In this document: piece after piece, positions 1 to 64,000 of the stretch
Layout: every line of letters starts with the position of its first letter
How positions within the stretch are numbered: the first letter of the stretch is position 1
NCBI GenBank assembly: GCA_000014925.1
Contig: CP000474.1
Span: 1,550,001 to 1,614,000, forward strand
DNA: 64,000 bases
Origin: Paenarthrobacter aurescens TC1
Lineage (GTDB): Bacteria; Actinomycetota; Actinomycetes; Actinomycetales; Micrococcaceae
Direction of reading: 5' to 3'
Made by a program: the position numbers and the translations under genes
Notes under the pieces: model-generated
Database searches by the model: none
Seen by the model: the letters and a program-made list of their open reading frames with translations, nothing else
What the model was told of the DNA's origin: nothing

Positions 1-2
1 GC

Positions 3-3000
3 TTTATTGCCGGACCCACGCCCAAAACCGTACGTGCCATCTACAACGCAGTGGATCCGCAGGGTCAGAAGAGCGCCGCGGCAGTCACCATTCACATCCT
101 TCCGCTGGAAGGTACCCAGAATTCGCGTCCGCAACCGCAAAACCTGACGGCACGCGTTGTCGCGGGCGGCAGCGTCCGGATCCCTGTTCCGCTGGACGGC
201 ATAGACCCCGACGGCGATTCGGTACAGCTCACCGGCATCGACAGCACACCCACCATGGGAACCGCGACGGCGGGAAGCAGCTTCATCGACTTCGTCGCCG
301 CCGGTGACGGCGCGGGTACGGACACGTTCCGGTACAAGGTGATCGACCGCCAAGGCGCGGTTAACACCGGTACGGTGACAGTCGGCGTCGCGCCCCGCGG
401 CGAGGACAACCAGAAACCTGCTCCCGTCGATGATGAAGTCAAGGTCCGCCCTGGCCGCCAGATTGCCGTGGACGCGACCGCGAACGACACGGACCCCGAT
501 GGTGACATCATCCGAATCCTGACGGACAGCATCCAAGCCGACGCAGGTCTTGATGCCAAGGTCAGCAAGACCAGCGGACGGATTCTGGTAACCGCTCCCG
601 CCGCCGAGGGCACCGTCAACGTTCGTTATTCCGTTGCCGACGACCGCGATGCCGTAGGACAGGCCAGTATCCGGGTGGTAGTCCAGAACGATCTACCGCT
701 GCAGGCGCCGATTGCCCGAGACGACCGCGTGACCTCGGCACAAACACTCGGTAAAACTGCCGTGGATGTTCCCGTCCTGAAGAACGACGAAGATCCGGAC
801 GGCGTGGGGGAGAACCTCAAGGTCGCTACCGGTTTGGAAACCGCGCGTCCCGGTCCCGAGGGCAACGTCATTGTCGACCTCACCGAGCAGCCGCAACTGG
901 TGCCCTACACCGTGGAGGACGTGGACGGACAAAAGTCCACGGCCATCATCTGGGTTCCCGGTATTGGCCAGCAGGTTCCAACGCTCGCCAAGGACGAGGT
1001 AGTGGAGCTTGTCTCAGGCCAGTCCGTCACGGTAAATCTCGCGGAGTGGGTCAAAGTCCGTGAAGGGCGCACACCACGCCTGACCCAGACTGACCGCATC
1101 AAGCTCATCGGTGCCGACGGCAGCGATCCCGTAGCCAACGGTGGCACTGCCCTGAAATACACGGCAGGTGCTGAGTATGTTGGCCCCGGCTCCATCAGCT
1201 TCGAAGTCACTGATGGAACAGGTCCGGACGATCCCAACGGTCTGAAGTCGACGCTCAGCATCCGAACCAAAGTGCTGCCCGACCCCAACAAGAACAACCC
1301 GCCGGTTCTGCTGGGCAGCGACGTGGAAGTTCCCAAGGGCGACTCTGCCAGCCTGGACCTGGAGAAGCTGACGTCGGATCCGGACCAGGATGACGTGCAG
1401 AACATGGGCTACGAGCTGGTGGGTGCAGCCCAGGGCGGCTTCAAGGTGAATGTGGAGGGCAAGACGCTCAAGGTCTCCGCGGATGATTCCGTGCAGATTG
1501 GGCAGTCGGGCACCGTCCAGGTGAAAGCAAAAGACCGCCGCGGGCTCGAAGCTGTGGCAACGTACAAGCTGTCCCTGTCGGCCTCCAACCGGCCAAAACC
1601 GGTGGCAAACGACGACACTGAACCCGAGGCGCAATCCGGGAAGCCTGTGACGGTCAACGTGTTGGCAAATGATTCCAACCCATTCCCGGAGACACCACTG
1701 AAAATAGTGGCTGCGGCAACGGAAACGGGAAGTGGAAACGCGGACGTGTCCGGCGACTCGATCACTGTGACGCCGGCACCCGGATTCACCGGCACTATGG
1801 TGGTCTCCTACACTGTGGCAGACAAGACCGGCGAAACGTCCCGTTACGCAACAGCGAGGGTGAGGCTCACCGTTAAGGACAAGCCTGTGGTCCCAACCAC
1901 ACCCATTGCTCAGAGTGTGGGTGACCGGACGGCCTTGTTGACATGGACGGCGCCTGCTGACCGTGGTTCACCTATAACCAAGTACACGGTGTATGGCGAA
2001 GGTGGCTTCAAGCAAGACTGTCCTGCCAACACCTGTACATTGACCGGCCTGACCAACAACGTCAAGTATCACTTCGCCGTGACTGCGACGAATGCAATTG
2101 GCGAGTCCGAGCGCTCTCCGGCATCTGCGGAGGTCCGTCCGGATGTCAAGCCCGACACCCCGGTTGCACCCACGCTGAAGTTTGGCGACAAGCAGCTGTC
2201 CGTGGCTTGGGTTCCTCCTGCAAGCAAGGGTTCGCCCATCAAGTCCTACGACCTTGAGATCTCGCCTGCTCCTGCCGGCCAGAACCCGCAGATCCAGAAC
2301 CTGACGGCGAACAGCCACGTTTGGACCGGTCTGACTAACGGGGTGGCCTACAAGGTCCGGGTCCTCGCCAGGAATGACGCCAAGGAGCCCTCGGAATGGA
2401 GTACGTACTCTGCTGCCGAAACTCCTGCTGGAGTGCCGGCGACCCCTGCGGCTCCTTCAGTTGCGGGTGCCGGATCCGTGGGTACGCAGAGCCAGTTGCA
2501 GGTCAGCTGGGCAGCACCGAACAACAACGGTGACGCTGTGTCCGCCTACACGTTGACCACGTACATGGGCGGCGCCGTTGTAGCTACCCAATCCGTGGCA
2601 GCAACCTCGCAGAATGTCACCGTGGCGAACTCCGAAGCGGACTACACGTTCACGGTCTCGGCTACCAACAAGGCCGGCGTCAGCGGCGTGAGCCAGCAGT
2701 CCGCCGCCATCCGTGCCGCAGGTAAGCCAGGAACTGTGGGGAGCGGCTCGGTCAAAGCCACCGGGGACAGCGGCCAGCTGCAGGTGACCTTTACACCACT
2801 CACCGCGGCAGAGCGCAATGGTTCGCAGGACAACGAGATTACCTATCGCTGGCAAACTGCTCACGGCTCCGGCGCCATCGCCCGAGGCGGTGGGATCATC
2901 GGAGGACAGCCGAACGGAACCGACGTGGTTGTGAACATCATTGCATCGTCTGTGAAGAACGGTATGGCTGGGGATGCAAAGAATGTGGGCACAGGCAACC

Positions 3001-3557
3001 CGTACGGGCCGCCGAACGCGCCGAACGTCAATGGCGGGAAATCGCCCAAGGGCGACGACAAGGTGCACTTCACGTGGAACAACCCGCCCATGAATGGCCG
3101 TCCACTCGAGTATTTCGAAGTGTCGCTGGACGGCGGCAGTTGGACGAACGTTGGAAAGGCGAACCAATACAATCCGGATGGCGGCCGCTGGGACAAGCCG
3201 CACACCCTGCGGGTCCGGGCGGTGACCCTAGTGGCTGGCCCCGCAGGTAGCGCCAACGCAACCAGTGGTGACGACCCCGCCCCACCACCGCCAACATCCT
3301 GGGCTATCCAAGCCACACCGGTGCGGACCTGTACGGAGCCAAACAGCGGCACGGACAGCTACAGGGACACAAATCCGGACCAATGCATCAGCCCCGGCAA
3401 GTGGTTTGACACCGGCTACACGGCCCAAGCGGACCGCTACGTCCAATGGAGCCGGATCTGGTATCACATCAGCTCGGGTCCCACTGCCGGAAACTACGCA
3501 AGGTGCGACACCACGTCCCTCGGGTGTAAACCGCCGAGCGGAATGCCAGGCCCGTAA
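3..3557 (+). CDS. Giant Ig-like/fibronectin-III repeat surface protein (5' partial)
   Basis: The frame is open from base 3 without a start, so the N-terminus lies outside the window; 1184 residues are visible. The first half carries cadherin-like/Big_9-type repeats about 95 residues apart, marked by DPDGD-like calcium-site motifs near nt 205, 491, 790 and 1378. From about nt 1890 come at least three fibronectin type III domains (PxxP...LxVxWxxP...GSPIxxY), with a further FN3-like segment near nt 3010. The last 90 residues hold four cysteines and many aromatics. No C-terminal membrane helix or LPXTG signal is present, so anchoring, if any, would be N-terminal. It heads the MoxR-DUF58-kinase-EssC locus on the same strand. 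The role is inferred: an extracellular structural or adhesive protein whose export or assembly could involve the downstream genes. Confidence 0.85.
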   Translation, partial: FIAGPTPKTVRAIYNAVDPQGQKSAAAVTIHILPLEGTQNSRPQPQNLTARVVAGGSVRIPVPLDGIDPDGDSVQLTGIDSTPTMGTATAGSSFIDFVAAGDGAGTDTFRYKVIDRQGAVNTGTVTVGVAPRGEDNQKPAPVDDEVKVRPGRQIAVDATANDTDPDGDIIRILTDSIQADAGLDAKVSKTSGRILVTAPAAEGTVNVRYSVADDRDAVGQASIRVVVQNDLPLQAPIARDDRVTSAQTLGKTAVDVPVLKNDEDPDGVGENLKVATGLETARPGPEGNVIVDLTEQPQLVPYTVEDVDGQKSTAIIWVPGIGQQVPTLAKDEVVELVSGQSVTVNLAEWVKVREGRTPRLTQTDRIKLIGADGSDPVANGGTALKYTAGAEYVGPGSISFEVTDGTGPDDPNGLKSTLSIRTKVLPDPNKNNPPVLLGSDVEVPKGDSASLDLEKLTSDPDQDDVQNMGYELVGAAQGGFKVNVEGKTLKVSADDSVQIGQSGTVQVKAKDRRGLEAVATYKLSLSASNRPKPVANDDTEPEAQSGKPVTVNVLANDSNPFPETPLKIVAAATETGSGNADVSGDSITVTPAPGFTGTMVVSYTVADKTGETSRYATARVRLTVKDKPVVPTTPIAQSVGDRTALLTWTAPADRGSPITKYTVYGEGGFKQDCPANTCTLTGLTNNVKYHFAVTATNAIGESERSPASAEVRPDVKPDTPVAPTLKFGDKQLSVAWVPPASKGSPIKSYDLEISPAPAGQNPQIQNLTANSHVWTGLTNGVAYKVRVLARNDAKEPSEWSTYSAAETPAGVPATPAAPSVAGAGSVGTQSQLQVSWAAPNNNGDAVSAYTLTTYMGGAVVATQSVAATSQNVTVANSEADYTFTVSATNKAGVSGVSQQSAAIRAAGKPGTVGSGSVKATGDSGQLQVTFTPLTAAERNGSQDNEITYRWQTAHGSGAIARGGGIIGGQPNGTDVVVNIIASSVKNGMAGDAKNVGTGNPYGPPNAPNVNGGKSPKGDDKVHFTWNNPPMNGRPLEYFEVSLDGGSWTNVGKANQYNPDGGRWDKPHTLRVRAVTLVAGPAGSANATSGDDPAPPPPTSWAIQATPVRTCTEPNSGTDSYRDTNPDQCISPGKWFDTGYTAQADRYVQWSRIWYHISSGPTAGNYARCDTTSLGCKPPSGMPGP

Positions 3558-3645
3558 CTCAACGACCTACAACCCTGCAAGCTAAGCGATGCATTAAAGG
3601 CGCTAGCTCGCCGTTTCAAACAAACCGAGAAAAGGACCCCAACCG

Positions 3646-4617
3646 ATGACCATGACAAACGAGCAGGCCGCGTGGTTTGCAGAAACGTTCGAGAAGCTGG
3701 TTACCAACGTGGGCAAGGCCGTGTTGGGCAAGGAACACGTCATCCGGCTGACGTTCACTGCCATGATGGCCGAAGGCCACGTGTTGTTTGAAGATGCACC
3801 GGGCACAGGCAAGACCTCGTTGGCCCGTGCGTTGGCCGCGACGGTCCAGGGTTCTCATAACCGTATTCAGTTCACGCCTGACCTTCTGCCGTCTGACGTG
3901 ACGGGTGTGACCATCTACGACCAGAAGACCCAGAAGTTCGAGTTCCACAAGGGCCCGGTGTTCAACAACATCGTGCTGGCTGACGAAATCAACCGTGCTT
4001 CTCCGAAGACCCAGTCCGCGTTGCTGGAAGTCATGGAGGAGTCCCGGGTGACCGTGGACGGCACCACGTACGAGGCAGGCCGCCCGTTCATGGTTCTGGC
4101 TACCCAGAACCCCATCGAGCAGGCGGGTACCTACCGTTTGCCCGAGGCCCAGCTGGACCGCTTCCTCATCAAGACCTCCATCGGCTACCCGGATCACGCT
4201 TCCACGGTTCGGCTGCTGGGCGGGGCCAACCTGAAGGATCGCTCGAAGGACCTTACGCCGTTGATCACCACCCAAGCTGTGGCCGATATGGCGGACCTGG
4301 CAGCCACCACCCACGTGGATACCGCGGTTCTGGAGTACATTTCGCGTCTCTGCGAAGAAACCCGCAATGCCAGCGAAACGCGGCTTGGTGTCTCCGTCCG
4401 TGGCGCCCTGGCCATGGTTCGTGCCGCAAAGGTGTGGGCGGCGAGCCAGGGACGCAACTTCGTGTTGCCGGATGACATCAAGGAACTGGCTCCTGTGGTG
4501 TGGACCCACCGTTTGGTGATGGACCCTGAAGCCGAATTCTCAGGAGCAACACCCGAGGTGGTGCTCACCCGCGTCCTCGCCGACGTCGCCGCCCCGCAGC
4601 AACGCGCCAGCGCCTAG
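3646..4617 (+). CDS. MoxR family AAA+ ATPase
   Basis: A 323-residue AAA+ ATPase of ordinary MoxR length. Walker A is GTGKT at residues 53-57 (after EDAP) and Walker B is LADEIN at 111-116, followed by the family motifs ATQNPIEQAGTY and LPEAQLDRF. MoxR proteins act as chaperone-like ATPases and are usually encoded next to DUF58 and transglutaminase-like or VWA proteins, as here. A purine-rich AAAAGGA lies about 10 nt before the ATG at 3646; a second in-frame ATG at 3652 is an alternative. The protein probably remodels or matures a membrane complex made by the downstream genes. The family call is secure; the client is unknown. Confidence 0.93.
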   Translation: MTMTNEQAAWFAETFEKLVTNVGKAVLGKEHVIRLTFTAMMAEGHVLFEDAPGTGKTSLARALAATVQGSHNRIQFTPDLLPSDVTGVTIYDQKTQKFEFHKGPVFNNIVLADEINRASPKTQSALLEVMEESRVTVDGTTYEAGRPFMVLATQNPIEQAGTYRLPEAQLDRFLIKTSIGYPDHASTVRLLGGANLKDRSKDLTPLITTQAVADMADLAATTHVDTAVLEYISRLCEETRNASETRLGVSVRGALAMVRAAKVWAASQGRNFVLPDDIKELAPVVWTHRLVMDPEAEFSGATPEVVLTRVLADVAAPQQRASA

Positions 4618-4678
4618 ACCCAGCGCCAGCGCATAAACCCAGTGCCGGCGCATAAACCAGTCGCCGGCGTCTCAACCC
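4604..4678 (+). repeat. 19-bp imperfect tandem repeat across the moxR stop codon
   Basis: Units begin at 4604, 4623, 4642 and 4660. The first two (19 bp) have the form GCGCCAGCGC followed by an A/T-rich part and CCCA; the third is 18 bp and the fourth is diverged. The first unit contains the last moxR codons and its TAG stop at 4615-4617, so the coding 3' end has been duplicated into the spacer before the DUF58 gene. Confidence 0.7.
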
Positions 4679-4726
4679 GTTACCACGCGATTCCCCACCG
4701 CACCCAGCTCGAACAAAGGCCCAGAC

Positions 4727-6130
4727 ATGTCCTCCAGCACACCCCTGAACAGGGCTGCTGACTCGTTGAAGCGCGCTGCGTCTGCCCTTGGCGGCAAGAT
4801 GCGTTCCCTGCGCGGCCCTGGCAACGACCCGGGCAAGCGCCCCGGCCAGCCAGGTAAACGCGGCACCACCAGCAAGCTCCACCCCGCAGCCGTATGGTCG
4901 GAAGCCGCTGGAACCGCCGGCGACTTCCTCGCGCCGGTGTGGGACAAGGTCCGGGCTGTGTGGCTGAGGTTCGTCTGGCCTGTCCTCGCGGTGGTGAGCC
5001 TGCTCGGCTGGGTAGTGTTGGCTGCCTCAATCGGGCTCTGGTGGGCCGGACAAGCGTGGGGCTGGCAGGAAGCGAAGTCGGCCGCCATGGTGGCTTTCCT
5101 GCTGTTCCTTCTGGCAATCGTGTTCATTGTGGGCCGCTCGGCGTATGGCGTCGTCCTGGACCTGGCCCGCACCCGGGTGGCAGTGGGGGATGACGCAGTG
5201 GGCAGCATTGCCGTGTCCAACGTTTCCACCAGGCCATTGTTGCCCGCGGCACTGGAGCTGCCCGTGGGTTCAAATACCGCCGTTTTCCATTTGCCCCGCA
5301 TGAAGCCGGCCCAGGTTCATGAGGATCTTTTCACCATTCCCACCGCGCGGCGTGCAGTGATTGTGGTGGGCCCGGTCCGTTCTGTGCGTGCTGACCCCCT
5401 TCACTTGCTGCGCCGTCGCGTGATGTGGACCGATCCTGTGGACTTGTTCGTTCACCCTCGCACCGTTTCCCTGGGCAGCTCGGCAGCAGGTTTTATCCGT
5501 GACCTTGAGGGCATGCCCACGACGGAACTGTCCAGTGCGGATGTTTCTTTCCATGCTTTGCGCGACTATGTCCCTGGTGACGATCGGCGCCACATCCACT
5601 GGAAGACCACGGCCCGCACCAATAAGCTCATGGTCCGCCAGTTCGAGGAAACCCGGCGCGCGCATCTTGCCATTTCTTTGTCCATCAATACCGATGAGTA
5701 TGATTCCGAGGCGGAGTTCGAAATGGCCATCTCCGTGGCGGCATCCATCGGACGCCAAGCGATCAGTGAACAACGTGACCTGGACGTCCTGACCCAGAAG
5801 GGACCGCTCCGCTGCGAGACGGGCCGCAACATGCTGGACGACATGACCCGGGTTGTCGGGGCACCCATGCGGAAGACCGCCGTCGACCTCGCACGGAACC
5901 TGTCCGACGCCGTCCCGAATGCCTCCGTGGTGTTCTTTGTCGTAGGCAGCCACGTGACGGCAACCCAGCTGCGCACCTGCGCTGCCTCCGTACCTCCCGG
6001 CGTGCGAAGCCTCGCGGTCCGTGTCCAACCCGGCGCAGCGCCGTCGAGGGCCAACATCGCGGACCTGACGGTTCTCACCGTAGGCGACTTGGACGATCTC
6101 GCCATTGTTCTTCGAAAGGCGGCAGCATGA
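4727..6130 (+). CDS. DUF58 domain membrane protein
   Basis: 467 residues. A basic, Gly/Pro-rich N-terminal tail of about 75 residues precedes two membrane helices (about 83-109 and 118-136). The remaining soluble region ends in the DUF58 domain with the signature RDYVPGDDRRHIHWK near residues 280-295. DUF58 proteins are regular partners of MoxR ATPases; their biochemistry is poorly defined and the C-terminal part resembles a VWA fold. The long N-terminal extension is unusual. The stop overlaps the next gene's ATG (ATGA at 6127), indicating translational coupling. Together with the MoxR and TgpA-like genes it forms the core triad of this membrane system. Confidence 0.9.
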   Translation: MSSSTPLNRAADSLKRAASALGGKMRSLRGPGNDPGKRPGQPGKRGTTSKLHPAAVWSEAAGTAGDFLAPVWDKVRAVWLRFVWPVLAVVSLLGWVVLAASIGLWWAGQAWGWQEAKSAAMVAFLLFLLAIVFIVGRSAYGVVLDLARTRVAVGDDAVGSIAVSNVSTRPLLPAALELPVGSNTAVFHLPRMKPAQVHEDLFTIPTARRAVIVVGPVRSVRADPLHLLRRRVMWTDPVDLFVHPRTVSLGSSAAGFIRDLEGMPTTELSSADVSFHALRDYVPGDDRRHIHWKTTARTNKLMVRQFEETRRAHLAISLSINTDEYDSEAEFEMAISVAASIGRQAISEQRDLDVLTQKGPLRCETGRNMLDDMTRVVGAPMRKTAVDLARNLSDAVPNASVVFFVVGSHVTATQLRTCAASVPPGVRSLAVRVQPGAAPSRANIADLTVLTVGDLDDLAIVLRKAAA

Positions 6131-8613
6131 GCACCGCGCCAAATCTCCGCGTGCGTCCGCGCGCCAACAAAGGCTCCAGGTCCGCCTCCCGTGCCGCGGC
6201 AGGATCCATATTCGACGACGGCAGGCCGTTGTGGCATTTCGCCGTTGACTGCGGCGCGCTCCTGGTGCTGCTGTTCCTTGGTGTCCTCGGGTTCACCCTG
6301 AGCTTCGGGGGCGACGCTCATTACATCGTCGCAGGTCTGGGTGGCGTGCTGCTGGGACTGGGTATCGCCGTCCTCAACGCGCACCTCCGCCTGGGATTGC
6401 TGATCACCACAGCGGTGGCGTTCGGCGCGTACATGGTCTTCGGATCGGCGCTGGCAGTGCCGGACTCGGCAGTTTTTGGATTCCTTCCCAGCCTCGACTC
6501 TTTGCGCACACTCCTGCTGGGCATCGTGTTTGCCTGGAAGGACATGCTGACTGTTGGCGTGCCTGTGGGGACCGCGAACGGCATGCTCATTGTGCCGTTC
6601 CTGAGTTCCTTGGTCACTGCGCTGGCTGCCGGTCTGCTCACGTGGCGTCTGAAGAGCCCCTACTGGCCGTTGCTTCCCGTGCTGGTTCTCTTTGTTACGG
6701 GCATTGCCTTTAGTACCAGTGCGGGTTTCCTGAACGTGGAGCGCGGCGTCTCTTTGACCATTGTGTCCATTGTGTGGGCGACGTTCCGCCGCGACGTGCT
6801 CCGCCGGAACAGCACCAAGGCGGTTTCGGCCAACAGGCCGGATTCCGACGCCGCCACGGCCCGCCGCGGTCAGCTCCGCCGCTTGGGGACTGCTGCCGCC
6901 GTGATCGCTGTGGCGGTGGGCGTCACCGCAATCGCCTCGCCGTTGGTCACTGCCAGCGATGACCGCAAGGTCCTCCGCAACACGATTGTCCCGCCGTTCG
7001 ATCCCCGGGACTACATCACGCCATTGGCGAGTTTCCGCAGCTTCGTTAAGGACGAGAAGGACAAGACGCTCTTCACGGTCAAGGGACTGCCCAAGGATGC
7101 CCGCGTCCGGCTGGCGGCACTGGATGCCTTCAACGGCCTGAACTACACCATGGACCCCAACAGCTCCGGCAATTTCAGCAAGGTGGGCGATGCCCGCTCG
7201 CTGAACACCTTGGCTGACTCCGGGAGCCCGGTGGAGGGCACCAACTACACGCTGGACATCACCGTGGAGGATTATCAGGGCTACTTCGTGCCGGGTGGTC
7301 GTCACACCACCGGGATGAGTTTCGCGGATACGTCCGGTGCCGCTTCCGGGCTCTACTTCAACGCCGGCACGGACACCGCCGTGACCACCAAGGGCCTGGC
7401 CAAAGGCGACAACTACACCGTGCAGGTCTCGGACCCCGGGACCCTGGAGCACGGCCAGCTCACACAGTACGACTTCGCGAAGCTCACGCTGCCCGAGGCG
7501 GAGGAAGTGCCGCCAATCGTAGCTTCGCAGGCGAATCAGATTTCCGCGGATGCACCTACGGCCATCGACCGCGTCCGGCAGGTGGAGGCGCACTTCCAGA
7601 AGAGCGGTGCTTTCAGCAACGGCCTGGTAGCCGAAGGGCAGCTCCCGAGCCTTCCCGGACACAGCGCAGCGCGCGTCCGCAACATGCTCTCCGCCAAGCA
7701 GATGCTGGGCGACGACGAACAATACGCCGTATCCATGTCCCTCATGCTCCGCCACCTGGGTATTCCGTCCCGCGTGGTCATGGGGTTCTATCCGGACCCC
7801 AAGAGCCCAGAAAACGGTGCTGGTGACATCAAGATCACGGGCAAGGATGTCCACGCCTGGGTTGAGGTGGCGTTCGACCGCGTGGGATGGGTCGCCTTCG
7901 ATCCCACTCCGCCCAAGGACAACGTGCCCATCCCGCCCGACCCGGAGAACAAGTCCAAACCCAAACCACAGGTGCTTCAGCCGCCGCCCCCGCCTCAGGA
8001 ACCCGCGGATCTGCCGCCGGATTCCACACCGGACGCCCTGGACGCTGACGAGAAGAAGAACAACCCGTGGCTCTTCTGGGGTCCGCTGCTGGCGGCCATC
8101 GGCGTGGCGCTGATTCCACTGGGGATCCTCGCCTTGCCGCTGCTGCTGATCCTCCTGCTGAAATCACGACGCCGGAAGGCGCGTTTCCGTGATGGCCACC
8201 CCGCCCAGCGTGTGGGCGGGGGGTGGAACGAAGTGCTGAGCCTGGCCACCGACATGGGGGCCTCAATCGACACAAAGTCCACCCGACGCGAATCGGCCAC
8301 GGTCATCGCTGATGCATTCCCTACCGCCGGGACTACCACCACGATGCTTGCCCACCGGGCCGATGCCGCCGTCTTCGGTGCCGGCCAGCCCAGCGAGGAC
8401 CAGGTCAAGGAGTACTGGGAAATCGTTGATACGTCGCTGACCGACATCACGGGAAGCGTCGGATTCTGGAAACGGCAGCAGGCACGGTTCTCGCCGCGCT
8501 CCTTGCTGTCCGATGGCCGCGCGGCCCTTCGCCAGCGGCAACAGACGGCCAAGGACCCGGCAAAGCGCCGCTTTACGTTGCCATTCAAGAAAGACACCAC
8601 CCATGAGCAATGA
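6127..8613 (+). CDS. TgpA-like transglutaminase-fold membrane protein lacking the catalytic Cys
   Basis: 828 residues. The N-terminal third is a multi-pass membrane domain; a periplasm-facing domain follows, then the transglutaminase core at about residues 500-600, a Pro-rich linker, one more helix near 650-680 and a cytoplasmic tail. The core retains His576 (DVHAW) and Asp592 (FDPTPP). The position where active relatives have Cys in G-x-C-x-Q-[FY]-A reads GDDEQYA (528-534), so Asp530 replaces the nucleophile. A conventional transglutaminase or protease reaction is therefore unlikely; a binding or scaffold role is inferred. The start overlaps the DUF58 stop and the end overlaps the next gene by 11 bp. 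Confidence 0.88.
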   Translation: MSTAPNLRVRPRANKGSRSASRAAAGSIFDDGRPLWHFAVDCGALLVLLFLGVLGFTLSFGGDAHYIVAGLGGVLLGLGIAVLNAHLRLGLLITTAVAFGAYMVFGSALAVPDSAVFGFLPSLDSLRTLLLGIVFAWKDMLTVGVPVGTANGMLIVPFLSSLVTALAAGLLTWRLKSPYWPLLPVLVLFVTGIAFSTSAGFLNVERGVSLTIVSIVWATFRRDVLRRNSTKAVSANRPDSDAATARRGQLRRLGTAAAVIAVAVGVTAIASPLVTASDDRKVLRNTIVPPFDPRDYITPLASFRSFVKDEKDKTLFTVKGLPKDARVRLAALDAFNGLNYTMDPNSSGNFSKVGDARSLNTLADSGSPVEGTNYTLDITVEDYQGYFVPGGRHTTGMSFADTSGAASGLYFNAGTDTAVTTKGLAKGDNYTVQVSDPGTLEHGQLTQYDFAKLTLPEAEEVPPIVASQANQISADAPTAIDRVRQVEAHFQKSGAFSNGLVAEGQLPSLPGHSAARVRNMLSAKQMLGDDEQYAVSMSLMLRHLGIPSRVVMGFYPDPKSPENGAGDIKITGKDVHAWVEVAFDRVGWVAFDPTPPKDNVPIPPDPENKSKPKPQVLQPPPPPQEPADLPPDSTPDALDADEKKNNPWLFWGPLLAAIGVALIPLGILALPLLLILLLKSRRRKARFRDGHPAQRVGGGWNEVLSLATDMGASIDTKSTRRESATVIADAFPTAGTTTTMLAHRADAAVFGAGQPSEDQVKEYWEIVDTSLTDITGSVGFWKRQQARFSPRSLLSDGRAALRQRQQTAKDPAKRRFTLPFKKDTTHEQ

Positions 8614-10207
8614 GACAGAACTTTGCCCGGCATGCCGGCACGGGGTCCGTCCGGGAGCGACGTTCTGCACCCAGTGCGGTTCACCGCTGAACAACCGTGG
8701 TGCCCGCAAGGAAGGCAACATCAACCATGCCCAAAAGGCGGCGCTGGAGTTCGCTAACCGGCAGGGCTCGCCCGATCCCGGTAGTATCTCGGTAGTGTCG
8801 GCGCCGGCGTCGCCGATGCAGCACGGCACGAAAAGCATGCCGGACCGTATGCCAGGGCCAGGGGGAGGGACCACTATGACCACCAAGCTTGAGTTGGCGC
8901 CCGCCTCTGCCGGGAAGCGCCTGGGCGCAGCTGTACTGGATTGGTTGGGTCCCGTTGCCGTGCTTGCCACCACGTTCGCAATCGGCATTGCCGGCATCAC
9001 GCAAACCCGCAGGAATGGCTTCATTGTCTATGACACGGGTCTGCTGGTCCTTCTGGGCAGCATAGGCCTGGGCGTGACCGTGATTTACACCTTTGTCCTC
9101 CTTGGAATTGAGGCAAAGTCCGGAAACACCGTCGGCAACCAGCTCATGGGCATCCGCAGCGCGGATTCCGACGGCTATGCGCCCGGCGCCGGCGTGGTGT
9201 TCGTCCGTGGGATTCTTACCGGCGGCCTGCTGGTGCTGGGGTTCATCGTTGCCGTCATCCTGTCCGCGCTTGGCGCAATCGGCCTGGTTCTGTGGATCGC
9301 CCTACCGCTGATGTTCCTTGGTGTTGTTTGGGCCGTCCTTGTGGTCATCTCCAACGCTTGGGACAACAACGGCAAGGTCCGCGGCTGGCATGACAAAGCG
9401 GCAAAGTCCTTGGTGTTCGACGTGAATTCAGGCCGCAATCCCGTGACCACCGGAGGCATCCAAGGTCCGTACAGTTTCGCCCCGATGGATCTCCCGCCGG
9501 TTCAACCCGTCGCTTCCCCGGTGCCTTCCGGTCCGGCACCCGGCCCGCGTCTGAACGCGCAGGCCGCTCCCGCGCCCGCTACTGCCGCGCACGCTACCCC
9601 CGTGGCACCGGCCGTGCAGCCTTCGCATGATCCGAACCAGTGGCGACCACCCACGGCCCCCTTCACACCGGCGACGCCCAACGCCGCGAATCCCAACGCC
9701 GCGTCTCCCGCTGTTCCGGCACCGCACACTCCGGCTCCGCACATTCCGGCAGCACAGAACGGATCACCAGCACCCCACTCCGTGACGGTCGCACCGCAGC
9801 AGCCTACGGCCGCCGCCGCCCACCCTGACGACGACGTGGAACGCACCCAGATGCGCCCGGGCGCAGCCCGTGCCCAGGCCGTCCTGCGGATCCGAATTGA
9901 CGATGGACAGGACATCCAACTCGGCGGTTCAGTGCTCTTGGGCCGCAATCCGGCACCGCAGCCCGGGGAATCCGTGGAGCAATTACTGCCCGTGTCAGAC
10001 CCCGGCCGGTCCATTTCCAAAACGCATCTGCACTTGCGTGTTGATGGCGACGGCGTCTGGGTCACGGACCGAAATTCCACCAACGGCAGCGCTGTCACTA
10101 CGCCTGACGGAATACAGACCAGGCTCCACCCGGGCGAAGCAAGCTTTGTCCGTCCCGGTTCCACCGTTCACTTTGGGGACCGTTCCTTCCACCTAGGACA
10201 AGCATGA
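8603..10207 (+). CDS. Zinc-ribbon, RDD and FHA domain membrane protein
   Basis: 534 residues from the ATG at 8603, the first start that gives an intact N-terminal zinc ribbon (CPAC at 7-10 and CTQC further on). Upstream in-frame sequence only shadows the previous gene. Next comes an RDD membrane domain with several hydrophobic helices (about residues 95-270), a long Ala/Pro-rich linker and a C-terminal FHA domain (LGRNP...SISKTHLHL...NSTNGS). FHA domains bind phosphothreonine, so this membrane protein is a natural docking site for substrates of the kinase at 12997. It overlaps tgpA by 11 bp and the PP2C gene by 4 bp (ATGA). Confidence 0.88.
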   Translation: MSNETELCPACRHGVRPGATFCTQCGSPLNNRGARKEGNINHAQKAALEFANRQGSPDPGSISVVSAPASPMQHGTKSMPDRMPGPGGGTTMTTKLELAPASAGKRLGAAVLDWLGPVAVLATTFAIGIAGITQTRRNGFIVYDTGLLVLLGSIGLGVTVIYTFVLLGIEAKSGNTVGNQLMGIRSADSDGYAPGAGVVFVRGILTGGLLVLGFIVAVILSALGAIGLVLWIALPLMFLGVVWAVLVVISNAWDNNGKVRGWHDKAAKSLVFDVNSGRNPVTTGGIQGPYSFAPMDLPPVQPVASPVPSGPAPGPRLNAQAAPAPATAAHATPVAPAVQPSHDPNQWRPPTAPFTPATPNAANPNAASPAVPAPHTPAPHIPAAQNGSPAPHSVTVAPQQPTAAAAHPDDDVERTQMRPGAARAQAVLRIRIDDGQDIQLGGSVLLGRNPAPQPGESVEQLLPVSDPGRSISKTHLHLRVDGDGVWVTDRNSTNGSAVTTPDGIQTRLHPGEASFVRPGSTVHFGDRSFHLGQA

Positions 10208-11130
10208 ATTCACAGCCGGCCACCCCCGCCAACGCCGAAGCGGGTCCCGCTGCAGGCGGATCCTCTTTTCGACTCAGTTACGGGTATGGAACGGACCGCG
10301 GGCTACGGCGCGAACTGAATGAAGACTCGTTCATCGCATCGGACCCAGTCTTCGCTGTTGCCGATGGCATGGGCGGACATGAAGCGGGGGAGATTGCCAG
10401 CGGCATGTGCGTCCGGGCTTTGGGCAGTGCCCCTGAACTGTCGGCCGGCGTGCGCACCGCTTCAGCGGCGGATCTTCAGTCGTGCTTGTTGAAAGCCGAT
10501 GCTGCCATCCGCAACGCGACAGGCGCTCGGGCGGGGACCACTCTGTCCGGCGTTGTGGTGGTGGAACAGATGGGCCTGCCCTACTGGCTGGTGATGAACA
10601 TCGGCGATTCCAGAACGTACCGCCTCAGCCAGGGGGAGTTCACACAGGTAAGCGTCGACCACTCCGAGGTGCAGGAACTGGTGGATTCAGGGGATATCAC
10701 CGCGGAGCAGGCAACGGTCCATCCTCGCCGCCACGTTGTTACCCGTGCTTTGGGCACCGGCGATGAGACCGAGGCCGATTTCTGGTTGCTTCCCATCCAG
10801 GAAGGCGACCGGATCATGGTCTGCTCGGACGGTCTCAACGGCGAACTGGGCGATGACCACATGTTCCGTATCCTCAGCACCGTGGGCCATCCACAGGATG
10901 CTGTGGACGCGCTGATACAGGCCGCCCTGCGTAGCGGTGGCAGAGACAACGTCACAGTCATAGTTGTGGACGCCAAGAACGTCTTGAACGACGCCGGCAT
11001 CGCCACCACTGCGCCCCGCCCGGAAGTTACGTCAGACGTTGAAGAAGACACCCTTCCCCGGGCTTGGGTGAATGGTACGGACGAGGTTGCCGGGACTGGC
11101 CGGGAGGAAGGCGTCGATGGCAAGCAGTAA
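10204..11130 (+). CDS. PP2C-type Ser/Thr protein phosphatase
   Basis: 308 residues. PPM/PP2C motifs occur in order: NEDSF near residue 40, VADGMGGHEAG near 52-62, GDSRTYRL near 135, CSDGLNGEL near 208 and GGRDNVTVIVVD near 245. The Asp residues of these motifs bind the two catalytic metal ions. It has no membrane segment, so it should act in the cytoplasm, removing phosphates placed by the operon's kinase on FHA-recognised proteins. The ATG overlaps the preceding stop, and the C-terminal 14 nt overlap the next gene, whose ribosome site lies inside this gene. Confidence 0.94.
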   Translation: MNSQPATPANAEAGPAAGGSSFRLSYGYGTDRGLRRELNEDSFIASDPVFAVADGMGGHEAGEIASGMCVRALGSAPELSAGVRTASAADLQSCLLKADAAIRNATGARAGTTLSGVVVVEQMGLPYWLVMNIGDSRTYRLSQGEFTQVSVDHSEVQELVDSGDITAEQATVHPRRHVVTRALGTGDETEADFWLLPIQEGDRIMVCSDGLNGELGDDHMFRILSTVGHPQDAVDALIQAALRSGGRDNVTVIVVDAKNVLNDAGIATTAPRPEVTSDVEEDTLPRAWVNGTDEVAGTGREEGVDGKQ

Positions 11131-13000
11131 CCACCTGTCGCTGACCCGCTACCGGCAGGGTGAGTGGTTCGGTATTGTGCGGAACGGAACTGTGGTGCTC
11201 CTTGGCCCGGACACGCCGTACGCACTGATCCACACCGTCTGGGAGTTGCTGGCCTCCGCGCCCGAAGCTCACGAAGTCCTCCACGAAGTTACAGACGCCT
11301 TTGGCGTTTCCCTCAGCCGCATCCCGCCCTTCGGGATCATCGACTCCAAAGACGCACTCCGTGTGTTCCTCCGGGGAGACCTCGAACTTCACGTGCGGCT
11401 GGGTGGGGCTGAGGAACGCATCACGGGACGTGACGTCACCACGTGGACCGAACGCCGGATCGCGGATGCCGCCTCCTTTAGCGTTCGGATCGGGGAGGGC
11501 ACTGCCCCGTCCGCGGGAAGTCCGACGTCGGGTGGAAGCCTGCCGCTGAACGGCTCGCCCTTGAACAGCTCGCCCTTGAACAGCTCGCCTACGAACAGCC
11601 TCCCTTTGGGAGAGGGCGTGGTACTCCTGGCATCACTCGAGGCCACGGCCGGAGCTGCCAGCCACGCGGACAGTGAACCTGACGTCAGGACCGTAGCTGT
11701 GTCCGATGAAACCATGATCGGGTACACGGAGGCGGACATTGGCCTGACGATCGCGCCCGGTCACATGATTCCCACCACCGAGGCTTCCTCCACCGAGCCC
11801 TCTGAAAGCGCGTCTCCCTCAAGCGCGGCTCCCATTGCCAAGTCACCCAGCGTCGATGAGCCTCTCGCCGCTGTACCCGACTTCGCTGGCGTACCGGCTC
11901 CCGAGGAAGCTGCGGCCCCAACGGGAGAAACCGCTGATGAGGAACCGCCCTCGCCCGAGCATTCCGTGGTGCCTGCAGAACCGTTGGCGGAGCGTGAACC
12001 AGACACCGCGACAGAACCGGAACCCTCCGGGGTCTCCGTCCACACGAGTACCACCGATCCAATAGTTCCCTCGCTGGAAAACACCACAAACTATGACCAT
12101 CTGTGGGACAAGACGGTGATGCGCAACATTGAGGACGCCGCTGTCCGCACGGAGGACGAGTCTGACGACCACGACTCACCTGCTTTGCCGTCGCCGGCAG
12201 CTCAAACACCTCCGGCACCGGATTCCCCGCCACTGACGCCCCCGCACGTTCCACAGGAGAAGGCGTCCGCCGCACCGCCTGCGGGTGGCCTGATCGATTC
12301 GGTCCCGTGGCTGCGGAGCGGTTCTTCCACCCCTGCGGCGGTCAGCGACCAGCAGGCAGCTCCGTCCAAGCCCTTAGCCGATCCTCCGGCCCAGGTACCG
12401 GCCGCTTGGTCGTCGGCTCCTCAGGCCGCGGACGAGGATTCCGACCATGACGGGCAGACCATCATGAAGAGCAGTCTCCCCACTGAGGAGCCGGCGGGCG
12501 CCAAAACTGTTGATAGTGGCGCGGACGCACCCGCGGTCAAAGGGCCAAGCGTTTTGGCACGCATGTGCTCCCAAGGGCACGCCAACCCGCCCACCTACCC
12601 GCAATGCTCGGTGTGCGGGGTGGCCGTCACCGGTGACGCCGCGCATGTCCCGCGTCCCCGTCTGGGCAGAATGCGGCTTTCCACAGGTGAGTTGATAGAT
12701 CTTGACCAGTCGCTCATTATTGGCCGGCAGCCGTCTGTTTCCCGCGTGCAAGGCGGCACCATGCCCCGCCTGGTTCAGGTGGACAGCCCGGGAGGGGACA
12801 TTTCGCGCTCCCACGTGGAGGTCCGGCTGGAGGGTTGGCACGTCATGCTGTGCGACCTGAAGGCAACCAACGGAACCGTTCTCATACGGGAAGGCCAGGC
12901 ACCCCGCCGGCTTGCCCAAAACGAGATGGCCATCCTCCTGGACGGCGATATCGCCGAACTGGGCGACAACATTTCATTGCGTTTCGAGGAGATTCTTTGA
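11117..13000 (+). CDS. FHA domain protein with zinc ribbon and long disordered linker
   Basis: 627 residues from ATG 11117, chosen because GGGAGGAAGG lies just upstream; an earlier in-frame start at 11072 has no such site. The N-terminal ~130 residues form a small unrecognised domain (SLTRYRQGEW...). A linker of about 330 residues follows, rich in Ser, Pro, Glu and Thr, with a short 15-nt repeat (PLNSS) near nt 11550-11600. Near residue 480 a zinc ribbon (CSQGH...CSVC) leads into a C-terminal FHA domain (IIGRQPSVSR...DISRSHVEV...KATNGT). It is cytoplasmic, with no helices. It probably serves as a phospho-dependent adaptor between the kinase and the secretion ATPase. Confidence 0.85.
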   Translation: MASSNHLSLTRYRQGEWFGIVRNGTVVLLGPDTPYALIHTVWELLASAPEAHEVLHEVTDAFGVSLSRIPPFGIIDSKDALRVFLRGDLELHVRLGGAEERITGRDVTTWTERRIADAASFSVRIGEGTAPSAGSPTSGGSLPLNGSPLNSSPLNSSPTNSLPLGEGVVLLASLEATAGAASHADSEPDVRTVAVSDETMIGYTEADIGLTIAPGHMIPTTEASSTEPSESASPSSAAPIAKSPSVDEPLAAVPDFAGVPAPEEAAAPTGETADEEPPSPEHSVVPAEPLAEREPDTATEPEPSGVSVHTSTTDPIVPSLENTTNYDHLWDKTVMRNIEDAAVRTEDESDDHDSPALPSPAAQTPPAPDSPPLTPPHVPQEKASAAPPAGGLIDSVPWLRSGSSTPAAVSDQQAAPSKPLADPPAQVPAAWSSAPQAADEDSDHDGQTIMKSSLPTEEPAGAKTVDSGADAPAVKGPSVLARMCSQGHANPPTYPQCSVCGVAVTGDAAHVPRPRLGRMRLSTGELIDLDQSLIIGRQPSVSRVQGGTMPRLVQVDSPGGDISRSHVEVRLEGWHVMLCDLKATNGTVLIREGQAPRRLAQNEMAILLDGDIAELGDNISLRFEEIL

Positions 13001-14817
13001 GTTCCAAGAGGCCCCCCGCGCCGCCTCCACCCATCCCGGGTTTCAAGTACATCAGCCTGCTCGGCTCCGGTGGCTTCTCCGATGTGTACCTTTATGAGCA
13101 GGACCGGCCGCGCCGAAAAGTAGCGGTCAAGGTGCTGTTGTCCGATTTGAAGACTGAAGGGGCCCGTCGCCGCTTCGAGTCCGAAGCGAACCTCATGGCG
13201 CAGTTGTCGTCGCACCCTTACATCGTGACGATCTTCGAAGCCGAGATCACCGAAACCGGACACTCATACTTGGCCATGGAGTATTGCTCCAGGCCGAGCC
13301 TCGACGTCCGCTATCGCCGCCAGCGATTCAGCGTGGACGAAGTTCTGGCCGTCGGCATCCAGGTGGCATCCGCCGTCGAGACCGCCCACCGGGCAGGCAT
13401 TGTGCACCGGGACATTAAGCCCGCCAACATCCTGGTCACCGATTACAACCGGCCGGCCCTGACGGACTTTGGCATCTCCGGAACCATTGGCGCGGACACT
13501 GAGGACGACGCCGGCATGTCCATCCCGTGGTCTCCGCCCGAGCAGTTTCGCGGCGGTGCCGTGGACGGGGTGCCGGTGGACATCTGGGCACTGGGCGCCA
13601 CTCTTTACACGCTGCTTGCGGGTCGGTCTCCGTTTGTCCTTCCCGGTCAGGACAACTCACAGCGGGAACTGATTTCCCGGATCACCAACTCGCCCCTGCC
13701 CAGGCTGGGCCGTGCCGACGTTCCGGAGTCCTTGGAACTCGTTCTGGCAACGTCCATGGCCAAGTCGCCGGAGTCCCGTTATTCGTCCGCCCACGCTTTC
13801 GCTTTGGCGCTCCAACGGATCCAGGCTGAACTGAACCTGTCCGTAACGCCGTTTGAGGTGCTTGAAGAACCCGGGCACGGCGATGATCAGCATCCCGATG
13901 ACAACTTCGAGGAAACCCGGGTCCGGAGTATTGCCTCAATCGATCCCGATGCTTCCGGAACGGCCACCACGGGTTCGGCGCCCACGTTCCCGGCTCGAAC
14001 CTTCCCGACCACCGCTACGGGCGCCTCTGGGCAGCCGACCCAACCGCAGTCACTGCCCACCAGCCGCCCACAGCCCACTAACCCTCCTCAAACTGTCCAG
14101 TCCCACGCCGGGTCATCGGCCCCGCCTCAGTTTCACGCCCCTGCGCCGGGATCGTACACGGCTCCGGGGTCGTACACGGCTCCGGGAACGTACACGGCCC
14201 CGGGAACGTACCGGGCGTCAGGCAGCCACAATGCAACCGCCGAGCCCGATACGGCAGAGTCCACAGTCCTGCGCGGCTGGCAGCCTTCGCGTCCACAGGA
14301 CGATCTTGGCGCCACAGTCAGCCGATCCAACTCACCCGCAGGTGCCTCACCGGCCACTCGGGAAGACGCCCGGCCCGCAGATCACAGCAAACGGAATCTT
14401 TGGCTCGCCGCAACGGGGGCAGCCGTGCTGGTGGTCGCCATCGTGGTGGGCGTAGTCCTTGGTGCCCAGGCACAGCCGAAAGTTGTCCCCACGGAGGCAG
14501 CCAGCAAGCCGCCCGCAGACGCCTTGGGTGACGGCAGCGTACCGGATGTGGAGGGCCTCATTGGCGTGAAGGACCCCGAAAAGCCGGATTTCGCTGATTT
14601 CCGGTGGACGAACCCTCAACCGCAGTCCGGCGACATGTACATGTGGCGTTACCGGACCGCCCTCATCCCGGAAGGCGACTACGAGGCCGTAACGGAGCCC
14701 CACGCACGACCCTATTTCGGCGGGGAGAAGCAACTCTGCATCCAGGTCATTATTGTCCGTCGTGACGGTACTTCCTCGCCTGGAGACACGGGATCCATCG
14801 CCTGCGTGGACCAGTAG
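12997..14817 (+). CDS. Transmembrane Ser/Thr protein kinase (PknB-type)
   Basis: 606 residues. The start is TTG 12997, whose last bases form the TTGA overlap with the previous stop and which sits behind GAGGAG. The kinase domain spans about residues 14-280 with GSGGFSDVYL, Lys45 in VAVKVL, HRDIKPAN (catalytic Asp139) and DFG Asp157, so it should be active. The activation segment reads SIPWSPPEQF. A Thr/Pro-rich juxtamembrane region holds four near-identical 18-nt repeats (APGSYT). One membrane helix lies near 467-490, followed by a short extracellular domain without PASTA repeats. It is probably the sensor kinase of the locus, with the three FHA proteins and the EssC-like ATPase as candidate partners. 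Confidence 0.93.
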   Translation: MSSKRPPAPPPPIPGFKYISLLGSGGFSDVYLYEQDRPRRKVAVKVLLSDLKTEGARRRFESEANLMAQLSSHPYIVTIFEAEITETGHSYLAMEYCSRPSLDVRYRRQRFSVDEVLAVGIQVASAVETAHRAGIVHRDIKPANILVTDYNRPALTDFGISGTIGADTEDDAGMSIPWSPPEQFRGGAVDGVPVDIWALGATLYTLLAGRSPFVLPGQDNSQRELISRITNSPLPRLGRADVPESLELVLATSMAKSPESRYSSAHAFALALQRIQAELNLSVTPFEVLEEPGHGDDQHPDDNFEETRVRSIASIDPDASGTATTGSAPTFPARTFPTTATGASGQPTQPQSLPTSRPQPTNPPQTVQSHAGSSAPPQFHAPAPGSYTAPGSYTAPGTYTAPGTYRASGSHNATAEPDTAESTVLRGWQPSRPQDDLGATVSRSNSPAGASPATREDARPADHSKRNLWLAATGAAVLVVAIVVGVVLGAQAQPKVVPTEAASKPPADALGDGSVPDVEGLIGVKDPEKPDFADFRWTNPQPQSGDMYMWRYRTALIPEGDYEAVTEPHARPYFGGEKQLCIQVIIVRRDGTSSPGDTGSIACVDQ

Positions 14818-14862
14818 CCGGCACATGAGACTTACTTATCGCCGACTGAGGAGGCACAGATC

Positions 14863-15563
14863 ATGGGGGATCTAGCAATAGATTTCTGTGGGGAATGGTA
14901 CGAACCATCTGACGAGGACATCTTTGATATTGGACGCGAAGGTGACTTGGAAGTGGACGACAATCCCTACCTGCACCGACGCTTCCTGCAGATCGCCCGT
15001 TACGACGGCATGTGGTGGCTCAGCAACGTCGGGAGCATGCTGTCCGCCACCATTGCTGACGGTTCGGGCGGTATGCAGGCCTGGCTGGCGCCTGGGGCGC
15101 GGATCCCGTTGGTGTTCAGCCACACCAACGTGATTTTTACCGCCGGACCCACCACCTACGAGTTCGCTGTGCACTTGAAGACGCCGTCCTTCCGGCACGA
15201 AGCACGCGACGAGGACCAGGCAGGGGACACCACCATAGGACCCGTGGTGTTCACCGATTCCCAAAAGGCGCTGATCGTTGCCTTGGCCGAGCCCATGCTG
15301 CGGCGCGACGGCACCGGCTTCAGCGCAATTCCGTCGTCTGCCGAGGCTGCGAAGCGACTGGGATGGGCCCTCACCCGTTTCAACCGCAAGCTGGACAACG
15401 TCTGCGACAAACTGGACCGCGTAGGCGTAGTGGGCCTGCGCGGCGGCGTGGGAAAACTTGCCACCAACCGCCGTGCGCGCTTGGTGGAACATGCCGTGAC
15501 GTCTCACCTGGTGACGCCGGCTGACCTGCATCTTCTTGAAAAAATGAGTGGAGTCGACGAAGG

Positions 15564-15567
<4 letters not shown>
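14863..15567 (+). CDS. FHA-like protein with C-terminal helical domain
   Basis: 234 residues behind a strong GAGGAGG at 14849-14855. The first 110 residues resemble a divergent FHA domain: FDIGREGDLEVDDNPYLHRR aligns with the GR...SR.H core, although the usual Ser before Arg-x-His is replaced, so phosphothreonine binding is uncertain. The C-terminal half (from FTDSQKALIVALAEPM) looks like a winged-helix or sigma-region-like helical domain. I do not recognise a named family. It overlaps the EssC-like gene by ATGA at 15564, suggesting the two products are made together and may interact. Confidence 0.75.
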
Positions 15568-23171
<7,604 letters not shown>

Positions 23172-23181
23172 TCATCAACCA

Positions 23182-24390
23182 GTGATCAAAGCACTCGCCA
23201 TCGCCAATTACCGTTCCATCCGGGATCTCGCCATCGAGTTGCATGGCCTGGATATCGTGACCGGGGCCAACGGCAGTGGTAAGTCTTCCCTCTACCGGGC
23301 GCTTCGGCTGCTCGCCGAATGTGCCGGGGGTGATTCGGGGAACGTGGTGGGCTCTCTGGCCAGGGATGGAGGCTTGGCGTCCACGCTGTGGGCCGGGCCG
23401 GAGTCCATCAGTGAGGCCATGCGCCGTGGCGAGGTACCTGTCCAGGGAACTGTTCGTCGGGAGTCCGTGAACCTGAAACTGGGGTACTCCGGCGACGACT
23501 TTGGATATTTGGTGGACCTTGGCATGCCGGTTTCCAGCGGGGCGGGTTTTGACCAGGAAACCGGCCGTTCCCGCCCTTCGGCGTTCAGCCTGGATCCTGA
23601 GATCAAACGGGAGCAGATCTTTTCCGGGCCCGTGGCACGGCCGGGTTCGTTGTTGGTGGACCGCAAGGGCAGCCTGGCCAAGCTGCGCGGACCAGACGGC
23701 GAATGGACAGAGTTGTCCCGGCGGCTGGACACGTTCCAGAGCATGCTGACTGAGGTTTCGGATCAGGACCGGGCACCCGAGGTGCTGCGGGTTCGGGACT
23801 CGGTTCGTTCATGGCGCTTCTACGATCACTTCCGCACAGATGCAGAGGCTCCCGCCCGCCAGGCGCAGCTTGGAACACGCACCCCGGTGTTGCACCACAG
23901 TGGCAAGGATCTCGCGGCCGCACTCCAAACGCTGCGCGAGGTGGGATTCGAGCGGCAGTTGGATGCCGCCGTCGATCACGCCTTTCCGGGAAGCCGGCTG
24001 GAGATCGCCGTCAGCGACGGCCGCTTCAGTGTGGAGTTGCGCCAGCCGGGCATGCTGCGGCCCATGAAGGCAGCCGAACTCTCGGACGGGACGCTGCGGT
24101 TCCTCTTGCTCACCGCGGCCTTGCTGACGCCGCGGCCCCCGGAGCTCATGGTCCTGAACGAACCTGAGACCAGCCTCCACGTCGACCTGATGCCGGCACT
24201 GGCCGGACTGATAGTCCAAGCCAGTGCCAACAGCCAGATGATCGTGGTGACCCACTCCGAGGCCTTGCTTAAGGCACTTCGCGAAAGCGGGGCCGCCCAT
24301 GAGCATGAGCTCTACAAGGACCTCGGCGAGACCAGGATCAAGGGCCTGGGCGCGCTGGAAGGTCCGCTGTGGAGCTGGCCCAAGCGCTGA
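23182..24390 (+). CDS. RecF/SMC-like AAA ATPase
   Basis: 402 residues from GTG 23182, which follows the IMPase stop by 10 nt; the N-terminus IKALAIANYRSIRDLAIEL is typical of this family. Walker A is GANGSGKSSL near residue 30. The C-terminal half has an ABC-type signature region (ELSDGTLRFLLL), a Walker B segment (VLNEPETSLH) and a His switch (VVTHSEALL). There is no TOPRIM nuclease domain, so it is not an OLD nuclease. It is a single-protein predicted ATPase of the DUF2813/RecF-like type. Function is unknown; a role in DNA repair is only suggested by the ligA neighbour. Confidence 0.85.
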   Translation: MIKALAIANYRSIRDLAIELHGLDIVTGANGSGKSSLYRALRLLAECAGGDSGNVVGSLARDGGLASTLWAGPESISEAMRRGEVPVQGTVRRESVNLKLGYSGDDFGYLVDLGMPVSSGAGFDQETGRSRPSAFSLDPEIKREQIFSGPVARPGSLLVDRKGSLAKLRGPDGEWTELSRRLDTFQSMLTEVSDQDRAPEVLRVRDSVRSWRFYDHFRTDAEAPARQAQLGTRTPVLHHSGKDLAAALQTLREVGFERQLDAAVDHAFPGSRLEIAVSDGRFSVELRQPGMLRPMKAAELSDGTLRFLLLTAALLTPRPPELMVLNEPETSLHVDLMPALAGLIVQASANSQMIVVTHSEALLKALRESGAAHEHELYKDLGETRIKGLGALEGPLWSWPKR

Positions 24391-24411
24391 TCGCGCCCTT
24401 CGCGGAGGTAC

Positions 24412-25446
24412 TTACCGCAATGAACGACGACGCCGGGCCGGCTCCGTCAGCCACGCCGGTTCATAGCCCGCATCAGCGGTGTTGAGGGTGGTCCCTGGAG
24501 GAACGATCTGGTCGATCCTGTCCAGCACATCGGGTGACAGGGTGAGCTTGTCCGCCCCGAGGGCTGCTTCAAGGTGTTCCAGCGTGCGCGGTCCGATGAT
24601 CGCAGAGGTCACCGCCGGGTGTTCGAGGACGAAGGCCAGCGCGAGGTGGATCAGCGACAGTCCTGCTTGATCGGCCAGCTCCGTCAGCTCGAGCACGGCC
24701 TTCGTTTTGAGGGCGTTCCCGGGCAGGTCCGGATCGTGCCGGGCTGGTTGGCGACCCGCGCGGCTTGACGGAAGGTGCGCGCCGTCGGCCTTGATCCGAC
24801 CGGACAACCAGCCTCCGGCGAGCGGGCTCCACGGAAGCACCCCGAGTCCGTGCTGCTGCGCCAGCGGCAGGACCTCCCGTTCTGCGCCACGAGCCAGGAT
24901 GGAATACGGCGGCTGCTCCGTGACAGGCCGTTCCCGGTGGCGTTCTTGGGCAACGTACTGGGCCTCGACGATCTGGCCGGGAAGGAACGTAGACGTACCG
25001 ATGTAACGAATCTTGCCCTGGCTGACGAGGTCGCTGAGCGCACCCAGTGTTTCGTCGATGTCCGTGTCGGGATCCGGCCGGTGCACTTGGTATAGGTCGA
25101 TCCAGTCTGTCTGCAGCCTGCGGAGACTGTCCTCAACTTCGCGGATGATCCAGCGGCGCGAATTGCCGGCCTGGTTCACGTCGTCGCCGAGGCGTCCATG
25201 GACCTTGGTAGCCAGGACAACCTGATCGCGCCGACCCTTCAGTGCCTTGCCCACGATCTCCTCGGACTCGCCCTGAGAGTACACATCGGCGGTGTCCACC
25301 AGGTTGATGCCGGCGTCCAGCGCCCTGTGGATGATGCGGATGCTGTCGTCGTGGTCAGGGTTGCCGATGGCCCCGAACATCATGGTCCCCAACGTCAGTT
25401 GGCTGACCTTGACGCCGGTTCGCCCCAGGTTCCGGTACTCGGTCAT
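24412..25446 (-). CDS. Aldo/keto reductase
   Basis: 344 residues of the NADPH-dependent aldo/keto reductase superfamily. The N-terminus MTEYRNLGRTGVKVSQLTLG is typical. The catalytic tetrad is visible as Asp and Tyr in DTADVYS, Lys in ATKVHG and His in YQVHRPDPD. C-terminal IIGPRTLEHLEAAL matches the cofactor-binding region. It is the last gene of the minus-strand sulfonate-type operon and its ATG overlaps the monooxygenase stop by one base. It may reduce the aldehyde or ketone left after oxidative C-S cleavage; that link is inference. Confidence 0.92.
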   Translation of the reverse strand: MTEYRNLGRTGVKVSQLTLGTMMFGAIGNPDHDDSIRIIHRALDAGINLVDTADVYSQGESEEIVGKALKGRRDQVVLATKVHGRLGDDVNQAGNSRRWIIREVEDSLRRLQTDWIDLYQVHRPDPDTDIDETLGALSDLVSQGKIRYIGTSTFLPGQIVEAQYVAQERHRERPVTEQPPYSILARGAEREVLPLAQQHGLGVLPWSPLAGGWLSGRIKADGAHLPSSRAGRQPARHDPDLPGNALKTKAVLELTELADQAGLSLIHLALAFVLEHPAVTSAIIGPRTLEHLEAALGADKLTLSPDVLDRIDQIVPPGTTLNTADAGYEPAWLTEPARRRRSLR

Positions 25447-26813
25447 TAGAACGCCGATCCGATGGACGTGAGCTGCTGTCCCTCGGAACCGGCGTAACGG
25501 TTCTCGGGACGGGCCAACCCGTAGTGTCCGCGGAGAGTGGACTCGGTGTATTCGGTACGGAACAGGCCGCGGTGCTGGAGGATCGGTACTACCTGGTCCA
25601 CGAAGATCTCCAGGCCGGAGGGGAGGACCGGGGGCATGATGTTGAAGCCGTCGGCCGCGCCCGCGAAGAACCAGTCCTGGATGGCGTCCGCCACCTGCTC
25701 CGGCGTTCCGGAGAACGTGCGGTGGCCACGTCCGCCGCCCAAGCGGCCGATCAGCTGCCGGACCGTGAGCTGCTCGCGACGAGCCAGTTCCACAATCAGC
25801 GTGTAGCGGCTCTTGGCACCCTCGATGTCGTCCTCGGAGGGAAGATCGGCGGGCAGTTGGCGGTCCAGAGGAAGGTCTTCGGGCTTCAAACGCAAGGTCT
25901 TGGCCAACTGCTCCCGGGCGTACTCCGGCTTGATAAGTTCGTCGAGTTCACGCTCAAGTTTCAGGGCTTCGGCCTCCGTGGAACCAATCACCGGGACGAT
26001 GCCCGGGAGGATCTTGATGCCTTCCGGGTCGCGGCCCACAGCTGCGGTTCGTGCCTTGAGGTCTGAGTAGAAAGCTTGGGCGTCAGCCAATGTCTGGTGC
26101 GCGGTGAACACGGCTTCGGCGTACTGTGCAGCAAGCTTCTTGCCGTCCTCGGAGGACCCTGCCTGAACGATCAGTGGGTGGCCCTGCGGCGAGCGGGGAA
26201 CATTGAGCGGGCCGCGCACACGGAAGTGCTTGCCCTCGTGTTCAATAGCCCGGATCTTGTTGTCGTCACCCCACACGCCCTCGGCTTTGTCTGCGAGCAC
26301 GGCGTCGTCCTCCCAGCTGTCCCACAGCTTCTGGGCTACCTCGATGAACTCGGCTGCCCGCTCGTAACGGACAGCGTGTGCCGGCTGGTCATCCACGCCG
26401 AAGTTCCTCGCAGCGTCCGGTCCCGCCGTCGTGACGACGTTCCAACCAGCGCGGCCGCCGCTGACCCAGTCCACCGACGCGAAGCGGCGTGCCAGGTTGA
26501 AGGGGTCGTTGTAGGTAGTAGAAGCGGTGGCGATCAGGCCGATCTTCTGCGTTGCCGCGGCGATGGCTGTCAGCAGCACTGTAGGTTCCAGTTTGCCGGC
26601 AGGGCGGCGGCCCACCTCGCCGAACAGGACGGGGGAGTCCGCGAAGAAGATGGAGTCCAGCTTTCCGCGTTCAGCCGCCCGGGCCAGGTGCTGGTAGTGC
26701 TCAACCTTGGTGGAGGAGAGAGGATCGCTTTCGGGCAAGCGCCACGAGGCCTCGTGGTGGCCTGTGCTCATGAGGAAAGCGTTCAGGTGGAGCTTGCGCT
26801 GTGGTTCAGTCAT
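25446..26813 (-). CDS. LLM class flavin-dependent monooxygenase (NtaA/SnaA/DszA type)
   Basis: 455 residues, the usual length for the NtaA/SnaA/SoxA/DszA branch of bacterial luciferase-like monooxygenases. Recognisable blocks are LNAFLMSTGHHEASWR at the N-terminus, IGLIATASTTYNDPFNLARRFASVD near residue 100 and GRAGWNVVTTAGPDAARNFG near 125. Such enzymes use FMNH2 and oxygen supplied by a separate flavin reductase. Being in an operon with a sulfonate-type importer suggests desulfurisation of an organosulfur compound. The ATG sits behind AAGGAG. No flavin reductase gene is present nearby. Confidence 0.93.
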   Translation of the reverse strand: MTEPQRKLHLNAFLMSTGHHEASWRLPESDPLSSTKVEHYQHLARAAERGKLDSIFFADSPVLFGEVGRRPAGKLEPTVLLTAIAAATQKIGLIATASTTYNDPFNLARRFASVDWVSGGRAGWNVVTTAGPDAARNFGVDDQPAHAVRYERAAEFIEVAQKLWDSWEDDAVLADKAEGVWGDDNKIRAIEHEGKHFRVRGPLNVPRSPQGHPLIVQAGSSEDGKKLAAQYAEAVFTAHQTLADAQAFYSDLKARTAAVGRDPEGIKILPGIVPVIGSTEAEALKLERELDELIKPEYAREQLAKTLRLKPEDLPLDRQLPADLPSEDDIEGAKSRYTLIVELARREQLTVRQLIGRLGGGRGHRTFSGTPEQVADAIQDWFFAGAADGFNIMPPVLPSGLEIFVDQVVPILQHRGLFRTEYTESTLRGHYGLARPENRYAGSEGQQLTSIGSAF

Positions 26814-26847
26814 GGGGTTTCTCCTTGGTTCGAATACGAGGGGGGGG

Positions 26848-27576
26848 TTAGGCAGCAGAATGGACGCCGAGGGCTTCGAGCAGTTCGCCCCTCAGCGCTG
26901 AATGGTCGACGGCGGTTCCAGCCTTGCGCTCAAGGGCTACACGGCCGCCTTGGAGGACGACGACGCGGTCGGCCAAGGTGATGGCCTCGTCGACGTCGTG
27001 GGTTACGAGCAGGACCGCCGGGCGGTGCGCGGCGACCAGGTCCTTCAGGAGTGCATGCATTTTCAACCGGGTGAGGGCATCCAGCGCACCGAAAGGTTCA
27101 TCGGCCAACAGCAGCTTGGGCTCGCGCACCAGCGACCTCGCCAAGGCGACGCGCTGCTGTTCCCCGCCGGACAGTTCGTGTGGCCACGCCTTTTCGCGAC
27201 CGGCGAGTCCCACTTCGGCGAGCGCGCGGCGGCCGCGGGCATCGGCGTCGTGATCCCTGAGTCCCAAGGTGACGTTGCCCAACACGGTGTCCCACGGCAG
27301 CAGGCGCGAGTCCTGGAACACCACGGACACCTGCTCCGGGACCTTCACCACTCCGCTGCCGCGGACGTCACCGTCCAGTCCGGCGAGGGCACGCAGCAGG
27401 GTGCTCTTGCCGCAGCCGCTGGGGCCGAGGAGGGCAACGAACTCGCCCGGTGCGATATCAAGGTCCACCCCGTTGAGTACGCCTTTCGGGCCGAAGCTGC
27501 GAATGAGGTTCCGGACGGAGACTTCGTAGGAGGGGCCGGTCCGGAGGGTGCTTAGCCCGCCAGTGTGCGTTGCCAC
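26848..27576 (-). CDS. ABC transporter ATP-binding protein (SsuB/TauB type)
   Basis: 242 residues from GTG 27576; the frame is open much further upstream but that part only shadows the permease. Walker A GPSGCGKST, signature LSGGEQQRVALARS, Walker B LLLADEPFGALD and the H-loop VTHDVDEA are complete. It energises the sulfonate/nitrate-type importer with the permease at 27552 and the lipoprotein at 28487. The start lies 25 bases inside the permease gene, indicating coupling. Confidence 0.93.
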   Translation of the reverse strand: MATHTGGLSTLRTGPSYEVSVRNLIRSFGPKGVLNGVDLDIAPGEFVALLGPSGCGKSTLLRALAGLDGDVRGSGVVKVPEQVSVVFQDSRLLPWDTVLGNVTLGLRDHDADARGRRALAEVGLAGREKAWPHELSGGEQQRVALARSLVREPKLLLADEPFGALDALTRLKMHALLKDLVAAHRPAVLLVTHDVDEAITLADRVVVLQGGRVALERKAGTAVDHSALRGELLEALGVHSAA

Positions 27577-28484
27577 GACAATGCCTTTCGTTCCAGGAGC
27601 CGGACGGCTGCGTCGGAAACCAGTCCCAGGACGCCGTAGACCGCCAGGCCGAGGACGATGATGTTTGTTTGTCCGTAGGTGCGGGCGAGCTCCATCATGT
27701 AGCCGATGCCGCTGGTGGAGTTGATCTGTTCCACCACCACCAAGGACACCCAGGCGCCGGTGACGGCGAAACGAAGCCCCAGGAAGAATCCCGGCAACGC
27801 TCCCGGTAGTACTACGCGGCGAATGAACCCGGCCCGGCTCAGGCCCACCGTTTGCGCCAGTTCGACGTACCGCAGGTCGATGCCCCGCAAACCAGCATGG
27901 GTCTGGAGGTAGATGGGGACGAATACGCCCAAAGTGATGGTGAGGACCTTCATGGTTTCGTCGATGCCGAACCAGAGGATCAGCAGGGGGATCAGGGCGA
28001 GTCCGGGAATGGCCCGCTTGATCTGCACTGGACCGTCGATCAGCGACTCGCCTACGCGGCTCAGCCCGGAAAGGACCGCCAGTACGGCACCCACCACGAT
28101 CCCGAAGAACAATCCCAAACCTGCACGCTGGGCCGAGATCGCCAGGTTCTCCTGGAGTCGGCCGTCTGCGATCAATTCGCCCGCCGTGGAGACCACGGTC
28201 CAAGGCTCGGACAGGATCCGGGGATCCAGCAGGCCCGTCGCCGAAGCAACCACCCACAATAGGATCAACGCGGCAGGACCCACCAAGCCCGCAAAGCGGC
28301 GACGCTTCCCGGGGCCCAGGCGGCGGCTCGCCGGGCGGACATCCGGCCTGCCGGTGAGGTTCGGGTCGAGGTGAGGTTCGACGCCGGAACCCGGGTGAGT
28401 AGCGACGTCGCTTCTTGGCGGAGGTGCGGTTCCTGGCGGGGGAGCGGTGACCGTAGCCGTGCGCCGGGCAGCAGTGGTGGTCAT
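27552..28484 (-). CDS. ABC transporter permease (SsuC/TauC type)
   Basis: 310 residues. About 75 hydrophilic N-terminal residues precede six membrane helices. The EAA-like coupling loop is visible in the second half (AQTVGLSRAGFIRRVVLPGALPGFFLGLRF is characteristic; only its position near residues 205-235 is given weight here). It forms the membrane channel for import of an aliphatic sulfonate-like substrate. The start lies two bases after the lipoprotein stop, so the operon is compact. Confidence 0.93.
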   Translation of the reverse strand: MTTTAARRTATVTAPPPGTAPPPRSDVATHPGSGVEPHLDPNLTGRPDVRPASRRLGPGKRRRFAGLVGPAALILLWVVASATGLLDPRILSEPWTVVSTAGELIADGRLQENLAISAQRAGLGLFFGIVVGAVLAVLSGLSRVGESLIDGPVQIKRAIPGLALIPLLILWFGIDETMKVLTITLGVFVPIYLQTHAGLRGIDLRYVELAQTVGLSRAGFIRRVVLPGALPGFFLGLRFAVTGAWVSLVVVEQINSTSGIGYMMELARTYGQTNIIVLGLAVYGVLGLVSDAAVRLLERKALSWQRTLAG

Positions 28485-28486
28485 GG

Positions 28487-29596
28487 CTACGCCCCCTTTC
28501 CAGCGGCCGCGTAGGCCGTGCCGCCGATGGCCTCAAAGCGGAGGTCGTACAACTTGGCGGCATCCAGCTTGGGCTTCTGCTGTTCCTTGGCGAGGAGGTC
28601 GATGGTCTGCTGATGCCGGGCAATGGCCTCGGTCCAGGACGTGGGGAGGTCGCGCTCGCCGGCGGCATCGATCAGGTACTGGCCGTCCTCGGCGGAAAGC
28701 CCCTGGTTCTTGACGTAGTAGCCCTCAAGCCATTCCTTGGGGTGGTCCTGGATCCAGCGTTGGGCCTGTCCCCAGATTTCGACGTACTCGGCAAGCGCCG
28801 CAGCTTTTGCCGGATCGTCAAGCACGTTGGCCGGAGCGTACAGGTGGCCGGGATCGTCCCTGAGGCCGTGCCGCAGCGTTGTTCCGCCGTCGGCGCCGTA
28901 CTTGGCCAGGTACCGCTTGATCTGGACGCCGCCCAAAGGCGCTGCGTCCACCTGCTTGCTGGACAGGGCTGTGGAGTAGGTGTCACCCGTGCTGGGTAGT
29001 TCCACGAGCTTCACGTCTTTTTGCTGCAGGCCGGCCTTTTCCAGGATGCGCAGCACCAGGGCCCCTTGCGCTTGGCCGGGGCTGTACGCGATCTTCTTGC
29101 CGCGAAGGCCGTGGAGGTCAGTGATGCCCGCACCGGGTGCCACACCCAGTTCGTACAACGGGTGGTTCACGGCATCCTGGCGGTAGACGCTGGCGATGAT
29201 GCGGACCTCCAGCCCCGTCCACGTCGCGTGGATGGGAGGAATGTCCGCCACTGAACCTACATCCAGGGCGTTGGCCCGGAACGCTTCAGTAGTGGCAGGG
29301 CCGCCGGAGATGTTGGCGAACTTCACGGGGAAGCTGAGCTTCTTGTCCAGGCCGGAAAGTTCAAGGGCCACCTGCACGGACGGGTCGCCCACTACCAGCG
29401 TGGTGCCTTCCGGAACGGTGGTGGCCAGCGGGGCGGTGACCTGTGCCGCCTGCGTGGCTACGCCTCCGGCCGCTGCTGGTCCGCCGCAAGCGGTCAACAG
29501 GCCCAGGGCGGGAATGGCGAGAAGGGTGCCGAGGATTTGGCGGCGGTTCGGGGGTGTTGTGGGGAGTTTTTGGGCGCGGAGGGACGCGGAAAACAT
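28487..29596 (-). CDS. ABC transporter substrate-binding lipoprotein (SsuA/TauA type)
   Basis: 369 residues. The N-terminus has basic residues, a hydrophobic core (ILGTLLAIPALG) and the lipobox LLTAC near residue 36, so the mature protein is a lipid-anchored receptor. The body matches sulfonate/nitrate/taurine-type binding proteins (LRGKKIAYSPGQAQG, DVGSVADIPP). It is the first structural gene of the minus-strand operon. GAAAGG precedes the ATG by about six bases. Ligand specificity is not readable; an alkanesulfonate or other organosulfur compound is the best guess because of the neighbouring LLM monooxygenase and the Cys-rich leader peptide. Confidence 0.92.
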   Translation of the reverse strand: MFSASLRAQKLPTTPPNRRQILGTLLAIPALGLLTACGGPAAAGGVATQAAQVTAPLATTVPEGTTLVVGDPSVQVALELSGLDKKLSFPVKFANISGGPATTEAFRANALDVGSVADIPPIHATWTGLEVRIIASVYRQDAVNHPLYELGVAPGAGITDLHGLRGKKIAYSPGQAQGALVLRILEKAGLQQKDVKLVELPSTGDTYSTALSSKQVDAAPLGGVQIKRYLAKYGADGGTTLRHGLRDDPGHLYAPANVLDDPAKAAALAEYVEIWGQAQRWIQDHPKEWLEGYYVKNQGLSAEDGQYLIDAAGERDLPTSWTEAIARHQQTIDLLAKEQQKPKLDAAKLYDLRFEAIGGTAYAAAGKGA

Positions 29597-29671
29597 GCAA
29601 AGCCTTTCAGGTGCGGGAGGGGTCGCTGCTGCCCGGAGCCAAGGGCATCGGCGGCGCAGCGGTACAGATCG

Positions 29672-29743
29672 CTAGTTCTGAAGGCAGGACGGACAGCAGG
29701 AGTGAGCCTGAGTTACGTGTGCTGGGACATCGGTCTTGGGCAT
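29672..29743 (-). CDS. Cys-rich leader peptide upstream of the sulfonate-type operon
   Basis: A 23-codon frame with ATG at 29743 and TAG ending at 29672, preceded by a perfect AGGAGG five bases from the ATG. The peptide starts MPKTDVPAH and ends HSCCPSCLQN, placing three Cys codons (TGC, TGT, TGC) within five codons, seven to three codons before the end. It ends 75 nt before the lipoprotein ATG. Poly-Cys short frames act as cysteine-responsive attenuators ahead of sulfur genes in mycobacteria (established precedent). By analogy, ribosome stalling at the Cys codons when cysteine is scarce would raise expression of the importer operon. Translation is predicted only; the strong ribosome site and the context support it. 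Confidence 0.7.
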   Translation of the reverse strand: MPKTDVPAHVTQAHSCCPSCLQN

Positions 29744-30053
29744 CGGTTCCTCCTGTTCTGTGTGCACGAAGTTTTCACGGCCGGGCTTTGCCGTGTGGTA
29801 ACTCAAGCACGCCCGCATTGCCCCGCGCCAGCGTTTCGACATCTACGCGCAACAGCACGAAACCGGGGTTCACCGCACGCAACGCGGCTCAATTCGACGC
29901 CACGGGAGGCAACACAAAAGCAGCCCAGAGGCACCCGCCTGAACAGCGCGGGCCAACCATTCGGCGTCGTGCGTTCCAGACGTGACTGATAGTTCCATCA
30001 CGGAAAGAGGCCTTTGGCGCGGCGGCCGCCGCCAGCACGACTACCATTGGTAG
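29744..30053. other. Divergent intergenic region without a recognised gene
   Basis: About 310 bases separate the leader peptide from the divergent GNAT gene. It should hold the operon promoter on the minus strand, but I see no clear sigma-70 hexamer pair and no match to a known riboswitch. TACCAT at 30042-30047 lies seven bases from the GNAT GTG, a spacing typical of a -10 box for a leaderless transcript. Confidence 0.4.
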
Positions 30054-30566
30054 GTGCTTTCGCCGATTACCGTCCGTCCCGCCCTGCCCGAAGACTACGA
30101 CGCCGTTGCCCGCATCACGCAGGACTCCTACGTCACCGCGGGGTACTACGGCGACGCTGATCACCCGTACCTGCAGAAGCTCCAGGACGTTGCCGGACGC
30201 GCGGAGCACGCTGAGATCCTGGTGGCGGAGCGCAACGGCGAGGTCATCGGGTCTGTGACGGCGGCCCCGGCAGGCGGCGGCTTTTCCGACATCGGCCTCG
30301 ACGACGAACTGGAACTCCGTACCCTGGTGGTGGATCCGGCAGTTCAGCGATCCGGGGCGGGACGTGCCTTGGTGCAGGCTGTCATCGATCAAGCCAAGGC
30401 CATGGACGGAATCAACGCCGTGTCCCTGACCACTGGAGCCACGTGGGAAAGCGCCAACGCCCTCTACGCGCGGACAGGTTTTGACCGCGCCCCGCACCGT
30501 GACTGGTTTGTGCCCGGCACCGACATAAAGCTGTTCGTTTACCGGCTGGACCTCCCGCAGTCATAA
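30054..30566 (+). CDS. GNAT family N-acetyltransferase
   Basis: 170 residues. The N-terminus ITVRPALPEDYDAVARI is a standard GNAT beginning. The acetyl-CoA pyrophosphate loop is LVVDPAVQRSGAGRALVQAV near residues 90-110, followed by TTGATWESANALYARTGFD. It should transfer an acetyl group from acetyl-CoA to an amine; the substrate is unknown. The GTG start lacks a good ribosome site, but TACCAT seven bases upstream would fit leaderless transcription. It reads toward the RidA gene 57 bases downstream. Confidence 0.88.
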   Translation: MLSPITVRPALPEDYDAVARITQDSYVTAGYYGDADHPYLQKLQDVAGRAEHAEILVAERNGEVIGSVTAAPAGGGFSDIGLDDELELRTLVVDPAVQRSGAGRALVQAVIDQAKAMDGINAVSLTTGATWESANALYARTGFDRAPHRDWFVPGTDIKLFVYRLDLPQS

Positions 30567-30623
30567 AGTTTCCTTCGTAAACGCCGGTCACCGGACCGGG
30601 CGAAGCGACAGGAAAGGCGCGGC

Positions 30624-31016
30624 ATGCGCAAGACATTCGGCACGGGTTCGGTCTGGGAGCAGACCCTTGGCTATTCCCGGGCAGTCCAGGTGGACAACAC
30701 TCTTTTCATTTCCGCCACGGCCGCTTCAGGGCTCGTTGATGGCAAACAGGCGATCGTTGGCGACGACTTCTACTCGCAAACCAAGTACATCCTTGAGAAG
30801 CTCGGCGCTGTTTTGGAAGACGCCGGGTTCTCCTACGAGGACGTGGTTCAGTCCAAGCTGTACCTGACGGACATCAGCAAGTGGGAAGACGCCGGCCGCG
30901 CCCACGGTGAGGTCTTCGGCGAGATCCGCCCTACGCTTGCCCTGGTCCACGTCTTGCCGTTCCTCGATCCGCAGATGCTCGTGGAAATCGAGCTCGTGGC
31001 GCAAAAGTCCGCGTAG
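30624..31016 (+). CDS. RidA family protein
   Basis: 130 residues, normal for the YjgF/YER057c/UK114 (RidA) family. Recognisable parts are YSRAVQVDNTLFISATAAS, the central ILEKLGAVLEDAGFSYEDVV and the C-terminal RPTLALVHVLPFLDPQMLVEIE. RidA proteins hydrolyse reactive enamine/imine intermediates; in this subgroup the usual substrate-binding Arg appears to fall at RPT near residue 107. GGAAAGG precedes the ATG. It is probably co-transcribed with the GNAT gene and ends just before a 42-bp palindrome. Confidence 0.9.
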   Translation: MRKTFGTGSVWEQTLGYSRAVQVDNTLFISATAASGLVDGKQAIVGDDFYSQTKYILEKLGAVLEDAGFSYEDVVQSKLYLTDISKWEDAGRAHGEVFGEIRPTLALVHVLPFLDPQMLVEIELVAQKSA

Positions 31017-31032
31017 CGCACCCACCTGAGTC

Positions 31033-31074
31033 GCATTAGTGGTTGTTCTGAGCGCTCAGAACAACCACTAATGC
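31033..31074. terminator. 42-bp perfect palindrome between convergent genes
   Basis: Each 21-base arm reads GCATTAGTGG, then TTGTTCTGAGC, and its exact complement follows with no loop. It lies between the ends of the RidA gene (31016) and the response regulator gene (31087), which converge. There is no T-run on either side. The core GTGGTTGTT-TGAG is shared with the hairpin after gatB, so this is a recurring element, probably a bidirectional terminator. Confidence 0.7.
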
Positions 31075-31086
31075 CAGTTACTTGGG

Positions 31087-31746
31087 TCAGGCGGGGATGC
31101 CGTAGCGGTGTTCCGGACGGCCCGTACTTCCGTAGCGGAGCTGGATCTCGACGGCGCCATCATCCGCGAGCGAGGACAGGTACCTTTGCGCCGTGGCCCG
31201 GGAAACGCCCACCCTCTCCGCAACCTCGGCAGCTGAGTACTGCTCCCCGGGAAGCAACGATTCCAGGACCGCAGCCTCTGTGGCGGAACGGGGCTTGGCT
31301 GACGGCGTGACATCTCCCGGGATCAGGGACCGTTTGGCGCGTTCAATGGTGGTTTGGTCAACGGCTGTCTGCTGCCCCAGGATCCGCCGATACCGCGCGT
31401 AGGACCGGAGTTGCTGGGACAGTGACTCAGCGGTGAACGGTTTCAGCATGTACCCAAGCGCGCCGCGCCGCAGGGCAACCCTGATGGATTGGGCGTCAGA
31501 GGCCGCTGTCAGCATGAGGGCGTCGACGTCCAGTTGACCCAACAGATCCAAGCCGGAGCCGTCCGGGAGATACACGTCCAGCAGCACCAGATCAGGACGA
31601 AGGCTGTGAATCGCCTGCAGTGCCTGTGAAACCGACCCAGCCGGCGCCAAAGCCATGAAGCCGGCCACGGAATCCACATAGGCTGCATGGAGCCGTGCCA
31701 CGTGGAAGTCGTCGTCCACGATCAACACCCGCAAATCCTCAGCCAT
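31087..31746 (-). CDS. Response regulator of a citrate/C4-dicarboxylate-type two-component system
   Basis: 219 residues of the CitB/DcuR family. The receiver domain has the acidic pair in LIVDDDFH, the phospho-acceptor Asp57 in LVLLDVYLPDG and the conserved Lys in YMLKPF. The C-terminal part (from about residue 155) is a helix-turn-helix module (YSAAEVAERVGVSRATAQRY). Its start overlaps the kinase stop by eight bases. It probably activates the divergent CitMHS transporter gene at 33638. Confidence 0.94.
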   Translation of the reverse strand: MAEDLRVLIVDDDFHVARLHAAYVDSVAGFMALAPAGSVSQALQAIHSLRPDLVLLDVYLPDGSGLDLLGQLDVDALMLTAASDAQSIRVALRRGALGYMLKPFTAESLSQQLRSYARYRRILGQQTAVDQTTIERAKRSLIPGDVTPSAKPRSATEAAVLESLLPGEQYSAAEVAERVGVSRATAQRYLSSLADDGAVEIQLRYGSTGRPEHRYGIPA

Positions 31747-33463
31747 TGCTGTCCTCCCTCAACGTTGAGTCGGCACCTGTGCCCGCATGCTCCGCGGAAT
31801 CCATGACGCCGGGGATGGTCGCCATGAACACGGCGCCGGGACCGCCGCTGCTGCCGGGCTCCAGGACGCGGACATCGCCGCCACGCCGCCGCGCAAGCTG
31901 CCGCACCAGCGCCAGCCCCAAACCTTGTCCAGCCCCTGAGCGTACCGGTTGTTCCGACGTCGTAAATCCTTCGGCGAAAACCTCTTCCGGTTCCAGGCTC
32001 CCCAAACCGTCGCCGGAATCGCCCACCAGGATGTGCAGGGTCCCGCCGTTCTCAGTGGCGTCGTCCAGCAGTTCGACTTCCACCCATCGTTCCGCTGACA
32101 AGCCGGCAACGGCGGCACTCACCGCGTTGTCGATCAGGTTGCCGAGCACCGTGGTGACGTCTTGTGGATCGGCCACGTGCCCACGGACCAGTGTTTCGGG
32201 GCCGATGCGGAGGGCCACGCCGCGCTCCGAAGCCTCCACGCCTTTCGCGCCAACGAAGGCCTGCAGATACGTGTCCTGGAGCAATTCGGCCTGCTCCACG
32301 GGGAACTTCAGCGGACCAGTGGCCGAGATCCGGGCCAGGTATTCCTTGGCGGCGTGGTGTTGGCCGATGCTCATGAAACCGGCAATGGTGTGGAGTTGGT
32401 TGGCGAACTCGTGGCGCTGGGCGCGCAGGGCTGTGGACATGGTCCCCACGGCGTCGAGCTGGCGGGTGAGTTGCTGCAATTCCGTGCGATCCCGCAGAAT
32501 GACCACCCAGCCAAGATCCTCTTGCCGATGCCAGGCTTTGCGAGCGCTGGCCACCAGAACGCGTCCGCCCGCCACGACTTCCACGGCCTCGGCGTCCCGG
32601 GCCGCAGGCTGCGTGAGCTGTTTGAGCTGTTCAGGGACGGCCGCCGATGCCCAGTCCTGGCCGGTGGCATCCGGCATGTCCAAGAGCCTTGCTGCGGCGG
32701 CGTTGAACACGGAGATCCGTCCGTCTGCGGCAACGCCGATCACACCATCATCCACGCCTTGGAGCACCGCCACTTGGTCGTGGACCAAGGTGCTGATCTC
32801 TTCCGGTTCCAAGCCGAGGGTGAGTCGTTGGAGCCTGCGACGGAGCAGGAAGGAGGCCAGGACGCCGGCAAGCAGCGAGCCGCCGGCGGTGAGTGCAATG
32901 GGCACAATGTCGCGGGCAAGGCTGTTGCTGAGGGACTCCACGGAATAGCCAACGCTGACCTCGCCCACGATTGTGGTGGAGTTCTCCGGAGCGTACACCG
33001 GCACCTTCGCCCCCGCCGATGGCCCCAACGTTCCCGTGTTGCGGGTGGTGATCTCTTGCCCGCCCAGCGCCACTGAAGGGTCTGTGCTGACGCGTTCACC
33101 CAGCCGCGCCGTCTCAGGGTGCGCCAGGCGCAGGCCGGTTTCGTCCGTAATCACCACGAACAGGGCCCCAGTCCGCACTCGCACAGCTTCGGCCGCCGCT
33201 TGAAGTCTTCCGGCGGCGAGGACATCCGGGGGAGGGGTTCCTTCTTCTTTGCTGATGGTTTGCACGCCGGACCTGATCTCGGGATCCGCGGCGACGGTCC
33301 TGGCAAGGGTGAGTGCTTGGTTTTCGGCTTCGGTGCCGATGCGTTCATAGACCAGCCACGCATGGACCGTCCCGCTGAGCAGGACCACCAGCAGGACAAC
33401 CCCTAGCTGGAGGAGAAGGGTTTGGGTGGAGAAACGCATGCTGACCCGGCTGTTGCGCGGCAC
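31739..33463 (-). CDS. Sensor histidine kinase (CitA/DcuS type)
   Basis: 574 residues from GTG 33463, chosen for the GGAGGAAAGGAG just upstream; an earlier in-frame start at 33523 has none. The layout is: membrane helix near residues 15-37, extracytoplasmic sensor domain to about 185 (matching the PASTA-free CitA/DcuS sensor fold), second helix near 190-210, cytoplasmic PAS domain, then the kinase with the His box LRAQRHEFANQLH and ATPase motifs NLIDNAVSAA and GDSGDGLG. It likely senses extracellular citrate or a related carboxylate and phosphorylates the coupled regulator. Confidence 0.94.
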   Translation of the reverse strand: MPRNSRVSMRFSTQTLLLQLGVVLLVVLLSGTVHAWLVYERIGTEAENQALTLARTVAADPEIRSGVQTISKEEGTPPPDVLAAGRLQAAAEAVRVRTGALFVVITDETGLRLAHPETARLGERVSTDPSVALGGQEITTRNTGTLGPSAGAKVPVYAPENSTTIVGEVSVGYSVESLSNSLARDIVPIALTAGGSLLAGVLASFLLRRRLQRLTLGLEPEEISTLVHDQVAVLQGVDDGVIGVAADGRISVFNAAAARLLDMPDATGQDWASAAVPEQLKQLTQPAARDAEAVEVVAGGRVLVASARKAWHRQEDLGWVVILRDRTELQQLTRQLDAVGTMSTALRAQRHEFANQLHTIAGFMSIGQHHAAKEYLARISATGPLKFPVEQAELLQDTYLQAFVGAKGVEASERGVALRIGPETLVRGHVADPQDVTTVLGNLIDNAVSAAVAGLSAERWVEVELLDDATENGGTLHILVGDSGDGLGSLEPEEVFAEGFTTSEQPVRSGAGQGLGLALVRQLARRRGGDVRVLEPGSSGGPGAVFMATIPGVMDSAEHAGTGADSTLREDSNG

Positions 33464-33637
33464 CTTCGCTCCTTTCCTCCTGATCCATTGAATCACTGAG
33501 CACAATGCGCAAAACGTTCGCAACGAGCAGTATTCCCAACAATTCCCCGAAACCCCTGCCCGTGACGGAGGCCACCATATTGTCTGTAGTGCGCATCACA
33601 CCGACGTGGCGCCATTCACAGTAGTAAGGAGCCGGCC

Positions 33638-35146
33638 GTGCTGGTTTTGCTTGGATTCGCAATGATTGCGGTATTCATGGTCCTGATCATGACCAAAAAA
33701 TTGACGCCAGTACTGGCGCTGATCATCGTCCCCACAGTCTTCGGCCTCTTCGCCGGAGCGGGCCTCGGCATCGGCGACATGGTGATGGACTCAATGAAGT
33801 CCATGACGTCCACGGCCGCGCTCCTCATGTTCGCCATCATCTACTTCGGCCTGATGATCGACGTCGGACTGTTCGACCCCCTGGTGAAGTTCATCCTGCG
33901 CAAGTTGGGCAACGACCCCGCCAAAGTGGTCCTCGGCACCGCCATCCTGGCAGCCGCAGTCTCCTTGGATGGCGACGGATCCACCACCTTCATCCTGACC
34001 ACGGCCGCCATGCTCCCCGTCTACTTGCGGCTCAAGATGAGCCCCGTGGTCCTCACCTGCGTGGCCGGCCTCGCCAACGGCACCATGAACATCCTGCCCT
34101 GGGGCGGCCCTACGGCCCGCGCGGCCACCGCACTTCACCTGGATGTCAACGACGTCTTCGTTCCCATGGTCCCGTCACTCATCGTTGGCCTCATCGTGGT
34201 TCTGGTGTTCGCTTGGTTGCTCGGCCTGCAGGAACGCAACCGCCTCCGCACCACCGCTCCCGAGATCTGGGGCGACGTCGCGGATCCTTCGGAAGCGTTC
34301 GACGGCGGCACGCGCCGCGGCGGTTCGGTTGCCGCGGGTTCGGGTTCGGGCTTCGGCGTCGGCGGAGGCCGCTTCAGTTTCGGCCGCAACTCCTCTGCCG
34401 CAACTGCAGCCAAGCCGGGCACCGGCGGAGGTTCCGGCGTCGCGGTTCTTGAAGACCCGGCCACGCTGGTGGACGATCACGACACCGCTATGGCAGACAC
34501 CGCCCTGGACCCCAACCGCACTACGCTGCGTCCCAAGCTGTTCTGGTTCAACCTTGGCCTGACCGTCGCTGTGATGGTGGTCCTGGTGGCCAACATTGTC
34601 CCGCTGCCGTTCGTGTTCATGGTGGGCTCCGCGATCGCACTGCTGGTCAACTTCCCCAAGGTCAAGGACCAGGGCGCCCAGCTGATCGCCCACGCACCGT
34701 CCATCGTCGCCGTCGTCAGCATGGTCATGGCCGCCGCAGTCCTTACCGGTGTCCTCAACGGCACGGGCATGGTCAAGGCAATGTCCGAGTGGCTCGTCCA
34801 AATCATTCCCGCCGAAATGGGACCGTTCATGGCAGTCATCACCGGGCTTCTGAGCATCCCGATGACGTTCTTCATGAGCAACGACGCCTTCTACTTTGGG
34901 GTCCTGCCGGTCCTTTCCGAAACCGCCGCTCACTACGGCGTGGATGCAGTGGACATGGCCCGCGCCTCCATCACCGGGCAGCCCTTCCACCTGCAGAGCC
35001 CCCTGGTGCCGGCTATCCTCCTGCTGGTTTCCCTCGCCAAGGTGGATCTGGGCGACCACCACAAGAAGGTCCTCTGGCGCACGGCCGTGATCTCGGTGGT
35101 CATGCTGGCAGTCGGTGTTCTGACCGGGGCCATCGGCATCGGCTAA
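33638..35146 (+). CDS. CitMHS family citrate-metal/proton symporter
   Basis: 502 residues with about 12 hydrophobic segments. Family-typical stretches are DGDGSTTFILTTAAMLP near residue 110 and LPWGGPTARAA near 152. Members import citrate complexed to Mg or Ca with protons. A hydrophilic Gly/Ser/Asp-rich loop of about 85 residues (about 205-290) sits in the middle, longer than I would expect. The GTG start follows AAGGA. It lies divergent to the CitA/CitB-type two-component system, 174 bases away, the usual arrangement for citrate induction. Confidence 0.93.
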   Translation: MLVLLGFAMIAVFMVLIMTKKLTPVLALIIVPTVFGLFAGAGLGIGDMVMDSMKSMTSTAALLMFAIIYFGLMIDVGLFDPLVKFILRKLGNDPAKVVLGTAILAAAVSLDGDGSTTFILTTAAMLPVYLRLKMSPVVLTCVAGLANGTMNILPWGGPTARAATALHLDVNDVFVPMVPSLIVGLIVVLVFAWLLGLQERNRLRTTAPEIWGDVADPSEAFDGGTRRGGSVAAGSGSGFGVGGGRFSFGRNSSAATAAKPGTGGGSGVAVLEDPATLVDDHDTAMADTALDPNRTTLRPKLFWFNLGLTVAVMVVLVANIVPLPFVFMVGSAIALLVNFPKVKDQGAQLIAHAPSIVAVVSMVMAAAVLTGVLNGTGMVKAMSEWLVQIIPAEMGPFMAVITGLLSIPMTFFMSNDAFYFGVLPVLSETAAHYGVDAVDMARASITGQPFHLQSPLVPAILLLVSLAKVDLGDHHKKVLWRTAVISVVMLAVGVLTGAIGIG

Positions 35147-35153
35147 CGAGCCG

Positions 35154-35274
35154 CCACCTCAACACATCCGAGTGTCTCGGTGTCGAGTTCGCGGGTTCGT
35201 CTCCAATTCGCCGTTTGGCAACGGCGTATTGTGCAGCGGACCCGCGATTTGGCGTGAGGGGACGTCTGAGGTGG
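35154..35274. repeat. Nested inverted repeats downstream of the CitMHS gene
   Basis: Three concentric complementary pairs occur: CCACCTCA at 35154-35161 with TGAGGTGG at 35267-35274; TCGCGGGTTCG at 35189-35199 with CGGACCCGCGA at 35237-35247 (one G-T pair); and CAATTCGCCGTT at 35204-35215 with AACGGCGTATTG at 35220-35231 (one mismatch) around a TGGC loop. The element could be a transcription end, a structured RNA or a remnant of a small mobile element. Confidence 0.55.
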
Positions 35275-35303
35275 GGTGAGCGGATTGGGGATGAGACACC
35301 CAT

Positions 35304-35718
35304 TCAGGTGGTCTTCTTCCTGGCGGCCGGGTCCAAGGTGCACTCGCCAACCACCTTGATGAAGCTTGTTTCTTTGGACGGCGTGAACTGTACGAGGAGC
35401 CTTCTCGGGCTTTCCGCATTGAGCTGGATGCCTGTGATGTTTCCGCCCATGGTGTCGAAGATGTTTCCGATCGTGTATCCCTTGGCCTCCAAGTGGGCCT
35501 TCATTCTTTCCACAGCAGCCGGCGGATCATCGACGGGACCGCCGTCTATCTGGCGCTGATACAGCCGACCGTCAGCCCGCGCGTGCACCCCGCAAGGTTC
35601 TGACACGTAATCCGCGCCAAGGCCTGCAGGCCAGGCATCAGCACGGTCTCGCCGTAAAGCTGGAGAGAAACATAGACAGGGCCGCTGCGGAGAGCGCCGC
35701 TCAATCCATCACGGACAT
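35304..35718 (-). pseudogene. Decayed small lipoprotein-like gene
   Basis: An open frame from GTG 35606 to 35304 encodes 100 residues that look like a real protein (DGRLYQRQIDGGPVDDP, HLEAKGYTIGN). Upstream, in a different frame, starting from ATG 35718, the sequence reads MSVMD, a TGA stop, then AALSAAALSMFLSSFTA, which looks like the hydrophobic part of a secretion signal. So a signal peptide and a mature domain lie next to each other but are separated by a stop and a frame change near 35610-35650. I read this as a broken lipoprotein gene; a shorter intact gene starting at 35606 is the alternative. The family is not recognised. Confidence 0.4.
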
Positions 35719-36099
35719 GCCGAACACTTGCCTGCACCGGGCCAAGCCCACTACTGCGCTGCTTCGATGCAGCCACCACGGCCAACGCCCTGCCGGTATC
35801 AATGTCGTACGCCAAAACACCTGCCTTCCAATACGCCCTACCCACCCTCGTTAATCGATCGAAATGACAAATTCGGCGATGAGCATGTACCCATGACGTG
35901 TCCTTTCCGGCCGGCCCATGACGAGAGATCGAGGCGCAGGCGGAAATCAACCCTGAAGTATTACGTGCCAGTCCTAGCCGCGGACCCAGGATTTGGAGGG
36001 ACGGCTAACCGAGCCATGGCACCTGTCCACCGTCTGCCCGGCACACCCAAGCCAAGTAGACTGGTTCGGAAAACCATTTGAACTTTGCAGGGGAGATCC
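35719..36099. other. Gene-poor stretch upstream of gatC
   Basis: About 380 bases with lower GC than the surroundings and no convincing coding frame. It must contain the gatCAB promoter: TAGACT at 36057-36062 is a possible -10 box, but no convincing -35 was found. Confidence 0.4.
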
Positions 36100-36396
36100 A
36101 TGGCTGCGATCAACCGTGACGACGTCGCGCATCTTGCGCGTCTGGCTCACATTGAAATGAGTGCCGAAGAACTGGACAGGATGGCTGTTGAGCTTGCTGT
36201 CATCGTGGATTCGGTGAAGAGCGTGAGCGAAGCTGCGGGTGAGGACGTCCCGGCGACGTCGCACCCGATTCCGTTGACCAATGTGTTCCGTGAGGACGTT
36301 GTGGGCCACACGTTCACAGCTGAGCAGGCGTTGTCCGGCGCTCCGGATTCTTACGAGAACCGTTTCAAGGTCCCGGCAATCCTGGATGAGGACTAA
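36100..36396 (+). CDS. gatC: Asp-tRNA(Asn)/Glu-tRNA(Gln) amidotransferase subunit C
   Basis: 98 residues from ATG 36100 behind AGGGGAG. The sequence [21 protein letters not shown] and the C-terminal FREDVVG...[11 protein letters not shown] are typical. GatC is the small clamp that holds GatA and GatB together in the complex that converts misacylated Glu-tRNA(Gln) and Asp-tRNA(Asn) to the correct amide forms. It is first in the gatCAB operon, five bases before gatA. Confidence 0.97.
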
Positions 36397-36401
36397 TCAC
36401 T

Positions 36402-37970
36402 ATGACTGAGCTGAAGAACGAACTCATCCGCCACTCCGCTGCCGATCTTGCCGCCAAGCTGGCTTCCCGCGAGGTTACCGCCGTTGAGGTGACGCAAGCG
36501 CACCTTGACCGCATTGCCGACGTCGATGGTCAGGTTAATGCCTTCCTGCACGTGAACAGTGAAGAGGCTCTGGCTGTTGCGGCCGAGGTTGACGCTGCCC
36601 GCGCTGCCGGCGGTTCCGCCGCCGAAGAGTTGCACGCCCTCGCCGGTGTGCCGATTGCGGTGAAGGACCTCATCGTCACCATCGGCCAGCCGACGACGGC
36701 CGGTTCGAAGATCCTTGAGGGCTGGCACAGCCCCTATGACGCCACGGTGGTTAAGAAGCTGCGCGCGGCCAAGATGCCGATCCTGGGCAAGACCAACCTG
36801 GATGAATTCGCCATGGGTTCCTCCACCGAGCACTCGGCATACGGCCCCACCCGGAACCCGTGGGACCTGGACCGGATTCCTGGCGGTTCGGGCGGTGGCT
36901 CCGCTGCCGCCGTCGCCGCTTTCGAAGCGCCGCTGGCGCTTGGCACGGATACCGGTGGCTCCATCCGCCAGCCGGGTGCCGTCACTGGAACTGTTGGCGT
37001 GAAGCCCACGTACGGTGCTGTTTCCCGTTACGGTGCCATTGCCATGGCGTCGTCGCTGGATCAGATCGGTCCGGTCTCCCGTACGGTGCTGGACTCGGCG
37101 CTGCTGCAGGAAGTCATCGGCGGCCACGACCCCTTTGATTCCACGTCGCTGACCGATCCGTTCAATGACCTTGTTGCTGCTGCCCGCGTGGGCAACGTTG
37201 CCGGAATGAAGATCGGCATCGTCAAGGAGCTTCACGGCGAGGGCTACCAGGCCGGCGTCGAGAACCGTTTCAACGAATCCCTTCAGCTGCTCAAGGATGC
37301 CGGCGCTGAAATCGTTGAGGTTTCCTGCCCCAACCTGAAGTACGCCTTGGGTGCGTATTACCTGATCATGCCGTCCGAGGTGTCCAGCAACCTGGCCAAA
37401 TTCGACGGCGTCCGCTTCGGCATGCGCGTTCTGCCCAAGGACGGTCCCATGACCATCGAGCGCGTCATGGGTGCAACCCGTGCCGCCGGCTTTGGCGATG
37501 AGGTCAAGCGCCGCATCATCCTTGGCACGTACGCACTGAGCGCCGGCTACTACGACGCTTACTACGGCTCGGCACAGAAGGTCCGTACGCTGATCCAGCG
37601 CGACTTCGACGCCGCGTTCGCGAAGGCCGATGTCCTGATCTCGCCCACGGCGCCCACCACGGCGTTCAAGCTGGGGGAGAAGCTGGACGATCCGCTGGCG
37701 ATGTACCTGAACGACGTCGCCACCATCCCGGCCAACCTTGCCGGTATCCCGGGTCTGTCCCTGCCGGGTGGCTTGGCCGACGAAGACGGCTTGCCCGTTG
37801 GCATCCAGTTGCTGGCTCCTGCCCGTCAGGATGCCCGCCTGTACCGCGTGGGCGCTGTGCTCGAATCCATCCTTGAAGAGAAGTGGGGCGGCCCGATCCT
37901 TGCACAGGCGCCGGACCTGAAAACTGCTGTGCTCGGTGCAGTATCCACCACCGCCGGAGGTTCCAACTAA
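36402..37970 (+). CDS. gatA: Glu-tRNA(Gln) amidotransferase subunit A
   Basis: 522 residues of the amidase-signature family. The Ser-cisSer-Lys triad is recognisable as Lys in VPIAVKDL near residue 87, the Gly/Ser-rich [13 protein letters not shown] near 165 and the catalytic Ser in [10 protein letters not shown] near 188. GatA liberates ammonia from glutamine and passes it to GatB. Its TAA stop shares one base with the gatB ATG. Confidence 0.98.
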
Positions 37971-39478
37971 TGTCCGTCGACGCAACCCTGAGCTTCGAAG
38001 AGGCCATGGAGAAGTACGATCCCGTCCTGGGGTTCGAGGTCCACGTGGAGCTCAACACCAAGACCAAAATGTTCTCCTCTGCCCCGAACGTTTTCGGTGA
38101 CGAGCCGAACACCAACGTCAACGAGGTTGACTTGGGCATGCCTGGTGTCCTGCCGGTGGTGAACAAGACGGCTGTGGAGTCTTCCATCAAGATCGGCCTT
38201 GCCCTGAACTGCAAGATCGCCGAGTACTGCCGCTTCGCCCGGAAGAACTACTTCTACCCGGATACCCCCAAGAACTTCCAGACCTCGCAGTACGACGAGC
38301 CGATCGCCTACGACGGTTACCTTGACATCGAGCTTGAGGATGGCACGGTCTTCCGCGTGGAGATCGAACGCGCCCACATGGAAGAAGACGCCGGAAAGCT
38401 GACCCACATGGGTGGTGCTGCTGGACGTATCCAGGGTGCCGACTACTCTCTGGTGGATTACAACCGGTCAGGTGTGCCGCTGGTTGAGATCGTCACCAAG
38501 CCGATCGAGGGCGCGGGTAGCCGTGCACCTGAATTGGCCAAGGCCTACGTCGCGGCAATCCGTGAGATCGTGAAAAACCTTGGTGTTTCCGATGCCAAGA
38601 TGGAGCGCGGCAACGTCCGTTGCGATGCCAACGTTTCCTTGCGCCCGCACGGCCGGGAACGGTTCGGTATCCGGTCCGAGACCAAAAACGTGAACTCGCT
38701 GCGTGCCGTCGAACATGCCGTCCGTTACGAAATCCAGCGCCACGCTGCCGTCTTGGATTCCGGCGAGCCCGTCATCCAGGAGACGCGCCACTGGCACGAG
38801 GACACGCGTTCGACGACGTCGGGCCGGCCCAAGTCCGACGCTGACGATTACCGCTACTTCCCGGAGCCTGACCTGGTTCCCGTCGTCGCCTCCCGTGAGT
38901 GGGTGGAGGAACTCCGGGCTACCCTTCCCGAGCCGCCGGCCGAGCGCCGCAAGCGCCTCAAGGAAGCATGGGGCTACTCGGATCTGGAATTCCGCGACGT
39001 CGTCAACGCAGGTGTCATGGACTCCATCGAGGAAACCATCGCAGCCGGTGCGTCCGCCGATGTTGCCCGGAAGTGGTGGATGGGTGAGATCGTGGGCCGT
39101 GCCAAGGTTGCCGACGTCGATCCTTCCGAACTCGGTGTCACGCCGCAGGTCATTGTCGAGCTGAACAAGCTGGTTGAAGACGGCAAGATCAACAACAAGA
39201 TGGCAACCCAGGTCTTGGACGGCGTGCTCGCAGGCGAAGGTACTCCGGCTGAGATCGTGGAGAAACGTGGTCTCGCAGTGGTGTCCGACGACGGTCCGCT
39301 CCTGGAAGCCATCGACGCTGCATTGGCTGCGCAGCCGGACGTCGCTGAGAAGATCCGTGGCGGCAAGGTCCAAGCCATTGGCGCGATTGTTGGCGGAGTC
39401 ATGAAGGCCACCCGTGGCCAGGCTGACGCTGGCCGCGTTCGCGAACTGATCCTGGAGAAGCTCGGCGTCGAGGGCTAA
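37970..39478 (+). CDS. gatB: Asp/Glu-tRNA amidotransferase subunit B
   Basis: 502 residues from ATG 37970, which overlaps the gatA stop (TAATG); the frame upstream is shadow of gatA. The kinase-like core begins [20 protein letters not shown] and contains PGVLPVVN, and [15 protein letters not shown]. The C-terminal YqeY-like domain ([19 protein letters not shown]) binds tRNA. GatB phosphorylates the tRNA-linked Glu or Asp and amidates it. A strong terminator follows. Confidence 0.98.
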
Positions 39479-39500
39479 GTCCCGCAGTTTGACGCCCAAG

Positions 39501-39560
39501 TAGCTCGTAGTTGTGGTTGTTTTGAGAGCTCAGAACAACCACAACTGCGGGCTATTTTTT
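39501..39560 (+). terminator. Long hairpin terminator after gatB
   Basis: A 13-bp perfect core stem (AGTTGTGGTTGTT at 39509-39521 with its complement at 39534-39546) extends outward to 39501/39554 through pairs that include two G-U wobbles, giving a stem of about 21 pairs. Six T residues follow at 39555-39560. The core is shared with the palindrome at 31033. Confidence 0.88.
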
Positions 39561-39585
39561 GTTGGGAGGGGTGCACAATGGATGC

Positions 39586-40143
39586 ATGGCCACCCTCACA
39601 CCAGGCCTCCGTAAAGGCCTTCTCGCCGGCGGGATCGCCGTTGCATTGACCGGCGGCGGGGCCGCCGCCGTGTGGGCGGGCACCCAGCCCAGCCCCTCGC
39701 CGTCGAGCTCTTCTGCGTCACCCAACCCGTCCGCATCGGCGAAAGCCAAGGCCACCGAAGGCCGCGGCCAGGCTATCCACGGCGAACACGTCGTGAAACA
39801 GCAGGACGGGACCTACCGCACGGTCGTCACGCAAACCGGCACCATCGAATCGGTGAGCGAAACCGAGATGACTGTGAAGAGCGAAGACGGCTTCACGCAA
39901 CGCTATTCGATGACTGCGGATACGCGGATCACCAACGTTCCCGCAGACCTGTCGGAGCTCAGGAACGGCAAGGGTAAGCCCACGCTGCCGTCGGCCACAG
40001 CTGCGGACCTCAAGACCGGCGACACGGTTAGAGTCAGCGGCACCAAAGATGGCGATTCGGTGGCCGCAGCCAAGATCGTGTCCGGCGAATTGCCGGCCGG
40101 CGTGAAAGGCCACGGGCACAGGGGCCACGGCCCCAAGAACTAG
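39586..40143 (+). CDS. DUF5666 domain exported protein
   Basis: 185 residues from ATG 39586. The N-terminus has a basic stretch and one hydrophobic segment (about residues 10-29: AGGIAVALTGGGAAAVWAG), so the protein is exported or anchored. A Pro/Ser-rich linker follows, then a DUF5666 beta-barrel-like domain (TQTGTIESVSETEMTVKSED ... LKTGDTVRVSGTKDGDSVAA) and a His/Gly-rich tail. The function of the family is unknown. GGGAGGGG lies about 14 bases before the start. Its TAG stop overlaps, on the opposite strand, the stop of the next gene. Confidence 0.85.
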   Translation: MATLTPGLRKGLLAGGIAVALTGGGAAAVWAGTQPSPSPSSSSASPNPSASAKAKATEGRGQAIHGEHVVKQQDGTYRTVVTQTGTIESVSETEMTVKSEDGFTQRYSMTADTRITNVPADLSELRNGKGKPTLPSATAADLKTGDTVRVSGTKDGDSVAAAKIVSGELPAGVKGHGHRGHGPKN

Positions 40144-41153
40144 AGCGCCACGGTCCTGAAGCCCAGGTTGCCACTGGCTGAGTCCGGCGTGTTTGAGCTG
40201 CGCGCTGCGAGACGGTAGCGATTGCAGTAAGAATCGTGGCAGAGGTAGGAACCACCGCGCATGACCCTTCCGCGGCCGATGGTTGGCCCCTGCGGGTCCT
40301 CCACCGTTCCTTGTGCGTGGCACGTTTTGTAATACTTGGGCAGGAACCAGTCGCTGCACCACTCCCAGACGTTTCCGCTGGTTTGGTACAGCCCGTAGCC
40401 GTTGGGGCGGAATGACGTGGCAGGCGCAGTGGTGAGGTAGCCGTCATCGATCGTGTTGCGGGAAGGGAATTCCCCTTGCCAGATGTTGCAGTTGTGAGCG
40501 GTCTCGCCTGGGGCATCGTTGTGGAGTTCATTCCCCCAGGGGTAGCGCTGTCCGGACAGCCCGCCACGGGCCGCGTATTCCCACTCAGCTTCGGTGGGTA
40601 GCCGGCGACCCGCCCATTGGCAGTACGCCAGGGCATCGTTGTGCGACACATGGGTGACGGGGTGGTCGGGGATGTCTGCCCAGTTAGAGAGTGGTCCGGC
40701 AGGGTGCGCCCAATCGGCTCCACGAATGTTGAGCCACCACGGGACGTTATTGACCCGGTTCAGGATGTCGTGCGTGTTTGCTTTCACGGCAAGGTGGAAC
40801 ACCGCGGATGTTCCGTAGGTTTCCGACTCGGTGCGGTAGCCGGTGGCGTCGACGAACTCAGCGAATTCCTGGTTCGTCACGGTGGTGGCGCCGATCCGGA
40901 ATGCCGAGACGGATACTTCGTGCACTGGGGACTCGCCGTCGCCGTCGTAGCCTTCATTGAAGGGATCACCCATGGAGAAGGTTCCCGCTGGAATCTCGGC
41001 GTCCTTTGCCTCCTTTGAAGGCACGGCACCATGGGCGGAATGCTCGACGGCGGTGCCCGCCGCCGGATGATCGCTGACCGTTCGCAGGGGGAGCCTCAGC
41101 CCCGGCATCCAGTGTTCCCGGGCACCAGCGCCCGGGCTACAGCAATCTGCCAT
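40140..41153 (-). CDS. Formylglycine-generating enzyme family protein
   Basis: 337 residues of the SUMF1/FGE fold. Typical parts are IPAGTFSMGD near residue 55, the central CQWAGRRLPTEAEWEYAARGG and the C-terminal RGGSYLCHDSYCNRYR. The active-site cysteine pair falls at Cys305 and Cys310 (CHDSYC), as in true copper-dependent FGEs that convert a sulfatase Cys to formylglycine, rather than in Cys-less relatives. The N-terminus MADCCSPGAGAR is also Cys-rich. AGAAGG precedes the ATG. No sulfatase gene is present in the window, so its client lies elsewhere. Confidence 0.92.
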   Translation of the reverse strand: MADCCSPGAGAREHWMPGLRLPLRTVSDHPAAGTAVEHSAHGAVPSKEAKDAEIPAGTFSMGDPFNEGYDGDGESPVHEVSVSAFRIGATTVTNQEFAEFVDATGYRTESETYGTSAVFHLAVKANTHDILNRVNNVPWWLNIRGADWAHPAGPLSNWADIPDHPVTHVSHNDALAYCQWAGRRLPTEAEWEYAARGGLSGQRYPWGNELHNDAPGETAHNCNIWQGEFPSRNTIDDGYLTTAPATSFRPNGYGLYQTSGNVWEWCSDWFLPKYYKTCHAQGTVEDPQGPTIGRGRVMRGGSYLCHDSYCNRYRLAARSSNTPDSASGNLGFRTVAL

Positions 41154-41562
41154 GTCAACCTTCTATCTGAATTGGACCTGCTAGTACTTTATCGGGGGAG
41201 CGTCGGGTGCCTAACGTTGCCTCGACCTTGCCGGTGCACCCCTGGTTAGTGAGTGGCGCATCCTTTACCACTCTGTGCGCCACTTGTTCCCAGGCGGCGC
41301 ACCCTTTTAGGCCGCGCGCTCCCGTTGTTACGGGGGCGATTGGCGGCAGCGGGTGCGAGGGCCAAGCAACCCAGCCCAGGACGCCCTGTTCACCACGATC
41401 GAGTCCCGCCACCATCCCGGGAATGATGAAAACTGATTTCTGCGCTCAGTTTCGATCATAATCTTGCAAAAAGAGATGCGGGTCACTTATGGTTTGTTAA
41501 ACGGTTAACGAGCGTGGTTTGGATCACAACGATGGTCCTGGCTCAGCACATGAGGAGACAGC
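41154..41562. promoter_or_regulatory. Divergent promoter region of FGE and sugar importer genes
   Basis: 409 bases without a convincing gene; a possible 84-codon frame at 41207-41461 lacks protein-like character. A weak plus-strand promoter could be TTGCAA (41464-41469) with TTATGG 17 bases on. The LacI-type operator at 41496-41509 lies just downstream. Confidence 0.45.
41496..41509. promoter_or_regulatory. Candidate LacI-family operator
   Basis: GTTAAACGGTTAAC is a 14-bp near-palindrome (12 of 14 symmetric) with the central CG typical of LacI/GalR operators. It lies 54 bases before the first permease gene and the cluster encodes its own LacI regulator at 45344, so autoregulation of the importer is likely. 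Confidence 0.6.
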
Positions 41563-42597
41563 ATGAACTCGACGACGGAACAGGCTCCGGCATTGCCCGA
41601 AGCTCGCCGAGTCCCGGGCCCGCCGGGTGGAAACACCTCCGGATCCGGTCCGAAGAAACGGAAGAGGAGCAAGGTCCCGCAGCAGAGTTTCCGGTCCCGT
41701 CTGCGACGCGACAAGCAGATGCTGCTCATGATGCTCCCGGGTGTAGCCTTCCTGCTGCTCTTCTTCTACATCCCCATCCTGGGCAACGTCATCGCGTTCC
41801 AGGACTACCAGCCTTACCTGGGCATCGGGGACAGCCTGTGGGTGGGCTGGCAGAACTTTGTGGACCTGTTCGGCAATCCGGACTTCATCCACGCTTTCTG
41901 GAACACTCTCTATCTGGCCGCATGGCAGTTGGTCTTCCTCTTCCCGGTGCCGCTGGTGTTGGCCCTGATTGTGGACTCACTGATCAGCACCCGGGTCCGG
42001 CGAATATTCCAAAGCATCGCTTACTTGCCGCACTTCCTTTCCTGGGTGCTGGTCATCGCGTTCTTCCAGCAGATGCTGGGCGGTGCAGGTTTCGTCAACA
42101 ACCTGCTCCGGGACTGGGGTATGGATCCCATTCCCTTCATGACCAACCCGGAAACATTCCCGGTCATGGTGGTGGTCCAGATGATCTGGAAAGACGCAGG
42201 CTGGGCAATGATCATCTTCCTGGCAGCCCTTGCCAGCATCGACGCCTCGCTTTACGAGGCTGCAGCGGCTGACGGTGCCGGACGCTGGCGCCGGATGTGG
42301 CACATCACCCTCCCCGGTCTGAGACCCGTGATCGTGCTCCTTCTGATCCTGCGTATCGGCGACATCCTCTCAGTCGGCTTCGAGCAATTCATCCTGCAGC
42401 GTGATGCCGTAGGCGCCGGAGCCGCGGAGGTGCTGGACACCTTCACCTACTACACCGGCGTAGTGGGAGGCGGCTGGAGCTCAGGCGCAGCAGCCGGCCT
42501 GGCCAAGGGCGTTGTCAGCGCCTTGCTGATCTACGGCGCCAATAAACTTGCCCACCGCTTCGGCGAAGACGGAATCTTCGCAAAACAAGCGCGCTGA
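41563..42597 (+). CDS. Sugar ABC transporter permease (LplB/UgpA type)
   Basis: 344 residues. A hydrophilic N-terminal tail of about 45 residues precedes six membrane helices. The coupling loop EAAAADGAGRWRRMWHITLP lies near residues 230-250. It is one of two permeases of a carbohydrate-uptake ABC transporter. GAGGAGA lies before the ATG. No ATP-binding gene is in the cluster; actinobacterial CUT1 importers commonly share one NBD encoded elsewhere (MsiK type). Confidence 0.94.
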   Translation: MNSTTEQAPALPEARRVPGPPGGNTSGSGPKKRKRSKVPQQSFRSRLRRDKQMLLMMLPGVAFLLLFFYIPILGNVIAFQDYQPYLGIGDSLWVGWQNFVDLFGNPDFIHAFWNTLYLAAWQLVFLFPVPLVLALIVDSLISTRVRRIFQSIAYLPHFLSWVLVIAFFQQMLGGAGFVNNLLRDWGMDPIPFMTNPETFPVMVVVQMIWKDAGWAMIIFLAALASIDASLYEAAAADGAGRWRRMWHITLPGLRPVIVLLLILRIGDILSVGFEQFILQRDAVGAGAAEVLDTFTYYTGVVGGGWSSGAAAGLAKGVVSALLIYGANKLAHRFGEDGIFAKQAR

Positions 42598-42638
42598 AAG
42601 CCACATGGCCCGCGCGGCTGCCGCACAAGGAGAATCCC

Positions 42639-43562
42639 ATGGCAACAACACTTTTCACCAAGAAACCCCGGGAACTGACGTACAACCCCAAGCGCCCGGT
42701 ATGGAAGGAAAAGCCTTCCGCGCTGTATCAGACCGTCAAAGCAGTGGTCCTGATCGTGTTCAGTTTGTCCATCCTGACACCCATTCTGTTGGTCGTTTCC
42801 ACGTCACTAGCCGACACTGAGCAACTCGTAAAGGCCGGCGGTTTTGTGCTTTGGCCCGAACGTCCAACCCTGGAGGCGTACGCCACCATCTTCAAGGGCC
42901 CCATGGTGCTGCAATCACTCGGGGTCAGCATGCTGGTTACCGCGGTGGGCACCATCCTGGCCCTGTTCGTGACCATCACGATGGCCTACGCCACCAGCCG
43001 CACGGTTCTGTTTGGCCGGCCGGTGATCCTCGCAGTCCTGTTCACGCTCCTGTTTGCGCCGGGCCTCATCCCGTCCTTCCTGATGATCCGCCAACTCGGC
43101 CTGCTGGACTCGTTGTGGTCGCTGATCCTCCCCGGCATCTTCGGAGCTTTCAACTTTGTGGTCATGCGCTCGTTCTTCATGAACATCCCGGGGGAACTGA
43201 TCGAAAGCGCCAGGATCGACGGCGCCAACGACTGGCAAATCCTGTGGCGCATCGTGATGCCACTGTCCAAGGCCGTGATCGCCGTCGTAGGGCTGTTCTA
43301 TGCCGTCGGCTTCTGGAACTCGTTCTTCAACGCCCTGCTCTACATCAACGATCACAGTAAGTGGCCCATCCAGTTGCTGCTCCGCAACTTCGTTGTCCAG
43401 GGCAGCGGCGCAGCGGACCAGCTGGGAATCACCACCACGCCCCCGCCGCAGTCCATCCAGATGGCAGTGGTGGTAGTAGCCCTCGTCCCGATTTTGATGG
43501 TCTACCCGTTCCTCCAGAAGCACTTTGCCAAGGGCGTCATCACCGGCGCCGTCAAGGGCTAG
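42639..43562 (+). CDS. Sugar ABC transporter permease (LplC/YtcP type)
   Basis: 307 residues with six membrane helices and the coupling loop ESARIDGANDWQILWRIVMP near residues 188-207. It partners the permease upstream. AAGGAG precedes the ATG. Pairs of this kind with a long (about 550-residue) binding protein belong to the LplABC/YtcQP branch, often importing oligosaccharides from plant polymers; the substrate here is not identifiable. Confidence 0.94.
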   Translation: MATTLFTKKPRELTYNPKRPVWKEKPSALYQTVKAVVLIVFSLSILTPILLVVSTSLADTEQLVKAGGFVLWPERPTLEAYATIFKGPMVLQSLGVSMLVTAVGTILALFVTITMAYATSRTVLFGRPVILAVLFTLLFAPGLIPSFLMIRQLGLLDSLWSLILPGIFGAFNFVVMRSFFMNIPGELIESARIDGANDWQILWRIVMPLSKAVIAVVGLFYAVGFWNSFFNALLYINDHSKWPIQLLLRNFVVQGSGAADQLGITTTPPPQSIQMAVVVVALVPILMVYPFLQKHFAKGVITGAVKG

Positions 43563-43628
43563 ACCCAAGTCAACACTTACACGCCCCAACACCCAGAAAC
43601 TCAGCAAGTAACCAGAAAGGGTTATGCC

Positions 43629-45287
43629 ATGACGAGCACTACCTCTCAGGCTGGATTCAGCCGCCGCGGTTTCCTTGGCCTCGCAGGCCTGGCAGTAACC
43701 GCCGCAGGCTTGTCCGCCTGTGGTGGCGGCGGAGCCGCGAGCAGCGGAGGCGCCGCTGCCTCCGCTTCGGTCAAGTTGCCCACGTATAAGGAATTCACCG
43801 GCCTCACCCCGGACATCGCGGGTAACGCCAAGGGCCTCCAAGCCGGCTACTTCAAGCTGCCCACTGCTGTGCAGTCCGTGAAGACGCCGCCGCTCAAGGG
43901 CAAGGTGACCGGCCTGACCGAAACATTCGACACCATGAGCCCGGGCCTGCACGACAACCCCTTCTGGCAGCGGCTCAATGCCAAACTCGGCGGCGACCTG
44001 GAACTCCAGATCGCCGAAGACATCGGGGACGGCTATCCGGCCAAGTTCGCCACCGTCCTGGCCAGCAACGATCTCCCGGACATGATGTGGGTTCCGCCGA
44101 ACCAGGGCATCCCCAACGTCGGTCCGATGCTCGAAGCCAAGTTCCAGGACCTGACGCCGTACCTCTCCGGTGACGCCGTGCTCGAGTACCCCAACCTGGC
44201 GGCGCTGAAGCCCGATTCCTGGAAGACCGCCGTCGTGAACGGCAAGATCTGGGGCGCACCCATCCCGAGTACCCCGTTCGGCCAGGTGTATGTGGGTAAC
44301 CACGACGTGTGGGCGCAGGTGGGCGGCTTTGAGGCGGGAAGTGCTGATGAATTCCTGGAGAAAGCCAAGGAGCTGACGCGCCCGGGAGATCAGAAGTATG
44401 CCCTGGAACCGGCTTATATCAATGCCCTCCACATGGTCACCGAATGGTTTGGCGCCCCCAACAGCTGGGCCGTCAACAAGGACCGCACCCTCACGCACCT
44501 CTATGAAACAGACGAATATATGGCAGGCGTGGAGTTCACGGCAAAGATGTTTGCAGCGGGCGTCTTCTACCCGGATTCCAAAGCAACGGATATCCGCTCG
44601 CGCGTAGCCAACGGCAGCGTGGCAGCCCAGGTTGTCTCCGGACCCCATGACATCCGCGGTTACCGCGCCCTTGCCAAAGGTACGCAGTTCGACATCCTTA
44701 TTCCGTTCAGTGCCGACGGAAAGGTCAAGCCCGTCTACGACATGGGCTACGGCACCGTGGGCTTCACGCCGTTCAAGAAGGCTGAAGAGGGCAAGATCCG
44801 CGAACTGCTCTCGCTGATCAATTACCTGTCAGCGCCGTTCGGCACGGTGGAGTACATGCAGAAGAACTTCGGCGAGCTGGGCCAGGACTACACCATCGAC
44901 GCCTCCGGCAACCCGGCACGCACCGAGACGGGTACCACCAACGCACCCGGCCTGGTCTCGGCGTTGAACATTATGTCCAGCCCGGAAAACGTCATCTTCA
45001 ACCCGGGTTTCGACGACGACACGCGGTACGTCAGCCAGCAGGAAGAAAAGCTGCTCGAGTTCGCGTGGCGCAACCCCACCAACGGTTCCTACTCGGACAC
45101 CAATGCCAAGGTGGGCGCCAAGATCACCAAGCAGCTGCGCGACAAGGTGGTGGACATCATCACTGGCCGCGCCAAGATCGACGAGCTCAAGGACGCGGTG
45201 AAGCGTTGGAAGAGCGAGGGCGGCGACAAGATGCGCGATGAGTACCAGGCCGCGTTGGACCCCAACGCGCCGGTATTCAGAGGCTAG
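43629..45287 (+). CDS. Sugar-binding lipoprotein of ABC importer (LipO/LplA type)
   Basis: 552 residues. The N-terminus carries a twin-arginine motif (SRRGFLG), a hydrophobic stretch and the lipobox LSAC near residue 32, so it is probably a Tat-exported lipoprotein. The rest is a long type of extracellular solute-binding protein (family 1-like) with no cysteines in sight after the lipobox. It should deliver an oligosaccharide to the two permeases upstream. A purine-rich AGAAAGGG precedes the start. Confidence 0.92.
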   Translation: MTSTTSQAGFSRRGFLGLAGLAVTAAGLSACGGGGAASSGGAAASASVKLPTYKEFTGLTPDIAGNAKGLQAGYFKLPTAVQSVKTPPLKGKVTGLTETFDTMSPGLHDNPFWQRLNAKLGGDLELQIAEDIGDGYPAKFATVLASNDLPDMMWVPPNQGIPNVGPMLEAKFQDLTPYLSGDAVLEYPNLAALKPDSWKTAVVNGKIWGAPIPSTPFGQVYVGNHDVWAQVGGFEAGSADEFLEKAKELTRPGDQKYALEPAYINALHMVTEWFGAPNSWAVNKDRTLTHLYETDEYMAGVEFTAKMFAAGVFYPDSKATDIRSRVANGSVAAQVVSGPHDIRGYRALAKGTQFDILIPFSADGKVKPVYDMGYGTVGFTPFKKAEEGKIRELLSLINYLSAPFGTVEYMQKNFGELGQDYTIDASGNPARTETGTTNAPGLVSALNIMSSPENVIFNPGFDDDTRYVSQQEEKLLEFAWRNPTNGSYSDTNAKVGAKITKQLRDKVVDIITGRAKIDELKDAVKRWKSEGGDKMRDEYQAALDPNAPVFRG

Positions 45288-45343
45288 CCTCAAACCAACA
45301 ACGAACCAACGCGCAAATACAAAGGACACCAGCAGGGGGAACC

Positions 45344-46396
45344 ATGGCAAAAGCGAGCAGCACCGGAGTCAGACCAACCATCCGTATGGTGGCCGAACTG
45401 GCGGGCGTCTCCACGGCCACGGTTTCCTACGTGCTATCAGGTCGCCGGGGCGATGGCGGACCGGGCGTTTCGGATCCGACGGCGGAAAAGGTCAAGGCAG
45501 CTGCCGAGCGGCTGGGCTACCGCCCCAACCAGGCGGCCCGTGCGATCAGGACGGGCCGCACCAACACGGTGATTCTCTCGCTGACCATGCTGTCCGATCC
45601 GTGGTCACTGTCCGTCATCGAAGCCGTGCAGAAGGCGGCCGTTCCGCTGGGCATCACCCCAATGATTTTGGGTGACGCCGATTGGGTCAAAGTACTCGGC
45701 ACTCACAATGCCGATGCTGTGTTCGTGGATGCAGTCCGTCCTGAGCAGCGGGATGCCCTGCGCAAGCTCGCTGAGCACGGAACCACACTGGTTGTCTTTG
45801 ACGAAGAGGTACAAGCGGACGGTTTTGACGTCATCCGTTCCATCGCCGGTCCCGGCTGCCGCATGGCCGTGGAGCATTTGCTCCACGGCCACCGAAAGGT
45901 CGCCTGCCTGACCCCGGCAACAGCCGCGGGCACTTCCGGCGGGACGCGGTACCTGGCTTACTCCGACGCCTTGGCCGCGGCGGAAGTCCCGGAGCGGGAC
46001 GACTATGTGGGCTTGTTCGATGGCACCAGTGCAGGGGCGTACGCCGCGGCAACCCGGGTGCTGAGCATGCCGGACCGTCCCACGGCCATCTATGCCACTA
46101 CGGATTACGCCGCGGTCAGCGCCATCAACGCCGCCCAGCGTCTTGGCCTCGGAGTGGGTACGGATGTGGACATCATCGGTGTGGGCAACACGGTGGAGGG
46201 TGCGCGGATGTCGCCTTCCCTCAGCACCGTGGGTCCCGTTGATTTCTTCGACAAACTCGCCAGGCTGCTCCTGCGTAGGGCAACGGGTCAGGCCGGCCAC
46301 GCGGCAGCAGCTGAACCCGGCGTCCTTGACTTCCCTTGGCATTTGTTCGTGCGTGAATCGGCGCCGCACCGCAGCGCCGCAACCAGGCTTTATTAG
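45344..46396 (+). CDS. LacI family transcriptional regulator
   Basis: 350 residues. The N-terminal helix-turn-helix reads IRMVAELAGVSTATVSYVLSG with the hinge YRPNQAARAIRTGRT; a periplasmic-binding-like effector domain follows. It has GGGGGAA before the ATG. It lies inside the importer cluster, and the operator-like palindrome at 41496 is its likely target. The inducer is probably the imported sugar or a product of the oxidoreductase that follows. Confidence 0.94.
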   Translation: MAKASSTGVRPTIRMVAELAGVSTATVSYVLSGRRGDGGPGVSDPTAEKVKAAAERLGYRPNQAARAIRTGRTNTVILSLTMLSDPWSLSVIEAVQKAAVPLGITPMILGDADWVKVLGTHNADAVFVDAVRPEQRDALRKLAEHGTTLVVFDEEVQADGFDVIRSIAGPGCRMAVEHLLHGHRKVACLTPATAAGTSGGTRYLAYSDALAAAEVPERDDYVGLFDGTSAGAYAAATRVLSMPDRPTAIYATTDYAAVSAINAAQRLGLGVGTDVDIIGVGNTVEGARMSPSLSTVGPVDFFDKLARLLLRRATGQAGHAAAAEPGVLDFPWHLFVRESAPHRSAATRLY

Positions 46397-46422
46397 GAAA
46401 CAGCAGAAGGAAATTGCACACC

Positions 46423-47607
46423 ATGGAAAAGGATTTGAAGGTCGGCATCGTGGGTTTCGGCCTGCGTTCAGGGCTGTGGAAGCACGCCCATAAGCCGGGC
46501 CAAGGCTCGGAGGTCACCATTGTTTGTGACCTAAGTGAACGCGGCCGGGCAGACGCCGCAGAACGCATTCCGTCGGCGCGCGTTACGGGGGACCTGGAAG
46601 AACTGCTGAACAGCGGGATCGATGCGGTGTTGGTCCTGACGCCCGACAACCAGCACGCCGCCGTCGCGGTCCGAACGCTCATGGCAGGCATCCCCACCTT
46701 CTGTGAGAAGCCACTGGACATCACAGTGGAGGCCGCGGACCTGATCCTGACCACGGCATACGAAACGGGCACTCGTTTGTACGTTGGCCACAACATGCGC
46801 CACATGCCTGTGGTGGTCCAGATGCGCCAATTGATCGAGGACGGCAGGATCGGCGAGGTCAAAGCGGTCTGGTGCCGCCATTTCGTCGGCCACGGCGGTG
46901 ACTACTACTTCAAGGACTGGCATGCCCAGCGCGCCAACGTCACGTCGCTTCTCCTCCAAAAGGGCGCCCACGACATCGACGTGATCCATTGGTTGGCCGG
47001 TGGATACACCAAGCGGGTTGCCGCCGTCGGTGATCTTGCTGTCTACGGTGACGTGAATAATCGAAGCAACAACACCGGCAAGCGCATGGGGGACTGGTTC
47101 TCCATGGACAACTGGCCGCCGATGGAACAGAAGGACCTTGCGGAGGTGATCGACGTCGAGGATATCTCCATGATGAACATGGTCCTGGACAACGGTGTCC
47201 TGGCCTCCTACCAGCAGTGTCACTTCACACCCGACTACTGGCGCAACTACACCGTCATCGGCACCAAGGGCCGGATTGAGAACCTTGGCGACGGGCCGGG
47301 CGAAACCATCAATGTGTGGACCAGCCGGACGTCGGGTTATGCAGCGCCGGACGAGGTCATCACCATCCAGGACGGCGAAGGCGGCCACGGCGGTGCCGAC
47401 CCCCGCTTGATCGAGGAGTTCCTCCGCTTCGCGTCTGAAGGCGGTCAGACCCAGACCAGCCCCATCGCCGCACGTCAGGCAGTGGTGGCCGGTATCCTCG
47501 CGGCGGAATCGCTGCGCGGTGACGGCTCCGCGCGTGAGGTTCCAGAGCTCCCCGCCGAACTCGTGGAGTACTTCGACGCCGGCCAGCCCGCCCTGGTCCG
47601 CGACTGA
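46423..47607 (+). CDS. Gfo/Idh/MocA family oxidoreductase
   Basis: 394 residues from ATG 46423, preferred over TTG 46414 because GAAGGA lies 11 bases upstream. The N-terminal Rossmann segment is VGIVGFGLRSG, followed by the family motif CEKPLDIT near residue 97 with the conserved Lys. The C-terminal part carries HDIDVIHWLAGG near 185. These enzymes oxidise or reduce sugars and inositols with NAD(P). As the last gene of the importer cluster it probably starts catabolism of the imported sugar. Confidence 0.92.
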   Translation: MEKDLKVGIVGFGLRSGLWKHAHKPGQGSEVTIVCDLSERGRADAAERIPSARVTGDLEELLNSGIDAVLVLTPDNQHAAVAVRTLMAGIPTFCEKPLDITVEAADLILTTAYETGTRLYVGHNMRHMPVVVQMRQLIEDGRIGEVKAVWCRHFVGHGGDYYFKDWHAQRANVTSLLLQKGAHDIDVIHWLAGGYTKRVAAVGDLAVYGDVNNRSNNTGKRMGDWFSMDNWPPMEQKDLAEVIDVEDISMMNMVLDNGVLASYQQCHFTPDYWRNYTVIGTKGRIENLGDGPGETINVWTSRTSGYAAPDEVITIQDGEGGHGGADPRLIEEFLRFASEGGQTQTSPIAARQAVVAGILAAESLRGDGSAREVPELPAELVEYFDAGQPALVRD

Positions 47608-47618
47608 CCGTTTGCGGG

Positions 47619-48536
47619 TCAGCGGGGTGAGGAAAGCTCGGTCATGACGGTTTGAAGTGACTCGCAAACCGTCATGACCGATTTCCGTTTTAGCGTCTCG
47701 GGCCGGGCCAGGATGTCGATCTTGCGCACCGAATTCACCCCGGAAAGTGGACGCAAAACCACGCCGGCGTCCAATACACGGCGGGCCGTGAAGCGCGGCA
47801 ATAGCCCGATCGCGCCACCGGCAGATACCAGCGCCGCCACGGTGGAATAGTCGTTGATGCGGTGCAGCACTTCTGCGGGCCGACCGCTCACGGCAACGAC
47901 GGCGGCAAGGACGTCCGCGGGCGAGTAGCCATCGCGGCTGGTCACCCACGGCTCATCCACGACGTCGGACGGCTCCAGTTCGCGCCGGGATGCCAGCGGG
48001 TGAGCCGCGGGGAGCGCGATGTCCAACGGCTCGTCGGCGAGAGGAATCACCGCTACTTTGTCCCCGGGCCAGGTCGGGCTGTTGTCCATGCGGTGTGCCA
48101 GCACGAGGTCGTACCGGGCGGCCAACCCCGGAAAATCTTCCTGGGCCACGTCCTCATCGGAGAGTCGAAGGCGTGGCGACTTCCCGCCGTCGGACGCCAA
48201 CAGCGCCGCCAACGGCGCAAACAGCGCCTGCCCGGCACTGTGGAAGGCGCTCACGCTGACCGGCGCGTCGGGAGCGTCGTGATAGGCGCCGATCGCCGCC
48301 CGGGCATCTGCCATGGCGTTCACGACGGCGGCCCCCGCCTCAGCGAGGACGCGGCCTGCATCCGTGAGCACCAGTGCCCGGCCGTCTTTACGCGTCAACG
48401 GCACGTCAACGGACTTCTGCAGCAGGGCGAGCTGTTGCGAAACTGCCGAGGGGGTCACCATCAGTGTTTCAGCGACGGCCTTGACGCTTCCTAAGTCTCC
48501 GAGCTCACGGAGCATCTGCAACTGATGAATTTCCAT
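47619..48536 (-). CDS. LysR family transcriptional regulator
   Basis: 305 residues from ATG 48536 (a TTG two codons upstream is possible). The helix-turn-helix is [32 protein letters not shown] at residues 4-35 by position, followed by the LysR effector domain. It lies divergent to tdh-kbl with only 107 bases between starts, the usual LysR arrangement, so it probably controls threonine catabolism. The 3' end contains a 14-bp perfect inverted repeat (47640-47653 with 47666-47679) inside the coding sequence. Confidence 0.92.
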
Positions 48537-48545
48537 TAGCAAATC

Positions 48546-48588
48546 CTAAATCGTTGATTGAGAAGAATCTAGTTGTGCTAAATCGTTG
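48546..48588. promoter_or_regulatory. Direct repeats in the LysR/tdh divergent region
   Basis: CTAAATCGTTG occurs twice, at 48546-48556 and 48578-48588, exactly 32 bases (three helical turns) apart. The first copy is flanked by AATC and GATT, giving a weak dyad. This is a good candidate operator for the LysR protein on both divergent promoters. Confidence 0.55.
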
Positions 48589-48643
48589 GCGGGGCTCTAA
48601 TGGACTCAGCAGCAGCGAAGCAGCCCCAGCAGTGAGGAATTCC

Positions 48644-49690
48644 ATGAAGGCTCTCTACAAATCCGGACCGCACGCAGGGTTCGAACTCGTCGAACGTCCC
48701 GAGCCCGAAGCGGGCCCCAGCGACGTCAAAATCCGTGTGATGACCACCGGCATCTGCGGCACCGACCTCCACATCCAAAGCTGGGACGCCTGGGCCCAAG
48801 GCATCATCGAAACGCCCCTCATTGCCGGCCACGAATTCTATGGCGAAGTAGTGGAAATCGGCGAGGACGTCCGCGACGTCAAAGTAGGGGACAGGGTCTC
48901 CGGCGAAGGACACGTGGTCTGCGGAATCTGCCGCAACTGCCGTGCAGGACGCCGCCAGATGTGCATCCACACCGTCTCCGTCGGCGTGCAGCGCGACGGT
49001 GCCTTCGCCGAATACGTCGTCATCCCGGAAACCAATGTCTGGGTCCACCACGATGAGTCCGTCACCCCGGAACTCGGCGCCATCTTCGACCCCTTCGGTA
49101 ACGCTGTCCACACCGCACTGAGCTTCCCGCTGGTCGGCGAAGACGTACTGATCACGGGAGCAGGTCCCATCGGACTGATGGCCATTGCCGTCGCCCGACA
49201 CGCGGGTGCCCGCAAAATCGCCATCACGGACGTGTCCGCTCCGCGCCTGGAACTGGCCCGCCAGATGGGCGTTGACCTCGCTGTGGACGTGTCCAAGATG
49301 CGCGTCCGCGAAGCACAGCAGGAATTGGGCATGCGCGAAGGTTTCGACATCGGACTGGAAATGTCGGGACACCCCACGGCACTGCCTGAGATGATCGACA
49401 ACATGAACCACGGCGGCCGCATCGCCATGCTCGGCCTTCCCAGCCAATCCATCGACATCGATTGGGGCAAGGTTGTCACCCATATGCTCACGCTCAAGGG
49501 CATCTACGGCCGTGAAATGTTCGAGACCTGGTACGCCATGAGCGCCATGCTGTCCTCCAATCCCGTACTGCACCGCAGCATCTCCGCCGTCGTCACCGAC
49601 AAGCTGTCCGCAGCCGACTGGGAAAAGGGCTTCGAAATCGCCCGTAGCGGCACCGGCGGCAAAGTGGTCCTCGACTGGACCGAACTGTAA
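48644..49690 (+). CDS. tdh: L-threonine 3-dehydrogenase
   Basis: 348 residues from ATG 48644 behind GAGG; upstream in-frame sequence has no family similarity. It is a zinc-dependent medium-chain dehydrogenase: catalytic zinc ligand in [11 protein letters not shown], structural zinc Cys cluster ([15 protein letters not shown]) and Rossmann motif [10 protein letters not shown]. It oxidises L-threonine to 2-amino-3-oxobutanoate with NAD. That unstable product is taken directly by the next gene's enzyme, so the pair forms the threonine-to-glycine route. Confidence 0.95.
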
Positions 49691-49732
49691 CCGGACCGAA
49701 CGGTAACCGGACCGAACTGCAACCGGACCCCC
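49677..49732 (+). repeat. 16-bp tandem repeat across the tdh stop codon
   Basis: Three units beginning GGACCGAAC and ending AACC start at 49677, 49693 and 49709, with a partial fourth (GGACCCCC) at 49725. The first unit contains the last tdh codons and its TAA stop. This echoes the repeat at the moxR stop. Confidence 0.8.
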
Positions 49733-49752
49733 GAAAAACTTTAGGAGCACCC

Positions 49753-50946
49753 ATGTACTCAGCCATCAAAGACCAACTGCAGGGCGAACTCGACGAGATC
49801 CGGAGCGCCGGCCTCTTCAAGACCGAACGCCACATCGATTCTCCACAGGCAAGCCACATCGCAGCCGGGCAGCTCGGCCAGCCGGCCAACAAGGTCTTGA
49901 ACTTCTGCGCCAATAACTACTTGGGCCTGGCCGACCACCCGGACATCATCGCCGCCGCCAAGTCCGCCATGGACGAGCGTGGCTTCGGCATGGCGTCCGT
50001 ACGCTTCATCTGCGGCACCCAGGACCTGCACCTTGAACTGGAGACCCGCGTCTCTAAATTCCTGGGTACCGAGGACACCATCCTCTTCTCCAGCTGCTTC
50101 GACGCCAACGGTGGCGTGTTCGAGTCCCTGTTCGGCCCCGAAGACGCCATCATCTCGGACTCCCTGAACCACGCCTCCATCATCGACGGCATCCGCCTCA
50201 GCAAGGCTAAGCGCTTCCGTTACGCCAACCAGGACATGGCCGATCTCGAAGCCAAGCTGGTTGAGGCTGAGGGGTCCCGCCGGAAGATCATCGTCACGGA
50301 CGGTGTCTTCTCCATGGACGGCTACCTGGCCCCGCTTGAAGCCATCTGCGACCTCGCCGAGAAGCACGACGCCCTGGTCATGGTGGACGACTCCCACGCT
50401 GTCGGCTTCATGGGCCCTACCGGCGCTGGCACTCCGGAGCACGCCGGCGTTTCTGAGCGCGTGGACATCTACACCGGCACTTTCGGCAAGGCCCTCGGCG
50501 GCGCTTCGGGTGGTTACGTCTCCGGTCGCGGTGAGATCGTGGCGATGCTTCGCCAGAAGGCCCGCCCGTACCTGTTCTCCAACTCGCTTGCCCCGGCCAT
50601 TGTTGCGGCCACTATCAAGGCGATCGAGCTCGTGCAGGAATCCGGCGAGCTGCGGACCCGCTTGTTCGAGAATGCAGCGCTGTTCCGTCGCCGCATGAGC
50701 GAGGAAGGCTTTGAGCTCCTCGACGGCGAGCACGCCATCATCCCCGTGATGTTCGGTGATGCCGTGGTCGCTGCAAAAGTCGCGGACGAGATGCTCAACA
50801 ACGGCGTCTTCGTCACGGCCTTCAGTTTCCCGGTAGTGCCGAAGGGCGTGGCCCGGATCCGCGTGCAGCTTTCCGCTGCGCACAGCGCGGACGACGTCGA
50901 AGCCTGCGTTCAGGCGTTCGTCAAGAGTCGCGCCGCGGTCGCCTAG
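49753..50946 (+). CDS. kbl: Glycine C-acetyltransferase (2-amino-3-ketobutyrate CoA ligase)
   Basis: 397 residues, the standard length. It is an alpha-oxoamine synthase: [42 protein letters not shown] and the PLP-binding Lys246 in [12 protein letters not shown]. It cleaves 2-amino-3-oxobutanoate with CoA to glycine and acetyl-CoA, the second step after Tdh. TAGGAGC precedes the ATG. The gene ends one base before a large tandem-repeat array. Confidence 0.96.
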
Positions 50947-51267
50947 CCCAACCCTCTCTCACGTCCCTCGGGTTTCCGGCCAACCCTCTCTCACGTCCCT
51001 CGGGTTTCCGGCCAACCCTCTCTCACGTCCCTCGGGTTTCCGGCCAACCCTCTCTCACGTCCCTCGGGTTTCCGGCCAACCCTCTCTCACGTCCCTCGGG
51101 TTTCCGGCCGGCCCTCTCTCACGTCCCTCGGGTTTCCGGCCGGCCCTCTCTCACGTCCCTCGGGTTTCCGGCCGGCCCTCTCTCACGTCCCTCGGGTTTC
51201 CGGCCGGCCCTCTCTCACGTCCCTCGGGTTTCCGGCCGGCCCTCTCTCACGTCCCTCGGGTTTCCGG
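50947..51267. repeat. Tandem array A: ten 32-bp units
   Basis: Ten head-to-tail units start at 50947, 50979, 51012, 51044, 51076, 51108, 51140, 51172, 51204 and 51236. Each begins CCAACCCTCTCTCAC (the middle five have CCGG for CCAA) and continues GTCCCTCGGGTTTCCGG. The second unit carries one extra C (33 bp). There are no variable spacers, so this is not CRISPR. It starts one base after the kbl stop. An eleventh core begins the hairpin at 51268. Confidence 0.95.
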
Positions 51268-51310
51268 CCAACCCTCTCTCACTTCCCTAAGGGAAGTGAG
51301 AGAGGGTTGG
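51268..51310. terminator. 20-bp-stem hairpin at the junction of the two arrays
   Basis: CCAACCCTCTCTCACTTCCC (51268-51287), a TAA loop, then the exact reverse complement (51291-51310). It joins the last unit of array A to the first unit of the inverted array B. It could terminate kbl transcription or form a cruciform. No T-run follows on the plus strand. Confidence 0.85.
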
Positions 51311-51435
51311 TGTTTGGGGGTGGTTATGTGAGAGAGGGTTGGTGTTTGGGGGTGGTTATGTGAGAGAGGGTTGGTGTTTGGGGGTGGTTATGTGAGAGAG
51401 GGTTGGTGTTTGGGGGTGGTTATGTGAGAGAGAGT
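51296..51435. repeat. Tandem array B: four 32-bp units in inverted orientation
   Basis: Units start at 51296, 51328, 51360 and 51392, with a diverged fifth at 51424. Each begins GTGAGAGAGGGTTGG, the exact complement of the array A core, and continues TGTTTGGGGGTGGTTAT, which is unrelated to array A. The two arrays thus share period and core but differ in the other half. The array ends about 50 bases before the FAD oxidoreductase start. Confidence 0.95.
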
Positions 51436-51630
51436 GTGGCGGGGTGGAGCCTGTCCGCGGCTACCCGGGTCTGACAGGATGGAGCCATGGCTTCGAATTA
51501 TGACGTAGTAATCGTTGGCGGCGGCATTGGCGGTCTGTCTTTGGCGGCGGTGGTTGGGTCCCCGTGTAGGAGTCCGGTGACTATGTGAGTTTCGTGTCCG
51601 AGAATGGACGCAGGAGGAAATTCACTAGTT

Positions 51631-51909
51631 ATGGCACGTAGGCATACCCCCGAGCAGGTCATCGCGAAGGTCCGGCAGGGCCAGAAAATGCTCAATGAAG
51701 GACGGCCCCTCATCGAGGTCGTCAAGGAACTGCAGGTCACCGAGGCGACCTGGTACCGGTGGCTGAACCAGTACGGGTCCGAGAAGAACGCCGAGGCGAC
51801 GAAACGGACCAAGGAGCTCGAGAAGGAGAACGCGAGGCTCAAGCGGCTGCTGGCCGAGAAAGAGCTAGCCATCGACATCCTGAACGAGGTGGCCAAGGGA
51901 AAATTCTGA
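51631..51909 (+). CDS. IS3-family transposase OrfA
   Basis: 92 residues from ATG 51631, about 13 bases after AGGAGG. A helix-turn-helix (TPEQVIAKVRQGQKML ... VTEATWYRWLNQYG) binds the IS ends, followed by a leucine-zipper-like coiled coil (ELEKENARLKRLLAEKELA). The frame overlaps orfB; a -1 shift at GGGAAAA (51897-51903) would make the OrfAB transposase. Confidence 0.93.
   Translation: MARRHTPEQVIAKVRQGQKMLNEGRPLIEVVKELQVTEATWYRWLNQYGSEKNAEATKRTKELEKENARLKRLLAEKELAIDILNEVAKGKF
51897..51903 (+). promoter_or_regulatory. Programmed -1 frameshift site GGGAAAA
   Basis: The heptamer fits the X XXY YYZ rule in the orfA frame (G GGA AAA) and lies six bases before the orfA TGA-containing end, where orfB is open in the -1 frame. 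This is the standard way IS3 elements make the fused transposase. Confidence 0.75.
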
Positions 51910-52778
51910 GCCCCGAACCACGCCGCCGTGCCGTGCGCATGGCGATGGAGAAGTTCGGGGCGTCGGAACGCTTTGCCTGCAAAGTGCTGGGGCAGAACCG
52001 CTCCGCCCTGCGCAAGAAGAAACCCGAAATGAGTTTCGAGGAAACACGGCTGCGCGCTGACCTGCGGGCAGTCGCGCAGAAACACCCGGCGTGGGGCTGG
52101 AAGAAGGCCCGCTGGCACCTGCGTGCCCAGCCGCAGTGGCAGGACGTGGCGCTGAACAAGAAGCGGGTACGCCGGCTCTGGCGCGACGAGGGACTGGTTT
52201 GTAAACCCAAGCCGAAGAAGAAGCGCCGGACCGGCCCGGACGCCGGGGAACAGAAGCGCCTGAAAGCCGAATACCCGATGCACGTGATCAGCTTCGACTT
52301 CCAGTCCGACGTCACCTCCTGCGGGCGCCACATCCGCTTCTTCAACGTCATCGACGAATGCACCCGCACGGCGCTGGCGATCGTGCCGCGGCGCTCGTTC
52401 AAGGCTTCCGACGTGGTCGCCGTGCTGGAGAACATCATCGCCGAAACCGGTATCGAACCGGCGTACGTGCGCTGCGACAACGGACCGGAATTCACCGCCG
52501 CCGCACTGATCGAATGGTGCAGCACAGCCGGTGTGAAGACCGCGTTCATCGACCCGGGATCGCCCTGGCAGAACGGGTTCATCGAATCATTCAACGCCCA
52601 ATTCAGAAGGGAACAACTCTCCGGAGAAATCATCGACACCATGGCCGAAGCAAAGTACTTGGCCGACGAATGGAAAGACATCTACAATCATGAACGGCCC
52701 CACGGATCCCTGGATGGAATGACACCATCCAACTACTGGAATCAGTGGACCGCAGACCACCAATCAGCTATCGCATAG
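51900..52778 (+). CDS. IS3-family transposase OrfB (DDE integrase core)
   Basis: About 292 residues read in the -1 frame after the shift. An HTH_21-like region (RAVAQKHPAWGWKKARWHL ... RRLWRDEGLVCKPK) precedes the rve integrase domain with the DDE triad: Asp in ISFDFQSD, Asp in VRCDNGPEF and Glu in NGFIESFNAQFR, ending YNHERPHGSLDGMTP. It catalyses cut and joining of the IS. The TAG stop lies 29 bases from the right IS end. The frame is open upstream to 51759, which only shadows orfA. Confidence 0.93.
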   Translation, partial: KILSPEPRRRAVRMAMEKFGASERFACKVLGQNRSALRKKKPEMSFEETRLRADLRAVAQKHPAWGWKKARWHLRAQPQWQDVALNKKRVRRLWRDEGLVCKPKPKKKRRTGPDAGEQKRLKAEYPMHVISFDFQSDVTSCGRHIRFFNVIDECTRTALAIVPRRSFKASDVVAVLENIIAETGIEPAYVRCDNGPEFTAAALIEWCSTAGVKTAFIDPGSPWQNGFIESFNAQFRREQLSGEIIDTMAEAKYLADEWKDIYNHERPHGSLDGMTPSNYWNQWTADHQSAIA

Positions 52779-53856
52779 CCGCTGGACTGCTAAAGGGGGC
52801 CCAATCAGCGGCCCTGGCGGGTAAGTGCAGCGTGGCCCTGGTCGAGGCTGAGCAGTCATTGGCCTTTCACACTTCCTCTCGCTCGGCCCGGCAGCTGATC
52901 CCCAGTTACGGCCCGGCCGTGGTGCAGGACCTGACTGTCAGGACATTGGAAATGCTGGCCGAAAGGGATGCCCAGGCAACAGAACCAATTCTGACGCGGC
53001 GAGGCTTCATGCTGGTAGGCGACGAGGAAACCGTGCGTGCAGAGGCCAGCGGAAACATGCACCCCATCTCCCACGATGAAGCCATGCAACTGTGCCCGGC
53101 CCTGAATCCCGAGTCATTCGCTGCAGCAGGGCTGGACAACGGTTCCTTCGGCTGCAACGCGCCCCTGTTGCTTGAGGAACACCGGCAATCCGCGGAAGCT
53201 GCAGGTGTGGACATCATCACCGGGGCCAAAGTTCACTCGGCCCAACGGCTGGGGAGTGGCTGGCAGCTGGGCGCCGGAACCGAGGGCCTCCAGTCCGGCG
53301 TCGTGGTCAATGCGGCAGGTGCGTGGGCCGATGAACTGGCTGTCATCAGCGGCGTGGAGAAGCTGGGCCTGCAACCCTATCGGCGGACCGCCGCGATCGT
53401 AAACGTCGAGAACCCGTTGACCCCGGAAACGCCCATGGTGTGCGCTGCCGACGATACGTTCTACTTCCGCGCCGAGGGCAACCAGGTGCTGATATCGCCG
53501 TCGGAAACCGTGCCCAGCGGCGCGGAGGACGCGAAACCCTACCCAGGTGATGTGGAGGCGCTGATCAACAAGCTCAACGCCGTAACATCGCTGGGCATCC
53601 GATCCGTGGACCGCGCTTGGACCGGCCTTCGGACCGAAGCCGCGGACGGAATCCCTGTTGTGGGTTTCGACGCCGAAGCACCCGGCTTCTTCTGGCTCGC
53701 CGGTCAAGGCGGCTACGGTTTCCAAACGTCTTCAGCCATTGCCGAGCTTGCGGCCGCCCTGATCCTCGGCGAGGTAAATGCCGACAGTCCGGAATCCCGG
53801 ACAGCGGAGCAGCTCGCGGCCGTACGCTGGTCCATTCGGCGCTGAACAATAGGGTC

Positions 53857-55086
53857 ATGAGCGCAACCAATTCTGCCAGCACCTTGATTACCAACATCGG
53901 CGAACTGATGACCCAGGACATGGAGCATCGGGTCCTGAAGGATGCCGCCATTGTGATCGAAGGAGAGCGCATCGCGTGGTTGGGGTCCACTAAGGACGCC
54001 CCCGCGGCTGATGAGAACATCGATGCCCAGGGCCGCGCCGTCCTGCCCGGCTGGGTGGATTCACACTCGCACCTGGTGTTCGCCGGAGACCGCACGGCCG
54101 AGTTCGAAGCACGCATGGCCGGCGAAAGCTACAGTGCCGGCGGCATCGCCGTCACCACGGGCGCCACGCGCAGTGTCAGCGACGACGAACTTACCCGCCT
54201 GGTGCGGGACCGCGTGGCCGAGGCGGTCTCGCAGGGAACCACGTACTTGGAGAGCAAGACCGGCTACGGGTTGGACGTGGAGAACGAGGCCCGCAGCGCC
54301 CGTATCGCCGCAGCTGAAGTGGACGAGGTCACGTATCTGGGCGCCCACCTGGTCCCCGACGGCTCCGATCCGGAGGAGTACACCGATCTGGTGTGCGGCC
54401 CCATGCTCGACGCCGTCCTGCCGCACGTCCGCTGGGCGGACGTGTTCTGCGAGCGTGGCGCCTTCACGGAGGATCAGTCGCGTCGGGTCCTTAGGGCTGC
54501 GCGCGACGCCGGCCTGGGGCTGCGGGTCCACGGCAACCAGTTGGGCGAGGGGCCCGGTGTGGCATTGGCCGTGGAGTTTGCGGCTGCGAGCGTGGACCAT
54601 GTGAACTACCTGTCGGACAAGGACGTCTTAGCGCTCGCGGGGACCTGGGCTGGCTGGGACCCTGCAACGGGAGCGGGCACCAAAGGCACGGTGGCTACGT
54701 GCCTTCCCGCGTGCGATCTGTCCACCCGCCAGCCCCTTGCCCCGGGCCGTGAATTGATCGACGCCGGCGTGCAGATCGCACTGGCTGCCAACTGCAACCC
54801 GGGGACGTCGTACACCAGTTCCATGGCGTTCTGCGTGACCACTGCTGTGCTCCAGATGCACTTGAGCGTCCACGAGGCCGTCCGTGCGGCGACGTACGGC
54901 GGCGCTTTGGCGTTGGGCAGGGAGTCGGGGAACGACGTCGACGGCGAGCGGGCGGTGGGTTCGCTCGCCGTCGGACATCGCGCAGACCTGCACATGCTCA
55001 AGGCGCCGTCGGCCACGCACTTGGCGTACCGTCCCGGGATCCCGCTGACGGGTTCTGTGTGGCGGGCTGGCGTGCGCGTCGTCTAA
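53857..55086 (+). CDS. hutI: Imidazolonepropionase
   Basis: 409 residues from ATG 53857; sequence upstream belongs to the oxidoreductase. It is a metal-dependent amidohydrolase: zinc ligands in GWVDSHSHLVFAGDR, HLVPDG and HGNQLGEG, plus NYLSDKD and NCNPGTSYTSSM. It hydrolyses 4-imidazolone-5-propanoate to N-formimidoyl-L-glutamate, the third step of histidine breakdown. The start lies 11 bases after the oxidoreductase gene. No hutH, hutU or hutG is present in the window. A strong hairpin terminator follows. Confidence 0.94.
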   Translation: MSATNSASTLITNIGELMTQDMEHRVLKDAAIVIEGERIAWLGSTKDAPAADENIDAQGRAVLPGWVDSHSHLVFAGDRTAEFEARMAGESYSAGGIAVTTGATRSVSDDELTRLVRDRVAEAVSQGTTYLESKTGYGLDVENEARSARIAAAEVDEVTYLGAHLVPDGSDPEEYTDLVCGPMLDAVLPHVRWADVFCERGAFTEDQSRRVLRAARDAGLGLRVHGNQLGEGPGVALAVEFAAASVDHVNYLSDKDVLALAGTWAGWDPATGAGTKGTVATCLPACDLSTRQPLAPGRELIDAGVQIALAANCNPGTSYTSSMAFCVTTAVLQMHLSVHEAVRAATYGGALALGRESGNDVDGERAVGSLAVGHRADLHMLKAPSATHLAYRPGIPLTGSVWRAGVRVV

Positions 55087-55098
55087 GAAAGCACTAGA

Positions 55099-55137
55099 GA
55101 AGGGCGGCGTTCCGGTGGGAACGCCGCCCTTCTTTAC
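55099..55137. terminator. Bidirectional hairpin terminator between hutI and the GH101 gene
   Basis: GAAGGGCGGCGTTCC at 55099-55113, loop GGTG, exact complement to 55132, then TTTAC. The convergent genes end on both sides; on the plus strand a short T-run follows the 15-bp stem. Confidence 0.9.
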
Positions 55138-55152
55138 TGAGGGAAAGATGGA

Positions 55153-58100
55153 CTATGCGCAGCTGAACTTCGCGTCCGCCCAGTCGCCCCAGTCGTCGCC
55201 AGCGTCGTCGCCGTTCTTGTCAGCGATCAGCTCGACGTTTTGGACACCGGTGATGTCCACGTTGAGGGGGAGTGCGGCTGAGTCGGCGCTGAGAACGGGA
55301 GTCCGGAGCAGTTCACGGCCACCACCCTTGACGATGAACACCACGGATCCGTGCAGGCCCTTGTTCAGCTTGGCGTCGTCCACCCCCGCCACGGCGGTGA
55401 AGGCGGTGCACTTGGCCTCGGTGGCGATGCTGATTTTCGAGTCGGCATGGACTCCTATGCCCTTGGAATATACGACGCCGTCGAGCCGCAGTGCTGGTCC
55501 GTCACCGGCGTTTTGCTCACCATTGGCCCGGTCCCGTTCGGCTGGGCCCCAGCCGTTGGTGCTGCCGATCCATGGCAGGTCCGAAGCGAAGACGGTGCCG
55601 GAGAGGACCGGTGCCGGAGGTTCCTGCGAGGTGGACGAACAGGTGAACTTGGCATCGGCCCAGTCGGCGTGGTCGTTGCCATTGGAGTCGCCGGCGTCGT
55701 TGGCTACCAATTCAACGTACTGGGCGCCGGTGACGTCCACGGTGAGTGGCAGGGGAGCGCTGGTCGCTCCGAGTACCGGGGTGGTGACCTTGGTTGTGCC
55801 GTCGGCTACCACGGAGAACTTCACGCTGCCCCGCGTCGGCTGGGCGTCATCAATTCCCACTGTTGCTGTGAAGGCGGTGCAGTAGCCGCCGAGGTAGTAG
55901 CGGACAGTACCGTTGGCGTGGGCGCCGAGGCCCTTGGCGTAGACGGTTCCGTTCAGGGTGAGCGGTGTTCCGTCGCCGGCCCCGGTTCCGCCGTTGGATT
56001 GGTCCTTTTCAACAGGCCCCCAGCCGTTCGTGGCGCTGACCCAGGGGTGGTCGCTGGCGAACACTGTGGCCTGCGGCGGCTTGGGCAGCGTCCGCACGGT
56101 GGTGGTGGTGCTGATGGTTCGGCTGCCGGCCGGATCGATGCCTGAGGAAGAAACGGTGTAGCTGGCCTTGGCGGTGATGGGGTAGTCACCGTCAGCGGAA
56201 GCCGGTGCGGTGATCTTCCACGTGGTGGTGAGGGTTCCTCCGGCGGGCAGTGTCGGAGCGGTTGCAGGCGTGGAAGGAGTTGCCGTCCAACCTTCCGGCA
56301 GTTCCAGAGCAACGGCCAGACCGGAGATGGCGGCAGGTTCATCGGAAACGAACGTGGTGACGAAATCCTGGGCCTTGCCCTGCTGGACTACGTCGCCCTG
56401 AAGTTCTGCCGAGAGTTGGGCACAGGCCGGGACGGCTTCCGAGGCGCCCAGGTCTTCTACCAGGAAGTTGTCCAAGGTGAAATCAGAACCGTTCGAGCTG
56501 CCCGTGCGCTGCAGTCCCACAAAGTAGTCTCCGCAGAAGCCGGTGTCCAGGATCTGCTCGAACCGTGTGGTGGAGGTTTTCGCTTCGATTGCCTGGCTGC
56601 CCGTCACTGCCGGTCCTGCTTGTGAGTCGTAGCCGGATACCCAGGCGTACTGCCCGGCTTTGGAGTTCTGGTAGTCGAAGGACACTTTGTACTTGTGGCC
56701 GGCTTGGAACGGCACGGATGCCTCGGTGGTGCGGTAGACCATGCCCGGTCCGCCATTGGGAGCGCGGTTTTCGTCGTGCGCGATCAGCGACCAGGTTCCG
56801 TCGAGCACTTCGTCGATGACGTTGGCGTCCCAACCTTTCTGGGTGAACGGTTCGTGGCGTTCGGTGATGTGCGTCCGCGGGTCCGTGGAACCTCCGGCGT
56901 CGCCCTTCACGAAGGGCCCCCAGCCTTGGTCCACGTTTTCGAAGTCTTCGCTCAAGACTCCGGTAGTTGGCACCCGGGTGGTTTTCACCGCCCGGAAGTC
57001 ATCCACGCGTACGGTGGCGTCGCCGTCGGCCGCTTGGACAGTAACAGTGGCCTTGGTATTGTTCCGCGGCACGTCCACCAGCACCCGTATACGCTGGAAT
57101 GCGGTCCCGTGCTTCTCGTCGCCGGCCACATAGTTTTCGGCGTTGGACGAATCGATGGTGACGCTTTCGGTCTTGCCGTCGATGTCGACGGAGAGCGTGG
57201 TGGGCCGCGTCTTGCCCGGTTGGATTTCAATCCAGGCGCTCACGGATTGGGTTCCGGCGTCGAGCTGCACGTCCTGGCTGATCGACGACGGCGTTGCCCC
57301 CATCTCGGCGAAGCGGCGGCCTTTGTCGTCGCGGACTTGGGTGACGGGGCCGGCGGGGTTCCACGGGGAAAGGTCGGTGCCGTTAAAGCCGGGGTCGTTG
57401 AAGGCCGTGCCTTCGCCGAAGTCGGCCTTCTTGGGCAGCTCTGCCTTGTTGTTCTTGGGAGCAAGGATGTAGGGCTGTTTGGCGTCCGCGGTGACGGTGA
57501 CCTGTCCGTTGACCACGGGGACGTCGGCCACCTTCACGCGTCCGTTGTCGGTCAGCTTGAACTGTTCCAGCGAACTGGACTTGGCGAACTCCTGAGTAAG
57601 CGTCCAGGTGCTGGCGCCACCGGTGGGGTTGTAGTGGTAGAGCTTGTCAACCTTGCCGTTTTCTTTGGAGGACCACGGCAAGAGGTAGGTTCCACCCTGC
57701 AGCACGGATGTTCCGCCTACGGTGATGTTGCGGCCTTCGGCGGTGTTCCCGGTGACGGCCACACCATCGGCGAGCTCGATCCGCTCGGCAGTCCACTTGG
57801 TGATGGGGTGGTGCTGGAGGAACTTGGCCGGCACGTTGGCGGTCCAGACGTTCTCGCTGAAAGCATTGAAGTCGTTCTGGCCGGTCCAGCCTTCGAACTC
57901 CACGATGTGGCTTACGCCGAGCTTCGGGTCCGGGTTCCAGACGTCTGACTGTGTGTTGTTGATGAAGCGCAGGATCTGTGAGTTGATGCCCTTGTTGGTG
58001 GAGCCGCCGTATTTTTCGTCGTTGGCCCAGTGGGACCAGGTGTTGTTCCGCGAGAGGTGGTCAGCCCATTCGGAGCCCACCCGGAACCCGTTCTTCACCA

Positions 58101-59550
58101 GTTCCTGCTGTAGCCGTTCGGCGAGCCAGCCGAACTCGTAGTAGACGTCCACGTAGACGAAGTCCAGGTTCTTGTTGGTGGATTCGCGGAGTTCCTTGAT
58201 GCGCTGGGCGAGTTTGCCGGAGTTAATGTCCTCGCGCTGGTTCATGTAGTAGGACTGGTCCAGCCAGTTCCAGCCCAGGCCCTTATCGGCTCGAAGGAGG
58301 TCTTCGCTGAAGGACTTGGCTTCAGGGTAGATCTCGGTGGCGTTGATGTGGACACCGAAGCTGGCGTTCCATTCCTTGCCCTCCTTGACCAGCGTATTCA
58401 GGTCCTCGAGGCCGCCTGCGCGGGTGTTGAAGTTGTTGCCGTAGTCCGTGTTGGCGGAGTCGTGTCCCTCGCTGGTGTAGCCCTTGAGCATGGCTACTTG
58501 TCCGAGCCCGTCGGTGGCCAGGGAGATGCGCTTCACGTCATCAAGAGTGCGGAGGAACGGGTGGGTTGCCTGCGAGGCGAAGTTGAACGGGATGTGGGTG
58601 ATCACATTGTCCGGGGTCTGTTCACCCTTGTTGGGGCTGACCTGGATGGACCTCATTGCTATCGCGGCGTCTTGCCAGTCCACACCGCCGTCGTTGTTGG
58701 CGTCAGAGGTGATGGCGACGCGGGTCCAGGGCAGTTCCTCGGTGGTGGTGGACCCTTCGGCGCGGTAGAGCCATTGGCCGCTGGCAAGCCCCATGTTCAC
58801 CCCGCCGGCTCCGTCACTGACTGCCTGGCGCCAGAAGCGGCCGCGGTCCTTTGCGCCGGGGCCGGAGGACGTGTCGTAAAGGGCATTGGATTCGACAGCG
58901 GCACCCAGGGTTGCAGTGTTGGCCAGCGCGTAGGCCGAACTCTTGGCAGCGGCATCCAAAGGAGTGGACGCCGTGATCGGCGTGAACTCGTCTCCCGTCA
59001 CGCTCCGGTCCACGGAAAGGTTGGCCGTGGACACCTGGGATCCTGGCTGCGTGGAGCCCACGGTCACCAGGTTCAACCGGGGGAGTTGCAGGGTCCTGAC
59101 CTGGTGCTCCGCTGAGTCCTTGATTTCCGTGATGTTGAAGGAGACCACGTTCTTCTTCACTGACAGCCGGGCCTTGATCACGGTGTTGCCGAAGTCGGGA
59201 AGGGTAAGGACGTAATCCCTTGCGTCTTTCCCGGAGGCGGCGGATGTTCCGGAGACTGTGTACTCCGTGCCGTTGAGCGTGATGGTGCTCAGCCGGGTGG
59301 TGGTGCCGTCGAGGCGGGCTTTGCTTGCAGCGTCGGTGTAGCCGAGGACTTGTGGGAACGTGGTGCCGACGTCAACGCGGAGGTCGCCCGACGTGATGGT
59401 GGCAGTGTCGGCGGCGCTGACGATATCTGCCGGTTGGGTGGACGGGGCTGCGGCAGCGGGCGGAATGGCCAACAGGCCCAACGAGGATGAGGCGACGACG
59501 CAGGCCAAACTCAACGAGGCGAGGCGTCCGGGGGATGACAAGCGGGGCAT
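55153..59550 (-). CDS. Secreted endo-alpha-N-acetylgalactosaminidase (GH101) with two NPCBM domains
   Basis: 1465 residues from ATG 59550 behind AAGGAG; an earlier ATG at 59637 lacks one. A signal peptide (LASLSLACVVASSSLGLLA ... AAAAPS) shows secretion. The GH101 catalytic part spans roughly residues 60-700; FVYVDVYYEFG holds the likely nucleophile Asp468 and VGSEWADH the likely acid/base Glu494. Carbohydrate-binding/galactose-binding-like domains follow, then a NEW3-like segment (LSAELQGDVVQQGKAQDFV) and two C-terminal NPCBM domains (each starting VFASD.PW...TNGWGP). GH101 enzymes release Gal-beta-1,3-GalNAc from O-glycans of mucin-type proteins. It is divergent to the GalNAc-type catabolic operon, whose enzymes could use the product. 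Confidence 0.9.
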   Translation of the reverse strand: MPRLSSPGRLASLSLACVVASSSLGLLAIPPAAAAPSTQPADIVSAADTATITSGDLRVDVGTTFPQVLGYTDAASKARLDGTTTRLSTITLNGTEYTVSGTSAASGKDARDYVLTLPDFGNTVIKARLSVKKNVVSFNITEIKDSAEHQVRTLQLPRLNLVTVGSTQPGSQVSTANLSVDRSVTGDEFTPITASTPLDAAAKSSAYALANTATLGAAVESNALYDTSSGPGAKDRGRFWRQAVSDGAGGVNMGLASGQWLYRAEGSTTTEELPWTRVAITSDANNDGGVDWQDAAIAMRSIQVSPNKGEQTPDNVITHIPFNFASQATHPFLRTLDDVKRISLATDGLGQVAMLKGYTSEGHDSANTDYGNNFNTRAGGLEDLNTLVKEGKEWNASFGVHINATEIYPEAKSFSEDLLRADKGLGWNWLDQSYYMNQREDINSGKLAQRIKELRESTNKNLDFVYVDVYYEFGWLAERLQQELVKNGFRVGSEWADHLSRNNTWSHWANDEKYGGSTNKGINSQILRFINNTQSDVWNPDPKLGVSHIVEFEGWTGQNDFNAFSENVWTANVPAKFLQHHPITKWTAERIELADGVAVTGNTAEGRNITVGGTSVLQGGTYLLPWSSKENGKVDKLYHYNPTGGASTWTLTQEFAKSSSLEQFKLTDNGRVKVADVPVVNGQVTVTADAKQPYILAPKNNKAELPKKADFGEGTAFNDPGFNGTDLSPWNPAGPVTQVRDDKGRRFAEMGATPSSISQDVQLDAGTQSVSAWIEIQPGKTRPTTLSVDIDGKTESVTIDSSNAENYVAGDEKHGTAFQRIRVLVDVPRNNTKATVTVQAADGDATVRVDDFRAVKTTRVPTTGVLSEDFENVDQGWGPFVKGDAGGSTDPRTHITERHEPFTQKGWDANVIDEVLDGTWSLIAHDENRAPNGGPGMVYRTTEASVPFQAGHKYKVSFDYQNSKAGQYAWVSGYDSQAGPAVTGSQAIEAKTSTTRFEQILDTGFCGDYFVGLQRTGSSNGSDFTLDNFLVEDLGASEAVPACAQLSAELQGDVVQQGKAQDFVTTFVSDEPAAISGLAVALELPEGWTATPSTPATAPTLPAGGTLTTTWKITAPASADGDYPITAKASYTVSSSGIDPAGSRTISTTTTVRTLPKPPQATVFASDHPWVSATNGWGPVEKDQSNGGTGAGDGTPLTLNGTVYAKGLGAHANGTVRYYLGGYCTAFTATVGIDDAQPTRGSVKFSVVADGTTKVTTPVLGATSAPLPLTVDVTGAQYVELVANDAGDSNGNDHADWADAKFTCSSTSQEPPAPVLSGTVFASDLPWIGSTNGWGPAERDRANGEQNAGDGPALRLDGVVYSKGIGVHADSKISIATEAKCTAFTAVAGVDDAKLNKGLHGSVVFIVKGGGRELLRTPVLSADSAALPLNVDITGVQNVELIADKNGDDAGDDWGDWADAKFSCA

Positions 59551-59638
59551 TATGCTCCTTCTTGATTTTTCCAAGCTATTAGCAATCATGTTCTTGCGGT
59601 CCCGACCAACACTGCTGCATGGGACATGAATTGACAAG

Positions 59639-59657
59639 AGTTAACAGGTAGTTAACT
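59639..59657. promoter_or_regulatory. Twin GTTAAC operator-like dyad between GH101 and agaS genes
   Basis: AGTTAAC and GTTAACT arms around AGGTA. The two GTTAAC hexamers, themselves palindromic, are 11 bases (one helical turn) apart. A TTGACA lies directly upstream at 59631-59636. A regulator bound here could control one or both divergent transcripts. Confidence 0.5.
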
Positions 59658-59753
59658 TAAATGCACATACGGGAACACGTTTTCCTCCATTTGATGTCCC
59701 GCTTTCACGTGCCCGGCAAACGAGCGGTCTTTGCGCTCGGATGATCCTTGTGA

Positions 59754-59797
59754 GATCGAAAATGATCGTTTAGTGTTTCTATAGATCAGAAAACGTC
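59754..59797 (+). promoter_or_regulatory. GATC-AAAA direct repeats upstream of agaS
   Basis: GATCGAAAATG at 59754 and GATCAGAAAACG at 59784 are similar boxes about 30 bases apart, immediately before the agaS start at 59826. A TATAGA at 59780-59785 could be a -10 box. These are candidate sites for the DeoR-family protein encoded at 63513. Confidence 0.4.
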
Positions 59798-59825
59798 ATT
59801 AAGCTGAGCGGGAGCGGAACACACG

Positions 59826-60743
59826 ATGAGCGAGAACACACTGGGCGCCTTCATGGAAGAAGAGCTGGTTTCCCAGCCCGAGGTTTGGCAGCGCGCCGTG
59901 GAGCAGGCCCGTACGGAACAGTTGCTTCCCGCCGACGGCAAGCGCATTGCCGTGATCGGTTGTGGCACGTCCTGGTTCATGGCCCAGAGCTACGCCGCTG
60001 CCCGCGAATCCGCCGGTAAAGGGGTCACGGATGCGTTCGCTGCGTCCGAGGCTTTCCTGAACAGCAACAGCCCCGACCGCCAGTACGACGCCGTTGTGGC
60101 CATCACGCGGTCAGGTACCACCACTGAGGTGCTTGAGATTCTGGCTGAGTTGAAGGGGATCGTCCCCACTGTTGCAATCATCGGCGACACCTCATCGCCG
60201 ATTATTGACCTGGCAGACGCCATAGTTGGCCTTCAGTACGCCGATGAGCGCTCCGTGGTGCAGACCAGATTCGCCACCACGGCGCTGGTCTACTTGCTGA
60301 CCAGCCTTGACATTGATGTACAGCAGGCAATCGAGGACGCCCGTGACGCAGTGACGGCGGAGGTTCCCCAGGAACTCTTGGATGCCGAGCAATTCACCTT
60401 CCTCGGCACCGGCTGGACGGTTGGGCTGGCCCACGAAGCCGGCCTTAAGATGCGCGAAGCCGTGCAGGGCTGGACCGAGTCCTACCCCGCAATGGAATAC
60501 CGCCACGGCCCCATCTCCATCGCCGCTCCCGGCCGCGTCACCTGGTTGTTCGGAAACCAGCCCGAGGGCTTGGACGCTGACATGGCCGTCACAGGTGCGC
60601 TCTACATCAGCACGGATAAGCACCCTCTGGCTGAACTGGCACGTGTCCATAAGGTGACCCTGGAGCGTGCACGCGTCCGTGGCCTGAATCCGGACCTGCC
60701 CCGCAACCTGACGCGCTCCGTTATTCTCGACGCCTCCGCCTAG
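59826..60743 (+). CDS. SIS-domain sugar isomerase/deaminase (AgaS type)
   Basis: 305 residues with two SIS domains, as in AgaS and the isomerase half of GlmS. Motifs are VIGCGTSWFMAQSYAAARESAG near residue 42 and AITRSGTTTEVLEIL near 95; EYRHGPIS lies near 225. With the kinases and aldolase downstream it most likely converts galactosamine-6-phosphate to tagatose-6-phosphate and ammonia. GGGAGCGGAA precedes the ATG. First gene of a five-gene operon. A glucosamine-6-phosphate substrate cannot be excluded. Confidence 0.88.
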   Translation: MSENTLGAFMEEELVSQPEVWQRAVEQARTEQLLPADGKRIAVIGCGTSWFMAQSYAAARESAGKGVTDAFAASEAFLNSNSPDRQYDAVVAITRSGTTTEVLEILAELKGIVPTVAIIGDTSSPIIDLADAIVGLQYADERSVVQTRFATTALVYLLTSLDIDVQQAIEDARDAVTAEVPQELLDAEQFTFLGTGWTVGLAHEAGLKMREAVQGWTESYPAMEYRHGPISIAAPGRVTWLFGNQPEGLDADMAVTGALYISTDKHPLAELARVHKVTLERARVRGLNPDLPRNLTRSVILDASA

Positions 60744-60752
60744 GTACCCGTC

Positions 60753-61688
60753 ATGGTTCTCGGAGCCGCAAAATCACCGGTCCTGTCATTCGACGTGGGC
60801 GGGACGGATATCAAGGCTGGTTTGGTGGACGCCCGGGGAACTGTCCTGGGCATGCGCCGCGTCCCTACGCCGCTGGATCCGGCCCGCCCCGGCGAAGCGG
60901 TCCTGGACAGGCTCGCTGAGCTTAAAGCAGAGTTGGCCTCGGAGTTTCCGGAAGCCCCCGCCAAGGCAGCAGGCATCATTGTCCCCGGGATCGTGGACTC
61001 CGTGGCCGGAGTGGGTATCTACTCCGCCAACCTCGGATGGCGTAACTTCCCGTTCAAAGCCGAAGCCGAAAAACGGCTCGGCATCCCCGTCGCGTTCGAT
61101 CACGACGTCCGTTCCGCTGCGGCTGTGGAACACAGCTTCGGCGGTTCCAAAGAGTTCAACGATGTTGTGGTGATGGTGGTAGGTACCGGCATCGCAGCAG
61201 CCGTGTTCTCCGGCGGAAAGGCTGTTACCGCCGGCGGTTTCGCCGGCGAACTCGGCCACGCCCAGGTACCGGACCCCGACGCCGCCCCAGGCGCCACCGG
61301 CTCCACCATCCTGGAAGCAGTGGGCTCAGCCGGGGCCATTGCCAAGCGGTACCACCGGGCATCGGGAAACACGGTGGACGGTGCACGCGGAGTACTGCTC
61401 AGGGCAGGGGCAGGAGACTCAGTCGCTGCACGCGTTTGGGACGATGCCGTTGATGCCCTTGCTTTCACCATCTGCCAATGCGTGAACATCATTGGTACTG
61501 AAGCCGTGGTAATCGGCGGAGGCCTCGCTGAAGCCGGCGACGAACTGCTCGAGCCGCTCCGCAAACGGGTTGACGGGATCCTGGACTTCCAGCGTCGGCC
61601 CCAACTTATCCGTGCCCAGCTGGGACAGGACGCAGGCTTGCTCGGTGCGGCCCTGAATGCCCGGGCAGTGTTAGGAGGCGCACAATGA
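60753..61688 (+). CDS. ROK family sugar kinase lacking the zinc-site cysteines
   Basis: 311 residues. The N-terminal phosphate loop LSFDVGGTDIKAGLVD and GFAGELGHAQV mark a ROK kinase; there is no N-terminal helix-turn-helix, so it is not a repressor. Where most ROK proteins have a CxCGxxGC zinc motif after GELGH, this one reads DPDAAPGATGSTILEAVGS, with no Cys. It probably phosphorylates GalNAc or another N-acetylhexosamine with ATP, feeding AgaS after deacetylation. It starts 10 bases after agaS and overlaps the next gene (ATGA). Confidence 0.9.
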   Translation: MVLGAAKSPVLSFDVGGTDIKAGLVDARGTVLGMRRVPTPLDPARPGEAVLDRLAELKAELASEFPEAPAKAAGIIVPGIVDSVAGVGIYSANLGWRNFPFKAEAEKRLGIPVAFDHDVRSAAAVEHSFGGSKEFNDVVVMVVGTGIAAAVFSGGKAVTAGGFAGELGHAQVPDPDAAPGATGSTILEAVGSAGAIAKRYHRASGNTVDGARGVLLRAGAGDSVAARVWDDAVDALAFTICQCVNIIGTEAVVIGGGLAEAGDELLEPLRKRVDGILDFQRRPQLIRAQLGQDAGLLGAALNARAVLGGAQ

Positions 61689-62653
61689 AGCGAGCCAACG
61701 TGAACCGCATTATCACCGTCACTCCCAATCCGGCCATCGACATGACCTACACGGTTCAAGGGATCACCGAGGGCTCAAGCCACCGCGTGCCAACGCCCTT
61801 GAGCCGTGCAGGCGGCAAAGGAATCAACGTAGCCCGGGTCACTCACCAACTCGGATACCCCGTGCTCGCCATTGCACCCACCGGCGGTGCGGCGGGGCAG
61901 ACCCTCGCGGCTGAACTATGGACCAGCGGAGTACCGCATGCCTTGGTGGGAGTCGCCGCCGAGACCCGCCGCAGCATCGCACTGGTGGATACCGTCGCAG
62001 GAGAGACCTCCATCTTCAATGAGGAGGGCCAAGCGCTCCTTCCCGACGACTGGCGCTCACTCCGGATCGCCGTGGTTGAGGCCGTGAGCGGGAACCGAAA
62101 CCTGCCGGCCTCCGTCTTGGTCGGTTCCGGAAGCCTGCCGCCGGGCGCTCCCGCGGACTTCTACCCGGAACTTGTGCGCCTGGCCCACGACGCCGGAATC
62201 CCGGCCATCATCGACACCTCCGGGCCCGGAATCATCGCTGCGGCCAAAGCCGGCGCCGACATCCTCAAACCGAATCATCACGAGCTCGCCGAAGCGACGG
62301 GGGAAACCAGCCTTGAAGCAGCGGCCCTGGCTCTGATCGACATGGGTGCCCGCATGGTCCTCGTCAGCGCCGGCGCGGACGGCATGCTTGCCTTCGACCA
62401 CGCCGCCCCGGGCGGCTACTGGAGCGCCCGTCTGCCGGAAGCGCTCAGTGGCAACCCCACAGGGGCGGGCGACGCCGGTGTGGCCGCTGCCGCCGTCGCA
62501 CTCGCCGAAGGCGTTACCGAGCCACGCGAAATTCTTCGCCGGGCCACTGCGTGGTCGGCCGCAGCCGTTCTCATGCCCGCCGCGGGGGAAATCTCGCCGC
62601 GGTACCAGGAACTTCAAGACCAATTGATCGTGACATGGAAGGAGACCCGGTGA
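61685..62653 (+). CDS. 1-phosphofructokinase/tagatose-6-phosphate kinase family protein
   Basis: 322 residues of the PfkB family. The N-terminus TVTPNPAIDMTYTV and GGKGINVARV are typical of LacC/FruK-type hexose-phosphate kinases, and the catalytic Asp lies in GNPTGAGDAGVA near residue 262. In this operon it should phosphorylate tagatose-6-phosphate at C1, producing the substrate of the aldolase next door. It overlaps both neighbours by four bases. Confidence 0.9.
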   Translation: MKRANVNRIITVTPNPAIDMTYTVQGITEGSSHRVPTPLSRAGGKGINVARVTHQLGYPVLAIAPTGGAAGQTLAAELWTSGVPHALVGVAAETRRSIALVDTVAGETSIFNEEGQALLPDDWRSLRIAVVEAVSGNRNLPASVLVGSGSLPPGAPADFYPELVRLAHDAGIPAIIDTSGPGIIAAAKAGADILKPNHHELAEATGETSLEAAALALIDMGARMVLVSAGADGMLAFDHAAPGGYWSARLPEALSGNPTGAGDAGVAAAAVALAEGVTEPREILRRATAWSAAAVLMPAAGEISPRYQELQDQLIVTWKETR

Positions 62654-63489
62654 CCCTGGTCAATACACGGGAACTCATGGACAAGGCCGCGGCTGCGGGG
62701 ACGGGCCAAGGCGCCTTCAACATCATCCACATCGAAACCGCCGAAGGCCTGGTGGCAGGGGCCGAAGCAGCCGGTGTTCCACTGATCCTGCAGATTTCCG
62801 AGAACTGCGCCAAGTACCACGGTGGACTCGAGCCCATCGCGGCGGCAGCACTGGCAATCGCCCGTTCAGCCGCGGTGCCTGTTGCCCTCCACCTGGACCA
62901 TGCAGAATCCGAAGACCTCGCGCTGGCCGCAGTGGACCTTGGTTTCGGTTCCGTCATGTACGACGGCGCGCATCTGCCCTACGAAGGGAACGTGGAAGTC
63001 ACGCAACGGGTTGCACAGTACGCCCACGCGCGCGGCGTGTACGTGGAGGCCGAGCTCGGGAAAGTGGGCGGCAAGGACGGAGCCCACGCCCCCGGTGTCC
63101 GAACAGACCCCGCCGAGGCCCAGGCATTCGTGGAGGCAACCGGCGTGGACGCGCTCGCCGTTGCCGTGGGCTCCTCCCATGCCATGACCGAACGCAGCGC
63201 CGCGCTGGACCTGCACCTCATCACCAGGCTGAAGACTGCAGTGGGAAAACCACTGGTCCTCCACGGCTCCTCCGGTGTGACAGATGACATGCTCATAGCC
63301 GCTATCCGCGCGGGTATGACTAAGATCAACGTATCCACACATTTGAACGGGTTCTTTACCCGCGCCGTCCGTGAGTATCTCGATGCCAACCTTGCAGTGG
63401 TGGATTCCCGGAAATACATCAAGGCCGGCCGGGATGCCCTTGTGCTGGAGTCTGCACGTATGCTGACGCTGTTCGCCAAAGCGAATTAG
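62650..63489 (+). CDS. Class II tagatose/fructose-1,6-bisphosphate aldolase
   Basis: 279 residues from GTG 62650, behind AAGGAG and overlapping the kinase stop (GTGA); ATG 62635 is a weaker alternative. Zinc-binding His residues are visible in ALHLDHAES near 80, and HGSSGVTDDM near 205, with GKVGGKDG between. This length and these motifs fit KbaY/GatY/FbaA proteins. It should split tagatose-1,6-bisphosphate into glyceraldehyde-3-phosphate and dihydroxyacetone phosphate. Confidence 0.93.
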   Translation: MTLVNTRELMDKAAAAGTGQGAFNIIHIETAEGLVAGAEAAGVPLILQISENCAKYHGGLEPIAAAALAIARSAAVPVALHLDHAESEDLALAAVDLGFGSVMYDGAHLPYEGNVEVTQRVAQYAHARGVYVEAELGKVGGKDGAHAPGVRTDPAEAQAFVEATGVDALAVAVGSSHAMTERSAALDLHLITRLKTAVGKPLVLHGSSGVTDDMLIAAIRAGMTKINVSTHLNGFFTRAVREYLDANLAVVDSRKYIKAGRDALVLESARMLTLFAKAN

Positions 63490-63512
63490 CTGGAACCCGC
63501 GAAAGGCTTGTC

Positions 63513-64000
63513 ATGACCCGCACCGATCGGCTGACTGCCATACTCGACCTCCTGGCCGAGTCCGGCCATGTGGAAGTCGAGGACATCGTGACCCGCCTGG
63601 GCGTGTCACCTGCCACGGCCCGCAGGGATCTTGACAGCCTGGCCAAGCAGCGGTTGCTCAGCCGAACACGTGGTGGCGCCACAACCGGGTCCGTTGCCTA
63701 CGACCTCCCCGGCCGTTACAACCGCGACGACCATGCTGAGGCCAAGCAGGAAATCGCCTTGGCTGCTTCGGCGTTGATCCGTCCCGGTGCAGTCATTGGC
63801 CTCAGTGGCGGTACCACCAACACGGCGTTGGCTCAGCTGCTGTCCACCCGCGAGGACCTCAACGCGCCATCCCACACGCCCACCCTTACCGTGGTCACCA
63901 ACGCGATCAACATCGCCTCGCAGCTTGCGGTCCGACCCAATATCAAGATCATGGTCACCGGGGGAATCCTCAACCCGCGCTCCTATGAGCTGGTGGGACC
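63513..64000 (+). CDS. DeoR/GlpR family regulator (3' partial)
   Basis: The frame starts at ATG 63513 and runs out of the window after 162 codons. The N-terminal helix-turn-helix (RTDRLTAILDLLAESGHVEV ... VSPATARRDLDSLAKQ) is typical of DeoR/AgaR/GlpR repressors, followed by the DeoRC effector domain (GAVIGLSGGTTNTALAQLL) that binds a sugar phosphate. It is co-directional with and 23 bases after the aldolase gene and probably represses the operon until a sugar phosphate appears. Confidence 0.92.
   Translation, partial: MTRTDRLTAILDLLAESGHVEVEDIVTRLGVSPATARRDLDSLAKQRLLSRTRGGATTGSVAYDLPGRYNRDDHAEAKQEIALAASALIRPGAVIGLSGGTTNTALAQLLSTREDLNAPSHTPTLTVVTNAINIASQLAVRPNIKIMVTGGILNPRSYELVG

Follow-up and report, generated by a model that had tools for sequence, protein, structure and literature searches.

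The window (the whole 64,000-nt stretch of the Paenarthrobacter aurescens TC1 genome analysed here) carries five genes on the minus strand that, from ssuA on, probably form one operon (Table 1). Homology points to organosulfur use as its likely role. Since the SsuA, SsuB and SsuC matches fall below the curated cut-offs, the substrate, though probably some organosulfur compound, need not be an alkanesulfonate. Among the PDB relatives of the monooxygenase are YtnJ, MoxC and DszA. The named SsuA loci (n = 17) belong to Arthrobacter, Paenarthrobacter or Pseudarthrobacter (e.g., P. nitroguajacolicus, 93%). Elsewhere in the window (31087-35146), a multi-pass permease gene on the plus strand lies next to minus-strand genes for a response regulator and a sensor kinase, as judged by their translations; together they resemble a unit that senses and takes up citrate or dicarboxylates.

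Table 1. Positions in the window of the leader features and of the genes downstream.
Feature	Positions	Strand	Basis or remark
Conserved upstream box: GCTGGC 29832-29827, GTGCTTGAGT 29810-29801	29801..29832	-	Recurs upstream of ssuA
Shine-Dalgarno AGGAGG of leader frame	29749..29754	-	5 nt 5' of ATG, read directly
Leader frame, 23 codons, MPKTDVPAHVTQAHSCCPSCLQN, stop TAG	29672..29743	-	ATG 29743, TAG 29674-29672
Putative Cys-Cys sensor codons 16-17 (TGC TGT)	29693..29698	-	In-frame pair in 23/25 leaders
Third Cys codon, codon 20 (TGC)	29684..29686	-	Arg in close relative L015
Candidate anti-Shine-Dalgarno GCCUUCAG, overlaps codons 20-22	29678..29685	-	Invariant 6/6; predicted pairing
ssuA Shine-Dalgarno region CUGAAAGGC, predicted sequestered	29602..29610	-	Invariant 6/6
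SsuA-like substrate-binding lipoprotein, first gene	28487..29596	-	TIGR01728 SsuA_fam 89.8 bits (cut-off 163.5); NMT1 PF09084 43.8 (cut-off 20.5)
SsuC-like permease	27552..28484	-	PRK11365 SsuC 214.4 bits (cut-off 347); PF00528 93 bits
SsuB-like ATPase, start codon provisional	26848..27549	-	Aliphatic sulfonate ATPase NF008420 222.9 bits, best NCBIfam (cut-off 395); PF00005 103.5
NtaA/DmoA-family FMN-dependent monooxygenase	25446..26813	-	TIGR03860 563.9 bits (cut-off 279.7)
Aldo/keto reductase, last gene of probable operon	24412..25446	-	PF00248 261.8 bits

A short frame precedes ssuA. The sequence-only reading had described 23 codons with AGGAGG and an ATG, 75 nt ahead of an SsuA-type gene and rich in Cys in its distal part, and direct reading of the letters confirmed each of these points. 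The Cys codons are the 16th, 17th and 20th of 23, clustered near the end of the frame, and 75 nt separate the leader stop from the ssuA ATG at 29596. The strand, which had not been given, is minus. The strong Shine-Dalgarno, 5 nt before the ATG, marks the frame, by its sequence, as not of the leaderless type. Among 13 other AGGAGG-led ATG frames of 10 to 45 codons, none has Cys-Cys and one has at least three Cys; this null is small (545,791 bases with overlapping loci included and duplicate sites removed, two of the 13 frames lying inside the window). A chance frame was rejected on conservation together with this null, and the conservation among orthologues (23/25, see below) is the stronger argument. 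The leader peptide has no match in NCBIfam or Pfam, and the single Rfam match lies on the opposite strand at 17.6 bits against a gathering score of 77; a catalogued RNA or peptide family was rejected on that basis.

Conservation and distribution of the leader

The SsuA protein has a match at an E value of 1e-60 in 39 of 206 genomes of the genus. All 39 ssuA upstream regions were examined, 38 by script and one by eye. A GGAGG-led ATG frame with Cys codons was found upstream of ssuA in 25 genomes. The remaining 14 of 39 show no GGAGG-led leader there, under a rule (GGAGG, 3 to 9 nt, ATG) that takes no account of Cys content and that would count leaders with weaker starts as leader-less. The GGAGG and ATG are identical in 20 of 20 aligned relatives, an agreement that holds by construction because they are the selection rule. 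The Cys content lies outside the rule. A Cys-Cys pair stands at codon 14, 16, 17 or 18 from the ATG in 23 of the 25 leaders, at a start-to-pair distance of 39, 45, 48 or 51 nt. The search for the pair was in frame, so a frame shift would appear as absence. Two leaders lack the pair: L028, with Cys-Trp at the same place, and L035, with Cys-Pro-Pro-Arg-Ser-Cys. The third Cys is less constant than the pair (e.g., Arg in L015). L018 and L020 are the same peptide, which leaves 24 distinct peptides among the 25 leaders. The pair is spelled TGC TGT, TGT TGC, TGT TGT or TGC TGC. With such synonymous spellings it is the amino acids that are kept and not just one nucleotide string, which argues for selection on codons and not on RNA alone.

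Unlike the Cys pair, the remaining residues, the peptide length and the stop vary from leader to leader. From stop to ssuA there are 75, 76 or 77 nt in the clade of the window, differing by 1 or 2 nt even between close relatives, and 130 to 340 nt elsewhere. Up to 21 codons follow the Cys pair in the other clade (L005), where end-clustering is weaker. The leaders of L031 and L034 lie further upstream and contain four and seven Cys codons. One genome (G183; L041 and L058) has its ssuA match in two pieces in different frames, which could reflect a disrupted gene or an error in sequencing. Loss of the Cys codons in close relatives had been set beforehand as the observation that would speak against the leader; what was found is Cys-Cys in 23 of 25 leaders, from 25 of the 39 ssuA genomes. 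It was concluded that the Cys-codon leader is real, that it is conserved and that it belongs to an organosulfur operon. That the pair is kept in most ssuA-bearing relatives suggests ribosome-based sensing of cysteine shortage, and sensing of cysteine by the leader is very likely, as judged from these comparisons. The earlier proposal of a Cys-sensing, Shine-Dalgarno-led leader outside the mycobacterial family gains support from the same conservation.

A maximum-likelihood tree was built from 34 SsuA proteins of at least 300 residues, with a midpoint root used for drawing only. Leader-bearing loci fall on both sides of this root. The leader label needs at least three changes on the SsuA tree (bootstrap 3-3; 0/500 shuffles as low). 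One ancestral leader, later lost three times (in L019, in L033 and in a seven-member clade of the tree), fits this pattern; reading the changes as losses depends on the root. The start-to-pair distance changed at least five times by hand count, always by whole codons.

Upstream of the leader, a box of the form GCTGG(C)C ... GTG(C/T)TT(G/A)(A/G)GTG is present in leader-bearing and leader-less groups alike, where the alignment reaches that far; the leader-less clade retains it as GCTGGCC ... GTG(C/T)TTRRGTG. No match to the sigma-70 consensus was found upstream. From its recurrence in sequence the box is probably a promoter. In Arthrobacter globiformis NBRC 12137 (G074, L053; match at 3001) the promoter-like box is found about 40 nt ahead of ssuA; the ssuA gene there has an AGGAGG of its own, and the leader region is absent. 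At six of the nine loci L002-L010 (L002, L004, L006, L007, L009 and L010), MAPGCPxC-type Cys frames that start at ATG or GTG and have no Shine-Dalgarno lie 5' of the promoter-like box. This stretch contains repeated TTGC motifs and GGCGCCATAAGTAGCGCC, conserved in the leader-less clade, and is probably upstream regulatory DNA; the MAPGCPxC frame might instead be a leaderless Cys frame.

A sequence-only model was built from 20 leaders. Searched against the genome of the window, it gave one strong match, the window leader (E = 7.2e-10), the next having E = 0.167. The search was extended, with stricter filters, to 204 genomes of the genus, of which 29 match the model at E = 0.001. Twenty-five of these matches are the known ssuA leaders, 20 of them used to build the model; the remaining four are weak, with E = 2.4e-4 to 7.4e-4. 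Among the weak ones, L115 (G150, position 1500) has a start context and Shine-Dalgarno nearly identical to those of the ssu leaders and no Cys pair; its genome has no ssuA match, and it is perhaps what remains of an operon since lost. In L116 a Cys-Cys frame starts at a second ATG, and L117 and L118 are apparently unrelated. As there is no other strong match, the recognisable leader belongs to the ssu operon. A set of Cys leaders in the genome ("ribulon") was considered and none was recognised, with leaders of unlike sequence escaping such a model. Around other sulfur or NMT1-type genes, seven regions were searched for frames that follow a Shine-Dalgarno and contain either Cys-Cys or three Cys; a loose Shine-Dalgarno rule returned a few, and no leader was recognised among them. 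Upstream of two gene starts in one region, scanned without a Shine-Dalgarno filter, no frame starting at ATG or GTG contained two Cys. The two starts are those of a sulfite-reductase-like gene of a cys cluster (named by translation) and of an NMT1-type gene.

Predicted pairing with the ssuA Shine-Dalgarno and features of the other clade

Six sequences make up the clade of the window: L001 (the window), L013, L014, L015, L016 and L017. From the Cys codons onward they share the block TGCTGTCCGyCCyGCCTTCAGAA, in which two columns vary, both by nonsynonymous transitions. Within this block lies GCCUUCAG, which is complementary to CUGAAAGGC with one bulge. As both segments are invariant, a ribosome stalled for want of Cys-tRNA could free the ssuA start. 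When the fold was calculated from the leader Shine-Dalgarno, the mean pairing probability was 1.0 in L001, 0.9 in L013, 0.05 in L014, 0.99 in L015, 0.94 in L016 and 0.5 in L017. When it was calculated from just 3' of the Cys pair, the pairing probability was 0.99 to 1.0 in all six.

Stalling was simulated by masking a 31-nt ribosome footprint and computing the energy to open the ssuA start. A footprint on the last Cys lowered this cost in L001 (10.9 to 5.5 kcal/mol), L013 (9.7 to 8.8), L015 (8.0 to 4.2) and L016 (10.2 to 6.9), and raised it in L014 (6.7 to 8.1) and L017 (6.7 to 7.3). Placed on the second Cys, the footprint lowered the cost in the same four sequences (L001 6.7, L013 9.3, L015 4.2, L016 8.8 kcal/mol). 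On the first Cys it did so in L001 alone (10.9 to 9.0), with no fall in the other five. A footprint at the stop codon gave 7.1 kcal/mol in L001, 8.3 in L013, 8.3 in L014, 3.2 in L015, 7.3 in L016 and 8.3 in L017, i.e., relief again in L001, L013, L015 and L016, exceeding the last-Cys relief in L013 and L015. Stalling and termination therefore look alike in this static calculation, and a sequestration model needs the terminating ribosome to depart quickly.

The consensus energy does not stand out from that of column shuffles (39/300 as low, z = -1.26), and a leader:Shine-Dalgarno duplex of equal strength occurs in 13% of shuffled leaders. Because the sequestering stem is identical in all six sequences, it offers no covariation; an inner pair (UA to CG) does covary, in two sister sequences. 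The case for sequestration rests therefore on the invariance of both segments within a drifting spacer and on the position of GCCUUCAG where a stall at codons 17 to 20 would fall. A Shine-Dalgarno switch is plausible in the clade of the window.

The other clade (17 leaders in one alignment) behaves differently in these calculations, a footprint on the last Cys changing the opening energy by -1.1 (L029) to +1.1 (L023) kcal/mol. RNAalifold on all 17 sequences gave almost no structure, and the clade was accordingly split into three subgroups, 14 sequences in total (without L004, L005 and L035). One subgroup of seven (L018, L020, L021, L023, L026, L029 and L032) has a long GC-rich hairpin, GCCGGCGCGUCGG...CCGACGCCGGC, between the leader and ssuA, with 16 predicted pairs and small interruptions; the sequence 3' of it is rich in C and not in U. 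Two-sided changes occur in none of the 41 consensus pairs of this subgroup. The predicted hairpin is perhaps the attenuator output there. Shortly after the Cys codons, 14 of the 17 sequences (not L004, L005 and L032) have CCGAATG, which reads in frame as Arg-Met (CGA ATG). Six of the subgroup of seven have a second CCGAATG, and a complementary CTTCGG lies downstream, as if for alternative pairings. All 25 leaders are C-rich between the Cys pair and the ssuA Shine-Dalgarno (C 0.38-0.48, G 0.21-0.30; whole window C 0.32, G 0.31), a composition compatible with Rho action. The other clade probably uses another output, so that the sensor looks conserved across clades and the output does not.

Attenuation model and alternatives

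We favour, with moderate confidence, a ribosome-mediated cysteine attenuator whose output is sequestration of the ssuA Shine-Dalgarno through GCCUUCAG:CUGAAAGGC pairing. The mRNA would start upstream of the leader, and ribosomes would load at the AGGAGG and translate it. With Cys-tRNA plentiful, they would pass the Cys codons and exit at the UAG; GCCUUCAG would then pair with CUGAAAGGC and the ssuA start would be closed. When Cys-tRNA is short, a ribosome stalled at codon 17 or 20 would cover GCCUUCAG, the ssuA Shine-Dalgarno would be open, and the organosulfur importer and monooxygenase would be made. The output would be translational and not transcriptional.

The same Cys-codon sensor could instead act on transcription, with a stalled ribosome blocking Rho loading or the formation of a terminator-like hairpin and with the Shine-Dalgarno pairing incidental. 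The C-rich spacer of all 25 leaders relative to the window baseline and the GC-rich hairpin of the subgroup of seven agree with such an output, and Rho has been proposed for mycobacterial cys leaders (available text of PMC1262725). We nevertheless regard it as unlikely: it leaves the invariant complementarity in the clade of the window unexplained, and no intrinsic-terminator pattern was found between the leader and ssuA in the window, the one listed site being upstream of the leader. The two outputs may also be divided between clades. In such a scheme a single genus would hold one conserved Cys-codon sensor with differing outputs (sequestration in the clade of the window, another in the sister clade, perhaps terminator-like) and about three losses of the leader. 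We put this forward tentatively, as less likely than not.

A role for leader translation without cysteine sensing, either by translational coupling and reinitiation or through a small Cys peptide with its own function, appears improbable to us. Short leader genes have been proposed to raise downstream expression via reinitiation (available text of PMC4833913), and in the fold calculation for the window the ssuA start also becomes easier to open with a ribosome at the stop codon; the stop-to-ssuA distance of 75 to 340 nt is nevertheless too great for simple coupling. As for a functional peptide, besides the start and the Cys pair nothing is conserved across groups except Arg-Met (14 of 17, in one clade). 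Least probable of all, in our judgement, is that the frame is incidental and that DNA or RNA elements alone are conserved. Codons 16-22 in the clade of the window show no synonymous change and two nonsynonymous columns, a pattern which puts part of the constraint at the nucleotide level. An incidental frame would nevertheless not account for a pair that is written with different synonymous codons across clades and stays in frame despite changes in length.

Relation to known cysteine leaders

Stalled ribosomes on the polycysteine leaders of mycobacteria reportedly free a sequestered ribosome-binding site. Cysteine-dependent translation attenuation by the polycysteine frames of M. smegmatis was described by Canestrari et al. 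(2020, Mol Microbiol 114:93-108), as cited in the available parts of PMC13236596 and PMC9031893. Conserved Cys-rich leaderless uORFs of mycobacteria had appeared in 2015 (PMC4633059, in part), and the available text of PMC9094748 treats the base usage of six related frames in M. tuberculosis. Like the mycobacterial polycysteine short ORFs, as these sources present them, the leader of the window is short, lies ahead of sulfur genes and has its Cys codons in a cluster. It differs in having a strong Shine-Dalgarno, in belonging to another actinobacterial group (Arthrobacter) and in preceding an organosulfur importer operon, and, unlike the mycobacterial set, it is found as one strong model match per genome, at the ssu operon.

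Cys-rich leaders were predicted in 2005 for the cys operons of Mycobacterium and P. acnes and for cbs of B. longum, with Rho suggested (PMC1262725, available text). These share with our leaders the Cys runs near the stop of a short frame, the place upstream of sulfur genes, the occurrence in Actinobacteria and the lack of a clear terminator; they differ in genes and families and in the suggestion of Rho, and no anti-Shine-Dalgarno is reported for them in the available portion of that paper. The LEU element of actinobacterial leuA, from the same partial source, resembles the proposed switch in that sensor codons pair with the downstream Shine-Dalgarno in one structure, and differs in sensing leucine and in having a conserved pseudoknot. 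The uORFC-8-2 motif, a short frame upstream of cysS in Rhodobacterales, has two tandem Cys codons as sensor, there usually at positions 14-15, and differs from the present case in its intrinsic-terminator output, its alphaproteobacterial hosts and its tRNA synthetase gene (PMC8632094, available text). The literature searched yielded no cysteine leader described for Arthrobacter or for an ssu operon.

The 25 leader-bearing and 14 leader-less loci offer a direct test bed for the evolution of sensor and output in attenuators. If the outputs do differ between clades, the genus would provide a natural series in which the output of an attenuator is replaced while its sensor stays. If the leader acts as proposed, ribosome-based sensing of cysteine would reach from mycobacteria to Arthrobacter and its relatives, which are common soil bacteria, and it would apply to organic sulfur use instead of cysteine synthesis, the leader having an ordinary Shine-Dalgarno start.
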